Shown here: in pieces, positions 1 to 64,000 of the stretch
How the letters are laid out: the number at the start of each line of letters is the position of its first letter
Numbering within the stretch: position 1 is the stretch's first letter
Assembly (NCBI GenBank): GCA_030068145.1
Contig: JAPJBO010000019.1
Location: 62,001 to 126,000, forward strand
Reading direction: 5' to 3'
Length of the DNA: 64,000 nucleotides
From: Diplonema papillatum
Lineage: Eukaryota > Euglenozoa > Diplonemea > Diplonemida > Diplonemidae
Made by a program: the position numbers and the translations under genes
Notes under the pieces: model-generated
What the model was told of the DNA's origin: nothing
Databases searched by the model: none
What the model saw: the letters and a program-made list of their open reading frames with translations, nothing else

Positions 1-760
1 TTCGCCCTTTTCTGCCTTTCAAAACAGTAGTCATTTCCACACTTTCTCTTCTTTCAGTCACGCGTGAAGCACGCGGTGCGCCCGTAGACTAACATCCCGG
101 CCTACCGACTTCAGGCCGGAAACCGCCGGTTAGCCGGCCGGCCAAAAAAAAAAAAAAAAAACGAAAAAAGGCAAAGGTTCTTTGCGTGCACAGCAGGGTT
201 TCATACGGGCTTAAGTGCTTCCCTCGTGTCGGGTGCCGAAGAAGTGGTTGTCGTTCAGTTTTTTCTTTGGACAGAGAAGCCTCGTCTGTAGCCATGTCGA
301 CGACAGGTTTTATTGTTATAGTTCGCTCGAGAACCCGGGACCTTTGTTCGTCAGTGCACCTTGCTATATGAACGCTTCCGCGCGTTAAGTGGAGCAAGCG
401 CCCAAGACCCTAGGGAGGTGTAGCGCTCAGGAGCAAGGGTATGAGGTGGGCGCGTTGCTGCCAGGTGACTCTCGCTCGCTGCTCTCTCTCCTCTCTCTCC
501 GCTTTCCCTCTCCTCTCCTACAGGCCGCTGTAGGAGGGGGGAAAAGGTGAGAGGGAGGGGGGGGGGGGGGGGGGAGAAGGTTGTCGCGTGCGCGTCGCCG
601 ACCACCCCAGTTCGGGAAAAGGGGTCATGCCCAATATAGGAAAGGTCCTCCCCTCCTGGAAGCTCTCTACAGCGCACTCGGGGTAAGCAGCGGGGGTAGT
701 CATCTTGTACAAGTGTCAGCGCTCGTCGGAAGCGTGTTGTTCTTCGAAGATATTTATCCC
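1..760. other. Stretch without a supported gene
   Basis: No reading frame here looks like protein. The stretch holds an A run (about 144-162), a CT-rich tract (about 475-520) and a G run (about 557-574). I see no RNA gene in it. Confidence 0.5.
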
Positions 761-1056
761 GTACCTACCCCCCCCGGTGCATAAGCCTTATGTGTCCGTG
801 GCTTAAAGGACCGAAACGGGACCAGTGCGGTGTTTGAGCACATACCCATTCCAAGCACGTTCTTGCAATCCCCGCGGATGAATAATTCGGGTTTTGGCGG
901 TATCCATCTTAAACACGGGGGCACTGTAGACTACAACGTAGTCGCCTTACACGGGGGTACCTCACCGCCGTGTTTAAGATGGATTGGCATTCTCGCCCGT
1001 TATCCATCTTAATCAAGGGGTTTGGCTATCCATCTTATGCACGGGGGGTAGGTAAT
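761..1056. mobile_element. Small inverted-repeat element (MITE-like), TACCTACCCCC termini
   Basis: The left end reads TACCTACCCCCC followed by GGTGCATAAG, and the right end (1027-1056) is its reverse complement (CTTATGCACGGGGGGTAGGTA). Inside, the phrase TATCCATCTTA next to ACGGGG recurs in both orientations (about 901, 970 and 1002), so the element can fold extensively. A copy of repeat family E (about 782-865) lies just inside the left end. No coding capacity. The same TACCTACCCCC / GGGGGTAGGTA end pair bounds 8919-10102. No target-site duplication was clear. Confidence 0.55.
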
Positions 1057-1077
1057 TGGATTAGTGTTGAACCGAGT

Positions 1078-1326
1078 AAAACCTGGGACACCCCCCTAAA
1101 ATGGGGCTGGGTGTCCCAGGTTTTACCCGGGTTCGGCATTTTTTATTCGGAGTTCGCGACTTTGCGTTCTTTGCGGAACAGCGCGACCCTTGTGCTTGCC
1201 CGCGCCTTGGGGTGCTCAATACTGAGCTCGACCCCTAGACGCCGCTGTCATAGGAGGCTGCAGGACCACTGGCGCAGTCACGCAGGTGGCTACCTGGAAG
1301 ACCCCCCGGGTGTCCCAGGTTTTACG
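1078..1326. repeat. Foldback repeat with AAACCTGGGACACCC arms
   Basis: AAACCTGGGACACCC at about 1080 is followed after a ~15-base loop by its exact reverse complement GGGTGTCCCAGGTTT (to about 1128), a strong hairpin. The same inverted arm recurs at about 1308-1324. The two outer arms bound about 245 bp, so this may be a small foldback element with one duplicated arm. Confidence 0.5.
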
Positions 1327-1479
1327 TTAGGCCATGTCTGTCATTTACCCGTTCCAGCTTGAGTCCGGTTCAACATTATTCCAATTACGATACACTGCAT
1401 TCCGACGGAATCCGCGCAGACTTTTGGATACCCAGTCACCGGTAGGGTCTGCATACTCTCAGAGACCCGGAAAGTACTA

Positions 1480-1692
1480 GGTTATGAACCACGTGTCGAA
1501 CGGACGCGGGTCTACCCCTACCCGACAAATCACACAAACACAACAGGTCAAAGTCCTGAGTGAGAAAACAACACACGGTGGTGTAGGCGAAGACCAAATC
1601 AGATTGTGTCTGTACTGTACTTGCCCCGTCTACCTCTACACTTCCTCCCTTCCATTCGGAGGCAAAACAGCTACGTCGAGTATTCTAGTGTG
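1480..1692 (-). repeat. Dispersed repeat family B, copy 1
   Basis: Read on the minus strand it follows the family plan: start near AATACTCGACGT, then CTCCGAATGGAAGGGAGG, a middle block with CACCACCGTGTGTTG, and a block ending near CGTGGTTCGGTAGTT. This copy lacks the 3' terminal third. Other copies are at 5705, 6328, 11244, 26252, 39938+40642 and 63345. No tRNA-like promoter boxes are convincing. Confidence 0.6.
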
Positions 1693-1925
1693 AGTCCGAT
1701 GGAATGCAGTGATGATCACACGGATCTTCGACCTTACGCCCGAAAGGGCGACGGGGGTGTGCGGGGTATCCTGTAGGCCAAGTGCGAAACACACAACGAC
1801 CACGGGTGCAACCGGCAACACCCCCCTCTCGACCCCGGAACCGTAAAAAGGAGACGAGTCAGTGCTGCCTAACTGATTGCAGGCACGGTTGTGGGGGGCC
1901 TCCTCCCCGTGCTGGATTCGCCTGC

Positions 1926-2135
1926 ACGGGTGGTCCTGGCTGTGACGAGCTACGAACAGCCGCCTGACAAACCAGACTCACACCGCAGTCCTGTCTGCAG
2001 ACACTCAAGGTTCCGCGCTGATGATGGTCCGCCTTGTGTGACCGTGGCTTAAAGGACCGAAACACGGCGCAGACGGGACCAGTGCGGTGTTGAGCACATA
2101 TCCATTCCAAGCACGTTTTTGCAATCCTCCCGACC
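1926..2135 (+). repeat. Dispersed repeat family E
   Basis: Contains the family phrases GAACAGCCGCCTGACAAACC, then ACCGTGGCTTAAAGGACCG, then GGACCAGTGCGGTGTTGAGC and CCATTCCAAGCACG. Related copies: 782-865 (3' half), 47766-47845 (5' half), 50522-50655 (3' half) and 62668-62890 (minus). It is non-coding and could be a SINE-like family. Confidence 0.55.
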
Positions 2136-2654
2136 CCGGATGTCGTTTGCCGTCTAGCAAGCAAACCGGGTGGGCAAAGCCAAGGTGCACAACGCTGCCC
2201 GAAAAGTGGCTCGATGTTGTGTATGTACGTTCAGCTGGGCTTACGCTCCGTTTTCGGCCTCAGAAAAAATACATGTGGTCCACATGTGGGCGCTTGAGGT
2301 TCGAGGGAAACAAAAACCTTTCCCCCTATGCGGCGGGCAAAAAAAAAAAAAATAGCCTCACAACTGGACTTGGCGACACCTGGCTGACTTGTGGGCCTAG
2401 ACTCCCCTGCATGTGGACCAACCTGTGGCAAGCACCATGCGGAGGAAAAAGAATATCAAAATCCACACGTGGTACCTGTGTATCCACACGTGGAAGCACA
2501 CGTGGGGGAAAAAAGTCCAACAAAAGCTTGCACTCTAAAAGTTAACGTGTGGAAATCCACACGTTCCACACGTGGAGCGTAAGCCCTGACGTTCAGGCAC
2601 TTGTCAGGGACAAAAGACAAGGAAGAAGAAGAAGAAGAAGAAGAAAATAAAAAG
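2136..2654. other. No gene; cluster of CCACACGTGG-type palindromes
   Basis: Between about 2276 and 2580 the palindromic core CACGTG occurs repeatedly inside the longer phrase CCACACGTGG or TCCACACGTGGA. An A run sits at 2340-2352, and a GAAGAA tract (about 2622-2645) leads into the next repeat. No credible reading frame. Confidence 0.4.
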
Positions 2655-2905
2655 GCCACTCCTGGTCCAGGAACGTGACGGTCAACCACAGCTTGCATAG
2701 CTTGAGTCGGAGGCAGCACAGTGCCACAACCCCGTCCGCTCTGCCCTGCGGCTGACCGTCTCGACGAGCTTGTGTTCAGCGCGAGCGCCAAGCTTTGATG
2801 CTTTAGTTTGGGAAATCGGTAGCCGCCTGACCCGTAGGCCCGTGGCTCTGCTGTACCGCCGAACACGTGAAGCTTGGCCCCCGTGTAGCAGGCTTTCCCT
2901 GGTAC
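2655..2905 (+). repeat. Dispersed repeat family F, copy 1
   Basis: About 250 bp starting near AAGGCCACTCCTGGTCCAGG and ending near CGTGTAGCAGGC. A near-identical copy is at 5240-5512 and a shortened one at 47998-48100. Each is preceded by a GAAGAA or A-rich tract. Non-coding; any reading frames here are incidental. Confidence 0.65.
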
Positions 2906-3640
2906 CTAAAGTTTCAAAAGACAAGGAAAAATAAATAAATGAAAACAAAAAAAATAGTAGGCCCTTGGCAACTTTTTTCCTATGCGGAGAAAAAAGGGGG
3001 GAAAAAAAACATCAGTCCACCCCACCTCTTGTTCCGTTGCGCTCTTTTTTTCTTTTCCTGCTTGTCACCCCCCCCCCCCCTTTTTTTTTTTAGAGTGAAA
3101 GCTTTTTGCGTTTCCTTTCGATTTTGTGTCTTCTTCTTCTTCAGTTTCTTCTTCTCTCTCATGGTTACACTACGCCACCTTATTTCTTTGTTTATCATCA
3201 TGATGAGGGGACACAGAGATGGGGGAGGAAAGCGAAAAAAAAAAAACAAAGGTCGAAAAGCTCACTATTTCTCCTTTCCCTTCTTCTTTCAACAAAACTA
3301 CGCGTATCTTTTTTGCTTCGCCTTCTTTTTTCTTCTCTTTTTTTAACCCCCTTCTTTGTGTCTTTTCGAGGTTTCCTACCATTTCTCGTTGTGCTCCTCG
3401 AGTACCGTCATTTGTGTCCGAAGGAAAATAGCCGCTATTCTTCGCTTCGCCTTCGAGTTGCCGCCAATCCTATCAAGGTGATTCTAAATCACATGTTGAC
3501 TGCGTAATCTAAACCAGTTGTTGCAGACAATGACTTTTCGACGATAGTCACCAGAGAGACTCTAACACCGAGGACCATTAAGCGAACTTACGGCACACGG
3601 TACCAAGCATCCATGCGGAGCATCAAGCTGTGTACCAGCC
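2906..3640. other. Low-complexity stretch without gene
   Basis: Rich in A, T and C runs (for example C run at about 3068-3080 followed by a T run). TTTTAGAGTGAAAG at about 3091 is the reverse complement of the end of the leader motif described elsewhere. A diverged forward copy of that motif sits at about 3547-3595. No credible protein. Confidence 0.4.
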
Positions 3641-3650
3641 ATTGTACACA

Positions 3651-3931
3651 CGTATCAGGCTGCCACGACAACACACACCATCGCACACACACGTATCAGG
3701 CTGCCACGAAAACACACACCATCGCACACACACGTATCAGGCTGCCACGACAACACACGCCATCGCACACACACGTATCAGGCTGCCACGACAACACACA
3801 CCATCGCACACACACGTATCAGGCTGCCACGACAATACACACACCATCGCACACACACGTATCAGGCTGCCACGAAAACACACACCATCGCACACACACG
3901 TATCAGGCTGCCACGACAACACACTGTCAAC
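3651..3931. repeat. Minisatellite, 41-bp unit, about 7 copies
   Basis: The phrase CGTATCAGGCTGCCACGA recurs every 41 bp (about 3651, 3692, 3733, 3774, 3815, 3858, 3899). Intervals are filled with CA-rich sequence (CACACACCATCGCACACA). One unit carries a 2-base insertion. Open reading frames across it are by-products of the repeat. Confidence 0.9.
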
Positions 3932-4169
3932 TCCTGCTAATGCCCATCCATAGACACCTGGCGCCTTAACCGTACGCTGTCTTGAGGCTTCCTCATGGTA
4001 TCCACCACGAGCACTGCGACCGCAAGCGCTTTCATCCCGATGAAGACCACCGTTAATCATAGAGCACAGGTCTTGATGCGGGGTTAATCCCAGCCTTCTG
4101 AATACCAGCAGTATGCTGATGCCCAGCAAACTGGGCCACCTTGCAACCTGAGCTCTGGATCCAACTACG

Positions 4170-4345
4170 AGCTTTTTCGAGACTGGGTCCTATGCACATG
4201 CAATGTGAATAGCCTCTATTCGAGCCAACCCCACCTTTCTCTGCACTCAAAAGTGTATTATTTTTTTGGAGCTGGGGATGTGCAAAGCTAGCTTTTTTTT
4301 CCCCTGCCAAAATGCAGAGGGGTGGCAGAGTGAGCGGACGTCGGC
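4170..4345 (+). repeat. Dispersed repeat family C, copy 1
   Basis: About 175 bp. An inverted copy at 21815-22000 interrupts an ankyrin pseudogene, which shows that the family is or was mobile. Shared landmarks are TCGAGACTGG, AATAGCCTCTATTCGAG, the GAGCTGGGGATGTGCAAAGC block, a T run, and CCAAAATGCAGAGGGGTGGCAGAGT. Confidence 0.65.
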
Positions 4346-4390
4346 CTTCAGGCCGGTAGGCCCGGGTTCGAACCAGCACACTTTTTTTGG
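4322..4390 (+). other. tRNA-like segment with Pol III-type terminator
   Basis: TGGCAGAGTGAGCGGACG resembles an A box and GGGTTCGAACC resembles a B box, at tRNA-like spacing, followed by ACACTTTTTTT. The T-arm pairing is imperfect (an A where the stem needs C) and I could not draw a clean anticodon stem. I therefore read it as a tRNA-derived head or pseudogene, possibly the promoter of repeat C, and not as a working tRNA gene. Confidence 0.35.
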
Positions 4391-4554
4391 TCGAAGATTG
4401 TTTTCGAGGTTTGTTGCGTTTCGGGGTCCAATGTGCCCGAAATCTGCGATTTTTGCGGAGTTTCTCAGTATCTCGCGGTATTTGGGTCACCACGGGAAAC
4501 GGAGTCGGGGGGGTCTCTCCCCCGGGAGCTGGCGCCGAACTTGCCAACACAGGC

Positions 4555-4820
4555 TAAACTTGCTACCACACGCCGAACTCAGCATCACCAGAACCCGAAC
4601 TTTGCTTTGCCTCACCAGAACTTAGCTTCGCCCGAACCCAGCTGCGCCCGAACTTTGGTTCACTGGAACTTAGCTTCGCCCAAACTTTGCTTTGCTTCAC
4701 CAGAGCTTTGCTTCGCCCGAACTTTGCTTCGCCCGAACTCAGCTGCGCCCGAACTTTGCTTCGCCCGAGCTTTGGTTCACCAGAAATTTGCATCTGCGCC
4801 CGAACTTTACTGTCCCGAAC
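4555..4820. repeat. Degenerate minisatellite around CTTCGCCCGAACTTTG
   Basis: A 16-20 bp motif CTTCGCCCGAACTTTG, with variants using ACCAGAACTTAG, is repeated about fifteen times with many substitutions. No gene is supported. Confidence 0.6.
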
Positions 4821-4854
4821 TTTACCAGCTGCCTCGTAGTCTCGCCCCGCGCCG

Positions 4855-4990
4855 GCCTTTAGCCGAGCGCACGTACTTAACAGCAGCAGCATAACTATAC
4901 GCTGTTGGTGCTGGAATTACCGCGGGTGCTGGCACCGGACTTGTCCACCAATTGTGTTCATTGACAGGTTTAGATGTCATCCATTGCTTC
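4855..4990 (-). rRNA. Fragment of small-subunit (18S) rRNA, 530-loop region
   Basis: On the minus strand the sequence contains ACAATTGGTGGACAAGTCC, then GGTGCCAGCACCCGCGGTAA, then TTCCAGCACCAACAGCGTAT and TGCTGCTGCTGTTAA. These correspond to the well-known segment around the 530 loop of SSU rRNA. Only about 130 nt of similarity is visible and no other part of 18S is in the window, so this is a relic or isolated piece. CAGCACCCGCGG is the form I associate with kinetoplastid and related euglenozoan SSU rRNA, which is the main clue to the organism. Confidence 0.75.
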
Positions 4991-5179
4991 TAACGTACGA
5001 AGTACGTGTAGAGGCAATTCTCTTCGCTGCCTCAGCAGTGTTGCTATTGCTCAGCTCCCTCATGTCTCGCACTCTGCGAACAAGAAAACGGTAAACCAAG
5101 CTAGACCGCTGGACTGCACAGCTCTGTGCCACGAAAGATACAAATCCCGATGAAGGAAGAAAAGAAGAAGAAAAAGAAG

Positions 5180-5232
5180 GTCACCCCGAAGACTTTAAAA
5201 CCCCGGAGTTTCAAGCGAACTTTCACGCTGAA
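5180..5232 (+). promoter_or_regulatory. Leader motif, copy next to repeat F
   Basis: GTCACC, then GAAGACTTTAAAACCCCGGA, then TTTCAAGCGAACTTTCAC: a near-consensus copy of the recurrent leader motif. It is followed by an A-rich stretch and repeat F and not by a gene. This leaves open that the motif can also travel with repeats. Confidence 0.5.
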
Positions 5233-5239
5233 AAAGAAA

Positions 5240-5512
5240 AAGGCCGCTCCTGGTCCAGGAACGTGGCGGTCAACCACAGCTTGCAAAGCTTGAGTTGGAG
5301 GCAGCATAGTGCCACGAGTCCGCTCTGCCCTGTGGCTGACCGTCGCGACGAGCTTGTGCTCAGCGCAAGCCCCAAGCCCCAAGGTGCGCCACGCCTTGAT
5401 GCTTTAGTTTGGGAAATCGGTAGCCACTTGACCCGTAGGCTCGTGGCTCTGCAGTACCGCCGAACACGTGAAGCTTGGCTCCCGTGTAGCAGGCACCTTC
5501 CTGATGAAGGGA
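5240..5512 (+). repeat. Dispersed repeat family F, copy 2
   Basis: Near-identical to 2655-2905 over about 250 bp, from GGCCGCTCCTGGTCCAGG to CGTGTAGCAGGC. A few insertions distinguish it, such as AAGCCCCAAGGTGCGCC. Confidence 0.7.
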
Positions 5513-5704
5513 AATAAAATTGCCCTTCCCTTGAGATCTGACAGTGAGATGTCGGAAGCACAATAATCCATGAAACAACCAGCCTTACGGTCATTCTGGA
5601 GTGGCGAATTGCCGACCCCTGGCGCCGGTGGCCGCCGTCATCGAAACACGCTGCCTGCGTCTTTTTAGCCTGCGCAATACATTGAAGGGCAACCCGCAAT
5701 AATT

Positions 5705-5978
5705 GTTCAAAAATATTCGACGTGGCTGCTTTGACTCCGAATGGAAGGGAGGAAAATATAGAGGCAGATCCAATTCAAACACAATCTGGTTTGTTCTTCG
5801 CTTACACCACCGTGTGCCGTCTCACTCAGGACTTTTACCCGGAGGGGCAGACGCGCATGACTTCACGTCTGTCGACGCGTGGTTCGGTAGTTGCAGCACT
5901 TGGAATCCCTTCGATTCTTTGTCTGGCAGCTTTTGTCGAGCAGTTGCTTCCAAGCTGGCGCCGCTTATGCAAAACCAC
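5705..5978 (+). repeat. Dispersed repeat family B, copy 2
   Basis: Full-length plan: TATTCGACGTGGCTGCTTTG at the start, CTCCGAATGGAAGGGAGG, CACCACCGTGTG, CGCGTGGTTCGGTAGTTG, and the 3' end CTTCCAAGCTGGCGCCGCTTATGCAAAA. Followed by the phrase CCAACCCTAGGAGACAGGGG, which also follows copy 3. Confidence 0.75.
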
Positions 5979-6327
5979 AGTAATACATGATACAACCAAC
6001 CCTAGGAGACAGGGGTGGTTCCGGAGGCGCGAAATGCCGGCCCCTGGCGCCGGTGGCCGACGTCACCACCGTCATCGAAACACGCTGGGACTCGTTGTTG
6101 TCCACTATCGCAGTATTCTGCTTTGAAAATGCATGCAAACGACCAAAAGAATTGCTCAGGCGCGCCATTTCGAAGTTGTACTACGACGAGCAGGCAAAAA
6201 AACAGCGGACGGAACGCCGGGAGGCGGAGCGAGAAACCATGTACCTCAGGCAGAACAAGCCTTCTCTACGCCATCCTCCTGCGTCTTTTTAGCCTGCGCA
6301 ATACATTGAAGGGCAACCCGCAAGAAT

Positions 6328-6625
6328 TGTTCAAAAACACTCGACGTGGCTGCTTTGACTCCGAATGGAAGGGAGGAAGATAGAGAGGCAAATCCAGTTC
6401 AAACACAATCTGGGTTGTTCTTCGCGAAGAAGACGACTGAAAGCACAGACATAAAGATAGCTCAAAGCATTTGCAAAGTAACACGAAAAGCCGGGCAGAC
6501 GCGCATGACCTCACGTCTGTCGACGCGTGGTTCGGTAGTTGCAGCACTTGGAATCCCTTCGGTTCTTTGTCTGGCAGCTTTTGTCGAGCAGTTGCTTCCA
6601 AGCTGGCGCCGCTTATGCAAAAACA
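6328..6625 (+). repeat. Dispersed repeat family B, copy 3
   Basis: Same order of landmarks as copy 2, with an extra block after TTCTTCGCGAAGAAGACG. The flanking sequence on both sides (AATACATTGAAGGGCAACCC before, CCAACCCTAGGAGACAGGGG after) is also duplicated from copy 2. The copies therefore arose by a larger segmental duplication of about 600 bp and not by two independent insertions. Confidence 0.75.
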
Positions 6626-6681
6626 CAATAATACATGATACAACCAACCCTAGGAGACAGGGGTGATTTCGGAGGGGCGAA

Positions 6682-6972
6682 ATGCCGGCCCCTGGCGCCG
6701 GTCGGCGCCCGTTGGCCGACGTAATCACCGAACTCGTCACGCAGTGGAGCAACGAGATGCGGAGTGAGGCGGAAGCCGGCGACGAGGACGCGATGTTCAA
6801 ACTCGCGAACTACTACCTCGTCGGGTGGGGGGACTTCGACCAGAGCCGCGAGGACGCTATCATCTGGCTGCGGATGCTCGCCAAGCGAGACCACTCAAAC
6901 GGCAAAGCGTTGCTGGCTCGTGTGCTCAACAACCCAGACATGCAGTGGCGAAGCTGGACCAGCGACGACTAG
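6682..6972 (+). CDS. Small protein with one Sel1-like repeat
   Basis: A 96-residue frame whose middle (about residues 28-70) fits the Sel1-like helical repeat: A-x-x-GD-x-x-A, LA-x-YYL-x-G-x-G, then DAI-x-WLR-x-LA and H. Sel1/TPR-like repeats serve as protein-interaction scaffolds. The usual proteins carry several repeats, so this is a fragment or a minimal copy. ATG 6682 is the first in frame; ATG 6757 would also work. The start lies in a duplicated leader (GCGAAATGCCGGCCCCTGG also near 6030). Broken copies follow at 7117-8075. Base composition is GC-rich, as in the other likely genes. Function in the cell is not indicated. Confidence 0.5.
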   Translation: MPAPGAGRRPLADVITELVTQWSNEMRSEAEAGDEDAMFKLANYYLVGWGDFDQSREDAIIWLRMLAKRDHSNGKALLARVLNNPDMQWRSWTSDD

Positions 6973-7116
6973 GCCACACGCACGCCTGCAGTTATCTTTG
7001 TTCTGGTCTGCAGGAAATACCCTTCGTACGCGAACTACTATTCCAGTTACAGAGCTGGCTTCGCCAGCTGCCGTTCCTTGGCTGAGGGATGCCATCACAG
7101 AGCTGATCATACGGTG

Positions 7117-8075
7117 ATGCGAAGTGAAGCGGAAAGCGGCGACGAAGACGGCGACGTTCAACGTCATCATCTGGCTGCGGATGCTCGCCAAGCGAGACCA
7201 CTCAAACGGAAAAGCGTTGCTGGCTCGTGTGCCCAACAACCCAGACATGCAGTGGCGAAGCTGGACCAGCGACGACTCCACCACACGCACGCTCGTTGCA
7301 GCCATCTTTGTTCCCGTCTGGAGGAAAGACCTTCTGTACACGAACTACTATTCCCGGTAACAGCTGGCTTCGCCCCTGCGAAATACCAGCCGATGTTCCT
7401 TGGTTGAGGGATGCCATCGCGCTGATCATCGCCCAGAGCCGCGAGGATGCCATCATCTGGCTGCAGATGCAAACGACGCGAGACCATCCAGTCTCTCTCA
7501 CTCTATCTCTCTTTTGCAGCGGGCTGCAGAAGAGGCCCGGCTGCTTGTACACGAACTCCATTCCCGGTGGAGAGCTGGCTTTTCATCGTGAAATGCCAGT
7601 CGGCGTCTCCTGCCGCGTGGTGTGCCTCGCAGCAGCGCGCTACCGACGCTTGTCGACGCTTGCACTCTCGTACTTGGTGTGCCTGGGCCCGCCCACCTCC
7701 ATGCGCTAGGTCTCCGCCGCCCACAAAATTTACCCTTCTTGCCGGAGGTGCCGTCTTCGAAGGCGTCCCACCAGCACGTCCGATCCTTTCCTCCCCACAC
7801 GTGGAGAATACGTCCATCCCCCAGACCTCATCTTGGGGGGCGTCACGACGGACCCGCCCCCTCGGTGGAATCCACCTAGTTGGAAGAAGCCCGAAGGCGT
7901 TGCAGATGCGATGTTCAAACTCGCTGCTGCCTGGAAGGGTAGGAATGGACTTTGTTAGCCCACGCCCACGCTGTCCACCCCCAGAGCCGCGATGTTGAAT
8001 GCAGATAATGTGCACGAGTGCTCGATAACCCTGCCGCGCAAGAGGCGACGCTGGATCAGCGACGATCAACACAGC
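7117..8075 (+). pseudogene. Decayed copies of the Sel1-like gene
   Basis: At 7117-7276 the sequence repeats the 6757-6972 coding region, with the middle of the Sel1 repeat deleted and the frame shifted (GACGAAGACGGCGACGTTCA replaces the longer original). Shorter pieces follow: about 7430-7485 (CAGAGCCGCGAGGATGCC) and about 7895-8075 (GCGATGTTCAAACTCGC and, later, GACGCTGGATCAGCGACGA). None is open over a useful length. The cluster looks like repeated tandem duplication followed by decay. Confidence 0.6.
7665..7845 (+). repeat. Segment shared with 35060-35240
   Basis: About 180 bp matches, in reverse complement, the stretch near 35060-35240. Shared landmarks include CTCCGCCGCCCAC, GTGCCGTCTTCGAAGGCGTC and CACGTCCGATCCTTTCC. 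Several frames are open in both copies, so it may be the relic of a mobile-element gene, but I could not name a protein. Confidence 0.6.
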
Positions 8076-8189
8076 AAACCTCTCCCCTGGGCCTTCGAAC
8101 CGTTTTGCCCTTCCCAGCCTTCTTCCCTTTTTTTTCGCCGACTCGATGCTCGCAACAAACGTGCACGGCGAAGCTTGTGCCCACACATT

Positions 8190-8524
8190 AGACTAAGACT
8201 TCCTCCCCCGCCCTCTCCATCCGTAAGGGGTTAGCGGGTCTCACAGTATCCGACTACTATAGACACACCACAACAAGCAAAAAAACCAGGTCCTATACTA
8301 CTCCATTGCGCGGCGAATACGTTTCCGCCGCCTGTCGCGGGTTTCTCAAGCCTGGGGCTTCAGCATTTGCACTTCGAACAATACGAGACGTGTTGTAGAC
8401 CGGAACGGTTTTAGAGGAAAGTCTTCGTCTTATTCGAAACCACCGTTTCGTGCGAATTACTGACTCTAAGGCTGCGCATCAGGACATGCACGTAGGCTGC
8501 TGGAGGAGATACAGGGCACTGTGG
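8190..8524. other. Stretch without a supported gene
   Basis: No credible frame, no tandem repeat and no recognised dispersed repeat. Confidence 0.4.
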
Positions 8525-8790
8525 GCGTTCTCTTTGTATACATGCTGAATCAGTACGTGTACACGTGCTGAAATCAGTACGTTATCAACACGTACTATCT
8601 TTTCTGCAGATTCATCTGGGGAATCAACCGCAGTACCGGGTATTCCGGTCGGCAGATCCTGCTGTTGCTAACCACCGCGACACTGGAGGTTGAGGCCGGA
8701 GAGGAGGCAGAGGCAAAGACATGCAACACTGGCAGGTGAGCCCCCTATGCTCTATTTATTTTTTGCCTGACCCTACGTACTGATTTTCAG
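8525..8790 (+). repeat. Dispersed repeat family D, copy 1
   Basis: Begins with a self-complementary block (AATCAGTACGTGTACACGTG, then GAAATCAGTACG) and continues through GATTCATCTGGGGAATC, GGCAGATCCTGCTGTTGC, GGAGAGGAGGCAGAGGC and GGCAGGTGAGCCCCC to TTTGCCTGACC. An inverted copy lies at 20665-20900, next to a hAT insertion. Non-coding. Confidence 0.65.
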
Positions 8791-8918
8791 TAGGTATTTT
8801 GCTCCAAGACATAAGAGCCGCGTAAGCCCTGATTTTACACACGTCTGGCTTGTCAAAAACACTGCCATCACTTGACCCTGCTACTGTTCGATACATCATG
8901 CCTCCCGAGTATTTTTTT

Positions 8919-10102
8919 AGTACCTACCCCCAGTGTTCCCGCCAAGGCCGATGACCCGGTCTTTTTTTAAGATGGCTCCTGGGCATATTTCTTTTTCGTG
9001 CGCTGGGCCGTGGCTGGGTTTTTTCTCCAGTATGTGGTTCATGGGGGAAGAGCTGTACCGTTCGGATTGAACGCACCAACAGTTGCAGCTGCTCTTGGTG
9101 GAGCGCCAGTTGTGTTCACCGAACACCGGCCGCTCTTGCATCTAGGTAAGCCTACTCGATTTGCAACAGAGCAGCCGCAGAGCTTCTTCCGTCTTTGTAC
9201 GACGCTGTCAATCGACGTTGACAATCCGAATCTAGCTGCCAGTTTGAACTTGGCATTCAGGGAGTTCAGTCATCGAGTTCCTGAAGGCCCGCAGCATCAA
9301 CCCGCAAGAGGCTGTCAATCGTCTCTGGATGGCTCACCTTATAAACTGCGCCGAACAGTGTCGTCTGCCACAGCCTTTTCTGCGCTCCGTCCTCATTATC
9401 CTGACAGCTGCGCTTTTGTCCAGGCATTTTGTTCACGAGAGTCCCTCTTTCCTGCCGAACTGTTGTTGCGATGAGCCCACCTGCACTACTACTCAATGCC
9501 ACGGCCTACCGCACTAGTCGGTTGCAGCCGGTCTTTTTTCGGCAAAAAAAGACCGGCCTTTTGTTGCCGGGTGTTTTTTGAAAAAAAAATTTATTTCCCT
9601 TCTCTGGGCCCGCTAGCAGCGACGGACCTCGCTTCGCGGTGCCAGCACGAGGGGAGAACTTGGAGATACAGAGAAAGAAAAAACAGAGGGTTGGATGGAG
9701 AGGACGCAGGCGTGCGTCGGGGCCCGTGAGGAAGCACCGGCCACCTTGCAAGATGAGAATACCTGCCCTGGAAAGAAGCACCCTTTTACTCGCGGGGGTA
9801 AGCACCCTTGCGGGGGAGCTCTTCCGTGTGCCTCCATGCGGAAGGACACTGGGACCTTTTAAGAAGGCCGCGAGAGTCGGCTGAGCCGGGAGCTACCGGA
9901 GAAGGTGTGTATGTGCTTAGGTATTACAACCTGGTTCGATTGCAGGATAATAAAACCTCGGGGATAAAAGACTGCGTGTTTTTCCCGTTCAAAAAAATAT
10001 TTTTTGGGGTCATAAAAGACCGGCTTTTTTCTTAGCGGGAGCACTGCCAACCCCCTCCCCCCCGTGTATAAGATCGCGTTTTCCGTGTTGGGGGGTAGGT
10101 AT
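8919..10102. mobile_element. Possible inverted-repeat element with TACCTACCCCC ends
   Basis: AGTACCTACCCCC at the left and GGGGGTAGGTATT at the right are inverted, and the same terminus bounds the short element at 761-1056. Next to the left end is GACCCGGTCTTTTTTT; an inverted partner of it is AAAAGACCGGCTTTTTT at about 10012, and another pair lies at 9530-9560. The interior holds a frameshifted coding relic. No target-site duplication was seen. Confidence 0.4.
9000..9517 (+). pseudogene. Frameshifted relic of an unrecognised protein gene
   Basis: Two frames look protein-like and are joined only by a 1-base shift near 9274. The upstream frame has VVFTEHRPLLHL and TLSIDVDNPNLAASLNLAF. The downstream frame has EFLKARSINPQEAVNRLW and MAHLINCAEQC, running to a stop at 9517. 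Continuity of composition across the shift suggests a single former gene of 170 or so residues. CTAGGTAAGC at about 9144 could be a splice donor, but the nearest AG would give a 34-base intron that leads to a stop, so I prefer decay. The family is unknown. Confidence 0.4.
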
Positions 10103-10610
10103 TCGACAAATTGAGCAGCAACTCAGGTGTTACCAGTCGCCCCTGCCCTTTAACTCACCGAACAAATAATTTTATCGGATTCCACAGACAGGTTGTTGGG
10201 TGTCTGTTCACTGGATCGCTCCCAGCATCAACTAAGCAACCCCAGGAGCAGGACCCGCACGCCAACCGGAATCCCAGTGTCTACCGGGATTACGAGACGA
10301 GGAACAAGAAACTGCTGTGTCCACACGGGGATGGGTTGATACACAGCCTGCGAACCTAAGTCTGGTAGTGCTCCTTAATGTTTTCGGGACCCCGGAAGAA
10401 CTCTTTGACGCTTTGAACTACGAATCATACACATCGACTACGTACGCAGAGTCCGTCTTCGTCAGTAGTCCGGAGATGTGCTCTGTGCACCTTGTTTTCG
10501 AAGGGATACCCTCGAACTTTGATGAGTTTGTCTGTATGAGTAACCAAAGCAACAAGCACCTCTCCTTCGTCGAATCGTCGAATCTGACCTCTTAGGATAT
10601 GGTCTGGCGG
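10103..10610. other. Stretch without a supported gene
   Basis: A frame at 10317-10595 is open with mixed composition (EGIPSNFDEFVCMSNQSN), but it has no neighbours, motifs or leader that would support it. Confidence 0.3.
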
Positions 10611-10835
10611 AAATACTCGAGGGGCTGCCTTGTGCTTACTTCGAAGGAGGCTAGAGGGGGAGAAACTATACAACTACAAAATGGGTCTTTTTTGTTGAAC
10701 GCTTACGCCAGCCACTAAACCCAGATTCACCGTGTTTCGTGTGGGCTACAGCACATTTACCTCCTTTGATCTTTTGCAGCTGGCAGCCTCCTCAAGTATT
10801 TCCTACAAAGCAGGTGCTTAACAAAAAAAAAAAAA
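10611..10835 (+). repeat. Dispersed repeat family A, copy 1
   Basis: Starts AAATACTCGAGGGGCTGCC, contains GGGTCTTTTTTGTTGAACGC, CTAAACCCAGATTCACC and CATTTACCTCCTTTGATC, and ends TATTTCCTACAAAGCAGGTGC followed by a poly-A stretch. About 220 bp, non-coding. Other copies: 11027, 18955-19215 (split), 29868, 30588, 53735 and 63133. Confidence 0.8.
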
Positions 10836-11026
10836 CCTGGAATATGCTTGCTTCACCATTCGCAAGGCTTCACTCGGTGCGGCGTGCATATGTAGAGCAA
10901 TGTATGGCGGTGTTTTGTAACACTGTCGCACGAAAGTACAAAGAAATCGCCTTTTCAGAGGGACGAAAGCATTGAGGAAGGGTCGGCGCATTTGTCTTGT
11001 GTCCATGCTGAAAATGCGTGGACCAG

Positions 11027-11243
11027 AAAATACTCGAGGGGCTGCCTTGCGCGTACTTCAAAGGAGGCTAGAGGGGAGAGAAGCAATCCAGCTACAAAGT
11101 GGGTCTTTTTTGTTGAACGCTTGCGCCCGCCGCTGAACCCAGATTCACGCGTGTCACAAGTGGGCTTCAGCACATTTACCTCCTTTGATCTTTTGCAACT
11201 GGCAGCCTCCTCAAGTATTTCCTACAAAGCAGGTGCTTGTACG
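11027..11243 (+). repeat. Dispersed repeat family A, copy 2
   Basis: Full-length copy. Its 3' end (CAGGTGCTTGTACG) runs directly into the 5' end of a family B copy with no spacer, forming an A-B dimer. Confidence 0.8.
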
Positions 11244-11524
11244 AAAATACTCGACGTTGCTGCTTCGACTCCGAATGGGAGGGAGGAAATATAGAGGTAA
11301 GGGGCAAATACAATGCAAACCCAATCTGATTTGTTCTTCGCTTACACCACCGTGTGTTGCTTTCTCACTCAGGACTTTGACCCGTTGTGTTTGTGTGAGT
11401 AGTCGTGTAGGGGTAGACCCGCATGAAATCACGTCCGTTCAACACGTGGTTCGGTAGTTACAGCACTTGGGATCCCTTCTGTTCTTTGTCGGGCAGCATC
11501 GTCGAGCAATTCCTTTCAAGATGG
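11244..11524 (+). repeat. Dispersed repeat family B, copy 4
   Basis: Full-length, fused behind family A copy 2. Start AAAATACTCGACGTTGCTGC; 3' end near GAGCAATTCCTTTCAAG. The first ten bases (AAATACTCGA) and the last block (ATTTCCT, then CAA-GC-GG, then GCTTAT) are shared with family A although the interiors differ. Confidence 0.8.
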
Positions 11525-11727
11525 CTGCTGAAATCCGAGGTGCGCTTCCTCACCGCACCTTCTCCCGCCCTCAGAAAAGCCGCGTCACACTTGCCCAAGG
11601 TACATTGCGCACCGTCTGCCCCAGTCCTTCCGCTTCTCTTGGTGGCACCTGGCACATCTGTGCGGCACAGGCGCGTGCAATCCACGAATAGGGGATCCAG
11701 AACTTCGTGGGCGAGAAGTGAGGGGGG

Positions 11728-12645
11728 ACGCGACCCAGCGACCCGGGCTAAGTAGCCGGGAAATAGTGTGGTGGACTTTTTCCTCGGAGGGGCTCACGCA
11801 CTCAGAGTTCGACTTATACGCACACAGACCGCAGTGGTACCCATCGGACGAGGAAAGGGGGCGACGGGCCCAGAAGTGGTTCACCTTAGCGGAACAGGAG
11901 AATCAGGCGGGACGAGGAGGGAGGAGCTCGGAGAGGAACACCGCCCAGGGCAAGGAAGTGTCACGAGGTGCGCCGGAGGCAGAGGGCGCGAACCAGGATA
12001 CGAAGGCGGAACAGCGCGCACGAGACGACCGGCTCTGAAGAGGCCCGCGCCGCAAGCGGCGCGGGCAGCACGGAGTGCCAAGCAACGTAAGAAGGAAGAC
12101 GAGGAGATCCAGACAGCACAGCAGGACGCCCGAGCTGAGGCGGCCGACGGACCACAGAGGCGAAAGGCAGAACAGGAAAGGCAGGCGCGGTCGGTACGAG
12201 AAGTGGCAGTCGCGGATATGGCAACGAGTACAGAGCAGCCGTCGCGCAGAAAAGCAGTAAAGCGACCCGCGTCGCAGGTGGCACAAAACGTAGTAGCCCG
12301 TGCGGCAGGGAGTGGAGACGAGGTGATGCAAGACGAAGGGGAAGCGCGAAGCCCCCAGCCCGGACGGATCAACAAGACGCAAGACCAGGCGACCAAAAGA
12401 AGGAGGGGGACGCGACCCAGAGACCCGGGCGAAGTAGCTTGGAACTAGTGTGATGGACCTTTCTTCGGAGGGGCTCACGCACTCAAAGATCGACTTATAC
12501 GCACACAGACCGCAAGACCAGGCGAAGAGAAGGAGGGGGACGCGACCCAGAGACCCGGGCTGAGTAGCCTGGAACAAATGTGATGGAACTTTTTTCGGAG
12601 GGGCTCACGCACTCAAAGTTCGACTTATACGCACACAGACCGCAG
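11728..12645 (+). repeat. About 105-bp repeat in three copies
   Basis: GGGGACGCGACCCAG-GACCCGGGC, a variable AGTAGC block and GGAGGGGCTCACGCACTCA, then TTCGACTTATACGCACACAG, occur at 11728-11832, 12405-12512 and 12533-12645. The first copy is separated from the others by a charged coding-like stretch. Confidence 0.75.
11850..12448 (+). pseudogene. Lys/Arg/Glu-rich coding-like stretch, probably frameshifted
   Basis: One frame (about 11800-12038) reads as a charged helical protein (WYPSDEERGRRAQKWFTL). The next frame (about 12040-12448) continues in the same style (KKEDEEIQTAQQDARAEAAD, later MQDEGEARSPQPG). No ATG opens the longer frame, and the 105-bp repeats border the stretch. It could be an exon or a frameshifted relic of a mobile-element protein. 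I do not recognise a family. Confidence 0.3.
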
Positions 12646-12743
12646 GAGCACAGAAGGAGAATTGAACCCTCCATTTTCAGCGTTGGCACCTCTGGCCACA
12701 GTCCTGCGTACACCACACCACAACCCGACCCCCAGCCTCAATG

Positions 12744-12798
12744 GTCAACCGGAGACTCTAAAACACCGGACCTTCAAAACCTCGAAACACGCTTGAAT
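12744..12798 (+). promoter_or_regulatory. Leader motif directly before the 12799 gene
   Basis: GTCAACCGGAGACTCTAAAA, then CACCGGACCTTCAAAAC, ending 1 base before the ATG of the next gene. Matches the recurrent motif with the CCGGAGACT block, the TAAAA core and the CCGG block. Confidence 0.55.
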
Positions 12799-13176
12799 AT
12801 GCCGATCGACACAGTAGACGAGCTGCTAGCCGCCGTGCGGGGCCTCAGCGAGAGCATGTTCAGCTGCTTGGGCGATCTGCAGCACATTGCGGAGACGTTG
12901 AAGACGGACGAGGACCGCCGGGAACGGGCGAACGACGCCGCGAAGCACGTCGCGGGGTTCTACAAGCGGGTCCTCGAGCTCATTGCTCAGCTGCCGCACG
13001 AAGACAAGTACGCGCCGGACGGGTCCGAGTACCGGGAAGCCATCCAAAGCGCGCAAGCCGCCCACGACGCGGCGGCTGCCGCTTTGGTGGCCGCCGTGCG
13101 CGAAGGAGAGCGCCTGCGGACTGCTGCGTTTGACGACCAGCTTTCGCTCCTGACCGGCACGCCGGGCTTAGCATAG
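12799..13176 (+). CDS. Unrecognised helical protein, 125 residues
   Basis: Starts at ATG 12799, immediately behind a copy of the leader motif; the longer upstream frame runs into the 105-bp repeat and is less likely coding. The protein is acidic and almost entirely helix-forming: MPIDTVDELLAAVRGLSES near the N-terminus, LGDLQHIAETLKTDEDRRE, HVAGFYKRVLELIAQLP, and an Ala-rich stretch before the C-terminus. No signal peptide, membrane segment or catalytic motif is visible. GC content is clearly above the flanks. A frameshifted duplicate follows at 13472. No function can be assigned. Confidence 0.6.
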   Translation: MPIDTVDELLAAVRGLSESMFSCLGDLQHIAETLKTDEDRRERANDAAKHVAGFYKRVLELIAQLPHEDKYAPDGSEYREAIQSAQAAHDAAAAALVAAVREGERLRTAAFDDQLSLLTGTPGLA

Positions 13177-13471
13177 CGCAGCGCATGGGCACGGTCTTCA
13201 ATGCGTTTTGAGCATACTGGCTGTGTGAAGCTAGCTACTTGGCGTCGTCGTCGGGCTGTTTGAAGCCGAGAACTACCGAAGAAGCCGTCTGACCAACGCG
13301 CGAGCGGCACACGAAGCAGCCACCTGCGCCTCTGCTGTCAGACTTTGCTCCTGCTGCGTCTTAGCATTGCACATGCTTCCATTCTCGGACATGCGCGGTG
13401 TACCATGCGTTTCGAGCGACTGTGTAAAGCAGCTACTTGGCGTCAAGAAACGGTCTGCGGGCTGATCGTTA

Positions 13472-13806
13472 TCGATCGACACAGTAGACGTGCTAGTCGC
13501 AGTATGTTTAGCTGCTTGGGCAATCTGCAGCACATTGCGGAGACGCTGAAGACGGCCGTGGATAGCCGCGAAGCACGTCGCGGGGTTCTACAAGCGGGTC
13601 CTCGAGCTCATTACTCAGCTGCCGCACGAAGACAAGTACGCGCCGAACGGGTCCGAGTACCGGGAAGCCATCCAAAGCGCGCAAGCCGCCCACGACGCGG
13701 CGGCTGCCGCTTTGGTGGCCGCCGTGCGCGAAGGAGAGCGCCTGCGGACTGCTGCGTTTGACGACCAGCTTTCGCTCCTGACCGGCACGCCGGGCTCGGC
13801 GGCTTA
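13472..13806 (+). pseudogene. Broken duplicate of the 12799 gene
   Basis: From GATCGACACAGTAGACG onward it repeats 12804-13176. A deletion in the block GGACCGCCGGGAACGGGCGA leaves GTGGATAGCCGCGAAGC and throws the rest out of frame. The 3' end gains GGCTCGGCGGCTTAG. The downstream flank is duplicated as well, so this was a segmental tandem duplication. Confidence 0.8.
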
Positions 13807-13809
13807 GCA

Positions 13810-14340
13810 TAGCGCAGCGCATGAGCACGGTCTTCAATGCGTTTTGAGCATACTGGCTGTGTAAGCTAGCTACTTGGCGTCGTCGTCGGGCTGTTTGATG
13901 CCGAGAAGCCGTCCCGTGAACGTGCGAGCAGCACAAGAAGCAGCCGCCGAAGCTTTCGGTGGGCGCTGGGCACCCGACGCCTGCGCTTCTGCTGCATTTG
14001 ACAATCAGACTTTGCTCCTCTGCTGCGTCTTAGCATAGCGCATAGCGCATGGGCATGCTTCCATTTGTGGCACGCGCGGCTACTGCGTTTCGAGCGGCAC
14101 GCCGGGCTGGCATCTTAGCATAGCGAATAGCGCATGGGCATGCTTCCATTCTTGGCATGCGCGGCTATCATGCGCTCGAGCGGCACGCCAGGCTGGCATC
14201 TTAGCACAGCGCATGGGCATGCTTCCATTCTCGGCATGCGCGGCTACCATGCGTTTCGAGCGGCACGCCGGGCTGGCATCTTAGCATAGCGCACGGGAAC
14301 AGTCTACAATGCGTTTTGAGCATACTGATTGTGTGAAACA
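13810..14340. repeat. Tandem repeat, about 80-bp unit
   Basis: GCATGGGCATGCTTCCATT, then CGCGGCTA and a CGAGCGGCACGCC-GGCTGGCATCTTAGCATAGCG block, repeated about four times between about 14030 and 14310, with partial units from about 13370. Each unit contains the palindrome GGGCATGC. Confidence 0.65.
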
Positions 14341-14477
14341 GCTACATCGTTGGGCTGTTGGCCGAGAACTAGTCTGATTAACGTGCGAGCATCACAAGAA
14401 GCCGTCTCTCCATCATTTGACAACACGACGACGGTCATCAGCGGATCCGTCGTCAACACGACGGACGATTGTGGCTT

Positions 14478-14880
14478 CGGTGTTGCGTACTTCTGTCGCT
14501 GTTGACACTGCACGACAGATGATTCCCACTTTGTTATCGCGCACTTCTGTTGCTGTTGACATGCACGGCAGATGATTCCCACTTTGTTATCGCGCACTTC
14601 TGTTGCTGTTGACATGCACGGCAGATGATTCCCACTTTGTTATCGCGCACTTCTGTTGCTGTTGACATGCACGGCAGATGATTCCCACTTTGTTATCGCG
14701 CACTTCTGTTGCTGTTGACATGCACGGCAGATGATTCCCACTTTGTTATCGCGCACTTCTGTTGCTGTTGACATGCACGGCAGATGATTCCCACTTTGTT
14801 ATCGCGCACTTCTGTTGCTGTTGACATGCACGGCAGATGATTCCCACTTTGTTCGCGCGCACTTCTGCCGCTGTAGCAAC
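14478..14880. repeat. Minisatellite, 53-bp unit, about 7 copies
   Basis: CGCGCACTTCTGTTGCTGTT, then GACATGCACGGCAGATGATT and CCCACTTTGTTAT, repeat exactly every 53 bp (about 14538, 14591, 14644, 14697, 14750, 14803) with diverged units at both edges. Contiguous units without spacers rule out a CRISPR array. Confidence 0.9.
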
Positions 14881-15764
14881 CCGATACAAACCGCACGGTC
14901 ATACGAACCCGCAGACTTGCTTGAATCGCAACTAGCCTCGCACGTGACCTGTTCATGGTGCAACACAAGCAAATAATAGACGCCGTGCCGTCGGGCCAGA
15001 AGCTTGCCCACACAAGCTGTCCCCCGGGCAGTTGTTATCACTGCAAGCTTTGAAACCAAACGACTCCCGCCCTCGTTTGCGCTTCATCTGGTTGTTGCGT
15101 AATCCTGACCAACGCCAGCCACCTGAGCACACGCTGCTCGTCGTCGTGCGACGCGACACGTTAGCCCACGAAACATTGCTCAGCCCGCCCGAAATGTCAC
15201 CAGGGGATTAGCATCTATATCCAAATTTGGACTGTCAGCTCCAAATTTGGAAAGGCCGGCGGGGAAAACGAACAAAAAATAATGGCGCTCCACCACCACC
15301 CAGGCCATCCGAGGGCCTCTCAGCCCAGCATTCTCGTGAAGATACGTCGCGTCGCGCTGTGTTGAGCCGGTTCCTGAGTGAGGACGCAAAACGCCGTTAG
15401 CGGTCCAAATTTTGGAAAATGGGCCGGAGACCACGCGAATGCCCTGAATGTCACACATATTGAAACACAGGACCGATGCACCGCAAAGAACTCTGTAAAG
15501 ACCCAGTCCGTCGCTGTCACATTGTCAACGGGGTCGCAGCGCTAGTTGGCGCAGATGCTCAGCCTATGCGAAAGCCAGCTCCAAAGCCGACTGCACGCGG
15601 GTGACCACACCTGATCAAGTTGGGCCTCAACAGCGGGGATGAGTTGAAGGTTCCGCATCACGAAGCTCAAGTCGGCCTCCTTACACGGCGAACTCCAGCA
15701 ACTTTTGCTCAAGTGAAACCCGACTCTCCAAAAGCGAGCGTGCCACACCCGCAAATAGGGTTTG
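14881..15764. other. Stretch without a supported gene
   Basis: No convincing frame. CCAAATTTGG-type palindromes occur at about 15220-15250 and 15398-15412, and the phrase ACTGTCAGCTCCAAATTTGG also appears (as ACTGTCAGTCCAAATTTGG) near 47920. Confidence 0.4.
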
Positions 15765-15995
15765 CCACACCCGGAAACAGGGTGCGCAATAGGGTGTGAG
15801 ATAGGGTGTGGACACCCTATTTCCGGGTGTGGCCACACCCGCACTTGAGGCCGGACTTTAGCTCGAGCAGAAGTTGCTGGAGTTCACCGTGCAATAGAGT
15901 GTGCACACCCTATTTTCGGGTGTGGTCACACCCGCACTTGAGGCCCGCACTTGAGGTCGGACTTTAGCTCGAGCAGAAGTTGCTGGAGTTCACCG
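15765..15995. repeat. Tandem duplication carrying GTGTGGACACC palindromes
   Basis: A roughly 115-bp unit ending GAGTTCACCGTG occurs twice (to about 15890 and 15994). Each contains CACCCTATTT-CGGGTGTGG-CACACCCGC, where the CACCC/GGGTG pieces fold back. Related CACACCCG phrases occur at about 26740-26835 and 33490-33590. Confidence 0.6.
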
Positions 15996-16296
15996 TGTAT
16001 AACGCTACAAGGCTTCGGGACCCGTGCTGTCAGTCGAAACAACAGCTTCAGATGAGCCGGGTGAAGCTGGACTGGTCAACTTCTTATCATACGCGGCAAC
16101 TTTCGCCTCAAGGAGTCCGTCTCAGTCGTGCTGTCAACGGGGTTGCTCGTCGGGCAGATGTCTGCCCAAGGCAAAATCCAGCTTTAAAGTCACGTACTGC
16201 CATTCGGGTTTATGCGGGCATCAATGTGTCACCCGGCCCCGTTAACCCAACACGTGCTCGATCTTGACTACGCAATGGCAGTCGACGACGACGTCA

Positions 16297-16396
16297 TTAC
16301 GTGATCTAGCCCGTGAGAAAGTGCATGCTAATCCATGTGGTTCATGTACGTGATCTAGCCCGTGAGAAAGTGCATGCTAATCCATGTGGTTCATGT
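16297..16396. repeat. 49-bp tandem duplication
   Basis: CGTGATCTAGCCCGTGAGAA through CCATGTGGTTCATG is present twice in direct succession. The following block, with GTTCCCAGTGTTTAACGGC and GGGCGGCCCTGA, recurs at 28716-28790. Confidence 0.85.
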
Positions 16397-16599
16397 TCTC
16401 CAAAGTTCCCAGTGTTTAACGGCTTTACCCCATGGGCGGCCCTGAGAGGTGACACCACCCTGTTGTATCTCTAACCAAACTTCAACTTTCTTCCCAGAAT
16501 AGAGATAGGCATCGCAATCCACCACCCTGTAGGAGCTGGGCTGCAAAGCGCCTTTGGGCGGAAGTGGGCAGGGGTGTAAAACACAGAGAGAGGGTGACA

Positions 16600-17869
16600 A
16601 TGGCAAACAAAGATGACGAAGCAAAGCAGCTCATCAAGCGGGTCACGGAGGCGAAGGGCGACTGGTTCAAAATTCTCGACATCGAAGTGGAGACGGCCAC
16701 GGTCAAGCTCGTCACAGATGTGTACCGAAAATTTGCCATCAAGCTCCATCCGGACAAATGCAAGGTACGCGCACGCAACCCTTTTTGTTTTTCCTCTGCT
16801 AACAATGTTGCGGTTTCCACGAAAGCAGCGGTCGTCAGCATTGCAGAATGCTTGGCGACAAGTGATACGCACCACTTCCCCGTGCGAGCGAGTCTCGGAA
16901 CAGGACGCAAAACTGTGACCCACGTGGCGACTGCCGACCGTGAGCGGATGCTTGCACCGGGAGTGGGGAACAGCTAGTCAAGCACCTAGTTCATTGCACA
17001 GAGAGAGCTTGCCACGCCCTCGGGTGAGATGTGCCGCCTGTGTAAAGACATTCGATGTAGCACGCAGCCGAAACCCCCGTGCAGCTACCACCGCAAGATG
17101 AAAGCAGAAGCCTTGAGCCGAGTGCCGGATGGAGAAGCTGACAGCCTCCCACGCTCTATCCGTCCCCCGAAGGATCCCGCCCCACCCACCCTTCGGAGAG
17201 GAGTCACATTCTGAAACTCAAAGCCGCGACTGGTGAAAGTGACAAGGTGGGCGATACTTCGATTCAGACGTTACCCGCTCAAAGCCCTGAACTTAAACAT
17301 ACACACCCACGCAGGTTGATGGAGCTCGCGACGCGTTCGGCGAGGTGAACAAGGCGTTTGAAAACCTGAAGGACCCCAGCGTGCTTGCCCGGTTTCAGGA
17401 AGCCTCGAAGAAGAAGAAGGAGAAGGACTCATTCAAGTCGAAGTCGGTGCTTGAGCAGATGTTCCGGGAGAGCAGGGGCCCGCAGGCACAGGACGCGAAG
17501 GACCCCGAGAACAAGATGGCAACCGAACTCTCAGCCGAAGAACGCCTCCGTCAAGCCGAAGAAGATGCGAGAAAGGAGAACCTCTACAAGGTCGAGCGAA
17601 AGCACAAGGAGCGCGAAGAGCGCGTGAAGCGCAAGGTCATGCAGCGGGAGGAAGACACGTACAAGGAGGCCGAGCTGCAGGAGACCATAGGCTCTTGGAA
17701 GGCGTTCCAAAGCGGCGGCGGCGCGAAACGACGGGCCGCGGCCCCCGCGCTGAAGCAGGACGTCGGCTCCGTGCGAACAGCCCCTCCCTCCGACATAGCG
17801 AAGGGAATCCAAGCCCCCGTCATGGACTACAAACTCCTCCGAAAGGGCTGGCAAGACTACACGCGGTAG
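16600..17869 (+). CDS. DNAJC8-like J-domain protein, two exons
   Basis: Exon 1 is 16600-16764 and exon 2 is 17315-17869. The 550-base phase-0 intron has donor CAAG|GTACGC and acceptor CCACGCAG|GTTG. The spliced product is 239 residues. Residues 21-80 form a J domain with the HPD signature (LHPDKCK, at the exon junction), which stimulates Hsp70-type ATPases. The rest is a long charged helix (KVERKHKEREERVKRKV) and ends with a SWKAF block that matches the SWRNF block of human DNAJC8 (SPF31), a nuclear, splicing-associated J protein of similar length (about 250). The codon bias is GC-rich. The intron contains a copy of the dispersed repeat N; its 3' end (AAAGCCCTGAACTTAAA) recurs before another acceptor at 45663. 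I am confident of the family and less so of the role in this organism. Confidence 0.9.
16848..16975 (+). repeat. Dispersed repeat N inside the DNAJC8-like intron
   Basis: CTTGGCGACAAGTGATACGC, then CCACTTCCCCGTGCGAGCGA and CTCGGAACAGGA, then GACCCACGTGGCGACTGC. The first half recurs inverted just downstream of the gene (17877-17945), the second half recurs directly (about 18045-18115), and the first half occurs again at 44484-44520. Confidence 0.65.
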
Positions 17870-17876
17870 CACGCCA

Positions 17877-18140
17877 CCTGTCCTGTTCCGAGACTTGCTC
17901 GCACGGGGGAAGGGCACGAATCACTTGTCGCCAAGCATTCTGCGTGTGCGTGTTGTTGTGGACCTGTTTTTATGGGGTGCCTTCCTGCGCGAGAGGCGTC
18001 CACCCTGGCGTGTTGGTGGGTGCGGGTGTGACTACGACGAAAACTGCGACCCAGGTGGCGACTGCTGACCATGACGGGTGCTTGCACCAGGAGTTTGGGA
18101 CAGCTGGCCAAGCTCGTCGCCAAGTGACAACTGCCGACCA
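17877..18140. repeat. Dispersed repeat N, split copy after the DNAJC8-like gene
   Basis: 17877-17945 is the reverse complement of the first half of the intronic copy (CCTGTTCCGAGACTTGCTCG, then CTTGTCGCCAAGCATTCTGC). 18045-18115 is a direct copy of the second half (GACCCAGGTGGCGACTGC). Intron and 3' flank therefore carry the same repeat in different arrangements. Confidence 0.6.
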
Positions 18141-18154
18141 ACACCTCCAGCGCC

Positions 18155-18500
18155 CCGTAGAATAGGTGGGAGGCCGCAACAATGAAATGCCACTACTCTT
18201 GTCGTCGCTTTACTTATCCAAATCATGGGAGGACGGCAGCTGCTCGGGACAGGGTTGACTATCCTGGAAGCTGCACTTTCTTCGTGTAGTAGGGTGTCTT
18301 GTGGATGTGCATGGAAAAAAACAGGGGAGATCTCATTCTCTTGCATCGGGCCGTACCGTTACCCGCAATAGGTCTCCTAGGGTAAAAGCCTCTGGCCGAC
18401 AGAACAATGTAGGTATGGGAAGTCGGCAAACTGGATCCGGAACTTCGGGAAAATGATTGGCTCTGAGGACACATGCCCTTTGGGTTAGGGTCTTCGGATC
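18155..18500. repeat. Repeat M, fuller copy
   Basis: GTAGAATAGGTGGGAGGCCG and the following ATGAAATGCCACTACTCTTG, GACGGCAGCTGCTC and GGGTTAGGGTCTTCGGATC blocks recur, internally deleted, at 31168-31280. There they form the left flank of the large foldback element. Confidence 0.6.
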
Positions 18501-18954
18501 CGTTCCAGCGACAAATGGGCTTCGGCTCGCGAATCCTCGTTTGGAGACACCATGCGCTCGTGCCACACATGTACACACCGTAGTCGGGGTGGCGCGAAAG
18601 AAGGCTGTGTAGAGTTCTCTAATCGACTTTCGTGGTGCATCAATTCCCTCAGTGAAACTGTGAAAACATGTGTACCCGGACCAAGCTAGCCCCGCAACGG
18701 GAGCAATGCACGTCAGTGTCGCGTTCCCCCTTCATTCCCCCTACCCTCCGTCCGGCCCGTGATTATATCGTTCCGGCGGCAGTCGCCGGCTTCTTCCGTC
18801 GGTGTTTCCCCTTCATTAGCGTTCGGCTTAGTTCCACAATTCTTCGGGCCATCACAGCAAGGACTTCCTGCTCAGTCAAAGGACCGCTACCTGCAGGTGT
18901 GGAAGCGGTTCATTGCCTGGATCAAGAAGAAGGTGAAGTGGTCTGGTCCCCGCC
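18501..18954. other. Stretch without a supported gene
   Basis: No credible gene; a frame near 18668-19021 runs into a family A repeat. Confidence 0.35.
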
Positions 18955-19222
18955 CACACGAAACACAGGTGAATCTGGGTTTAGTGGCGGGCGTAAGCGT
19001 TCAACAAAAAAGTTTTTTTAACCATACAGGATAATCCCTGCCTGACCGTACTGTCAGGCGAGGTAGGTATTGAGCTCCAAGACAAAAGAGCTGCGTAAGC
19101 CCTGCCTGGCAGTGCTGTGTCAGGTGGACTTCTTTCGTACAGCACATTACCTCCTTTGATCTTTTGCAGCTGGCAGCCTCCTCAAGTATTTCCTACAAAG
19201 CAGGTGCTTATACAAAAAAAAA
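18955..19222. repeat. Dispersed repeat family A, split and rearranged copy
   Basis: 18955-19018 is the minus-orientation 5'-middle part (CACACGAAACACAGGTGAAT to GCGTTCAACAAAAAAG). 19139-19215 is the plus-orientation 3' part (ACAGCACATT to CAAAGCAGGTGCTTATAC) followed by poly-A. Between them lies about 120 bp with GGTAGGTATTGAGCTCC, related to about 8790-8840. The two parts of one family thus lie head to head. Confidence 0.65.
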
Positions 19223-19832
19223 AAAATTCTGAAAACAGGCCGGTGAAAAAATATGTTTTAACCATGGGGATTTCTGGTGAAAACTTTTTTGGCAAGGGAC
19301 CCAGGCTACAGGCTCAGATCCTGGAGTCGTGGTTGCTGTTTTGTGTGTACACAGCCTGCCAGCAATTTGGTCCAGAAATATCTATGGGGCATGAGGGGCG
19401 TTGGGATTAGCGTGTTGGGGGGCGCCTGTCGTGAGCAGCTTCGCCCTGATTCGTTGAAAGGCGTTGAGGCCATCGCTGTAGTGCCCACTGGGACTGACAA
19501 GTGAAGGCTACAACAAAGTGGAGAAGCAGCAGCCAGATTGTGTTTTCCATCACACCCAGTAATCAGTCACTGGAGGATCGTTTGCTATCCTGAAGCTCGC
19601 AGGCCCGAAAGGATTTTGAAACTAAAGAGATGTCGCTCGCCGCATTGGGTTTTAGTGGTGCTGCCGCTGTCGACACTGTGCTAACGTAATGACGCTACTG
19701 TGTGGGACACTGCTTGCTTCAGCAATCCATGCTTTCCCACGCGCAGCGTGGGAAAAAAATTTTCTGGCCATATCAAAGATTTCTTAACCGGGATTTTCCA
19801 GAATTTCGGGGATTAGAATAACCCCTGCGGTC

Positions 19833-20656
19833 CAGGGATTTTCCTACACAGGGGAAAATTTTTTTTTTCTCCAAAAAAAAAAAAAAAAAAAAAAACAAAA
19901 AGTGGCCCGGGGAAAAAAAATTTTTCCCCGGCAAAAGTCGTTTTTTCCCTGTGGGTTGGCTAGTCCACTGCACGAACGACACAGGGACAAACGGCCGGGG
20001 AGGGGTGGTCGGCTCAAATTTTCTACACAAAACGACGATGTCTCTTGCCAAATTTGGTTTCTCTGCGACGCCGCGCAATACCCCTCGCGATGACCAGCTC
20101 CAGTTCGACTATGCGAACTGGCAGGGGCCCAAAGCTGAAAAGCAAGCGGCCTTGAGAGGTATCACTCAAGGCACCGGTGTCAACCGGCTGAAGAAAGGTG
20201 CGCTGCTGGATCTGATCAAGACTCATGACCGTGTCCAGAAACAGAAACAAGACGAACAAAAGGCGCGCGAAGCAGCCGAGGTCGTCCCGCCTGCAGGGAA
20301 TTTAATGGTCGACACGGTATCTGAACAACTGCAGGCAACCACGGAAGAGCCAGCGGTTAGCAGTTTTCTCCCGTTTCGGATGCTGCCGCTGTACTTGTGC
20401 TGCTAAAGGGCGGAAACTGGAGGCTGGTAAGGCGGGTGCAGCGTCGCCACAGCAACCAAAAACCGAAAGAACATTTCCGGAGTTGGGGCTTGCACTGATA
20501 AACGAAGCAACGGACGATCAGCATCAACTGACCAAAGGTGATGAAAATGATAAGGCAAAAGTTTCGTACAGATGTACTACTAAAAACAAATTTGCAGCAT
20601 CATTTTACTTTTTCCCCGGCAAAAATCCATATTCTCGGGGGCCAGGAAAACCCCTG
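19833..20656. mobile_element. Short hAT element with 8-bp target-site duplication
   Basis: The element starts CAGGGATTTTCC and ends GGAAAACCCCTG, an inverted pair typical of hAT termini (CAGGG). CTGCGGTC stands immediately before (19825-19832) and immediately after (20657-20664), a perfect 8-bp duplication, the hAT hallmark. The interior has long A and T runs near the left end and a frameshifted gene at 20038. It is too short to encode a full transposase, so it is non-autonomous or internally deleted. It sits at the edge of a family D repeat. Confidence 0.85.
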
Positions 20657-20683
20657 CTGCGGTCAGGCAAAAAAAAAAAATAG
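20038..20683 (+). pseudogene. Frameshifted protein gene inside the short hAT element
   Basis: ATG 20038 opens a 122-residue frame (to 20406): an aromatic N-terminus (MSLAKFGFSATPRNTP), LQFDYANWQGPKAEKQAA, and a basic helix (VNRLKKGALLDLIKTHDRV). Coding character then continues in the +1-shifted frame, with KGRKLEAGKAGAASPQQPK and TFPELGLALINEATDDQHQL, into the element's right end. It is probably the N-terminal part of the element's own protein, but no BED finger or catalytic residue is visible. A small relic resembling the second part lies at 31082. Identity unknown beyond the context. Confidence 0.5.
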
Positions 20684-20900
20684 AGCATGGGGGGCTCACT
20701 TGCCAGTAGTGCACGTCTTTGCCTCTGCCTCCTCTCCAGCCTCAACCCTCCAGCGTCGCGGTAAGCAACAGCAGGATCTGCCGTTACTGTGGTCGATTCT
20801 CCAGATGAATCTGCAGAAAATATAGTACGTGCTGATAACGTACTGATTTCAGCACGTACACGTACTGATTCAGCACGTGTACAAAAAGAAACTAAGAAAA
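20665..20900 (-). repeat. Dispersed repeat family D, copy 2
   Basis: Reverse complement of 8525-8790, ending in the same palindromic block (ACGTACTGATTTCAGCACG, then TACACGTACTGATTCAGCAC). The hAT element lies immediately to its left. Confidence 0.65.
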
Positions 20901-21344
20901 TTAACGTGCTGAAATCAGTCCGTTCAGCATGCTGAACGTAAGGCCTGTACCGCCGGCAAGTGGCCTGGGGCGCCCTGAAGGCCCAGCAGCGGCGTCGGTC
21001 AGCTTCGCGGACTGGCGTCGGTCAGCTTCGCGGACTGGCGACGGTCGGGAATCAACTGCAGCTTGCGGCCCGATGCGGAGGTCGTGCTCGTGCTGGGGGT
21101 GCTTCCGGCGAAGCCGGCGTCCGGCGTACCAGCCTAAGGGCTGCTGGCCGTCGGCGGGCGCGGCGGGGGCGGGTTCCACGGAGACGCTGGGTCGCGGCTG
21201 GGCTTGGCCTTGCGGGCAGCTACGGCCGGTTTCGGCTAAAACGCCCGGCGTTGCGGTGGCCCTGGTGGCAGGCTCCTCGTCGTCAACGCGGTCTGCGGCG
21301 ACGCTGGGCGCTCTGCCTCAACACTTTGGCCGTTCTACTCAATG

Positions 21345-21412
21345 ATTGGCGGCATGCACCCGAGTGGGCCAGCCGGAAGGGGCACAGGGAAGTCGTGAAG
21401 CTGCGTTGATCA
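21345..21412 (+). pseudogene. Ankyrin-gene fragment
   Basis: GAGTGGGCCAGCCGGAAGGG followed by GTCGTGAAGCTGCGTTGATC matches the region around 24222-24262 of the intact ankyrin gene, ending in the same TGATCA as the pseudogene at 22142. Only about 60 bp. Confidence 0.5.
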
Positions 21413-21590
21413 GGTGACAACGATGCAACTCCGGAGCCGCAGACACGATACGCATCGATACCTTAAAGGAAACCTTTTCGACGATAGTCACAGAGACTTT
21501 GAACCCCCGGATCCCTAAGCGAACCTACGCTCGTAACACTACATCGGGGTGCTCAGATCAACTGCAAGTATAGCAAGAACCTCGACAATT

Positions 21591-21640
21591 AGCAGGAGAC
21601 TCAAAAAAATACCGGCTTCTTGAAAATTCGAATCAGTCGA
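21591..21640 (+). promoter_or_regulatory. Leader motif before the ankyrin pseudogene
   Basis: AGCAGGAGACTCAAAAAAAT, then ACCGGCTTCTTGAAAATTCG. It is closer to the copy before the intact ankyrin gene (23821) than to the others, so the motif was duplicated with the gene. A more diverged copy is at 21487-21535. Confidence 0.5.
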
Positions 21641-21669
21641 GAAGGGGAAGAATTGACAGCAGACTCGGC

Positions 21670-22142
21670 TGCGGACTGCGAAGAAACAGTTAAAGCCGGC
21701 GCCACGGCGCTGATTCTGGCCAGCTACAACGGCCACAGGAAAGGTGTCTAGCTGGTCTTGGGCGCCGGGGCGAAGGTCGACGACCCCGACCACAACGGCT
21801 GGACGGCCCGCTGGTGGGCCCGCTTACTCTGCCACCCCTTTGCATTTTGGCAGGGGGAAAAAAAGCTAGCTTTGCACATCCCCAGCTCCAAAAAAAAACA
21901 ATACACTTTTGAGTGTAGAGAAAAGTGGGGTTGGCTCGAATAGAGGCTATTCACACTGCATGTTCATAGGACCTCCAGTCTCGAAAATCCACCTATCCTG
22001 GAGCCACCACAGGGGCCACGGGGCCGTCGTGCGGCAGCTGCTGTCCGCCGGCGCGAACGTCGACGCGACCGGGTTCTTCGGCCGCACGTCCCTCATGTGG
22101 GCCAGCCGGAAGGGGTGCGGCGAGGTCGTGAAGCTGCGTTGA
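21670..22142 (+). pseudogene. Ankyrin-repeat pseudogene split by repeat C
   Basis: From GCGGACTGCGAAGAAACAGT it matches the start of the intact gene at 23974. GGAAAGGTGTCTAGC introduces a frameshift and stop. At about 21815-22000 an inverted repeat C copy is inserted between the equivalents of GTGGGCC and AGCCAC. Coding similarity then resumes and breaks off at GTGAAGCTGCGTTGATC. It is a dated insertion into a decaying copy. Confidence 0.85.
21815..22000 (-). repeat. Dispersed repeat family C, copy 2 (insertion)
   Basis: Reverse complement of 4170-4345 (ACTCTGCCACCCCTTTGC through GTCTCGAAAATCC). The uninterrupted ankyrin copy at 23970 gives the pre-insertion sequence, so the boundaries are approximate only to a few bases. 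Confidence 0.75.
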
Positions 22143-22242
22143 TCAGTGCCAAGACGTTAGTGTTAGAGTTACCCTTCCATTAAAAAAACATCGGAAAAGC
22201 TCAGAATCTCCGAAACAAGAAGGATACAAAGAAAGAAGGGAA

Positions 22243-23762
22243 ACTTACAAATATATGCGCGATAAACTGCCGAAAAAACTGTGCGCATACGAAACGTATG
22301 CGCGAAAAACTGTTTTTTTTACAAATATATGCGCGAAAAAACTAAAATTGACAAATATATGCGCGGTGCATATGTTTGTCAGTTTTAGTTTTTTCGCGCA
22401 TATATTTGTAAAAAAAACAGTTTTTCGCGCATATATTTGTAAAAAACAGTTTTTTCGCGCATATATTTGTAAAAAACAGGGTTTTCGCGCATATATTTGT
22501 AAAAAACAGTTTTTTCGCGCATATGCCACAATTCTTGTTGGGAGACCCTTTCAAAAAAATTCCCCCCAAAGTGCCTCTTTCGAGTGTTTAGCCTCATTAA
22601 AGCCATCAAAAGTGAATTCAGACGGGTTTTTGACGCCAAACACAGCATCGCGAGAATATGGGGTCCACAATGAATGTACTTCAACGTACTATACAAAATG
22701 ACATACACTCACACATTTGTAAAAATACCATGAAGTTCGTAGCCTATTATAGGGCCCACAAAGTGACTATTTCGGGTGTATGATGCCAAAAACAACGAGA
22801 GGTTCCACAACGGATGTACCATGCAGGGTCAAAACCTTGTGTCTTTTTGGAAATGGCCAAAAAAGAAATTCCGGAAAAAAATTGGGGTTTTTGAATTTTA
22901 AAATTTTGGAACAAAAACTGCGGTAATTTTTGATGAAGTTGAGCAATTTTTTTTTTCCATTTTTGGGGGCCACCAGCCCCGTGGCAGTGTTTCAAAAAGA
23001 CACAAGGTACGAGCGCGGAAATCCGCCACCCGCCATTCGGCTAGAGTGCAAGAACACAATTGCGAAGCGTACTACAAACGGATAGTGTTACAAAGGCGAA
23101 CGAATCATGCGAGAACCTATGGAGGGGCCCCTCGACAGCTTTCAGAACACGGCATAGTAAGTCAAGAGTCGGATAAGCGTGTGCACATTCTACTCCCGTT
23201 TGATCTGCATTTTCCACCTTGCCCCCCTTTCTTTGATCTGCTGTGTGTATTTGCAAAACAGTTCCGGCACGGCGGGTTTGCGGGTTTGCGGGTTAGGGTA
23301 TGCGGGTTTGCGGGGTTTGCGGGTTAGGGTACGCGGGTTTGCGGGGTTTGCGGGTTAGGGTATGCGGGTTTGCGGGTCTCGGTATGCGGGTATTAGGGTT
23401 GGCGGGTTCGGGTATGCGGGTTTGCGGGGTTTGCGGGTTAGGGTATGCGAAGGTTTGCGGGTTAGGGTATGCGGGTTTGCGGGTCTGGGTATGCCAGCCT
23501 CCAGTGATAAGAGGCGCTCTGCTTTTGTTGCAAAGAAAACGTATTTGTAGTGCGCGAAAAAACTTTTTTTTTTTTTTTTACAAATATATGCGCGAAAAAA
23601 CTGTTTTTTACAAATATATGCGCGAAAAAACTGTTTTTTTTACAAATATATGCGCGAAAAAACTGTTTTTTTTTACAAATATATGCGCGAAAAAACTAAA
23701 ATTTACAAATATATGCACCGCGCATATATTTGTAAATTTTAGTTTTTCGCGCATATCCTGGT
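22243..23762. mobile_element. Foldback-like element with CGCGCATATATTTGTA arrays
   Basis: Left arm (about 22243-22530) and right arm (about 23550-23762) are built of tandem units of about 28-30 bp, ACAAATATATGCGCG plus AAAAAACTGTTTTTT. The left arm also contains a near-perfect palindrome centred near 22362, and the right arm one near 23722. The arms face each other in opposite orientation across about 1 kb of AT-rich sequence and a G-rich minisatellite. Long inverted arms made of subrepeats are the plan of foldback transposons. I see no transposase gene and no clear target-site duplication. Confidence 0.5.
23274..23505. repeat. G-rich telomere-like minisatellite
   Basis: GCGGGTTTGCGGGTTAGGGT and TATGCGGGTTTGCGGGG alternate about ten times on the plus strand. 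GGGTTAGGG recurs, but units are irregular and mixed with GCGGGTTT, so this is not a simple telomeric tract. G-quadruplex formation is likely from the spacing of the G runs. Confidence 0.7.
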
Positions 23763-23820
23763 ATATTACCCAAGAAAGAACATACATGGGAATTCGAGCA
23801 AGGAAAGCAAGAACCTAACA

Positions 23821-23877
23821 GTCAACTGGAGACTCATAAATACCGGCTTCCTAAAACTCCAAGACAGTCTAAATAGG
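23821..23877 (+). promoter_or_regulatory. Leader motif upstream of the ankyrin gene
   Basis: GTCAACTGGAGACTCATAAA, then TACCGGCTTCCTAAAACTCC, then AGACAGTCTAAATAGG. It lies about 95 bp before the ATG at 23970. Confidence 0.55.
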
Positions 23878-23969
23878 AAACAATTGAAAACAGAATTCAC
23901 CACCCAAAGGACAACGCGGAAAGTCGAAAGACAACTGACTGGCTCACACTGTCAGCAACACAACACCCC

Positions 23970-24674
23970 ATGTCGGCTGCGGACTGCGAAGTGACAGTGA
24001 AAGCCGGCGCCACGGCGCTGATTCTGGCCAGCTACAACGGCCACGGGAAAGTTGTCGAGCTGGTCTTGAGCGCCGGGGCGAAGGTCGACGACCCCGACCA
24101 CAACGGCCGGACGGCCCTCCGGTGGGCCAGCCACAAGGGCCACGGGGCCGTCGTGCGGCAGCTGCTGTCCGCCGGCGCGAACGTCGACGCGACCGGGTTC
24201 TTCGGCCGCACGTCCCTCATGTGGGCCAGCCGGAAGGGGCGCAGCGAGGTCGTGAAGCTGCTGCTCGACGCGGGCGCTGCCGTAAACGCGAAGGACATAT
24301 CCGGGTGGACAGCTCTGACGCTCGCCAGCAAAGTGGGCCACGGGGCCATCGTCAAGCAGCTGCTGCGCGCCGGTGCGAACGTCGACTCGGCGGGGCACCA
24401 AGGCTGCACGGCCCTCATGGTCGCCAGCGCGGAGCGCTGGCAACCCGTCGTCGAGCTGCTGTGCGCCGCCGGCTCCGACGTGGACGCCGCCAACCAGTTC
24501 GGGCAGACGGCGCTGAAGCTCGCCTTGCACCACGGCCACGAAAACATCGTCGAGCGGCTGCTGTCCTTCGGTGCGCGGCCCGACGCTGTCGACAGGGCGA
24601 AGCTGAAATCCGCCAGGCTCCTCGAGCAGGCGCCCGGACCACCCTGCGGTTGCGTATCCCCGGCGACTCCGTGA
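23970..24674 (+). CDS. Ankyrin-repeat protein, 234 residues
   Basis: Six ankyrin repeats fill residues about 12-205, each with the usual G-x-TAL-x-AS-x-x-GH and VV-x-LLL-x-AGA-V-D pattern; examples are GHGKVVELVLSAGAKVDDPD and HNGRTALRWASHKGHGAVVR. Ankyrin repeats bind partner proteins; no enzymatic domain or membrane segment is present, so the protein is probably a free-standing scaffold or a truncated member of a larger family. Start: ATG 23970 is preceded by the leader motif and by CTGTCAG. The C-terminus (PPCGCVSPATP) is short. GC is much higher than the flanks. Four broken copies surround it (21670, 25085, 25680, 25955), which marks a recombination-prone family. The cellular target is unknown. 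Confidence 0.85.
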   Translation: MSAADCEVTVKAGATALILASYNGHGKVVELVLSAGAKVDDPDHNGRTALRWASHKGHGAVVRQLLSAGANVDATGFFGRTSLMWASRKGRSEVVKLLLDAGAAVNAKDISGWTALTLASKVGHGAIVKQLLRAGANVDSAGHQGCTALMVASAERWQPVVELLCAAGSDVDAANQFGQTALKLALHHGHENIVERLLSFGARPDAVDRAKLKSARLLEQAPGPPCGCVSPATP

Positions 24675-25084
24675 ACAATGACCTTTCGTATACACGCAGG
24701 TGCATAGACGTAGGTTAATACAAAGCACGCGCAGAAAGCTGGTTTGTGTGGACACGAAACGGTGGGCTATCGCAACTACTTTCATATCCGAGTCATTTTT
24801 AGAGTAGGTCAGGAAGTCAAAGTGAAGTCTGGGCAAGAAGCGGTAGTAAAGAAGCTGAATGCCACCGTGCAACCGCGAAGCATCGTGGCACCATTTGACT
24901 CAACACGGAGAACTTTACTAAGGTCAGGGCGATTCTCAAGGCCTCCTCGATGAATCGTGCGGTGGTGCAGCATAGCCGCTCCTAGTTGGTGGAGTGATTT
25001 GTCAGGTTGATTCCGTTATTAACGACAAGCTTGCGCTTTGAGGTCCCGCCCGCTGGACCTCACCGTGCGGGTGACCTTCTACGG

Positions 25085-25560
25085 AACATATCCGGGTGGA
25101 CGGCGCTGACGCTGGCCGGCAAAGTGGGCCACGGGCCATCATCAAGCAGCTGCTGCGCGCCGGTGCGAACGTCGACTCGGCGGGGCACCAAGGCTGCACG
25201 GCCCTCATGGTCGCCAGCGCGGAGCGCTGGCAACCCGTCGTCGAGCTGCTGTGCGCCGCCGGCTCCGACGTGGACGCCGCCAACCAGTTCGGGCAGACGG
25301 CGCTGAAGCTCGCCTTGCACCACGGCCACGAAAACATCGTCGAGCGGCTGCTGTCCTTCGGTGCGCGGCCCGACGCTGTCGACAGGGCGAAGCTGAAATC
25401 CGCCAGGCTCCTCGAGCAGGCGCCCGGACCACCCGCGTATCCCCGGCGACTCCGTGAACAATGACCTTTCGTATACACGCAGGTGCATAGACGTAGGTTA
25501 ATACAAAGCACGCGCAGAAAGCTGGTTTGTGTGGACACGAAACGGTGGGCTATCGCATAC
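25085..25560 (+). pseudogene. 5'-truncated ankyrin gene copy
   Basis: From GAACATATCCGGGTGGACGG it repeats 24293-24770, including the 3' flank with TACACGCAGGTGCATAGACG. One base is missing in GGCCACGGGCCATCATC, and CTGCGGTTG is lost near the end. It has no start and lacks the first three repeats. The sequence is otherwise almost identical to the intact gene, so the duplication is recent. Confidence 0.85.
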
Positions 25561-25679
25561 TTTCATATGCGATTTGTCAGGTTGATTCCGTTCGCGAACT
25601 AGCTTGCGCCTTGAACTCCCGCCGTCTTCGACTATTTAAACCGTACAAAAGTCCACGCCGCGAAACGACCAGAATCGCT

Positions 25680-25830
25680 CAACGGCCACGAAAACATCGT
25701 CGACTGTTGTCCTTCGGCGCGCGGCCCGACGCATGGAATAGAGTCCGAACAATCGAGGCAGAGGCCAGGCTTCTTGAGCAGGCGCCCGCACCACCCTGCG
25801 GGTGCATACCTCCGGTCACTCCGCAGTAAA
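25680..25830 (+). pseudogene. Degraded ankyrin 3' end, second copy
   Basis: AACGGCCACGAAAACATCGT, then TTGTCCTTCGGCGCGCGGCC and CTTCTTGAGCAGGCGCCCGC resemble 24530-24670 with many substitutions and an insertion. Confidence 0.7.
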
Positions 25831-25954
25831 GAAGTTGACGGAATGACACCGCCAGGCGTGGAGCATGCGGCTCCATTTGACCTCAACGCGGGGAATTTTA
25901 AAAAGTCAGAGCGAGCCTCAGGGATTGACACGTTGAGGGGCTCTTTCTCGACCG

Positions 25955-26065
25955 TTGTCCTTCGGTGCTCGGCCCGACGCAGTCGACAGGGCGAAACTAT
26001 AGCCGGCAGGCTCCTCGAGCAGGCGGCACCCCTGTTTGGGCTGCATATCCGGCCACTCCGTAGCT
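25955..26065 (+). pseudogene. Degraded ankyrin 3' end, third copy
   Basis: TGTCCTTCGGTGCTCGGCCC, then GTCGACAGGGCGAAACTATA (creating a stop) and GGCTCCTCGAGCAGGCGG match 24566-24640 in part. Further from the intact gene than the previous copies. Confidence 0.65.
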
Positions 26066-26251
26066 TGCGCCTTACTGAGCTCCCACCAGGTCTACAACAC
26101 ACACACCCACACGCACTCATCAGCATACCACACGAACGTTAAGGGGGAACCACACACCGTCAGCACACCTCTCTCCGGTAGCTCTGGTCAGTTGACCTCC
26201 ACCGGGTTAAAAAAGTTCCTCGGCATTCCTGGGCTCCCCCTGCCGCTAATG

Positions 26252-26490
26252 GTTTTACATAAGCGCCAGCTTGAAAGGAAATACTTGACGATGCTGCCCG
26301 ACAAAGAACAGAAGGGATCCCAAGTGCTGTAACTACCGAACCACGTGTTGAACGGACGTGATTTCATGCGGTTCTACCCCAACACGACAAGTCACACAAA
26401 CAACAGGTCAAAGTCCTGAGTGGGAGGTCCCTCCCTTCCATTCGGAGTCGGCGTTAATACAAAGCAGCTACGTCGAGTATTTCTGGCTCA
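26252..26490 (-). repeat. Dispersed repeat family B, copy 5
   Basis: Complete on the minus strand, with a middle deletion (GTCAAAGTCCTGAGTGGGAG runs straight into the CCTCCCTTCCATTCGGAGT block). Carries the 3' end ACATAAGCGCCAGCTTGAAA in reverse. Confidence 0.7.
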
Positions 26491-27180
26491 GAGCAATTAG
26501 CGGCAGTCAACGCAATAAAGAGAAGCCCGCAGGGTGAAAACGGTCAGAGGCAGCGCGCCCTGCTTGTCCTCATCCTCCTCAGCGTGCGTAGACGTTGAAC
26601 AGTGCATGCCTCCCGTGGCACACCTCCCCAACTTGCTAACTCCCACTTCCTCTCCATGTGGCTCATGCACTCTCAAGAACACAGCACTCGACCCCCATCA
26701 TGGCGGGTCCAGCCTCAGAAGCTGGGCAAAAGTGGGTGTGCCCGAGTCGCACCCGAAACTCGGGTGTGCTGCAACCAGCAACCAAAAGTGTGGCAAACCG
26801 TGGAAATGTACATCCGAAAAACGGGGACCACACCCGCGTTTTACCACCAGCTTCCGAAGCTAGACTCCACCGCATGGAGTCAAAATACCGGCGAGCGCAC
26901 TGGGTTCATCGGGGTCTCTGGCCACTTCACGGATTATGCCTCTCTTTAACGAGCAGCGGAATCGAAGTCAACGTTGAGCGAAGTCTTTTGTATGGTGTAC
27001 AGAAAACTGATAATTTTCTCTCACGACAGAAAAGTGATGGAAATTTTCTCGTGGCGGAAACCTGGCGGAAATTTCTCTCGTGGCGGAAACCTGATGGAAA
27101 TGTTCTCGTGGAAACTACTGTCGGAAATTTCTTTCGTGGAAAACTGTTGCTGGAAATTTTTCTCACGACAGAAAACTGAT
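26491..27180. other. No gene; short GGAAATTT-type repeats
   Basis: At 27020-27170 the phrase GGAAATTTCTCTCGTGGCGG and variants (GTGGCGGAAACCTG) repeat five or six times. CACACCCG phrases occur near 26740-26835. Frames across 26534-26949 are long but without recognisable protein character. Confidence 0.4.
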
Positions 27181-27310
27181 ACGCAGTTCCGCAGCTTTTT
27201 GGCCGCGAATTCGGTGTCATGCAGCAGTGGAGGTGACTTGTGGGGCGCCAGACACCCAGGTAATGCAACAGTGGAGGTGACTTGTGGTGTCATACCTGGT
27301 GTATGGTCAC
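27180..27310. repeat. Repeat O, copy 1
   Basis: ATACGCAGTTCCGCAGCTTT, then TTCGGTGTCATGC-GCAGTGGAGGTGA and GGTCACCGCC. A second copy lies at 36208-36300. A short internal tandem duplication (CAGTGGAGGTGACTTGTGG) marks this one. Confidence 0.65.
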
Positions 27311-27511
27311 CGCCTTTGGCGAAAAACTCAAAGAATTCGAATCACGCTATTTTACCTGCCCTAACGACCCCCCCCCCCCCCCCCCTCAGTGGTTTCAAGC
27401 ACCACGCGCTCTCTTCAAACCAAGAAACATCTTCCCCCTGCCACACCAAAGCCCGCCCTTCGGTGTAAAATTGCCCTGAACTTCTCTCACATACGTTCAC
27501 GAAGTTCTTGA

Positions 27512-27721
<210 letters not shown>

Positions 27722-27931
27722 AGAGTGAAAATCTTTTGTTTCACTTTCCTTGGCCGCGCAGGATTCATCAAACGCCCCTCCCCAGAAACCGAAACACACG
27801 GTGCAGATAACCCACGATGCAGTGTGTAGAGCACATATTCCATACTTCCAAACAACAGGAACTGGAAAGAGTATCAGCACTACTACGAGGGAACGAACCT
27901 GTAAGAGTGCCAGCACTACTCTTTCTAAAAC

Positions 27932-27944
27932 GTATATATAAAAG
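27932..27944 (+). promoter_or_regulatory. TATA box and initiator-like region
   Basis: GTATATATAAAAGGTGTCAT is followed by AAGCCGGCAGCCGCTGCTC. A second copy of the same arrangement, CGTATAAAAAGGTGTCACC then AAGCCGGCAGCCGCCGCG, is at 28660-28705. The spacing to the ATG at 28072 (about 130 bp) is reasonable for a TATA-driven start near 27965. Confidence 0.5.
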
Positions 27945-28071
27945 GTGTCATAAGCCGGCAGCCGCTGCTCAACGGCAAAGGAAGCACACCAAGAGAGCAC
28001 AGAACGAAACGACAAGAGGAGAAGAGAACCAGACGGAGAGAAAACACGTCAGAAAACCGGGCCCGACCGCA

Positions 28072-28506
28072 ATGGAGGAGATACAGCAGTATCTCGCAAA
28101 GGCACAGCTCCTCGCGGAGACAGCCGAAGACGAAGCGCATTACTGCACTGTGTTTGGGATCGTCAAGATCCTACTGATCCTGTCAGAAAGGATGGGACGA
28201 AAACATCCCACGGTAGGGGCAGAGAAGGCGCCGAAGAAGGAAGCGAAAGCGGAAGCGAAGGCCGAACCGCGAAAGACGCAGGCCAACTGGAAGGCGGACG
28301 CACCGGCAGTGCGGCGAGAAGGCGCGTGGACGACGGTGCCGCCGAAAGGAGGCCCGAAGAGCGCAGAGGCGAAGCCGAAGCAGGAGATGAAGAGCGGCTG
28401 GCTGAAGGTCGCTTGCCACCCTCTAGATTGCAAAATTCGCCGAGGGGGGGACAATTTCAAACGTAGGGATGACAATTGTTCACGTCACCATGTATCCACA
28501 CGGTAG
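28072..28506 (+). CDS. Unrecognised small protein behind a TATA box
   Basis: ATG 28072 opens a frame of 144 residues. The N-terminus is a hydrophobic helix-rich part (LAKAQLLAETAEDEAHYC, IVKILLILSERMGR). A Lys/Ala/Glu-rich linker follows (KKEAKAEAKAEPRKTQANWK), then WTTVPPKGGPKSAEAKPKQE. After about residue 118 the frame runs into a repeated stretch with GTATCCACAC phrases, so the true C-terminus may have been replaced. The TATA box lies about 130 bp upstream. The duplicated TATA region at 28660 has no gene behind it, so a retroelement with terminal-repeat-like promoters is possible. No family recognised. Confidence 0.45.
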   Translation: MEEIQQYLAKAQLLAETAEDEAHYCTVFGIVKILLILSERMGRKHPTVGAEKAPKKEAKAEAKAEPRKTQANWKADAPAVRREGAWTTVPPKGGPKSAEAKPKQEMKSGWLKVACHPLDCKIRRGGDNFKRRDDNCSRHHVSTR

Positions 28507-28654
28507 TAACGAGACGGTCTTCTGTGTATTCCCGGAGGGGGGGTGACGATTGGAATTGTCACCGTGTATCCACACAGGATAACAGAAGTACTGGCTCTCT
28601 ACTGGCACCCCTCCGGGATGACGATTTCAAACGTCATCTGGGGGGTGACAAATA

Positions 28655-28790
28655 CACACGTCGTATAAAAAGGTGTCACCAGACAAGCCGGCAGCCGCCG
28701 CGCGCAACGTGCATGCTGAGCCATGTGGTCCGTGTACTTAAAGGTTCCCAGTGCTTAACGGCTTTATCACGTGGGCGGCCCTGATAAGTA
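28655..28790 (+). promoter_or_regulatory. Second TATA region without a gene
   Basis: CGTATAAAAAGGTGTCACC resembles the TATA region at 27932. It is followed at about 28716 by a block shared with 16370-16440 (GTTCCCAGTGCTTAACGGC, GGGCGGCCCTGA). Confidence 0.4.
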
Positions 28791-29119
28791 CTTCCCTCAA
28801 GTGACACTACTGAACTACGTTGTTAACCATACTTCAACGTTCTTGCATTCGCCCCCAGGGCGCCCTTCGCACTTGCGACATGCTGCTCTCAGCTCGCAGG
28901 ATTACGTCCGCACTCTTTCCCCTCTGATGCTTCAAACCATCGGTGCTGCACACGGTAACCCCATGTCCACTGTGCTCTGCGGAGCGTATTTTGCAGGCGC
29001 AAGTAGGGCAGGCGCCCAGTTTTAGAACAGGGGCGAGTTTGCGTGCTCCTGGTTGTAACGAGATACAAACAGCCGCATGGCACGCAAGACTCATATCGCT
29101 GCTCTGTCTAGTTCCGTCA
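28791..29119. other. Stretch without a supported gene
   Basis: No credible frame; a GAGATACAAACAGCCGC phrase near 29058 resembles repeat family E. Confidence 0.35.
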
Positions 29120-29360
29120 TCCGTGCCTTAATCAGTGAACAGGAACCCGATTTTCAGTGCCTTCATTAGCGAAAAGGAGCCCGATTTCCAGTGCCTTAAG
29201 TACTGAAAAGGAACCCGATTTTCAGTGCCTTCATTAGTGAAAAGGAACCCGAATTTCAGTGCCTTTATTAGTGAAAGGGAACCCGATTTTCATTAGTGAA
29301 AAGGAACCCATGCCCAGTGCCTTTAATAGTGAAAGGGGACCCGATTTTCAGTTTTCGAAC
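29120..29360. repeat. Minisatellite, about 38-bp unit, 6 copies
   Basis: TCAGTGCCTTCATTAGTGAA, then AAGGAACCCGATT, repeated with small changes (CATTAGCG, AAGTACTG, TTTATTAG) and one shortened unit. Confidence 0.85.
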
Positions 29361-29867
29361 CCACGCAACGCCCGAACAGTGCTGCACCGCGGCGAGAACG
29401 AAGCAGCGAACGGGTGCGAGGAGGAGAGATATTACCTTTCGAAAAAAGCCCCCACCAGACGAAGGTCACACGGAGAAGGACTAACCCCAAGCAACCCTGC
29501 AGCGAACTTTCACTCATGGCGCGTTTACTTTTTGGGTTCTGCACCGTGTCAGTCTAGCTGATCGCAGTAAATCAGGATCGGGCTGTGCTGCGTCCTCAAG
29601 GATTGGCACATCTCCCTTTCAGTGCGGCTTGTGGGTTTGACACCCTAAGCCTCGCACACGTGTTAGACTCCTTGGTCCGTGTTTCAAGACGGGTAGTAGA
29701 AGATCGCTGTGTCTGACATGAGCCTGCGAGCGTTTAACCACGTCAGGCCAGCGGGAGCAAGGACGTTGTCCGAAGACGCCGACACTTACCCTTCGCTGAC
29801 GATACAGTTACTGGCAGTTGCTGACAGCGCAGACCTGTCAAACGTACCGTAAAAAGACCAAGCAAAA
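29361..29867. other. Stretch without a supported gene
   Basis: I see no gene or repeat of note. Confidence 0.35.
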
Positions 29868-30090
29868 ATTTTTGTATAAGCACCTGCTTTGTAGGAAATA
29901 CTTGAGGAGGCTGCCAGTTGCAAAAGATCAAAGGAGGTAAATGTGCTGTAGCCCACACGAAACACAGGTGAATCTGGGTTCAGTGGCGGGCGTAAGCGTT
30001 CAACAAAAAAGACCCATTTTGTAGTTGTATTGTTTCTCCCCCTCCTAGCCTCCTTCGAAGAAAGCACAAGGCAGTCCCTCGAGTATGTTT
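29868..30090 (-). repeat. Dispersed repeat family A, copy 4
   Basis: Full length on the minus strand: TTTTTGTATAAGCACCTGC at the left and GGCAGTCCCTCGAGTATG at the right. Confidence 0.8.
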
Positions 30091-30100
30091 ACTGTATAAA

Positions 30101-30152
30101 GTCACCCGAGACGTTACAACCCCGGAGTTGCAAGCGCACCATTTACGCTGAA

Positions 30153-30194
<42 letters not shown>

Positions 30195-30200
30195 AAAAAG
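30101..30200 (+). promoter_or_regulatory. Diverged leader motif with poly-A
   Basis: GTCACCCGAGACGTTACAAC, then CCCGGAGTTGCAAGCGCACC and TTTACGCTGAAC, followed by a run of more than 35 A. No gene follows. This copy argues that the motif can also sit at the end of a retroposed or A-tailed sequence. Confidence 0.4.
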
Positions 30201-30587
30201 AAAACAAACAAAACAAACAAGCAAAGTCGTCAGACATCAGAACGACGTAAATCGTCGACCGTACACAAAGAACGATACGAAGAAGAAGGAATACGCAGCG
30301 GCAGAAAAAAAAAAAAAAAAAGACTCCGACCACCTGGGCGAAGCGTTTCGCCAGACTGCCGCAATGCGATGCCAGAACACTTGCGCTGAAGAAGCAACTT
30401 CGCGCCGCGAAGGGCTCGCAAGTGACATTCACGGCACACGACGTGTGCTACAACGGAGAACTATCGAAATGATCAACCTCTCCGCCCAACTCTGAGCCTC
30501 TACGGTCAAGGGATTCTACAAATCACCGACCTTTTATGCCTCAAAAACCTACGTTGGAAAAATTATTAGTAGGGCGCTTTTCATTTG

Positions 30588-30788
30588 TTGTATACGCACC
30601 TGCTTTGTAGGAAATGCTTGAGGAGACTGCCAGTTGCGACAGATCAAAGGAGGTCAATGTGCTGTAGCCCACACGAAACACAGGTAAATCTGGGTTTAGT
30701 GGCGGGCGTAAGCGTTCAACAAAAAAGACCCACTTTGTAGATGTCGAATGGGAAAGAAATGAGCACAAGGCAGTCCCTCGAGAATTTT
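30588..30788 (-). repeat. Dispersed repeat family A, copy 5
   Basis: Minus orientation, GTATACGCACCTGCTTTGTA to GCAGTCCCTCGAGAATTTTTT; a central block (GGAGGCTAGAGGGGG equivalent) is replaced by GATGTCGAATGGG. Confidence 0.75.
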
Positions 30789-31027
30789 TTGTGCGCACTA
30801 GCGGAATCCACCTGCTTTGGGAAGTTTCATGTAGTACGCTGCCAACTACTACTTTTTAGTACCAACAATGCATTGTTAACACAAAAACCTTTTTCCCTAC
30901 CCAATCCCAAGCACCCTCTAAACGCGTTAGGGGACTTCACAAGGTTTCACAACGGAGTGACACAACACCCGAAACGAGCTGCACCCTCTTACTTTTCTCA
31001 ACCCCCCGCCATACTCAAGCCTCTACG

Positions 31028-31080
31028 GTCAACCGGAGACTTTAAAATACCGACCTTCTAATCCACAAATAACGCTAAAA
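31028..31080 (+). promoter_or_regulatory. Leader motif before a coding relic
   Basis: GTCAACCGGAGACTTTAAAA, then TACCGACCTTCTAATCCAC. Identical over its length to 36406-36458, and the flank on its left (ACTCAACCCCCCGCCATACT) is shared as well. Confidence 0.5.
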
Positions 31081-31081
31081 A

Positions 31082-31156
31082 ATGCGAACTTTCCAGAAAT
31101 TGGGACTGTCAGCGGGGAACGAAGACCATGTTGAGTTTGACTCTAGTCTTACTTGA
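31082..31156 (+). pseudogene. Relic resembling the 20.4-kb hAT-element protein
   Basis: A 24-residue frame, MRTFQKLGLSAGNEDHVEF to a TGA. It resembles TFPELGLALINEATDDQHQ from the short hAT element (TF, LGL and NE in register). It starts 2 bases after the leader motif. The match is short and uncertain. Confidence 0.3.
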
Positions 31157-31283
31157 CACGAGAGGTGTAGAATAGGTGGGAGGCCGCAGCAATGAAATAC
31201 CACCACTCTTGTTGTCGCTCTACTTATCCAATGATGGGAAGACGGCAGCTGCTCCCTTGTGGGGTTAGGGTCTTCGGATCAGG
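31157..31283. repeat. Repeat M, internally deleted copy
   Basis: Matches 18155-18260, then jumps to GGGGTTAGGGTCTTCGGATC (18483 region). It is the left flank of the foldback element. Confidence 0.6.
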
Positions 31284-31674
31284 TACACGACGCACTTGTT
31301 AGCTGTTTTTTTTTTTTTTTTTTTTTTGGGACATAACCAGGGGTTTTTCCACTCACCAGTTTCGGGCCAAACCCGTGGTGAAAAAAAATTTCACTCCGGC
31401 AGAAAAGTTTTTCTGCCGGTGTGGTGTGGTGTGGGTGCCAGTCGACACGTGCCTGTGTCTGTCTGTGTGTGGTACGCGTCGTTGACCTCGTAGCCCCATA
31501 AGCGGGGGTCCCTCTGGCCCTTCACCCCACTCAAGTTTGGGGTGCTAGCTCACTCCCTACCCTCTTGCTCCTCTTCAGATCAAGCAGGAAACGGATTCAG
31601 AGAACATGCAGAACAGCTACACATGATGCCGTGAACGATGTAAGTAGAAGATGTAAGTAGAAATCACAAAGGGT

Positions 31675-32912
31675 TCATGCTGAAAGGCCAATTTTGCGCC
31701 TCTTGCGCTTAGCTCCTTCCGGGGCGTTGTCGAGATCGCCAGCAAGGTACATGGTCCGCAGGGTCACGGCCGACAATCCCTGAGCAAACAGGTCTATCAC
31801 TTCCTCGGCAGTTTCGTCGCTCATTTCCTTGTTGTCGGCATCAACAATGCGGAACATGGCCCAGAGTGTCGTGTTCAACAAGCGGTTTCGTAGCCTAGTC
31901 TTCACCCGAGCCAACGTGCTGAACTGACGCTCGCTCTCTGCCGACGAGGTTACAACTGTCTGCGCCAATTCAACAAGTACTTGCAAGGCCGGCATCCGAG
32001 TGCCTGCACAACCTTGGGGGGCAAACGCCTGGAATACAGCATCTGGTGTGTTACGGCGACGAAGTACTTCTTTGAGCAAAGTCCAGTCAGCAATCAGCTC
32101 GTCACGTGTGGAAGTCAAGAGAGGGGTGCCGACCTTCGTTTTCGTTTCGAACTCGGTGTCACTGTATGTTGGCCTTGGCATTTTCTCAGTGGCGGCCTCC
32201 ACCACAACATATTCCCTGTAAGTGACAGTTCCTGGCTGACACAAAAACTCATGGAGTTTGGTGATGGACTCGTCACCATAGTCTGTGACATGGGCATTAG
32301 CAGGCCAGACCTTCCGGTCGAAGATAGCAAAGTGACGCAAGATACCCTTGAACTCAAACCGTTTCTTTGTAGCACTCAGCAGAGCTTTGATGTACGGGGT
32401 CGCCACAGTGGAATGAAAGATTGTGAAAGCGCCCGGACTGAGAGCCACACCCGTTGCTGCGTAGAAAGACTTGCGCCAGGTTCCGTAATACTTGGTTACC
32501 TTCTTTGCCCTGTCTTCCGTTTGTAGCAGTTCGAGTTCTGCTTCGAGGAGGTCTGCTTCACGACACACATCTGCGACAGTTGTCCCAGTGTTCTGGAACA
32601 CAAGGGAGACAGCATGCATCTTTTGCAGAACATCGCAAGTGAGCATAAGACAAGCGAAGAACTGGGGAGTACTCACCTCTTTGTACAGGTATTCGGCCTG
32701 CGTGCTGTTTCGGTCTTTCCAGATGCGATGCAGGGCCTCGCGAATGGCACTGTACTGCTTGCGGATCACTGTCACACTTCTCCACCGGGCCAGCCAACGC
32801 GTCTCTGAAGGCTCCACAAGGGAACGGTTGACAGATTCGCACGTTGCCGCGAATTCTTCGTCAGCGAAGACAGAGTCCAACACGAGCTGGTTGATGTCAG
32901 AGTCCGAAAAAA
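31675..32912 (-). pseudogene. hAT-family transposase, 5'-truncated
   Basis: About 410 residues read on the minus strand. Near the start is SETRWLARWRSV, the TRW landmark found after the second catalytic region in hAT proteins. At the C-terminus is SSAESERQFSTLARVKTRLR followed by NRL, the hAT dimerisation signature. A basic tail (KRKRRKIGL) may be a nuclear signal. Family members are usually 600-800 residues with an N-terminal BED finger and three acidic catalytic residues. The BED finger, the first Asp region and the C-x-x-H region are missing here, and no ATG precedes the coding part, so this copy cannot be autonomous. The truncated 5' side abuts a minisatellite inside the element. It resembles the ZNF862/ZMYM-like branch of hAT. 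Confidence 0.85.
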
Positions 32913-32917
32913 TTAAC

Positions 32918-33078
32918 CACAACGACCCACCCACACTGTCCACCACAACCCGCGCCCTTACCACCCACAACCCACGCCCCGACCACACACAACACGCACC
33001 CACTCCACCACCAGCGCCCACCACCCACGCCCACCCACACTGTCCACCACAACCCGCGCCCTGACCACCTACACCCAG
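32918..33078. repeat. Minisatellite inside the hAT element
   Basis: CCACACTGTCCACCACAACC, then CGCGCCCT and ACCACC-ACACCCA phrases are repeated three to four times. The long frame on the minus strand reads Gly/Val/Trp-rich sequence through it and is not a real N-terminus. Confidence 0.7.
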
Positions 33079-33249
33079 CAACGCAAAATCCCTTTAGTGA
33101 AAAAAGTTTTTTCACCAAGCCCATTTTGGGATTTTTTTTTTTTTAGTGAATTTTTTTTTTTCACTAAAGGGGAAAATCCCTGGACATAACTAGTTATGTT
33201 TCTGATAAGTGATGTAACAAGTGGTCACTTGTTATATGGTACGATGCCA

Positions 33250-34490
33250 AAAGGGGGGGGGGGGTTGGGCAGATGTTTTATGGCATAGTAAGATACTGGG
33301 CATGTGGGGTATGGGACCCATATCCCCCAAGAAACCATTTTCTCGGGCCGGTTTTGGGGCCAAATGCCCTCGGAGAGCCTTTTTCTGAGCGCAAAACTCT
33401 GTTTCTGTGGGTTTCGAGGCCCCGCACGGTGCACTCCAGCATCGTGTGGGGGTGTTAACTGTGCGGCCAAAGTGTCGGGCGTGGGCACACCTGCTAGATC
33501 CAGTGTGCCACACCCGCAAATCCAGCGTGAAATCCACTGACACCCAAAAATCCAGTGCGGAATCCAGTGTGACACCCGCAAATCCAGTGTGAAACCCACT
33601 GTACACCAGCTAAAACAGTTCCCCAAGTTGGATCGAGTCACCTGTCGTCCAACGCAAATCAATCATCAAGGAGGCGAGGCCCCTGGTTGTTAAAAAAGCT
33701 GACCCCAGGTTCTTCTGGCAGTATTGGCAACTTTTATTGGCAGAAATCGGCTTGTCGGATCGAAAGAAGTGAGTTTGCTGCTGGTAACCTCACGAAGGCG
33801 ATGGTTAATCGTGTTCCCTTCTGCAGGTGTCGCACACGTCCGGCCAGGTGTTCGAACCGGGCACCACGTAGCTGGCGGTACGTGGTGTACGACACCTTTG
33901 CCGTTAGTTGGCCTTCTTCGTCCACCAGCCTGTGCTAGAAGGATTTGTGCGACGAACGTCTTGTGCACGACAGCTTTTCCGTGACCCACGACGTCGGTGG
34001 TTGCCTCCACGAGATCGTCGAATGCCTGCTGCCTCATGGGTCACCTTTGTCGGTCGCCCTCTGTACAGAGACCCCGGGCGCAATCGGGTCAACTCCTGCA
34101 GCTTTCATCAGAAAGGCTCTCGTCGCTCTAAAGTGTCTCCGCATGGAGCCCTGTGACCTATCGTACTTCGTGTGCGTCTTGCCTTGCAAATTTTTGAGCC
34201 AATTCTTCGAACGAAACGCATTTACGAGTCACGCATTCTGAGAACAGAGTTAAGTTCCTGTTCTGGGTGGGTGCTGCCGCCGTAGCCATTGTACAGTCGT
34301 AACCCTACCTGGGGCCTCAAAGTCCACAACAACTGAGTTTTGCGCTCAGAAAAAGGTTCTCCGAGGGCATTGGACCCCAAAATCGGCCCGAAAACATGGT
34401 TTCTGGGGGGGTATGGGTCCTATACCCCACATGCCCAGTATCTGACTATACCAGAAAACATCTGCCCAACCCCCCCCCCCCCCCCCCCCT
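33250..34490. mobile_element. Inverted-repeat element with G-run termini
   Basis: The left arm (33253-33399) and the right arm (34334-34489) are inverted copies over about 150 bp. Landmarks in order are the G run, TTGGGCAGATGTTTT, ACTGGGCATGTGGGGTAT, GGACCCATA, TCGGGCCG, AATGCCCTCGGAGA and TTTTTCTGAGCGCAAAACTC. It interrupts a palindromic array of the larger element. The phrase TACGATGCCAAAAGGGG at the left end also occurs at the right border of the block ending near 39270 (as CCCCTTTTGGCATCGT). The interior has a GTGTGACACCCGCAAATCC-type minisatellite (33485-33600) and no recognisable gene. Confidence 0.65.
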
Positions 34491-34494
34491 ACGT

Positions 34495-34640
34495 GATATA
34501 ACAAGTCACTTGTTATATAACAACAACACTTGTTATATAACAAGTGATCAACAAGTGATATAACAAGTGATCACTTGTTATATAACAAGTGATTGCTTGT
34601 TATATAACAAGTGATTGCTTGTTATAACAAGTGTTTGGTT
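34495..34640. repeat. Palindromic array ACTTGTTATATAACAAGT
   Basis: Six to seven head-to-tail units of about 20-22 bp, each a palindrome (TCACTTGTTATATAACAAGT), with variants TGATTGCTTG and TCAACAAGTG. Similar arrays are at 33215-33245, 36725-36840, 39275-39312 and 41342-41425. Confidence 0.85.
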
Positions 34641-36654
34641 GCAATTTCATAAGGAACCTGGGGTTTGCACCTACCTACGAGAGAAAATCAGTGATCTGCA
34701 AGACACAAGGCTCCACCTGGTCCAGACAAAAATATCGGGGAGTTTCGGGGAAATTCGGGGAGTTTCGGGGTATTTCCTTTGTGACGACCACTTTCCCTGC
34801 AGCCGGCCATGGCGGGGAGGGGGCTACGCTATTATGGCCCTACCTTGCGCAGAGCGGTCCCGTGTTCGGTTATGCCCCGAAGACGAAGATAGAGGCTGAG
34901 AAGGAAGGACAGACTGGGAGGTACAGGTTGACACGTTTTGACACAGGTAGCTACAGGATCCGCTGCGGTAAGGACGTTCCACCAGAGGTCGTGCGGGTAC
35001 AGAGACGATGCTCGTGCTCGAGTCGCAGTTGGGGACGAACAGGCACGCCTTCAATGACGAGGTCTGGGAGATGGACGTATTTTCCACGTATGGGGAGGAA
35101 AGGATCGGACGTGCTGGTGGGACGCCTTCGAAGACGGCACCACCGGCAAGAAAGGGCAGAAGAGGGTAAATTTAGTGGGCGGCGGAGACCCAGTGCATGG
35201 AGGTGGCGTGCCCAGGCCACCACCAAGGACGAGAGAGTGCGCACGAGACATCACAGCTTGAATACCAAGCGCTTGCCCCTACTTCTGGACACCGAAGGGG
35301 AAGCTCGTCTTTACCCCTTGGATCTGCTTGAACCGAGCACGGCGATCGTCAGAGAGGCCGGGCACGGTGTCCAGTGAAAACGGCTCGAATTGCCTCGGCG
35401 AATTGCTCTTCCGGCTCTCCCCAAGAAGAAGACCCCTCCGCTTTAACGATGGACTGCTCCCAGTCGCAAACAGGGTTTCTGGATGGAACTCCCGCACTGC
35501 GTTGCTCAGTTCCGCCCGCTCTCGGCTACGCAGTTTTTCAGCCCATCTCTCGAATTTGTGCGGTGGTGCTGGCCTGCTGCAGCTGCTCACGATGGCCACC
35601 ATTCTTCGGCTTTTCTCTGTGCCGCTTTGCTGGCTGACATCCGGACTCTTGCAGTACTCTGACTGCACGCAGTCAATTTTAGGTGCAGTTCTGGTGTAAT
35701 CTTGCGGATTTTGGTTACCCCTGGTACCGAAAACCTGTGCATGCTACCATTACACTACCGTTACGCTACCGGTACGCACCCGGGACCAGCTTGATTGAAA
35801 AGGCATAGGATGGTTTTCAACAATATTCTGAGTCCAGTGTCCCAGTCTTGTGATCCGAGGGTGTGTTCTGGGGTCGTAACCACCCTGGATGTCGTTCTCT
35901 GTGTGCTCCCACAAGTCGACAAGGGAAATCTTCTTGCTAGAACATGACAGCTTTCTTGGGTGCACCACCCTGAGTGTACGGACCTTTTCTGGAGCATCTG
36001 AATGGGATATTATGGTCCCCTGAGTGCTTTTCTGCCCGCCAGATGTTGTGTGCTGCCAGTGGTAAATTTCTGGCAGTCTCGGGCTTCAGGAAGGCGTAAC
36101 GGTAACAGTCAATCTCGCTCCGTCAAATAGGCACAGCCCCCTGATTTTGTTAACGTTCGTCAACAGGCCGACAACCCTCCTTTTTTGGCTTTGGTGCATC
36201 AAATACGCAGTTCCGCAGCTTTTTGGCCGTAAATTCGGTGTCATGCCACAGTGGAGGTGATGCGTAATACCTGGAGTACGGTCACCGCCTTGGGCGATAT
36301 TTTTGTTTGTGCGATTTAACCTGTATGTGGTTTGGTTAAACCGCTGCCAACGTTCTTTTTAGCTGTAACAAATACTCAACCCCCCGCCATACTCAAGCCT
36401 CTACGGTCAACCGGAGACTTTAAAATACCGACCTTCTAATCCACAAATAACGCTAAATACTGTCTCCAGGGAAGCAGAAATTGGTTATCGCAAAAAACAC
36501 GAAATCACGCTCGTTTGGCTGGGCCGTGGTGGTACCCCGGCCCGGGGGTTTTCACACGACAAGAAACTTCGACCCACAGAAAAACGCCGAATGAGCGGTT
36601 CGGGTGTGCAAATGCCAAGCGTGCTTACAGCAACCGTTTGTTTGCCAAAAGCCT
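34641..36654. other. Interior of the foldback element; possible coding relic
   Basis: Holds the segment shared with 7665-7845 (35060-35240, inverted) and repeat O copy 2 (36208-36300), followed by a leader-motif copy (36406). A minus-strand frame 35279-35668 (129 residues, e.g. FERWAEKLRSRERAELSNAV, later GLSDDRRARFKQIQGVKTSF) has natural-looking composition and may be a relic of the element's protein. I recognise no family. Confidence 0.35.
36406..36458 (+). promoter_or_regulatory. Leader motif inside the foldback element
   Basis: Same sequence as 31028-31080 (GTCAACCGGAGACTTTAAAA, TACCGACCTTC), together with about 30 bp of shared left flank. The following sequence differs and no gene is evident. 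Confidence 0.45.
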
Positions 36655-36885
36655 AGTGTCTTGCAGATCACGTGACTTTCTCTCGTAGGTAGGCACAAAC
36701 CCCAGGTTCCTCATGAAATTGCAACCAAACACTTGTTATAACAAGCAATCACTTGTTATATAACAAGCAATCACTTGTTATATAACAAGTGATCACTTGT
36801 TATATAACAAGTGACCACTTGTTACATCACTTGTTAGAAATATAACTAGTTATGTCCCAAAAAAAACAGCTAACAAGTGCGTCGT

Positions 36886-38016
36886 GTAGGGCTAAGTTGG
36901 ATGGAAACGCCGTTTCTTTTAGTTTTTTCGAAATAAGGAAACGGAAACGGAAACGGAAACGTTTCCGTTTCTTTTAAAAGAAACGCCGGAAGGCTCTTCA
37001 TGCTGAGGGGTCCTATAAGATACCACTTCACGGGTCCTTCTGTGAGTCCGTCTGGCGGGCTCTCTGACTCTTCAGGGCCCTTCGACTTGGCTCGGCCCCT
37101 TCTTGTGTGTCGTCGCGGTCTCGTTTGTGCAGAGCAGTCGCCGGTGCTCACCGCTTTCTTTCGTCGGCGATCTGACACGAGCAAATAGGTAACCACAAGC
37201 TAATGATGCAGAATGTCGTCACATGTGGATGTTTTCTGACACCAGATTCCACCCTTCTGTGCCTACCACTTCGTCTTCTGCTGCTTCCAACCCACGAGTG
37301 GGGCTTGTTGAATCTGCCGTCCTCTTCTGCATTGTTGGTGGTTTCTTCCTGCCGTCGTTGTCTATGCTCCGACAACACCGCCCCTTCCGGTGACGGTTGC
37401 CACCCGTCGTCGTATGCAAGGTGCACTGTGGCAAGCGATGTTTAACGCACACGTTACTGCGTGGCCATCGCTTTTCTGGCGGGTTCAACATTGCCCCGGC
37501 ATACGTGTGCCCTTCTCACCTCCTGATGCTGATTGCACTCCCTCTTTGTCTTACACCGCCGAAAGACCCCGGTCTTGTAGCCTGTGGCGCTGAACGATCG
37601 TATCTGTAGAGTCTATTATTGGAAGCGGATGTGCTTTCCCGATCGTCTTCAGCGCGTTGGCCAACAGCCTCGCATAACAGAGCATCGTCGCCACAACAGC
37701 CATTGGTGTAAAGAGCTGCAGACCTCAAAGTCAGCACAACCGGATGCGTGTGGTTGCGTCTGCTCCACGCGGTCGCAACTCTTATGCTTCTTTCCTCCCT
37801 CTTTTCGGAGCCTCCTTGTCCATGGTTTCCCACTGGATTGCGGGGTCCGCCGTTCGGAACACATTTCCGGTCGGACCTTCAGCCAGTATACTAGTGGCAT
37901 ACCAGCCGTTTCTTTTGAAAAGAAACGGCGTTTCCATCCACCGCCAAAAAGAAGGAAACGGAAACGGAAACGGAAACGGAAACGTTTCCAACGTTTCCAT
38001 CCTACATAGCCCTAGG
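36886..38016. mobile_element. Inverted-repeat element with GGAAAC-rich arms
   Basis: The left arm begins TAGGGCTAAGTTGGATGG, then AAACGCCGTTTCTTTT. The right arm ends with the reverse complement (AAAAGAAACGGCGTTTCC ... CATCCTACATAGCCCTA). Both arms contain tandem GGAAAC hexamers (four to five copies), and CGTTTCC follows them. It is fused to the right end of the 31.3-36.9 kb element, sharing CGTCGTGTA. The interior (37.0-37.9 kb) has no recognised gene. Confidence 0.55.
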
Positions 38017-39223
38017 GGGGGTCAAAAGGTCTTTTTTTGCGTCAAAATGGTGACATTTTCAGCCTGTAGACTTAACGGCAGTTTAAGCCTAAAAAAACAT
38101 GCAACCCGCCTCAGAAATGCCCGGAAACGTGTTTTTGGGGGAAGTTTCATGGAAAATGGCCCAGGGGGGGGTGTATTAGTTGATGGTTTTAGGGTGGACA
38201 CCGTTTGGTACCGGCTAGCAGCCTGTGGGTGTGCTTCACTGTTCATACCATGCAAAGATGAGACTACAATCACGTACAGGCAGCCACAAATGGAAGCAAC
38301 AAAAGGGCGAACGACACCCAGGAGGAAGGCAGCTATGAACGTTGCTCGTCTGGATGGTTAACAACGTCCCAAAAGGTTCTCTGGGTCTTGCGCAAGCTGA
38401 GGTGCTGTTGACACCGCAGGCAGCAGCTCTTCCCCGAACTTCTGCTAGAGCGATATTCACAAAGTTCGATGTCTTTCCGAGAAAAACAATGAGATGCTAT
38501 CATCCGTAGTGGGATTTTCCAGATTCCAACGTTTTTGTTGAAGGGATGCACGCGACAGTGTCGTTTATTCAAGTTCGCCTTTCGTACACCACCCGAAAGG
38601 GTCGCATTGCACACGCACGGAAGACAATACTGGTCACCGGGGTGTATCTCTGGTACCTAACCCCAACGCACGTTGAGCTTGAACAAAAATAGAAAACTGG
38701 ACTTGAACGAAAAGGTTCGGCGGTGGATTTATAGGACTGCCACGACATAGCAGCTCAGGGCAGGGTATCTGCAGCTTGCGGTAGCACGCTACACGACACA
38801 GGCCACTACGAAAGCTGGCGCTGACGTCAAGGACTCGAGGGGGCGGCACGTTACGAAGCCGTACCTCATTGAGTCGCTTGTCGGTGCCTCCTACGAAGCC
38901 CCACCATCCCCAACTCTCAGGAAAGTCTTTTGAGTAAAAACACATAGGTTTGGGCAGTGTTGTTTTCCTTCTTCGGTTCATGCTGTCACTATTTTTGGGG
39001 TTGTCACCTAAAAAGAAGAACACCGGTACCAAACGATGTCCACCCTGAGTCCAAAAATTGGGCACTCGTAAAAAGGCCTTTTCGGGGCACTTCAGCAGCC
39101 AAAAAGCATGTTTTAGGCATTTCTATACGGTTCTGGGGTGGTTTACCAAATTGTATTGCCTCTTAGGAGCCCCTATGTGGTTCTCAAAAAAATGACCTAT
39201 TTTGACAGCTTTTGACCCCCCCT

Positions 39224-39256
<33 letters not shown>

Positions 39257-39270
39257 TTTTGGCATCGTCT
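38017..39270. other. Block bounded by GGGGGGGTCAAAAG
   Basis: Left GGGGGGGTCAAAAGGTC and right CTTTTGACCCCCCC are inverted over about 14-20 bp. The right border is a very long C run (about 39224-39256). A further small inverted-repeat element is possible. A minus-strand frame at 38634-39065 has some protein character but no motif. Confidence 0.35.
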
Positions 39271-39694
39271 CATATAACAAGTGATCACTTCTTATAACAA
39301 GCAATCACTTGTTATATCAGTCATTCTCCTGGCGACCGTTCAAAAATGACCATCCTTTTGCAGCGCATACAGTCACCAAAGGTGTCACTAAATCGACCAA
39401 TCTTTGATGCTATGAGCGCAGGTGTCCCTGGTCTCTCTGTTCCCGGGGTTTTAGAAAAAAATGACGACCCACCTTGGACAAGTTCGGCCCGATATAATTA
39501 TTTTTAGATTATACCGGGGCGCGTGCGATACGTGCCTGTTGCTCCCGAGAAGACACGGAATGGAAAGATCGGTCACGAAATCGTCAAAATACCACCTCGG
39601 ATCACACAAAAGGTTGTCCCCCCATGGCCCTCCTGTTGCACCCCACTTCACCAGGCAAATTCCCATCACCCTATGAACGCACTTCAGAACTCGG

Positions 39695-39940
39695 ATGGCG
39701 GGTACTGAAGAACAGGGATGCTGCAAAATCTGCGGTGCGAAAACCTGGAGAACGGTTGCTTCGTTTCCTCAGCCCGTGTCGCGTGTGCTCGAAGTGAAGA
39801 AGAGACTGGCACAAGAGGACTTCATCTGCTTGAAGTGCCTCCAGGAGTGTGGTGCCACGTACACCTTCGGACGAAGTGCATACGACTACGACTGCAGCGG
39901 CAACAACTACAACTGCAAGTTGCAAGGGTCGAACCTTTTT
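39695..39940 (+). pseudogene. Cys-rich (zinc-ribbon-like) protein, cut by repeat B
   Basis: ATG 39695 opens a frame with MAGTEEQGCCKICGAKTW, then about 30 residues, then FICLKCLQECGATYTFGRS and YDYDCSGNNYNCK. The C-x2-C pairs suggest a zinc-binding fold. After about residue 80 the frame enters a family B copy (from about 39938), so the natural C-terminus is missing. It shares the inverted-repeat element with the zinc-knuckle gene and may be the first exon or first gene of that element. Confidence 0.45.
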
Positions 39941-40085
39941 TACATAAGCGCCAGCTTGAAAGGAAATGCTCGACGATGCTGCCCGACAACGAACCGAAGG
40001 GATCCCAAGTGCTGTAACTACCGAACCACGTGTTGAACGGACGTGAGGTCATGCGGGTCTACCCCTACGCGACAAATCACACAAA
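39938..40085 (-). repeat. Dispersed repeat family B, copy 6, 3' half
   Basis: TTTTTTACATAAGCGCCAGC to GCGACAAATCACACAAAC in minus orientation. The missing 5' half appears at 40642-40788, so one B copy has been split by about 555 bp. Confidence 0.7.
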
Positions 40086-40588
40086 CAAACGGCTTGCTTG
40101 GATAGCCTTCTTACCATGACGACATGCAACCTGGCAGATGCAGATACAGGTTACGCTTACATATACTCCACGGGTACCTAGTGTGCCCAGAGAGCCTTTT
40201 CTGTGGCGAGCAACAAACAGACTAACCTCCCTGTATTTTTTAAAAAAAAACTTTCTTTCTTTATTTACTTCTATTCGCGACTCCTTGCTACGTTAATTGT
40301 AGCACCCCACCCGTATTGCAATACGATATAGTTACGGATATTCAACCTGCGCCAACCATAAGCAGCACCACAAATACACGAAAAGAGACGGTCAGACGGT
40401 ACCAAGAAGACAGACAGTCACCTACTGCGGCGCCATACTGAGGAGGGCCTACCGTAAGTAAGGTATGTGGACAATGGCCGAAACCACCAATGACCAACGA
40501 CCAAGGTACCCACCGATCCTCTCACCTCGTGTAACCACCACTCTTACGACACTCAGAGCACAAAGAATATCTTCCCTTAACGACGAAG
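40086..40588. other. Insert splitting the family B copy
   Basis: About 500 bp with no gene, ending in the leader motif at 40589. The duplicated base at the junction is at most a few nucleotides (CACAAAC / AAACACA), so I cannot define a clear target-site duplication. Confidence 0.4.
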
Positions 40589-40641
40589 GTCACCCGGAGA
40601 CTTTAAAACCCCGGAGTTTCAAGCGAACTTTCACTCTAAAC
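40589..40641 (+). promoter_or_regulatory. Leader motif upstream of the zinc-knuckle gene (best consensus)
   Basis: GTCACCCGGAGACTTTAAAA, then CCCCGGAGTTTCAAGCGAAC and TTTCACTCTAAAC. Together with 5180 it defines the consensus. The following B-repeat half would form the transcribed leader before the ATG at 40790. Confidence 0.6.
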
Positions 40642-40788
40642 ACAACAGGTCAAAAGTCGTGAGTGAGAAAACAACACACAGTGGTGTAAGCGAAGACCAA
40701 ATCAGATTGTGTTTGTATTGTATTTGCCCCTTACCTCTATATTTCCCCCCTTCCATTCGGAGTCGAAGCAGCTACGTCGAGTATTGTA
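40642..40788 (-). repeat. Dispersed repeat family B, copy 6, 5' half
   Basis: CAACAGGTCAAAAGTCGTGA to CAGCTACGTCGAGTATTG in minus orientation. Its end is directly followed by the ATG of the zinc-knuckle gene. Confidence 0.7.
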
Positions 40789-40789
40789 T

Positions 40790-41185
40790 ATGCCACGCTG
40801 CCGGGATTGCGGAGGAGGTCGCCATACCCAGAAAACTTGCCCCGAGAAGCAACGTGTATGCGGAAGATGCAAACAGAAGGGCCACAGTCGACGAACTTGC
40901 GACCAGGGAAGTGAAGATTCAAGTGATTCTGGCACTGATTCTTGCTCTGCCTCTGCCTCTGACTCTGTTGCGAAAGGTTCAGCTTCCAAGGAAGCAACCG
41001 CAACTCAACGCAAGTGCACGCGCTGCGGCAAACCTGGTCACAACTCTAGAACGTGTGGTCGGTTTCAAGAAAGCGTCAGCACGTGCAGCACAAATTCTTC
41101 CGAAGCCAGTTCTGAGGAAGCCAGCCCCACCCAGCGCACGTGCACGACTTGTGGCCAGCCAGGGCACAACTCGATTTGGGCTTAA
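40790..41185 (+). CDS. CCHC zinc-knuckle protein, 131 residues
   Basis: Three complete knuckles of the form C-x2-C-x4-H-x4-C: CRDCGGGRHTQKTC (residues about 4-17), CGRCKQKGHSRRTC (about 24-37) and CTRCGKPGHNSRTC (about 76-89). A fourth, CTTCGQPGHNS, lacks its last Cys because the frame ends IWA-stop. A Ser/Asp-rich linker separates the pairs. Zinc knuckles bind single-stranded nucleic acid. They are typical of cellular CNBP-like factors, splicing proteins and mobile-element Gag-like proteins. The location inside terminal inverted repeats favours an element-borne accessory protein. The missing last Cys suggests a frameshift near 41170: the neighbouring frame continues to 41291 with a basic tail (RSDSKRFKNALGPKKMTRV). 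Confidence 0.75.
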   Translation: MPRCRDCGGGRHTQKTCPEKQRVCGRCKQKGHSRRTCDQGSEDSSDSGTDSCSASASDSVAKGSASKEATATQRKCTRCGKPGHNSRTCGRFQESVSTCSTNSSEASSEEASPTQRTCTTCGQPGHNSIWA

Positions 41186-41448
41186 GCCCGTCAACATCGA
41201 GCTTCGGAGCCCACCGAGGGTCGGAATGAAAAGATCGGATTCAAAACGGTTCAAAAACGCCCTCGGACCAAAGAAAATGACGAGGGTTTGACCATCCAGA
41301 TGGGTTCTTCCATATTTGAACGGTCGCCAGGAGAATGACTGATATAACAAGTGACACTTGTTATATAACAAGTGCCACTTGTTATACGTTTTCACTTGTT
41401 AGGTCACTTGTTATAAAACAAGTGATTGTGCACAAGTGCGTCGTGAAG

Positions 41449-42630
41449 GGAGTTTGGCTGGGGTTTGTGTAGTGCCCGCAAATGGGCACTACCTCTTCGA
41501 TCGTGCCGTGCTTCAGGCGTTTGCACACTCATTTTTGCGCTTTGGCAATCGGTTCACTTTTGAAACAGGGGCGGAAATAGGTGTCACACCCACAGGCACT
41601 GCAGAGCCCCAAAAACCGGGGGTTTTGGCTGAAATCGGCTTTTTTTGCTCGGGCAGACAAAGTGCCAAAGTCCCCTGATGATGATAGGAGTGAGGATTTT
41701 ATTACTGCGGTCCTCCACTAAGTCCGACTAGGGTCAAACTCAATGGTTCTCTTTCCCCCGCTGACAGTTTCAAGCCCGTTCCCTTCTGCTGCCGCCAGAT
41801 GGGAGGTAGCGACAGCAGAAAATGTTCTCATTGGTCCATTCATGCGCGTCTGTAGTTACCAGACGAAGCATTTATCACCTTCAGCGAGTCATTCCCTGCT
41901 CCCGCCGTTTACCCCCTTTTTGACTTGTTCTCACAGCGCTGGGCGTTGACTCTCACGGCTGAGCAGACCCACACTGCCGCAGAGTCACGCCCACTCGCCA
42001 CCGTAATTGAGCCGGTCCATTCCCCCTTGATAGACCGTGATAGACCGAAGAATACAGCGCCGGGCAATTCGATGCAGCTCTAGGGACTAGGAATGGACCT
42101 GATAGACCGTGGTGGACCGTGATTCACTGTGATAAACAGCGGCAGACACTTCGATGCAGGTTCAAGAGATAGGGACGGACCGGCTCAGTAATGAAACGAA
42201 ACGCTGCGGTAATCAACCAGTTCGATCCGCGTTGTTCGCAACAGTTTCAAGCTGACACGTCGCATCATGCAAGACCCTTTCAACAAACTGATGTACCCAC
42301 CATCATGCTGTTGCAGCAAGACGCTGAGCTGATGTTCTCAGGCTCTACAAATGCTGCACGCAAAGCACATGCAGCCAGATGCATTCCTACGCAAACAAAT
42401 GTGCAACTTTCCTGAACAGTTAAACCTGTGAAGCGTCTCAAGAGTCAACCCTTGAAAGAGACGATTGCATGCCGCATACTCATGCGCGTGCACACATGCA
42501 GCCATCAGCTTTAAACATCAAAACATTTCAGACGATACATCGACAACTTGGTAGCCTCGGCTCAGCTCTCAGCCACTTCACAGAACACACAACAACAGGG
42601 GGTTGGGTGTTCTCGTAGGAGCATCAAAAG
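41449..42630. other. Stretch without a supported gene
   Basis: GATAGACCGTGATAGACCG-type short repeats occur at 42030-42140. No credible frame and no recognised element. Confidence 0.4.
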
Positions 42631-42635
42631 GAACC

Positions 42636-42862
42636 ATGGACGAAGCTCTATGCCCCGACTGCCTGAAGCCGCCGGGCGATCAGAAGTTCTGCACCGAAAC
42701 AGGTCTGGAGCACGCGGTATGTCGGCAACTTTCCTGTCTATCATCCCTTCTTCTGCCCTTTTTTCAACTTGTAGAACGTGGGGGGGCCAAGACTACACTC
42801 CACGAAGGAATGTTTGGGCAACAGCCAGGAACACACTGGTAGGTGAGCAGCGACACCTCCCG
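42636..42862 (+). CDS. Small Cys-containing protein, possible 57-base intron
   Basis: ATG 42636 in a good context (AACCATGG) begins MDEALCPDCLKPPGDQKFC, then TETGLEHA. At 42718-42774 the sequence GTATGT...TTTTTCAACTTGTAG looks like a short intron in phase 0. The following exon would read NVGGPRLHSTKECLGNSQ to a stop near 42862. CPDC and a later C suggest zinc binding. A related phrase (GPHSTKECTWC) occurs at 43194-43230, so the region is internally duplicated. Weak: length is small and no family is recognised. Confidence 0.3.
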
Positions 42863-43388
42863 AAAGTGAGCCACGGGCGAAGGACGTATCTGCGGCTGCT
42901 GCGGCAGTTGCCCGGTGGCAACCCCACATGCAGAACGCGGGGAAGGGGAACGTGTTTTTCCCAACTACATTGAAGCCCGTATCATCCGAGGAAGGTGCAA
43001 ACATGGAGGGTGCTGCGGTAGCCATGCACGGGTCTTGGGCGCGTGCCTCGTGCAGGGCGGGTGCTTTGTGATCCGCCGCGAAGTTCTCTCCTGGTGCAAT
43101 CCGGAGAGACCGGCGCCGAGTTTCGGCTCACAGCCGGTTCCCTCGGGCGGCAACCCTAAGGGAGAGGGAGCGCCAGACACAACCCATCTTAAAAAAGGAC
43201 CACACTCCACGAAGGAATGTACTTGGTGTCGGTCACAAACGGTCCCGGACACGGCTAGCCATAACCCACAACGAAAGCGTGCACCCAATATACAACCTGT
43301 AACCATATAGCCCTTTCTTGCTCTACCTGGCGAGATCTTGGTGTCGGTCACAAATTGTTTCAAACCTGACCTGCCAAAGCAAGCAAGT

Positions 43389-44350
43389 AGTCTCGCCGGT
43401 CGTGCTACTCTGCTTTGTCCGGCTCCCGCGGCACTGATGATGGGTTCGAAGCAAAGTGGACCGAAAGCTTCTCGCTCAGCACCGACCTCGCCCCAGCCTC
43501 CCATTTCATATCTAAAGCTCGCACCCACGCGGCGTTGACTGTGGCTGGTCGGTGAAAGGGCAGTCTTGATGTTACTTTGATCAAACTCACGCTTAAGGTG
43601 AAAAGACTGGTGCTACTACTTGTGCAGTCTATTGTCATAGATTGCTGCTGCATATCAAGTTCAAACTAGTGCTACTGCTTCTGCCACTCACGTGAACTTA
43701 CACTAGGTCCTGGGGTGGATCTGTACCCATCCCGAGGTCCTCAGCAGCACGGTGTGGTGGTATTATACACACATACGTAGTATGGTGGTATACATACTAC
43801 CTACATACTACCTACAGAGTACCCTGTAGTACCATCTAAACTCCAGAACACTGAGGCGAGTCGTCTGCAATCTCGCCGGTCGTGCTACTCTGCTTTGTCC
43901 GGCTCCCGCGGCACTGTGCGTTCGTTTGCCGCCGATGATGGGTTCGAAGCAAAGTGGACCGAAAGCTTCTCGCTCAGCACCGACCTCGCCCCAGCCTCCC
44001 ATTTCATATCTAAAGCTCGCACCCACGCGGCGTTGACTGTGGCTGGTCGGTGAAAGGGCAGTCTTGATGTTGCTTTGATCAAACTCACGCTAAGGTGAAA
44101 AGACTGGTGCTACTACTTGTGCAGTCTATTGTCATAGATTGTTGCTGCATATCAAGTTCAAACTAGTGCTACTGCTTCTGCCACTCACATGAACTTACAC
44201 TCTAAACTCCAGAACACTGAGGCGAGTCGTCTGCAATCTCGCCGGTCGTGCTACTCTGCTTTGTCCGGCTCCCGCGGCACTGATGATGGGTTCGAAGCAA
44301 AGTGGACCGAAAGCTTCTCGCTCAGCACCGACCTCGCCCCAGCCTCCCAG
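43389..44350 (+). repeat. Triplicated segment carrying a candidate exon
   Basis: TCTCGCCGGTCGTGCTACTC through CCGACCTCGCCCCAGCCTCCC occurs at 43389-43505, 43872-44002 and 44236-44350. The first two copies continue alike for about 180 bp (AAAGCTCGCACCCACGCGGC onward); the third continues with a different, coding-like sequence. Copy 2 has an insertion (TGTGCGTTCGTTTGCCGCCG). Confidence 0.85.
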
Positions 44351-44389
44351 CGGAAGCCGAAGGAGCGCAAATTGCATCAGAACACGAAG
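44189..44389 (+). CDS. Candidate first exon of a split gene
   Basis: The frame reads SRGTDDGFEAKWTESFSLST and then ASQRKPKERKLHQNTK, ending at a good donor, ACGAAG|GTATGC, in phase 0. TTACACTCTAAAC at its start resembles the end of the leader motif. The next phase-0 acceptor (45663) is 1.27 kb away, across a minisatellite. The start codon is uncertain (ATG 44189 lies in the leader-like sequence). Two truncated copies of this exon precede it. No family recognised. Confidence 0.4.
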
Positions 44390-44483
44390 GTATGCCGCCA
44401 AAACTCTAGCGAGTCACGCACCCGCTCACACAAGCCATTTGACTGATTGGCATCCACAGGATGCGCAGTCACAGCAAGAATTC

Positions 44484-44520
44484 TTGGCGACAAGTGATTC
44501 GCGCCACTTCCCCGTACGTG
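44484..44520 (+). repeat. Dispersed repeat N, short copy
   Basis: CTTGGCGACAAGTGATTCGC and CCACTTCCCCGTACG match the DNAJC8-like intron copy. Confidence 0.6.
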
Positions 44521-44639
44521 GATGTATCCACTAGCAGCGGAGTCCTACGGGTACAGTGTACGGTGTATGGTATGCTACTAGCAGCCACCACATCCACTAG
44601 CACTATGTAGTGTCCTCCACGGGCTGTAGGACGGTATGT

Positions 44640-45375
44640 GGTAGCACCAGCAGCCACTACACATCCTACGTTGGATGGTATCGTGGTACGCTAGCAGCAG
44701 CCACTACACATCCTATGTTGGATGGTACCGTAGTATGCTATCAGCAGCCACTACACATCCTACGTTGGATGGTATCGTGGTATGCTATCAGCAGCCACTA
44801 CACATCCTACGTTGATGGTATCGTGGTATGCTATCAGCAGCCACTACACATCCTACGTTGGATGGTACCGTAGTATGCTATCAGCAGCCACTACACATCC
44901 TACGTTGATGGTATCGTGGTATGCTATCAGCAGCCACTACACATCCTACGTTGATGGTATCGTGGTATGCTATCAGCAGCCACTACACATCCTACGTTGA
45001 TGGTATCGTGGTATGCTATCAGCAGCCACTACACATCCTACGTTGGATGGTACCGTAGTATGCTATCAGCAGCCACTACACATCCTATGTTGATGGTATC
45101 GTGGTATGCTATCAGCAGCCACTACACATCCTACGTTGTATGGTATCGTGGTATGCTATCAGCAGCCACTACACATCCTACGTTGTATGGTATCGTGGTA
45201 TGCTATCAGCAGCCACTACACATCCTACGTTGTATGGTATCGTGGTATTCTATCAGCAGCCACTACACATCCTAGCATACCACGATACCATCCAACGTAG
45301 GATGTGTAGTGGCTGCTGATAGAATACCACGATATCATCCTACATTGGATGGTATCGTGGTACGCTATCAGCAGC
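44640..45375. repeat. Minisatellite, 46-47 bp unit, about 15 copies, with inverted unit
   Basis: GGTATCGTGGTATGCTATCA, GCAGCCACTACACATCCTAC and GTTGAT (or GTTGGAT, GTTGTAT) repeat head to tail. At 45236-45335 one unit is followed by its exact inverted copy with a 22-base loop, giving a cruciform-capable palindrome with 39-base arms. The array sits in the putative intron between 44389 and 45664. Confidence 0.9.
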
Positions 45376-45663
45376 CACTTGTGCGGATTTGTGGCGGGAA
45401 ATGGCATCACGGGCGCGTCGCAAATGTCACCAGCGTCACAGCACTGGGCGGAGGGGTCATGCAGGGCATCTCGTGCCGAGCCGAGCTCGCCCCGCGAACG
45501 GAAGTGGTGTTGCGGGCGATGAGCCAACGGAGCCCCGACTCGAACGCCACAGCGGCCTCAAACCCGTTTGTTAAGGCGCATGAACAGTGGGCGGGGTTCT
45601 TAACACACACACGCAGAACCCACTTAAAGCCCTGAACTTAAAAAAACACCCTCATCCACGCAG

Positions 45664-46059
45664 GACACACTTTCGCAGCGAAGCGGCGACGCTGGTGGCA
45701 GCAGACTCAGACCGGGCACCGCCAACCACGGAGGAAGCGCGCGATTCTTATCCGGCGCACGACAGCGGTCGACGGACAGTCGGCTTGGCGCTGCGCTGCA
45801 CTCGCCGTTGACTCCTGGGTCTGCCTTGACACCCGGTTCCGTGAGCTTCAGGCAACATGTCGAATCGGCCGAAAGCGCTCAGATGCAGAGGGAGCAACTG
45901 GGGTGCCTTGGTAAGCAGAGGGACGAGCTCGAGTCGTTCTTGGGGCTTGAGGATGCTGGCTGGTGCGAGGATGAAGGCTCGTTCGATGATGACATCTGGC
46001 CTGCGGTGCAAGCACGCAAGGCCGCTTCCAACCTGCTGCATGTCCTCGCCATCGGGAAG
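45664..46059 (+). CDS. Candidate internal exon, 132 codons
   Basis: Acceptor CATCCACGCAG|GACACA, preceded by AAAGCCCTGAACTTAAA exactly as in the DNAJC8-like intron; donor ATCGGGAAG|GTACCT. Both are phase 0 and the frame is open throughout. The second half is convincingly protein-like (SFRQHVESAESAQMQREQLG, DELESFLGLEDAGWCEDEGS, AVQARKAASNLLHVLAIGK); the first half is less so. It lies between the candidate exons at 44189 and 48757, all in compatible phase, suggesting one gene of about 400 residues. Helical and acidic; no family recognised. Confidence 0.5.
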
Positions 46060-46139
46060 GTACCTTTTTGAAAGATTTTTTCCTTAAGCAGTCACAACCG
46101 TAAAGCCGACTTCTTGTCCACATTTCATTCCCATGGCTG

Positions 46140-47650
46140 TGAAACTCAAAAGATGCGATTGTCCGCACACCGCTTCGTCTACACCTCATTCCAATCTTCG
46201 TTCTGCTCCTGTCCTGTACAAATTAACGTCTATGCGTCTGAGTGTATGCTTTTTTGGATATGAAGGGATGCGACTGTTCACACACCGCTTCGTGTCCACA
46301 TTCCTCCTGCACCAGTATTAAACTAGCCAGCGTCTATGCGCCCGACTTATGATTTTTGGGTTGGTAGCAAAGGATGCGATCGCCCGCACACGCTTCTTGC
46401 CCCGATTTCACTTCGATTTCCTGGCCTACTCTCTGCTAACCCAGGTGTCTGTGCCTGATTAAATGATTTGGATATGAAAGGATGCGATCGTCCGCACACC
46501 GTTTCGTGTCCACAGACACCAGTTGTCTGCACGTGCTTCATACTAACCTACGTCTATGCACCTGCGTGTATACGAAAGGATGTGATCATTCGCACACTGC
46601 TTCGTGCCCTCTTTCCGTTCCAACTTCCTGTGCTGCTTTATACCAACCCACATCTATGCGTCTGGGCGTATGATTTGGTAATGAAAGGATGCAATTGTCC
46701 ACAGTTGCCGAGAGTACAATTTTTGGGTAGTAAAGGATGCGATAGCCCGCACGAATTCTTGTCCACTTTCTATTCCAGTTTCCTGCACCTACTTTACTAC
46801 TCCACGTGAGCGTATTTTCTTTAGGGAGCAACGACTTACTTTGAGCAAACATCTGGCTATGCGTGTATGTTTTGATATTCAGAGGATGCGATCGTGTGTC
46901 CACATTCTATTCCAGCTTCCTGGCTTACTTCATTTTGTCTCTACGTCTCCTGAGGAGTGTAGCTCACATCTATGCGTCAAAGAGTATGATTCGGGTGTAA
47001 AAGGATGCGATCGTCCGCACACCGCTTTGTGTCCGCATTCCTTTCCTCCTATAGATTTGATTCGGGTGTGAAAGGATGCGATCGTCCGCACACCGCTTTG
47101 TGTCCACATTCTATTCCAGCTTCCTGGCTTACTTCATTTTATCCCCACGTCTCCTGAGGAGTGTAGCCCACATCTATGCGTCTAAGAGTATGATTCGGGT
47201 ATGAAAGGATGCGATCGTTCGCACACCGCTTTGTGTCCACATTCCTTTCCTCCTCTAGATTTGATTCGGATACGAAAGAATGCGATCGTCCGCACATCGC
47301 TTTGTGTCCACATTCTATTCCAGCTTCCTGGCTTACTTCATTTTATCCCTACGTCTCCTGAGGAGTGTAACCCACATCTATGCATCTAAGAGTATGATTC
47401 GGGTATGAAAGGATGCGATCGTTCGCACACCGCTTTGTGTCCACATTCCTTTCCTCCTCTAGATTTGATTCGGATACGAAAGAATGCGATCGTCCGCACA
47501 TCGCTTTGTGTCCACATTCTATTCCAGCTTCCTGGCTTACTTCATTTTATCCCTACGTCTCCTGAGGAGTGTATCCCACATCTATGCATCTAAGAGTATG
47601 ATTCGGGTATGAAAGGATGCGATCGTCCGCACACCGCTTCTTGTCCACAT
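46140..47650. repeat. Higher-order tandem repeat around GGATGCGATCGTCCGCACAC
   Basis: GGATGCGATCGTCCGCACAC, then CGCTT-GTGTCCACATTC and a variable spacer (for example CCAGCTTCCTGGCTTACTTC, or CTCCTCTAGATTTGATTCGG) are repeated about fifteen times. Early units are irregular (90-110 bp). From about 46980 a long unit of about 205 bp made of two short ones is repeated three times nearly perfectly. It fills the putative intron after 46059. Confidence 0.85.
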
Positions 47651-47765
47651 TCCATTTCAACTCCGTCTTGCCCGTGGCTTAACACGATTCAGGTAAGACC
47701 CCGGTGTTGTCGCGCACTATTGTGTGCTATCGCATATCCATCCGCACTTCTTTCATTTATCCCTC

Positions 47766-47845
47766 CTAGCTGTGACGAGCTGTGAACAGCCGTTTGGCAA
47801 ACCAGACTCACACCGCTGTCCTACCGCCAGACACTCTGCCGCGGC
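47766..47845 (+). repeat. Dispersed repeat family E, 5' half
   Basis: GTGACGAGCTGTGAACAGCC, then AAACCAGACTCACACCGCTG, matching 1930-2005. Confidence 0.6.
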
Positions 47846-47997
47846 CGCAGGTGGCGTCCGACCGTTTTCCCACAAAAAGACTACGCGTCAGGGGATTAGC
47901 TTCTATATCCACATTTGGACTGTCAGTCCAAATTTGGAAAAGCCGGCGGGGAAAAAGAGAAGAAGAAGTCTCAAGAAGAGAAGAAAAAGGAAAAATA

Positions 47998-48100
47998 ACA
48001 CTGAAAAAGGCCGCTCCTGGTCCAGGAACGTGACGGTCAACCACAGCTTGCAAAGCTTGAGTCGGAGCCACAACCCCGTCCGCTCTGACCGTCGCGACTC
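47998..48100 (+). repeat. Dispersed repeat family F, short copy
   Basis: AAGGCCGCTCCTGGTCCAGG to CCGCTCTGACCGTCGCGAC, with the middle and 3' part deleted. Preceded by a GAAGAAG tract as in the other copies. Confidence 0.65.
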
Positions 48101-48269
48101 AATACTTGAAATGTTGCTATTCTTTAAATGGGACAACAATTTTGTTGCCTATCCCGGATATATGGGGGATAACAAATTGAAGTGGTGGGATACAAGGGAA
48201 TGTCGACAACGAGCACGTAGTTTAACCAAGCAAGCCCACATCTGTTCTCCATTTCTTAATCATCCACAG

Positions 48270-48580
48270 CGCACGGCCAACGGGAGAGTGCCCCACAAGA
48301 CGCCGCTGCACCTGGCGCGCCGGACGGTGCAGGCCTGCGGCGGCCTCGCGAAGCGCTTCAAAGAAGCGAAGGAAGAGAGCAAGCGGCTTGCCGCCGGCGG
48401 CGACGCCGCGCGCCCTTCCGCGGTTTGCGGGCGGCGCGCGCCCGTTTTCGGCGCCCGTCCGTCCGCGGCCGGGGCCGGACGGCTGGCAAGGGCGGCCGCG
48501 GTGCGCCGCCGACGACGAAGCGCGAGTCGCAAAGACTCCGGCGCTGCAAGCTTGTGGGAGCTGCGTACCATGTGTTAATT
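48270..48580 (+). pseudogene. Frameshifted copy of the 48757 exon
   Basis: After TCATCCACAG it repeats 48757-49055 almost exactly, but 11 bases are missing around GACGCCGCGCGCCC (the other copy has the extra CCGACCCGACG), so the frame is lost. The AT-rich leader (AAATTGAAGTGGTGGGATAC onward) is duplicated too. Tandem duplication of about 480 bp. Confidence 0.8.
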
Positions 48581-48648
48581 AAGAAACACTTTGGCCAAAA
48601 AATTAGCTAAGAAACATTTACACGTTTCGTATTAAACCCGCATACGGA

Positions 48649-49377
48649 ATGGGGGAAAACAAATTGAAGTGGTGGGATACAAGGGAATGTCGACAACGAG
48701 CACGTAGTTTAACCAAGCAAGCCCACATCTGTTCTCCATTTCTTAATCATCCACAGCGCACGGCCAACGGGAGAGTGCCCCACAAGACGCCGCTGCACCT
48801 GGCGCGCCGGACGGTGCAGGCCTGCGGCGGCCTCGCGAAGCGCTTCGAAGAAGCGAAGGAAGAGAGCAAGCGGCTTGCCGCCGGCGGCGACGCCGCCGAC
48901 CCGACGCGCGCCCTTCCGCGGTTTGCGGGCGGCGCGCGCCCGTTTTCGGCGCCCGTCCGTCCGCGGCCGGGGCCGGACGGCTGGCAAGGGCGGCCGCGGT
49001 GCGCCGCCGACGACGAAGCGCGAGTCGCGAAGACTCCGGCGCTGCAAGCTTGGGAACAGCGTACCATGCATGCAGGGAGCAACGCCGTTTGGATCAAGGC
49101 GTTGGCGGACACTCAGCGCGGGGACCTGCGGGTGCTGACCTCCGATGTGAACTGGCACACAATCCTCGAAAACCAGCGGATCGACGCCGACCGCTTGGAA
49201 GACGCAGACGAGGGTTACAAGGAGATGCTGCGTGACTTCGATCGGTACGAAGAGCTGGTGAACAAGCGGTTCGACAACATGCTCAAGTTCGACCAACTCT
49301 TGGACGTGAAGGCGTCGATGCGCATCAAGGCCCTCAGCCGCAAAATGTCCGCGCGGGTCCAAGCTTGCACTCTCTGA
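48649..49377 (+). CDS. Unrecognised protein; exon from 48757 or free-standing gene from 48649
   Basis: The frame is open from ATG 48649 to 49377 (242 residues). Residues 1-36 come from an AT-rich stretch ending TCATCCACAG, a plausible splice acceptor, so the true exon may begin at 48757 (phase 0, compatible with 46059). The protein has a basic/Ala part (RRTVQACGGLAKRFEEAKEE), a Pro/Arg-rich part, and a helical C-terminal part (DADRLEDADEGYKEMLRDFD, YEELVNKRFDNMLKFDQLL). The end (RVQACTL) differs from copy three at 49614, where another frame continues (HSLMTRKDKQQLRRALGMVQ), so this copy may be slightly truncated by a frameshift. No family recognised. Confidence 0.5.
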   Translation: MGENKLKWWDTRECRQRARSLTKQAHICSPFLNHPQRTANGRVPHKTPLHLARRTVQACGGLAKRFEEAKEESKRLAAGGDAADPTRALPRFAGGARPFSAPVRPRPGPDGWQGRPRCAADDEARVAKTPALQAWEQRTMHAGSNAVWIKALADTQRGDLRVLTSDVNWHTILENQRIDADRLEDADEGYKEMLRDFDRYEELVNKRFDNMLKFDQLLDVKASMRIKALSRKMSARVQACTL

Positions 49378-49383
49378 TGACCC

Positions 49384-49765
49384 GCGAAGGAAATCAGCAG
49401 GCGGCATTGCGGTGGCCCCCGGCATGGTACAGCACCAGCATCCGCGTGCCAATCTTTCCGCAGCGGACCATGTACGTGGGGGGCAACGCCGTGTTGATCA
49501 AGGCGTTGGCGGACAGGGACCTGCGGGTGCTGACCTCCGATGTGAACGAAGGCACACAATCTCGAGAATCAGCGGATCGACGCCGACCGCTTGGAAGACG
49601 CTGACGAAAGGAGATGCTGCGTGACTTCGATTGGTACGAAGAGCTGGTGAACAGGCGGTTCGACAACATGCTCAAGTTCGACCAACTCTTGCCCTCAGCA
49701 AGCTTGCACTCTCTGATGACCCGTAAGGACAAACAGCAGTTGCGGCGGGCCCTCGGCATGGTACA
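49384..49765 (+). pseudogene. Third, broken copy of the same exon
   Basis: GGCAACGCCGTGTTGATCAA to GACCAACTCTTG repeats 49078-49303 with losses (AACTGGCACACAATCC reduced; AGGGTTACA deleted), which shift the frame. The part 49614-49760 is open again (MLRDFDWYEELVNRRFDNML). Confidence 0.75.
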
Positions 49766-49869
49766 GCACCAGCATCCGCGTCAATTCCGCAGCGGACCTC
49801 CGCCTCCCAATTTGCACAATCTACGTGGTGCATCGCAATCATGCAATAGACCAGCGTGATGCCTTGCCC

Positions 49870-50490
49870 GCTGCAGCAGACCCGGCCGAAAATGCACAAT
49901 CTACGTGACGTGGGAGGATCATGATGCAGTAGATCTCCAATCCGGCGCGTTCGACCGACATGTTGCAGCGGACCTCACCTTCCAGAGTTTACATGCAATG
50001 CACCAATAAACCTGCGTGATGCAGTACTGTGGAGCAGCAGACCCAGCCGAAACTGCACAATCTACGTGACGTGGTATGATCATGGATCGTGATGCAGTAG
50101 ATCTCCAATCGGGCGCGTTCGACCGACATGTTGCAGCGGACCTCACCTTCCAGAGTTTATGTGCAGTGCACCAATAAACCTGCGTGATGCAGTACTGTGG
50201 AGCAGCAGACCTCCTGTCCAGAAAGCACAATCTACGTGATGTCGTATGCTCACATGCAGTAGACCTACACTTCCGCCAACCAAGTTTCCAGAGTGTACAT
50301 GCAGTTGACCAGCAAACACACTTTGTAGGATGCAGAGCACCCTGCAGCAGGCCTCCGCTTCCAGGCACTGTCCATGCACCAATACACCTGCGTGATGCAG
50401 TACTGTGGAGCAGCAGACCTCCTGTCCAGAAAGTCCAGCAAGCATAATCTACGTGATGTGGTATGATCATGATGCAGTAGACCTCACGAA
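49870..50490. repeat. Tandem repeat, about 178-bp unit, three copies
   Basis: GATGCAGTAGATCTCCAATC, TTCGACCGACATGTTGCAGC, CACCAATAAACCTGCGTGAT and GCACAATCTACGTGA recur in order, with the third unit rearranged (CCGCCAACCAAGTTTCCAGA). Confidence 0.8.
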
Positions 50491-50521
50491 CAGCCGCTCG
50501 ATACCGGCGTTCTTTCTACAG

Positions 50522-50655
50522 ACGCTCAGGTTCTGCACTGATGGTGGTCCACCCTATGTGCACGTGACTGACAGGACCGAAATAAACACAGTGCAGATGG
50601 GACGACCAGTGCGGTTTTGAGCACGTACCCATTCCAAGGGCGCCATTGCAATCGT
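50522..50655 (+). repeat. Dispersed repeat family E, 3' half
   Basis: TCTGCACTGATGGTGGTCC, GGACCGAAATAAACACAGTG and GAGCACGTACCCATTCCAAG match 2010-2125. Confidence 0.6.
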
Positions 50656-50839
50656 CTCTCCCCTTCCTCTGCCACACCGTTCCACCCCTTCTCGTTGGCC
50701 TCCCCGCATTTCCATGCGGCGTTGAGCGGCGTTGAAAAAGTCAAGGGGAAGGTTCGCCATCCGCTCAGTCTTAAGTAGTTTGCCCTTCTTTCAATGGGCG
50801 CCGAAGTTTCCCATCAAGACGCTAACCCGCCGGCCTACG
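50656..50839. other. No gene seen
   Basis: No credible start into the following array. Confidence 0.4.
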
Positions 50840-52595
50840 CCGTGTACTGCTACGGTGTGCTGCTACACAGTATGCATACGCTGCTACTGCTACGTGTGCT
50901 GCTACACAGTATGCATACGCTGCCACTGCTACGTGTGCTGCTACAAAGTATGCATACGCGCTGCTACTGCTACGGTGTGCTGCTACACAGTATGCATACG
51001 CTGCTACTGCTACGTGTGCTGCTACACAGTATGCATACGCTGCTACTGCTACGTGTGCTGCTACACAGTATGCATACGCTGCTACTGCTACGTGTGCTGC
51101 TACACAGTATGCATACGCTGCCACTGCTACGGTGTGCTGCTACACAGTATGCATACGCGCTGCTACTGCTACGGTGTGCTGCTACACAGTATGCATACGC
51201 TGCTACTGCTACGTGTGCTGCTACACAGTATGCATACGCTGCTACTGCTACGGTGTGCTGCTACACAGTATGCATACGCGCTGCTACTGCTACGGTGTGC
51301 TGCTACACAGTATGCATACGCTGCTACTGCTACGTGTGCTGCTACACAGTATGCATACGCTGCTACTGCTACGGTGTGCTGCTACACAGTATGCATACGC
51401 GCTGCTACTGCTACGGTGTGCTGCTACACAGTATGCATACGCTGCTACTGCTACGTGTGCTGCTACACAGTATGCATACGCTGCTACTGCTACGGTGTGC
51501 TGCTACACAGTATGCATACGCGCTGCTACTGCTACGGTGTGCTGCTACACAGTATGCATACGCTGCCACTGCTACGGTGTGCTGCTACACAGTATGCATA
51601 CGCTGCTACTGCTACGTGTGCTGCTACACAGTATGCATACGCTGCTACTGCTACGGTGTGCTGCTACACAGTATGCATACGCTGCCACTGCTACGGTGTG
51701 CTGCTACACAGTATGCATACGCTGCCACTGCTACGTGTGCTGCTACAAAGTATGCATACGCGCTGCTACTGCTACGGTGTGCTGCTACACAGTATGCATA
51801 CGCTGCTACTGCTACGTGTGCTGCTACACAGTATGCATACGCTGCTACTGCTACGGTGTGCTGCTACACAGTATGCATACGCTGCCACTGCTACGGTGTG
51901 CTGCTACACAGTATGCATACGCGCTGCTACTGCTACGGTGTGCTGCTACACAGTATGCATACGCTGCTACTGCTACGTGTGCTGCTACACAGTATGCATA
52001 CGCTGCTACTGCTACGGTGTGCTGCTACACAGTATGCATACGCGCTGCTACTGCTACGGTGTGCTGCTACACAGTATGCATACGCTGCTACTGCTACGTG
52101 TGCTGCTACACAGTATGCATACGCTGCTACTGCTACGGTGTGCTGCTACACAGTATGCATACGCTGCTACTGCTACGGTGTGCTGCTACACAGTATGCAT
52201 ACGCTGCTACTGCTACGGTGTGCTGCTACACAGTATGCATACGCGCTGCTACTGCTACGGTGTGCTGCTACACAGTATGCATACGCGCTGCTACTGCTAC
52301 GGTGTGCTGCTACACAGTATGCATACGCGCTGCTACTGCTACGGTGTGCTGCTACACAGTATGCATACGCTGCTACTGCTACGGTGTGCTGCTACACAGT
52401 ATGCATACGCGCTGCTACTGCTACGGTGTGCTGCTACACAGTATGCATACGCGCTGCTACTGCTACGGTGTGCTGCTACACAGTATGCATACGCTGCTAC
52501 TGCTACGGTGTGCTGCTACACAGTATGCATACGCGCTGCTACTGCTACGGTGTGCTGCTACACAGTATGCATACGCTGCTACTGCTACGTGCTGC
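50840..52595. repeat. Minisatellite of about 45 units (39, 40 or 42 bp), stop-free in three frames
   Basis: The unit is GCTGCTACTGCTACGTGTGC, then TGCTACACAGTATGCATAC (39 bp). Common variants have CTACGGTGTG (40 bp), and CATACGCGCTGC adds 2 more (42 bp); a rarer one has GCTGCCACTG. No forward frame contains a stop, so three overlapping frames of 560-670 codons result. The mixture of unit lengths makes the frame change constantly. The translations (CYCYVCCYTVCIR, LLLLRVLLHSMHT and AATATCAATQYAYA types) look unlike real proteins. I annotate a repeat and not a gene. Confidence 0.95.
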
Positions 52596-52599
52596 TGCT

Positions 52600-53640
52600 A
52601 CTTCCCCCGCGAGACGGGCTCGCCCGCCAGGCAGAACGGCCCCCCCGGCTGTGTCAGCGTCGACGCCGTCCCCCTCGGTAACGGGGCCGCAGCCCGCACC
52701 GCGCCTCCGACGGAACGACCTACGGAACCGCACGAGTTGGCGGTGCCTGACATCGCGCCTTCAGCGGTGTCACCAAATGGAAGACGGTCCGGAGATCTGA
52801 ATGGCGTTCACTGACTGGTTGAGAGGCCTGTAGTGCGTCACCACACAGCAATGCTGCATGCGCTTTGGTCATCACCGACCCCGCTACAACCTCGGCAACG
52901 TCCCGTGCTGCCGTCAACGTTGTCGACGCTTTGTTTTTGTAGGCATTCGTCGCGTAGTCAACTCCGGTCCGATGCCCGTTTTGCCTATTTTCCAGCCCTC
53001 CTACCCGCCATTTGCGGTTCGCCTCCCTCAACGTGTGCCCCAGCTCGTCCTTGCTCTGCCTCACCAGCCCGATCACGTTCCCTTCCTCGTCCTCTGCGTC
53101 GTCGGTCTCTACTGAACTCCGATGTGCTCCATCCGTCCATGCCTGGAACACCGGCATTCTTCTTCTTCCCCAGTAGCCACCTCAGATCATCGCCCGTCAG
53201 TTCGCGACATTCCATCGGTCGACACCGGTGTACTCCGCATATTCTGCTTTGAACGCCGCATATTCCGGCTTCGGCTTGCTCGCGTACATTGGTCGATCGG
53301 GTGTAGCGACCCTTCAGCGCCACTAGGCCCTTCTTCCTGCATCACGGAAGGATTTGCGCCTTGTACGAACAGTGCAGTCCCCGCATCTTGCTTTCCAGCT
53401 GAGCGATCCTCCCCGTCCGTGCCTGTGCTGCCAGCGACCGGCTCCTCGCTTCTAACTTCTGCACCAAACTTTGGACACTCAAGTCCGGCGGGTGCAAATC
53501 GCCCACCTTGGGTATCTGCCACGTCTTGCCGTGTTGTGTATAAGGCTTCGTGGGGGCCTGGTCAACCACCTCATCACTATAGGGCACAAACCTTTCTTGA
53601 CAGTGATTGGACAGTCGGGATTGCCGGGGGCGGGTCTCCA
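52600..53640 (-). pseudogene. Decayed retroelement-like gene with a reverse-transcriptase-type motif
   Basis: On the minus strand several frames in succession look protein-like. 53640-53345 has METRPRQSRLSNHCQERFV, GKTWQIPKVGDLHPPDLSVQ and QARTGRIAQLESKMRG. A shifted frame near 53260 has PEYAAFKAEYAEYTGVDRW. Near 53200-53108 is LTGDDLRWLLGKKKNAGVPG followed by MDGWSTSEF, which resembles the K-x-x-x-x-G-x-DGW segment at the start of many reverse-transcriptase domains. 53110-52840 has DEEGNVIGLVRQSKDELGHT and later NAYKNKASTTLTAARDVAEV. The frames are linked only by shifts, so it is a relic. No YxDD box was found. Confidence 0.35.
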
Positions 53641-53734
53641 TGAAGAAGAGAAAAGTAAAGCAAGACCTGCCCCCTGCGCCTGCTGTCTCCGGCTGCTTCG
53701 GCAGACGACACATACTACTACTACTACTACTGTA

Positions 53735-53878
53735 TAAGCACCTGCTTTGTAGGAAATAGATGCTTGAGGAGACTGCCAGTTGCGAAAGATCAAAGGAGGT
53801 AAATGTGCTGTAGCCCACACGAAACACAGGTGAATCTGGGTTTAGTGGCGGGCGTAAGCGTTCAACAAAAAAGACCCT
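53735..53878 (-). repeat. Dispersed repeat family A, partial copy 6
   Basis: GTATAAGCACCTGCTTTGTA to GTTCAACAAAAAAGACCC on the minus strand; the family's 5' third is missing. Confidence 0.75.
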
Positions 53879-53939
53879 GTGTTGTTTTCTCCCAGCGACC
53901 TCGGTATGCACCCGGGTCCCTTCTCGCCCACACTTCGCA

Positions 53940-54150
53940 GCCCCGGATGCCGCAGACGGGCGGGCGAGTCCGACATTATCGGCGGCGCCAGCGACGACGA
54001 GCCGTCGGGAGCGAGCGGCGGCGTCGACGACGACGACGACGACTGAAAAATCATCGCGATGCTAGCCGGCGGCCCCGAGGAGAGGCCAAGCCGAAAGCGC
54101 GCAGTCCGGTGGGAGCCGCGCAGCAGCAGCAGCAGCGGAGTGGGTTTCTT
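53940..54150 (+). pseudogene. Fragment of the RecQ4-like gene's 5' end
   Basis: CCGCAGACGGGCGGGCGAGT, TCGGCGGCGCCAGCGACGAC and the GACGAC run, then GCCAAGCCGAAAGCG and GGGAGCCGCGCAGCAGCAGC match 54612-54860 of the gene that follows, with deletions and an in-frame TGA after the Asp run. It is an upstream partial duplicate. Confidence 0.8.
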
Positions 54151-54365
54151 GGCTCAAGCATGAGTAAAAAGTCTAGCCTGACGTCCAGGAAAGTTTCCCA
54201 TCCTAGCCCCCCACCCATGTACTCACAAAACTGAAGTGAAAACGCGCTCTAAAATAAGTCGAATAGTCGGCAACAAAGACACACGCACAAGCACCCGTAC
54301 TGCTGCTGCCGCAGATACAATACGCACACTAGTATACGATATCGGAAAGGAACCTTTCCGACATT

Positions 54366-54397
54366 GGTCACTTGGAGAGGGAACTTACACTCTAAAA
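54366..54397 (+). promoter_or_regulatory. Shortened leader motif before the RecQ4-like gene
   Basis: GGTCACTTGGAGAGGGAACT, then TACACTCTAAAAC: the two ends of the motif are present, but the middle (TTTAAAA, CCGG) is missing. It lies about 105 bp before the ATG at 54502. A palindromic CGGAAAGGAACCTTTCCG precedes it. Confidence 0.45.
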
Positions 54398-54501
54398 CAA
54401 ACAAAAGGTCGAAAAACACCAATCTGTACGTCCCACGGGGGACCGTCGGAAACACAAAACACAAAAGAACACACATCCACACACACCCTGGCGCCCCGAC
54501 C

Positions 54502-54678
54502 ATGAGCCTGTCCGCGCCGGGGGCGGGCCGGCGGAGGGCCGCGCGGGGGCAGCCGTTCACGGTGGCCGAGGCGGTCTCCGCCGTCGAGAAGATCGAGAGG
54601 GCCGCGAACAGCCGCAGACGGGCGGGCGAGTCCGACATTTTCGGCGGCGCCAGCGACGACGAGCCGCCGGGAGCGGCC

Positions 54679-54711
<33 letters not shown>

Positions 54712-54828
54712 TGCGTGCTCGAAATCATCTCGGAGCCAGTCGGCGTCCCCGAGAAGCCGGCTGCGAAGGCCAAGCGGAAAGCGGCGCCGCGGCCGCCGCC
54801 GAAAAGCGCACAACCCGGCGGGAGCCGC

Positions 54829-54864
<36 letters not shown>

Positions 54865-57800
54865 GCACCGCAGGAGGAAAACCCGCGAAAACAGAGCAAA
54901 CCCGCAGCGAAGCGCGGGAAAGCGGCTGGATCGGGGAGTCCGGCCAGCGGCGGCGAAGGCGCCGAACTTGACCCAGAAACGGCGGCCCCCGCGGCTTCGA
55001 AGCGGAAGCCGGCGGCGAAGAGGGGCAGCGGCGACGCCCGGAAGCCAGCGGGCAAGGGCAGGTCCTCTTCAGCGAAGCGCAGCGCCGTGGCACGTTCAAG
55101 CAGCTCCGATGGCAGCTCGAGCAGCGGTGAAGATGAAGGCGAGCCCAACTCAGAAACGGCAACCCCCGCGGCTTCTAAGCGGAAGCCGGCGGCGAAGAGG
55201 GGCAGCGGCGACGCCCGGAAACCGGCGGGCAAAGGCAGGTCCCCGACAGCAAAGCGCGGGAAGGCGGCTCGATCGGGGAGTCCGGCAAGCGGCGGCGAAG
55301 GCGCCGAACGTGACTCGGAAACGGCAACCCCCGCGGCTTCGAAGCGGAAGCCGGCGGCGAAGAGGGGCAGCGGCGCCGCCCGGAAGCCAGCGGGCAAGGG
55401 CAGGTCCTCTTCAGCGAAGCGCGGCGCCGTGGCGCGCTCAAGCAGCTCCGATGGCAGCTCGAGCAGCGGTGAAGATGAAGGCGAACCCAACTCAGGAACG
55501 GCAGCCCCCGCCGATTCGAAGCGGAAGCCGGCGGCGAAGAGGGGCAGCGGCGCCGCCCGGAAGCCAGCGGGCAAGGGCAGGTCCTCTTCAGCGAAGCGCA
55601 GCTCCGATGGCAGCTCGAGCAGCGGTGAAGATGAAGGCGAACCCAACTCAGGAACGGCAACCCCCGCGGCTTCGAAGCGGAAGCCGGCGGCGAAGAGGGG
55701 CAGCAGCCGGAAGCCAGCGGGCAAAGGCAGGTCCCCCGCAGCGAAGCGCAGCGCCGCGGCACGCTCGGCCAGCTCCGACGACGGCTCGGAACCGCGCGAG
55801 AACCGGAAAGCTGCCGCCGCAGAGAAGAAGGGCGGGCCCGCGGCGGCGGCGGCCGCCGGAGGCGGAAACGGGGTCGCGGTCGGCATCACGGTGACCCCGC
55901 CGAGCCCCGAGCCGGAGCAGGACCGCCTGCCGCCGGGCGGTGCGTGGCCGGCCGCCGTCGACCTCCCGATGACCCCGAGGCGGCGGCGCTTGCTCGCGCT
56001 GCGCGGCGCCGCGCCCGCAGCCCAGCCGCCGGGAATACCTCCGTCGTCGCACCCGGACCCGCCTTTCGAAGCGGCTGGTTCGCCGCAGACCGGTTTGCCG
56101 GGGCCCGGAGGGCCTGGAATTTCAGCAACCGGGGCTGGAGTTCCGAGCATTCCAGCAACCGGGCCCAGCATGCCAACAGCCGAGGCTGGAATCCCCAGCA
56201 TTTCAACAGCCGGGGCTGGAGTCCGTAGCATTTCGACAATCGGGGCTGGAGTTCCCAGCATGTCAACAACCGGGGCTGGAGTCTCAAGCATTCCAACAAC
56301 CGGGGCTGGAGTCTCAAGCATTCCAACAACCGGGGCTGGAGTTCCCAGCATCCCAACAACCGGGGCTGGAGTATCCAGCATTCCTACAACCGGGGCTGGG
56401 GCTGGAGTTTCCAGCATTTCAACAACTGCAACAGCCGGGGCTGCCGGAGTCCCCAGCATTTCAACTACAAGAACTTCAGCAGCTGGGGCTGCTGCAGTCC
56501 CGCCGGCCGAACCAGCGATCGCGGGAGTGTCCTCGGCGCATCGACCGCCCGACTCCCCCGCGTGCTCGTCCGCCTCCTCGCCGCTGATGCCGCGACGCGC
56601 TCGACCCGCGCCGGGCGACGCTGCCCGCGCGTGCTCGTTCCAAGGGGCGGAGGTCCCTTCGCCGCTCCTGCCGCGGAAGGCGCGCACGCCGCTGAGCGGC
56701 GGGGCCGCCGGCACTCGCGTTTCTTCGCAGGCGCACGGGCCCAGCTTGTCCCCGCGGTTCTCGGTGCAGGCGCCGTCGTCGCAAGCCGCCTCCCCGCCCG
56801 ACGCGGGGAGGGACAGCGCCGCGGCCGACGAGCCGCTCTCGACGACGCCGGCCTCCTCCGGCTGGCGGACGCCCACGCCGCGCCGTGCGCAGCTGCTGAA
56901 GGCGATCGAGGACGCGAACTGCGGGCGCGGGCCACCTGAGTTCTTCGACCCGCGCCTGCCCAGCTGCTCGCAGGACGCCGACAAGCCGGCGGCGGAGCAG
57001 ACCCCTCGGTCTCGGGCCCGCCGGCAAGCCAACCCGGCCGGGAAGCGGAGGCTCAACCTCGAAGCCGCGCCGCCGGGGGTCTCCACGAGCCAAAAAACTG
57101 GCGACGCATCCGGCGAGGGAACGGCCCCAGGGCTAGCGTCAAGGGACCCAGCGCTCGGGGGAAGCCGCCTTGAGGAGGCGGTGCGGGAGAGGCTGGGCGC
57201 GCCGGGGCCCGGGATTTCACCGAGCCAAAAACCTGGCGACGCATCCGGCGAGGGGAAGGCCCCAGGGCCAGCGTCGAGCCGCCTTGAGGAGGCGGTGCGG
57301 GAGAGGCTGGGCGCGCCAGGGCCCGGGATTTCACCGAGCCAAAAACCTGGCGACGCATCCGGCGAGGGGAAGGCCCCAGGGCCAGCGTCGAGCCGCCTTG
57401 AGGAGGCGGTGCGGGAGAGGCTGGGCGCGCCGGGGAAGCGCGCGAACGGCGCGTCGCCAGCGAAGCGGCGGAAGGTAGCTGGCGGCGGGCGGCCGGGAAG
57501 CGAGGATGCGGGCGGCGCTGGCAACGGGGACGGAGCCCCTGCCGGGGCGCTGCCGGACGCGTCGTCTGAAGAGAGCCGATCTCCCGGATCAGCTGCGGGG
57601 GAGCCGCCGAAGAGGCGCAGGCTCGCCTCCGGCGCGGAACCAGCGCCCGCCGGTGTTGAACGCGGAGGGAAGACCGTCCCACCAGAGGCGGCAGCCGCCA
57701 ACGGCGCGCACCCGGCGAAGCGGGAAGGCGGAAAGGCTGCGGGATCCGCCGCGAAGCGGCGTAAGGTCGCCTCGGGGCCCGAACCAGCCGGAGACGGCGA

Positions 57801-60800
57801 CACGCCGTCGTTCGCCATCCCGCCGACGCTGCGCGAAGAGGCGGCGGAGCTGCAGAGGCGGGCCAGCGTCTCGGGGCTGATCCCGGAGGAAGACATGCCG
57901 GGCGACACTCTGTTTGAGAGCGTCCTGCAGGAGGCCTTCGGGTACCCCTCCTTCCGGGGGGGGCAGCTGGAGAGCGTCAAGCGCGTGATTTCGGGGCGGT
58001 CGACGATCACCGTGATCCCCACGGGGTCTGGGAAGAGCTTGATCTACCAGTTTTCGATCTACGTACTGCGTCTCGCGTCGCCGAGGACCCCCGCGTACTG
58101 CATAGTGATCAGCCCGTTGCTCGCGTTGATGAGTGATCAAGTCCGGAGGACGCCGAAGTGTTTGACTGCGGTGAGCGTTTCGTCTGAAATGGGGCGAGAC
58201 GCTCAGGTGCGGTGCTTCCAGAAGGTGCAAGCGGGTGCCGTGCAGATCGTGCTGACGTCGCCGGAGAGAGCGGCCGACTCGAAGACGTTCCACGCGTTCG
58301 TGGCGAGCAGCCGGGATTGCATCGCGTTCACGTGCATCGACGAGGCGCACTGCCTCAGCGAGTGGTCGCACAACTTCCGCCCGAGCTACCTGCGGCTCCG
58401 CGGGAGTCTGCTGCTGCAGTACGGGCTCGACCGCAAGCCGGTGCTGTGCCTCTCCGGCACGCTGCCGATCGCCACGTCCCGGTTCCTGGCTTCGTCGCTT
58501 TCGAACGCGCGCACGCACGGCACCCACACACTTCCAGGCGCCGACGCCCAACTCGCCGCCATCTCCAACCAACTCAACGCACCCACGACCCCGGAAACCA
58601 AACCCAAACCCACGAACCCACTCACGACCAGCAACCCAATCGCTGCAGATGCCGTCCATCCCGCGCAAGCAGTGGGTGGACCCGGGGTCGGTCCCGCGGG
58701 CCAGTCGACGGAGCCAGCTCCGGTTTGCGCCCCGGCCGCGAATACCATCCAATCATTCCTCTCCGACCGGCCGACGCCGTGCCCTGGCGCTGCGCCGGCG
58801 GAGTCGAGTGTCCGCCAACCCCCCCTTCTCTTCGCCCAACCGACGCGCAGCGCGGGCGTTTCGGCGGAATCGACGCTCTCGACCGCAACCGCCCCTACCG
58901 CTTCGCGGACCAGCCTTCAACCGGCCCAGCGTCCCCCCGATTTAGCAGCCGCAGCCGTGGCGGCGCAAACGAACCCCGCCGGTGGGCTGGAATCCGCTTC
59001 TTCATCGAGGCTCGTCGCTGCGCCCCCCGTTGGCAGCCCGGTGGATGCGCATTCGGCCGCGGAAACGACCTCCGCCAGCGCTGCGCCCCCCGTAGGAAGC
59101 CCGCTGGATGCGGGCTCGTCCCCTCTCCAAACGGCTGCAGGGACGGCGGCAGGAGCAGCCTGCGCACTGCCCCCCGGCGACAACCCGGCCCCTCTCCAAG
59201 AGGCAAGCCACCGCCCGAGCACGAACCCGTCAGCCTCCCCCCAACAACCTGGCGAAGCAGCGTCAGAGGTGGCCCCGCCGGCGACGGCGGCGGGAGCGGC
59301 CCCCTGCGCACTGCCCCCCGGCGAAAACCCGCCCCCTCTCCAACAGGCAAACCCGTCAACCTCCGCCCAACCGCTTGGCGAAGCAGGGCCGCCGGAGGCC
59401 CCGCCGGCGGCGGCGGCGGGTGCCGACGACCGCGTGTTCGCAACCTTCGCCCGGCCGCGCGCGGCAGCGGGGGCGGGCGAGGACTCGGTGGGCGTCGTGC
59501 GCTGCGTGGAGCCGCGGACGAACTTGAAGCTGTCGTCGGAGGTGCTGCAGGAGGCCGGCGTGCGCGACCGGCGGGACCGCGACACGCTGTGGCTCAACGC
59601 GATCGTGAAGACCCTCACGGAGAGCCCGTTTAACGTCGGGGCGACGATTGTGTACGTCACGACGCAGAGCCAGGCCGACCTCGTCGCGGGGTACTGCGTC
59701 CAGCGCGGCATCGACGCCGTCAGCTTCCACGCCGCCGCCCCCGCGAAAGCCTCGCGGCAGGCGAAGTTTCTCGGGAACCAAGTCCGAGTGCTCGTGGCGA
59801 CAGTCGCGTTCGGCATGGGAATCGATAAGCCGGACGTTCGCGGCGTCGTGCACGCGCGGCTGCCGCCGTCGCTCGAGACTTACGCCCAGGAGATCGGACG
59901 GGCCGGCAGAGACGGCGCCGTCAGCCACTGCAAGGCGATCATCCGCGAGGAGGACTACTTCTCGACGTGCAGCACCGTCCACCGGAACGAGCTGAGCCCC
60001 GCCGTGCTCAGGTGGGTCGTCCTCGAGATCTTCGAAGCGACGGACGACGGCCGGCGAAAGCGGGCGGCCAAGGGTGTGGAGCTGAAGTACCCGCTGCACC
60101 GTCTCGTGCGTACGGAAGAGCTATCGCGCGCGGTCGGCGCGTCGCCGGAGGTGATCGAAACGATCCTGACCATGCTCCTCCTCGACTTCCCCGGGGTCAT
60201 CAGCAGCCGCGGGTCCCTCCCGGGGACGGCTAGTGTGTTCGTCGCGTCGATTGTCGCCGGCGGCGCGTCCGCGTCGATCCGCGCGAAGCCGGCGGCGTTC
60301 CCGCGCCCGGATGCTTCGCGGGGCGAGCCGGCGTCGAGCAACCCGTGGGGGGCCGCGACTCTGGTTCTCGTGGGGGACACGTGGGAGACGGAGGATCGCG
60401 TCGCCCGGCATGTGTTGAAGTGTTATGCCATGACGCAGAGGGCCGGGGTCACCGGCCGGAGGGTGTACAAAACGGTGAGCATCGACCTCTGCGCGGCCTC
60501 ACGCGAGCTCGACCTCGCTCCCACCGTCATCATCGACCGGCTCGAACAGCTCAAGCGCGCGAAGAACTGGCGGATGACCTTCCGCGACACCTCGATGTCC
60601 GTCGTCATCAGCCGCCCCACCCCCGCCCCTGCGCTGGACTCCATCGTCGACCACCTCACCGAGCGCCTCACCCAGCTGCGGAGCAAAGAGGCGGACAAGG
60701 TCCGGGTGTGCTACGCGTTCCTCAAAAGCATGTCGTCGGACCCGACGTTCCCGGCGCACGAGTACCTGGACCGGTACTCGTGCGAGGAGGTGTCCGACGA

Positions 60801-61065
60801 GGCGTCGGCGTTCCACGAGCTGCTGGCGGTGCCGCGGCCGGCGCCGTCGACGCTGCGGGTCGAGCCGCACGAAGCGATCCTGCACGCTGTCAACGCGGAT
60901 CCAACTGGGCTGGCGGACCCCGTCTTCGTCGCAAAGCTCTGCCACGGGCTGCTCCCGTACCCGCACTCGCTCCCGGGGCACCCGCTGTGGAGGGCCTTCT
61001 TGGACCACGACTTCGAATGGCTCAAGCAACAGGCCGCCTTCGCCCACAAGGAGCTGCAGGGATGA
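54502..61065 (+). CDS. RecQ4-like DNA helicase with giant disordered extensions
   Basis: An uninterrupted frame of 2187 residues from ATG 54502. Helicase core: FRGGQ (residue 1151, motif 0), PTGSGKS (1173, Walker A), VISPLLALMSDQV (Ia), DEAH (1280) in IDEAHCLSEWSHNFRPSYLR, ATIVYVTTQSQ (1714), VATVAFGMGIDKPDVRG (V) and QEIGRAGRDG (1796, VI). The SEWSHNFRPSYLR loop is characteristic of RecQ4 proteins, which act in replication initiation and DNA repair in the nucleus. Oddities: motif III reads SGTLP (1318), where RecQ proteins have TAT. About 330 low-complexity residues (Pro/Ala/Thr-rich, 1330-1660) follow it. The N-terminal 1100 residues are disordered, with an Asp run, an Ala run, Lys/Ala/Ser repeats of about 55 residues (154-423), TTGAGVPSIP-type repeats (534-657) and three copies of VRERLGAPGPGISPSQKPG (860-980). 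Part of this may be unrecognised intron. The upstream in-frame extension to 54364 lacks an ATG. Confidence 0.85.
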
Positions 61066-61665
61066 CGGATTGCCTGCACGGTGGAGAAGCTGGAGTTAAA
61101 AAAGCGGGTGTGTGCACCTCGGCTGTGGGCTTGCACGCGTTTTGGTTGTAGCACACCGGATTTTCGGGCTTCTCTCGTTCCTAAGGCTGGACCTCCCTCA
61201 CCATGAGTGGCATTTGTGGCTCAAGCCAGGACGTGGGGGGTCGAAGAAAGTGTGGTGATCTCGGGCAGTCTCCGGTGCCAGAGGGATTGTGTCGTGGCGG
61301 GGCCCTATGCATGGCATCGGCGCCGGGGTTACCGGCGCACGAGTACCTCTGTCTTCGTCGCGAAGCTCCGCCACGGGGCTCCCGCTGTGGAGGGCCACGA
61401 CTTCGAATGGCTCAAGCAACAGGCCGCTTTCGCCCACGAGGAGCTGCAGGCTGACAGGTTGCCTGCACGGTGGAGAAGCTGGAGTTAAAACCGGGTGTCA
61501 CACCCGCTCTTCGAAGGCACACCTTCTTTAACTCCAGCTTCTGAGGCTGGACCTCACCATGAGTGGCATTTGTCGCTCAAGCCAGGACGCGGGGGGTCTA
61601 TGAAAATGTGACGATCCCGGGCAATCTCCGGTGTCAGAGAAATTATGTTCATGTCGGGCCCAGCT
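61066..61665. repeat. Duplicated 3' flank of the RecQ4-like gene
   Basis: TTGCCTGCACGGTGGAGAAG, GGCTGGACCTC-CACCATGAG and GTGGCATTTGTGGCTCAAGC occur at 61070-61310 and again at 61458-61665. The second copy has a hairpin (TTCTTTAACTCCAGCTTC against GAAGCTGGAGTTAAA). Confidence 0.8.
61340..61457 (+). pseudogene. Compacted fragment of the RecQ4-like gene's 3' end
   Basis: GGCGCACGAGTACCT (from 60756), CGTCTTCGTCGC-AAGCTC-GCCACGGG (60919), GCTGTGGAGGGCC (60985) and ACGACTTCGAATGGCTCAAG (61008) are joined in order with the intervening sequence lost. It ends GAGGAGCTGCAGG without the stop codon. Confidence 0.8.
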
Positions 61666-61889
61666 CGCTGCCTTGGTCATTCCATTCATTCTTCAGCTTT
61701 CATCTACACCGCAACGCCGGCACCCGTCAGCGTCGCCACGCAGTGGCGTACGCTTCGCTTCGACTACAGGTTTAGCAAGGGATTGCATTAGTACACGGCG
61801 GACTTCCCCACCGGATGGGGGAGTGTTTGTGCGGTCGTTTGTGCGATCGGGGGCACTCCGTTCGCCGAAGCTAGTCGTGGCCCGATAAA
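61666..61889. other. Stretch without a supported gene
   Basis: No credible frame and no recognised repeat. Confidence 0.35.
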
Positions 61890-62073
61890 TCCGATGTGCC
61901 CTGAGTAACTCACGCATTGGGTTCTGGCTTAGAGGCGTTCAGCCACAATGCATCCGTGGTAGCATCACGGCACTGTCCGATCGAACAACCGTAGATACCA
62001 GGGAACTCCTCTCGTGCTACCCCGTTATGCTGTCGGAATGCGCTGGCCCGATGGGCTCTCTCTACCTGATGGA

Positions 62074-62117
<44 letters not shown>

Positions 62118-62124
62118 GTTAGTG
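61890..62124 (-). rRNA. Fragment of large-subunit (28S) rRNA 3' end
   Basis: On the minus strand: AGGGAACGTGAGCTGGGTTT, AGACCGTCGTGAGACAGGTT, then GTAGCACGAGAGGAGTTCC (sarcin-ricin region), and GGCTGAACGCCTCTAAGCC. These are the landmarks of the last part of LSU rRNA, in order and at normal spacing. The sarcin-ricin loop reads AGCACGAGAGGA where AGTACGAGAGGA is near-universal. No further LSU sequence is present on either side. It is either an orphan relic or one piece of a fragmented LSU rRNA, as is known in some euglenozoans. Confidence 0.85.
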
Positions 62125-62660
62125 CGCTGAGGGAGTCCACTCTCGCATTTATCTCATTTTCCTTGCATTCTGCCTAAGAAATGCGGGAGTGGGACTCCGC
62201 AATGCGGGAGTGGTACTCCCGCACTTTTTCACTCCCGCATCCACTCCCTCAACCGGTGGGGGAGTGTACTATCCTCCCTCGGGACTACTGACAGGCTTTC
62301 AAGGGGTCAACAGGTCCTCGCGCAGCGGCGTTCGCTGGCAATCCAAGAAGACTTCTACGAAGAATACGATACAAAAAGGAAGTGCGGTAGCAGCCGGAGG
62401 TACCACCTGCTGTCCAGCACCTGCGGACCATACGCAGCCGGCCCTGTGGACTCGTGTCGTATCGGACCGATCAATGGAAATGCTTGCCGCCAGAACAAAC
62501 CCGCCTTTCTTCGCCACTCTCGCACGCGTTGTTTCGAACTCCAGCTCCCAGCAGGCTTGGCCATCGCACGTGCTGACGTGCAATGCCTACTGGCAGTCTA
62601 TATACTCTCTACTCGCTACTGTACGTACTCTCTCACTCGTTTACTAACTTTGGCGAGCCA
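62125..62660. other. No gene; GGGAGT/ACTCCC inverted phrases
   Basis: ATGCGGGAGTGG and ACTCCCGCA phrases occur in both orientations between about 62140 and 62275 (GGACTCCGCAATGCGGGAGT), able to form a hairpin next to the rRNA piece. The rest shows nothing clear. Confidence 0.4.
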
Positions 62661-62667
62661 AAAGCTC

Positions 62668-62890
62668 GTACGCGTGAGGGTTTGCAAGAACGAGCTTGGA
62701 ATGGGTGTGTGCTGAACACCGCACGGGTCCCGTAGGCGCCGTGTCCGCGGGCCTTTAAGCCGCGGACACATAGGGTGGGTCATCCATCAGCGCGGGAACC
62801 TGAGAGTCTGCAGACAGAACAGCTGCGTGAGTCTGGTTTGTCGGGCGGCTCTCACGCGTGCGAGGCAGTGTTCTGTCTAAACAATAGAGC
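62668..62890 (-). repeat. Dispersed repeat family E, minus copy
   Basis: CTTGGAATGGGTGTGTGCTG, CGCACGGGTCCC, CCTTTAAGCCGCGGACAC and GTCTGCAGACAGAACAG, then GAGTCTGGTTTGTCGGGC, are the reverse complements of the family landmarks in the right order. Confidence 0.65.
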
Positions 62891-63132
62891 AGCGGCTGCT
62901 CGGCCAGTTCGAGCGGTTCAAGTTCGAGTACAAGGAGCTGCAGGACCGCGCCTTCGCCAAGCGCTGCGAGCTCTTCGACCAGGTGCACGACGCAGTGTGC
63001 TGCGAACAAAACCAACAAACACGCCTTTCCTCGCCCGCGTGTACCCACGTCAACGAATCGTCACCGTTTTCACGCACGCCGCGTACGCTCTAGCTCGGAG
63101 CATTCTTCTTCCTCTTCGTCTCCTTCTTTTTT
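62891..63132. other. No supported gene
   Basis: A short GC-rich stretch (62890-63000: QFERFKFEYKELQDRAFAKR and CELFDQVHD in one frame) looks helical and coding-like, but it has no start and ends within about 120 bases. It may be a lone exon fragment. Confidence 0.3.
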
Positions 63133-63350
63133 TGTATAAGCACCTGCTTTGTAGGAAATGCTTGAGGAGACTGCCAGTTGCGATAGATCAAAGGAGGTAA
63201 ATGTGCTGTAGCCCACACGAAACACAGGTAAATCCGGGTTCTGTGGCGGGGCGTAAGCGTTCAACAAAAAGGACCCACTTTGTAGTTGTATTGTTTTCTC
63301 CTCCTCTAGCCTCCTTCGAAATGAGCACAAGGCAGTCCCTCGAGTATTTT
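63133..63350 (-). repeat. Dispersed repeat family A, copy 7
   Basis: Full-length minus copy, directly followed by a B copy. It is a second A-B dimer with the same junction (ATTTTTTACATAAGCGCC on the plus strand). Confidence 0.8.
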
Positions 63351-63545
63351 TTACATAAGCGCCGGCTTGGAAGGAAATGCTTGACAAAGCTGCCATGCAA
63401 AAAAACCGAAGGCATCCCAAGTGCTGTAGCTACCGAACCACGTGTTGAACGGACGTGAGGTCATGCGGGTCTATCCCTTCACGACAAGACGCACAAACAC
63501 AACATGTCAAAAGTCCTGAGAAAACAACACACAGTGGTGTACGCG
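63345..63545 (-). repeat. Dispersed repeat family B, copy 7
   Basis: TACATAAGCGCCGGCTTGGA to AAAACAACACACAGTGGTGT. The family's 5' terminal part (CTCCGAATGG block) is missing. Confidence 0.75.
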
Positions 63546-63747
63546 AAGAACAAACTTGCACCGAGACCCCTCGGGTACCCAGTGCAAAAGGCAGTAAAGA
63601 CAGCACACTCCATCCACAAAGCAAATGAAGGTGGTATCGATATCGATCCCTGGCGCGTCAACCACTGCCCCCAACCACAGCCCTTTAGGTGCACTTTCAA
63701 CGAAAAATAAACCCACACGGGTTGGGGGGGGGGGGAGGGGTGGGCAA

Positions 63748-64000
63748 ATGGCGACCGTCGCTGTGCGGCTGAGCGACGAAGAGTTGACGAAAAGGAAAGC
63801 GGCGCTGATGCGGCGGCGGCTCGAGGCGCACGGGCGGTGGGTGAAGACGGCGAGGCCGGCCGAAAAGCCTGCCGCCGCCGTCTTGATGGAGGAGGAACCC
63901 GCCGACGAGCCCGAGCACACAACACTGCGGGTGAAAAATAGTAAAAGAGGACACAAAAGAGGACACAAAAGAGGACTCAAAAGAGGACACAAAAGAGGAC
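63748..64000 (+). CDS. 5' part of a basic protein with a Lys-Arg-Gly-His repeat (runs off the window)
   Basis: ATG 63748 (GCAAATGGCG) opens a frame that stays open to the window end. The first 60 residues are charged and helical (MATVAVRLSDEELTKRKAA, LMRRRLEAHGRWVKTARPA), then an acidic MEEEPADEPEH. A 12-base tandem unit (CACAAAAGAGGA) then encodes repeated KRGH. Base composition drops sharply after CTGCGGGTGAAA, so the exon may end there (CTGCGG|GTGAAA as donor) and the repeat may be intronic. A G run lies just upstream. No family recognised. Confidence 0.5.
   Translation, partial: MATVAVRLSDEELTKRKAALMRRRLEAHGRWVKTARPAEKPAAAVLMEEEPADEPEHTTLRVKNSKRGHKRGHKRGLKRGHKRG

Follow-up and report, generated by a model that had tools for sequence, protein, structure and literature searches.

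Palindrome-array repeats of Diplonema papillatum form a large family of probable cut-and-paste transposons that seems to have moved recently

RAG1 is the enzyme of vertebrate antibody-gene rearrangement. CACTA/EnSpm transposons carry subterminal repeats in both orientations and have a two-gene organization, TNPA/TNPD. CAC ends and 2-bp target duplications are also described for them (PMC6004678). AanRAGL, a RAG-like transposon of the pelagophyte Aureococcus, makes 5-bp duplications and has a RAG2-like first gene (PMC9435367); the fungal ESTA elements are associated with TA duplications and similar to RAG1 by HHpred (PMC12730594). Galileo, of the P-element superfamily, has foldback-like long ends whose internal tandem repeats contain multiple binding sites for the transposase (PMC3688188). 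We describe here a locus at 31286–41445 of a 64,000-nucleotide stretch of the Diplonema papillatum genome ("the window"), in which portions of two members of a single transposon family stand together with several inserts of other origin. We think it quite probable that this is a family of cut-and-paste DNA transposons with an ORF2 transposase of the RAG1/Transib fold, whose palindromes dock the family's own proteins and whose ends are joined to TA-like 2-bp targets; as part of this explanation, the palindromic arrays would be the subterminal regions of the elements, whose fixed ends start with CAC.

The first copy, E1 (31286–36886, no strand assigned), belongs to family 1, carries no family gene and has a 20-base terminus of type A on both sides, on the forward strand at 31286–31305 and inverted, on the reverse strand, at 36867–36886. 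The preliminary description had read this interval as an element with its own inverted termini, and its two ends are indeed identical, with TA outside each; the claimed three occurrences of CACGACGCACTTGT were also found, starting at 31286 (forward) and ending at 36886 and 41445 (both reverse). The arms, likened earlier to those of foldback transposons, do consist of tandem palindromes in inverted order, at 34493–34641 on the left, with a further piece at 33191–33240, and at 36722–36835 on the right. Two later arrivals, both noticed before, occupy the left arm: a hAT element on the reverse strand (31338–33182), flanked by the 8-bp duplication GACATAAC at 31330–31337 and 33183–33190, whose open frame at 31675–33093 matches the Pfam dimerization domain Dimer_Tnp_hAT at 23.9 bits (cut-off 21.4), and a G-run element with approximate borders at 33240 and 34489, whose inverted arms (33253–33423 and 34311–34481) are 89% complementary. 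While the preliminary description was right about the termini, these two inserts and the palindromes, it erred on what separates the blocks and on the borders of the last element. The blocks were said to be separated by palindromic arrays; instead, E1 is followed, beside a C run, by unrelated elements at 36889–38012 (GGGCTA ends, GGGCTAWGTWGGATGGAAACG) and 38015–39222 (GGGGGGG ends, GGGGGGGTCAAAAG), each with TA on both sides. In the stretch 36887–39224, three unrelated kinds of element stand in succession with only TA between them, as though the same TA step had served several times. The idea of a single system spanning 31–41 kb was rejected, the region being several unrelated elements, one nested in another.

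The second family copy is represented by an array remnant at 39271–39317 and, on the reverse strand, by an array at 41342–41445 that ends in a B-type terminus (41432–41445), for which we found no partner end whose flank matches. Between them, inside the array, lies an CAGTCATTCTCC element on the forward strand with ATAT on both sides; the preliminary description had seen it, but its borders are 39318 and 41341, not 39311 and 41348. Its Cys-rich (39677–40036) and zinc-knuckle (40667–41185) ORFs had been offered as possible machinery of the system itself, yet they are part of another family, for which 159 exact termini were counted, and the Pfam zinc-knuckle matches lie under the curated cut-offs. 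Members of this CAGTCATTCTCCTGGCGACCG family often sit inside palindrome arrays: 10 of 49 on contigs C1–C438 lie at most 1.5 kb from one of the listed termini of families 1 and 2, where area would predict about 0.3, and a shorter relative lies within a family copy on contig C254 (locus L040). The copy in the window is a further case, its neighbouring B-type end being outside the list of termini used. Elsewhere in the window, a forward-strand open frame of 2270 aa (54253–61065) combines long low-complexity regions with helicase-like stretches, which we take to resemble RecQ.

Genome-wide, the ends recur with differing flanks, as expected of the mobile family that had been suspected. In 271 Mb, exact matches number 177 for terminus A (20 bases) and 161 for terminus B (23 bases), with none for the reversed-pattern control of either, and the 20-base palindrome CACTTGTTATATAACAAGTG exceeds chance, with 962 places against a control of 0. 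Among the first 100 of these A ends and 92 of 100 listed B ends, on contigs up to C488 and with neighbours less than 20 kb apart, 60 facing pairs were found, 168 to 15,425 bp in length, leaving 38 A ends and 34 B ends without a partner. Symmetric termini like those of E1 are the exception: 58 of the pairs are A–B and only two, one of them E1, are A–A. From 34493 the interior of E1 follows an element on contig C6 (98% over 34493–35438), but at its left end A replaces the B of the corresponding C6 copy, and E1 is thus a rearranged A–A derivative. Its segment 35140–36886 shares 99.8–99.9% identity with differently flanked copies on C6 and C108, which argues for recent movement. A stretch of E1 absent from loci L041 and L043 (36298–36491) includes 83 bp identical to 30997–31079, just left of E1, possibly captured or shared repeat sequence. 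A local rearrangement merely resembling mobile elements, for which the chimeric nature of E1 itself might speak, has next to no probability: the search for copies with consistent ends and different flanks, proposed in the preliminary description, was run and did not leave the arrays confined to this locus, and the ends that lie scattered by the hundred in differing surroundings, together with unoccupied sites, refute such an origin of the family.

Most family copies lack a family gene, but the full-length copies, 4.2–4.5 kb long, encode ORF1 and then ORF2 on one strand; in the 4486-bp copy on contig C4, these are 345 and 630 aa and run from the A end to the B end. Among the best candidates scored, 15 copies have an intact family-1 ORF2 (1474–1478 bits), and a second family (ORF2 at 65%) and a third (55%) are represented by 16 and nine copies, each set with one common score. 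The earlier suggestion of a system that lacks a transposase and is moved in trans therefore holds for the geneless copy in the window and not for the family, which has gene-bearing copies elsewhere in the genome. In family 2, the termini are CACGACGCACTAGT and the palindrome is GCTAGTTATATAACTAGC, with CACGACGCACTAGTNA at 172 genome places; in family 3, they are CACGGTGCAGTAGTAAA and CACTTGTAAATTTTACAAGTG, respectively, with its B-end pattern likewise at 172 places. The family-3 copy in locus L075 lacks the 5' end, which is present in L076 and L077, each time after TA. Relatives of ORF1 at 28% on contigs C547 and C187 suggest that more families exist. Yet another relative, whose terminus is CACGGTGCACTAGT and whose palindromes resemble CACTTTTACTAGTG, adjoins family-1 copies (L040, at 252142–252395 of C254, and the left flank of L038).

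Each of the three sister families has its own palindrome of 18–22 bp, repeated mostly every 21–22 bp: counting spacings below 60 bp, this holds for 11 of 12 in L039, 37 of 38 in L042, 7 of 7 in L074 and 4 of 4 in L075, and for only 3 of 6 palindrome spacings in the disturbed region of the window. A half-site of the own palindrome follows CACGACG or CACGGTG in the terminus: TTGTTA at the A end of family 1, TAGTTA at the B end of family 2 and TAGTAAA in family 3. As the letters of the palindrome differ by family while symmetry and spacing stay constant, the palindromes resemble sites at which a dimeric protein docks. We suppose that a two-fold-symmetric element protein (ORF2, ORF1 or both) binds each palindrome and that sites about two helical turns apart would present one face of the DNA, such that an array could load several dimers and bring the ends together; with a half-site in the terminus, one recognition rule can serve both the cut site and the array. 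That the arrays instead serve another role, such as host factor binding, protection from silencing or a satellite-like expansion within the ends, seems rather unlikely to us. The docking role is an inference, and array size does vary, with 39 palindromes in the C6 fragment (L042) versus 15 in the whole C4 element, as replication slippage would predict; against this, the three families hold their spacing while the letters change, and the termini of each repeat its own half-site. Long inverted arms of tandem repeats, by which foldback elements are recognized, were found in the window copy, L039 and L074, the last two having inverted arrays at both ends. It could be argued from such arms, in window and full-length copies alike, and from the many geneless copies that the arms are the mobile unit of a foldback-type element, moved by an unrelated transposase, with ORF1 and ORF2 as passengers. 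We consider this very improbable, given that the palindromes differ along with the families and that, among the best candidates, 12 of 15, 16 of 16 and 9 of 9 copies of families 1, 2 and 3 have a near-full-length ORF1 upstream of the intact ORF2 and on its strand, the two genes being kept together in 37 of 40.

ORF2 itself is predicted to be a DDE transposase of the RAG1/Transib fold, with putative catalytic residues D109, D187 and E391 and predicted C2H2-like fingers at the C-terminus. In fold comparisons of two homologue models of modest confidence, RAG1 was the top match in all four lists. An assignment to another DDE group, be it P-element-like, hAT-like or unrelated, with the RAG1 match owed to an RNase H core of general type that bears a helical insertion, appears improbable: RAG1, BbRAGL and HzTransib head the fold lists by 1–2 Z units or more over the P element, and both the ends, which start with CAC, and the motifs LHD and H(3)H fit the RAG1/Transib clade. 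By sequence, RAG1 and Transib were absent among the best 60 of 64 PDB matches of ORF2 at E ≤ 10. The Pfam CACTA transposase model, presumably Transposase_21, matched neither ORF2 (E ≤ 5) nor ten members (E ≤ 1), and the Pfam matches listed for ORF2 and the members included no THAP domain; in NCBIfam, ORF2 and its homologues gave seven families with one member each, the best at a chance-like E of 0.035. In viral contigs, none of 46 pattern-matching stretches was confirmed as ORF2. For ORF1, none of 7994 candidates scored from outside the D. papillatum genome reached E ≤ 0.01, the only PDB match by sequence had E 0.31, and the Pfam search of three of three proteins at E ≤ 5 gave no RAG2 or kelch match.

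The target sites appear to be 2 bp long. Leaving the window copy aside, the same 2 bp stand on both sides in 17 of 18 elements with two ends covered (12 TA, three CA, one TT and one CC), the CC case being a family-2 copy within a C run on contig C12 and the exception a 254-bp A–B pair on C254. Outside 79 ends distinct by their 25-bp flanks, which may still include duplicated assembly regions, the dinucleotide is TA in 47, TG in 13, CA in seven and another in 12; a run of at least seven G or C lies within 25 bp outside 33 of them. With TA this common, agreement between flanks says little by itself, and unoccupied relatives of the insertion sites are better evidence. The C1504 element has two with a single TA, L063 (98.7% over 75 columns) and L053 (97.4% over 78 columns), and a less clean relative, L024 (94.9% over 78, with one gap), belongs to the C6 element. 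The relatives of the C42 site carry 19–24 bp extra between two TA steps, and C42 is thus not a simple insertion; for most of the 18 joined flanks, no usable unoccupied site was found, there being no match or one through G/C runs. The fixed CAC ends and the duplications point to a transposase that would cut beside CAC and insert the two ends into a TA-like step with a stagger of 2 bp; the geneless window copy, with an A end on both sides, would depend on the full-length copies in trans.

Set beside the described systems, the lineage shares with the CMCT clade the CA..TG type of ends (here CAC..GTG), duplications within the range of 2–5 bp (here 2 bp, in 17 of 18), an H(3–4)H before the last catalytic E and a predicted RAG1-like fold. 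In ORF2, H369-x3-H373 and E391 are invariant in all ten sequences, but the residues after the second catalytic D read SAFC, that is S(2)C, in eight of eight covering sequences where the clade has C(2)C; a sequence match was not found, and partner ORF1 and palindromic arrays are not mentioned in the descriptions of the clade consulted here. Since C(2)C is the one feature at odds with the clade, against agreement in fold, ends, duplication length and H(3)H, we describe these elements as a divergent lineage that works like the CMCT clade, without classing them with the Transib, CACTA or RAG-like transposons. Transib and RAG-like elements differ in their 5-bp target duplication, as against 2 bp and single-TA unoccupied sites here. 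AanRAGL resembles our elements in its CAC ends, its two same-strand genes with the RAG1-like one downstream and its microbial eukaryote host, and differs in duplication length, in its description, which includes no palindrome arrays, and apparently in its first gene, ORF1 having no RAG2 or kelch match in Pfam (PMC9435367). ESTA shares 2-bp duplications, probably a preference for TA, and a RAG1 similarity seen only by structure-aware comparison (PMC12730594); the difference lies in the occurrence here of CA, TT and CC as well (TA in 12 of 17, others in five) and in the presumably different kind of host. CACTA/EnSpm elements likewise have short ends in CAC, two genes and subterminal repeats facing either way, but the termini here are CACGACG or CACGGTG, not CACTA or CACTG, and the repeats are 18–22-bp palindromes. 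Galileo is comparable in its working, with transposase sites inside repetitive arms that were tested there (PMC3688188) and are inferred here; it is a different family, with a THAP domain and a P-type transposase.

Our literature search, with Repbase and preprints outside its scope, found no published description of the family, which does not establish its absence from print. Tentatively, and with somewhat more doubt than belief, we suggest that these elements are a superfamily-level new branch of the RAG1 fold in a microbial eukaryote, probably still moving, in which a previously unseen partner, ORF1, and helically phased palindrome arrays assemble the ends, and in which the joint change of terminus and array half-site keeps sister families apart. 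The family adds a divergent, apparently recently moving lineage to the group that gave rise to RAG1, distinguished by its 2-bp stagger, altered zinc motif and new partner gene, and, with palindrome and transposase changed together in three sister families of one genome, it provides a natural experiment on how a transposase recognizes its ends.
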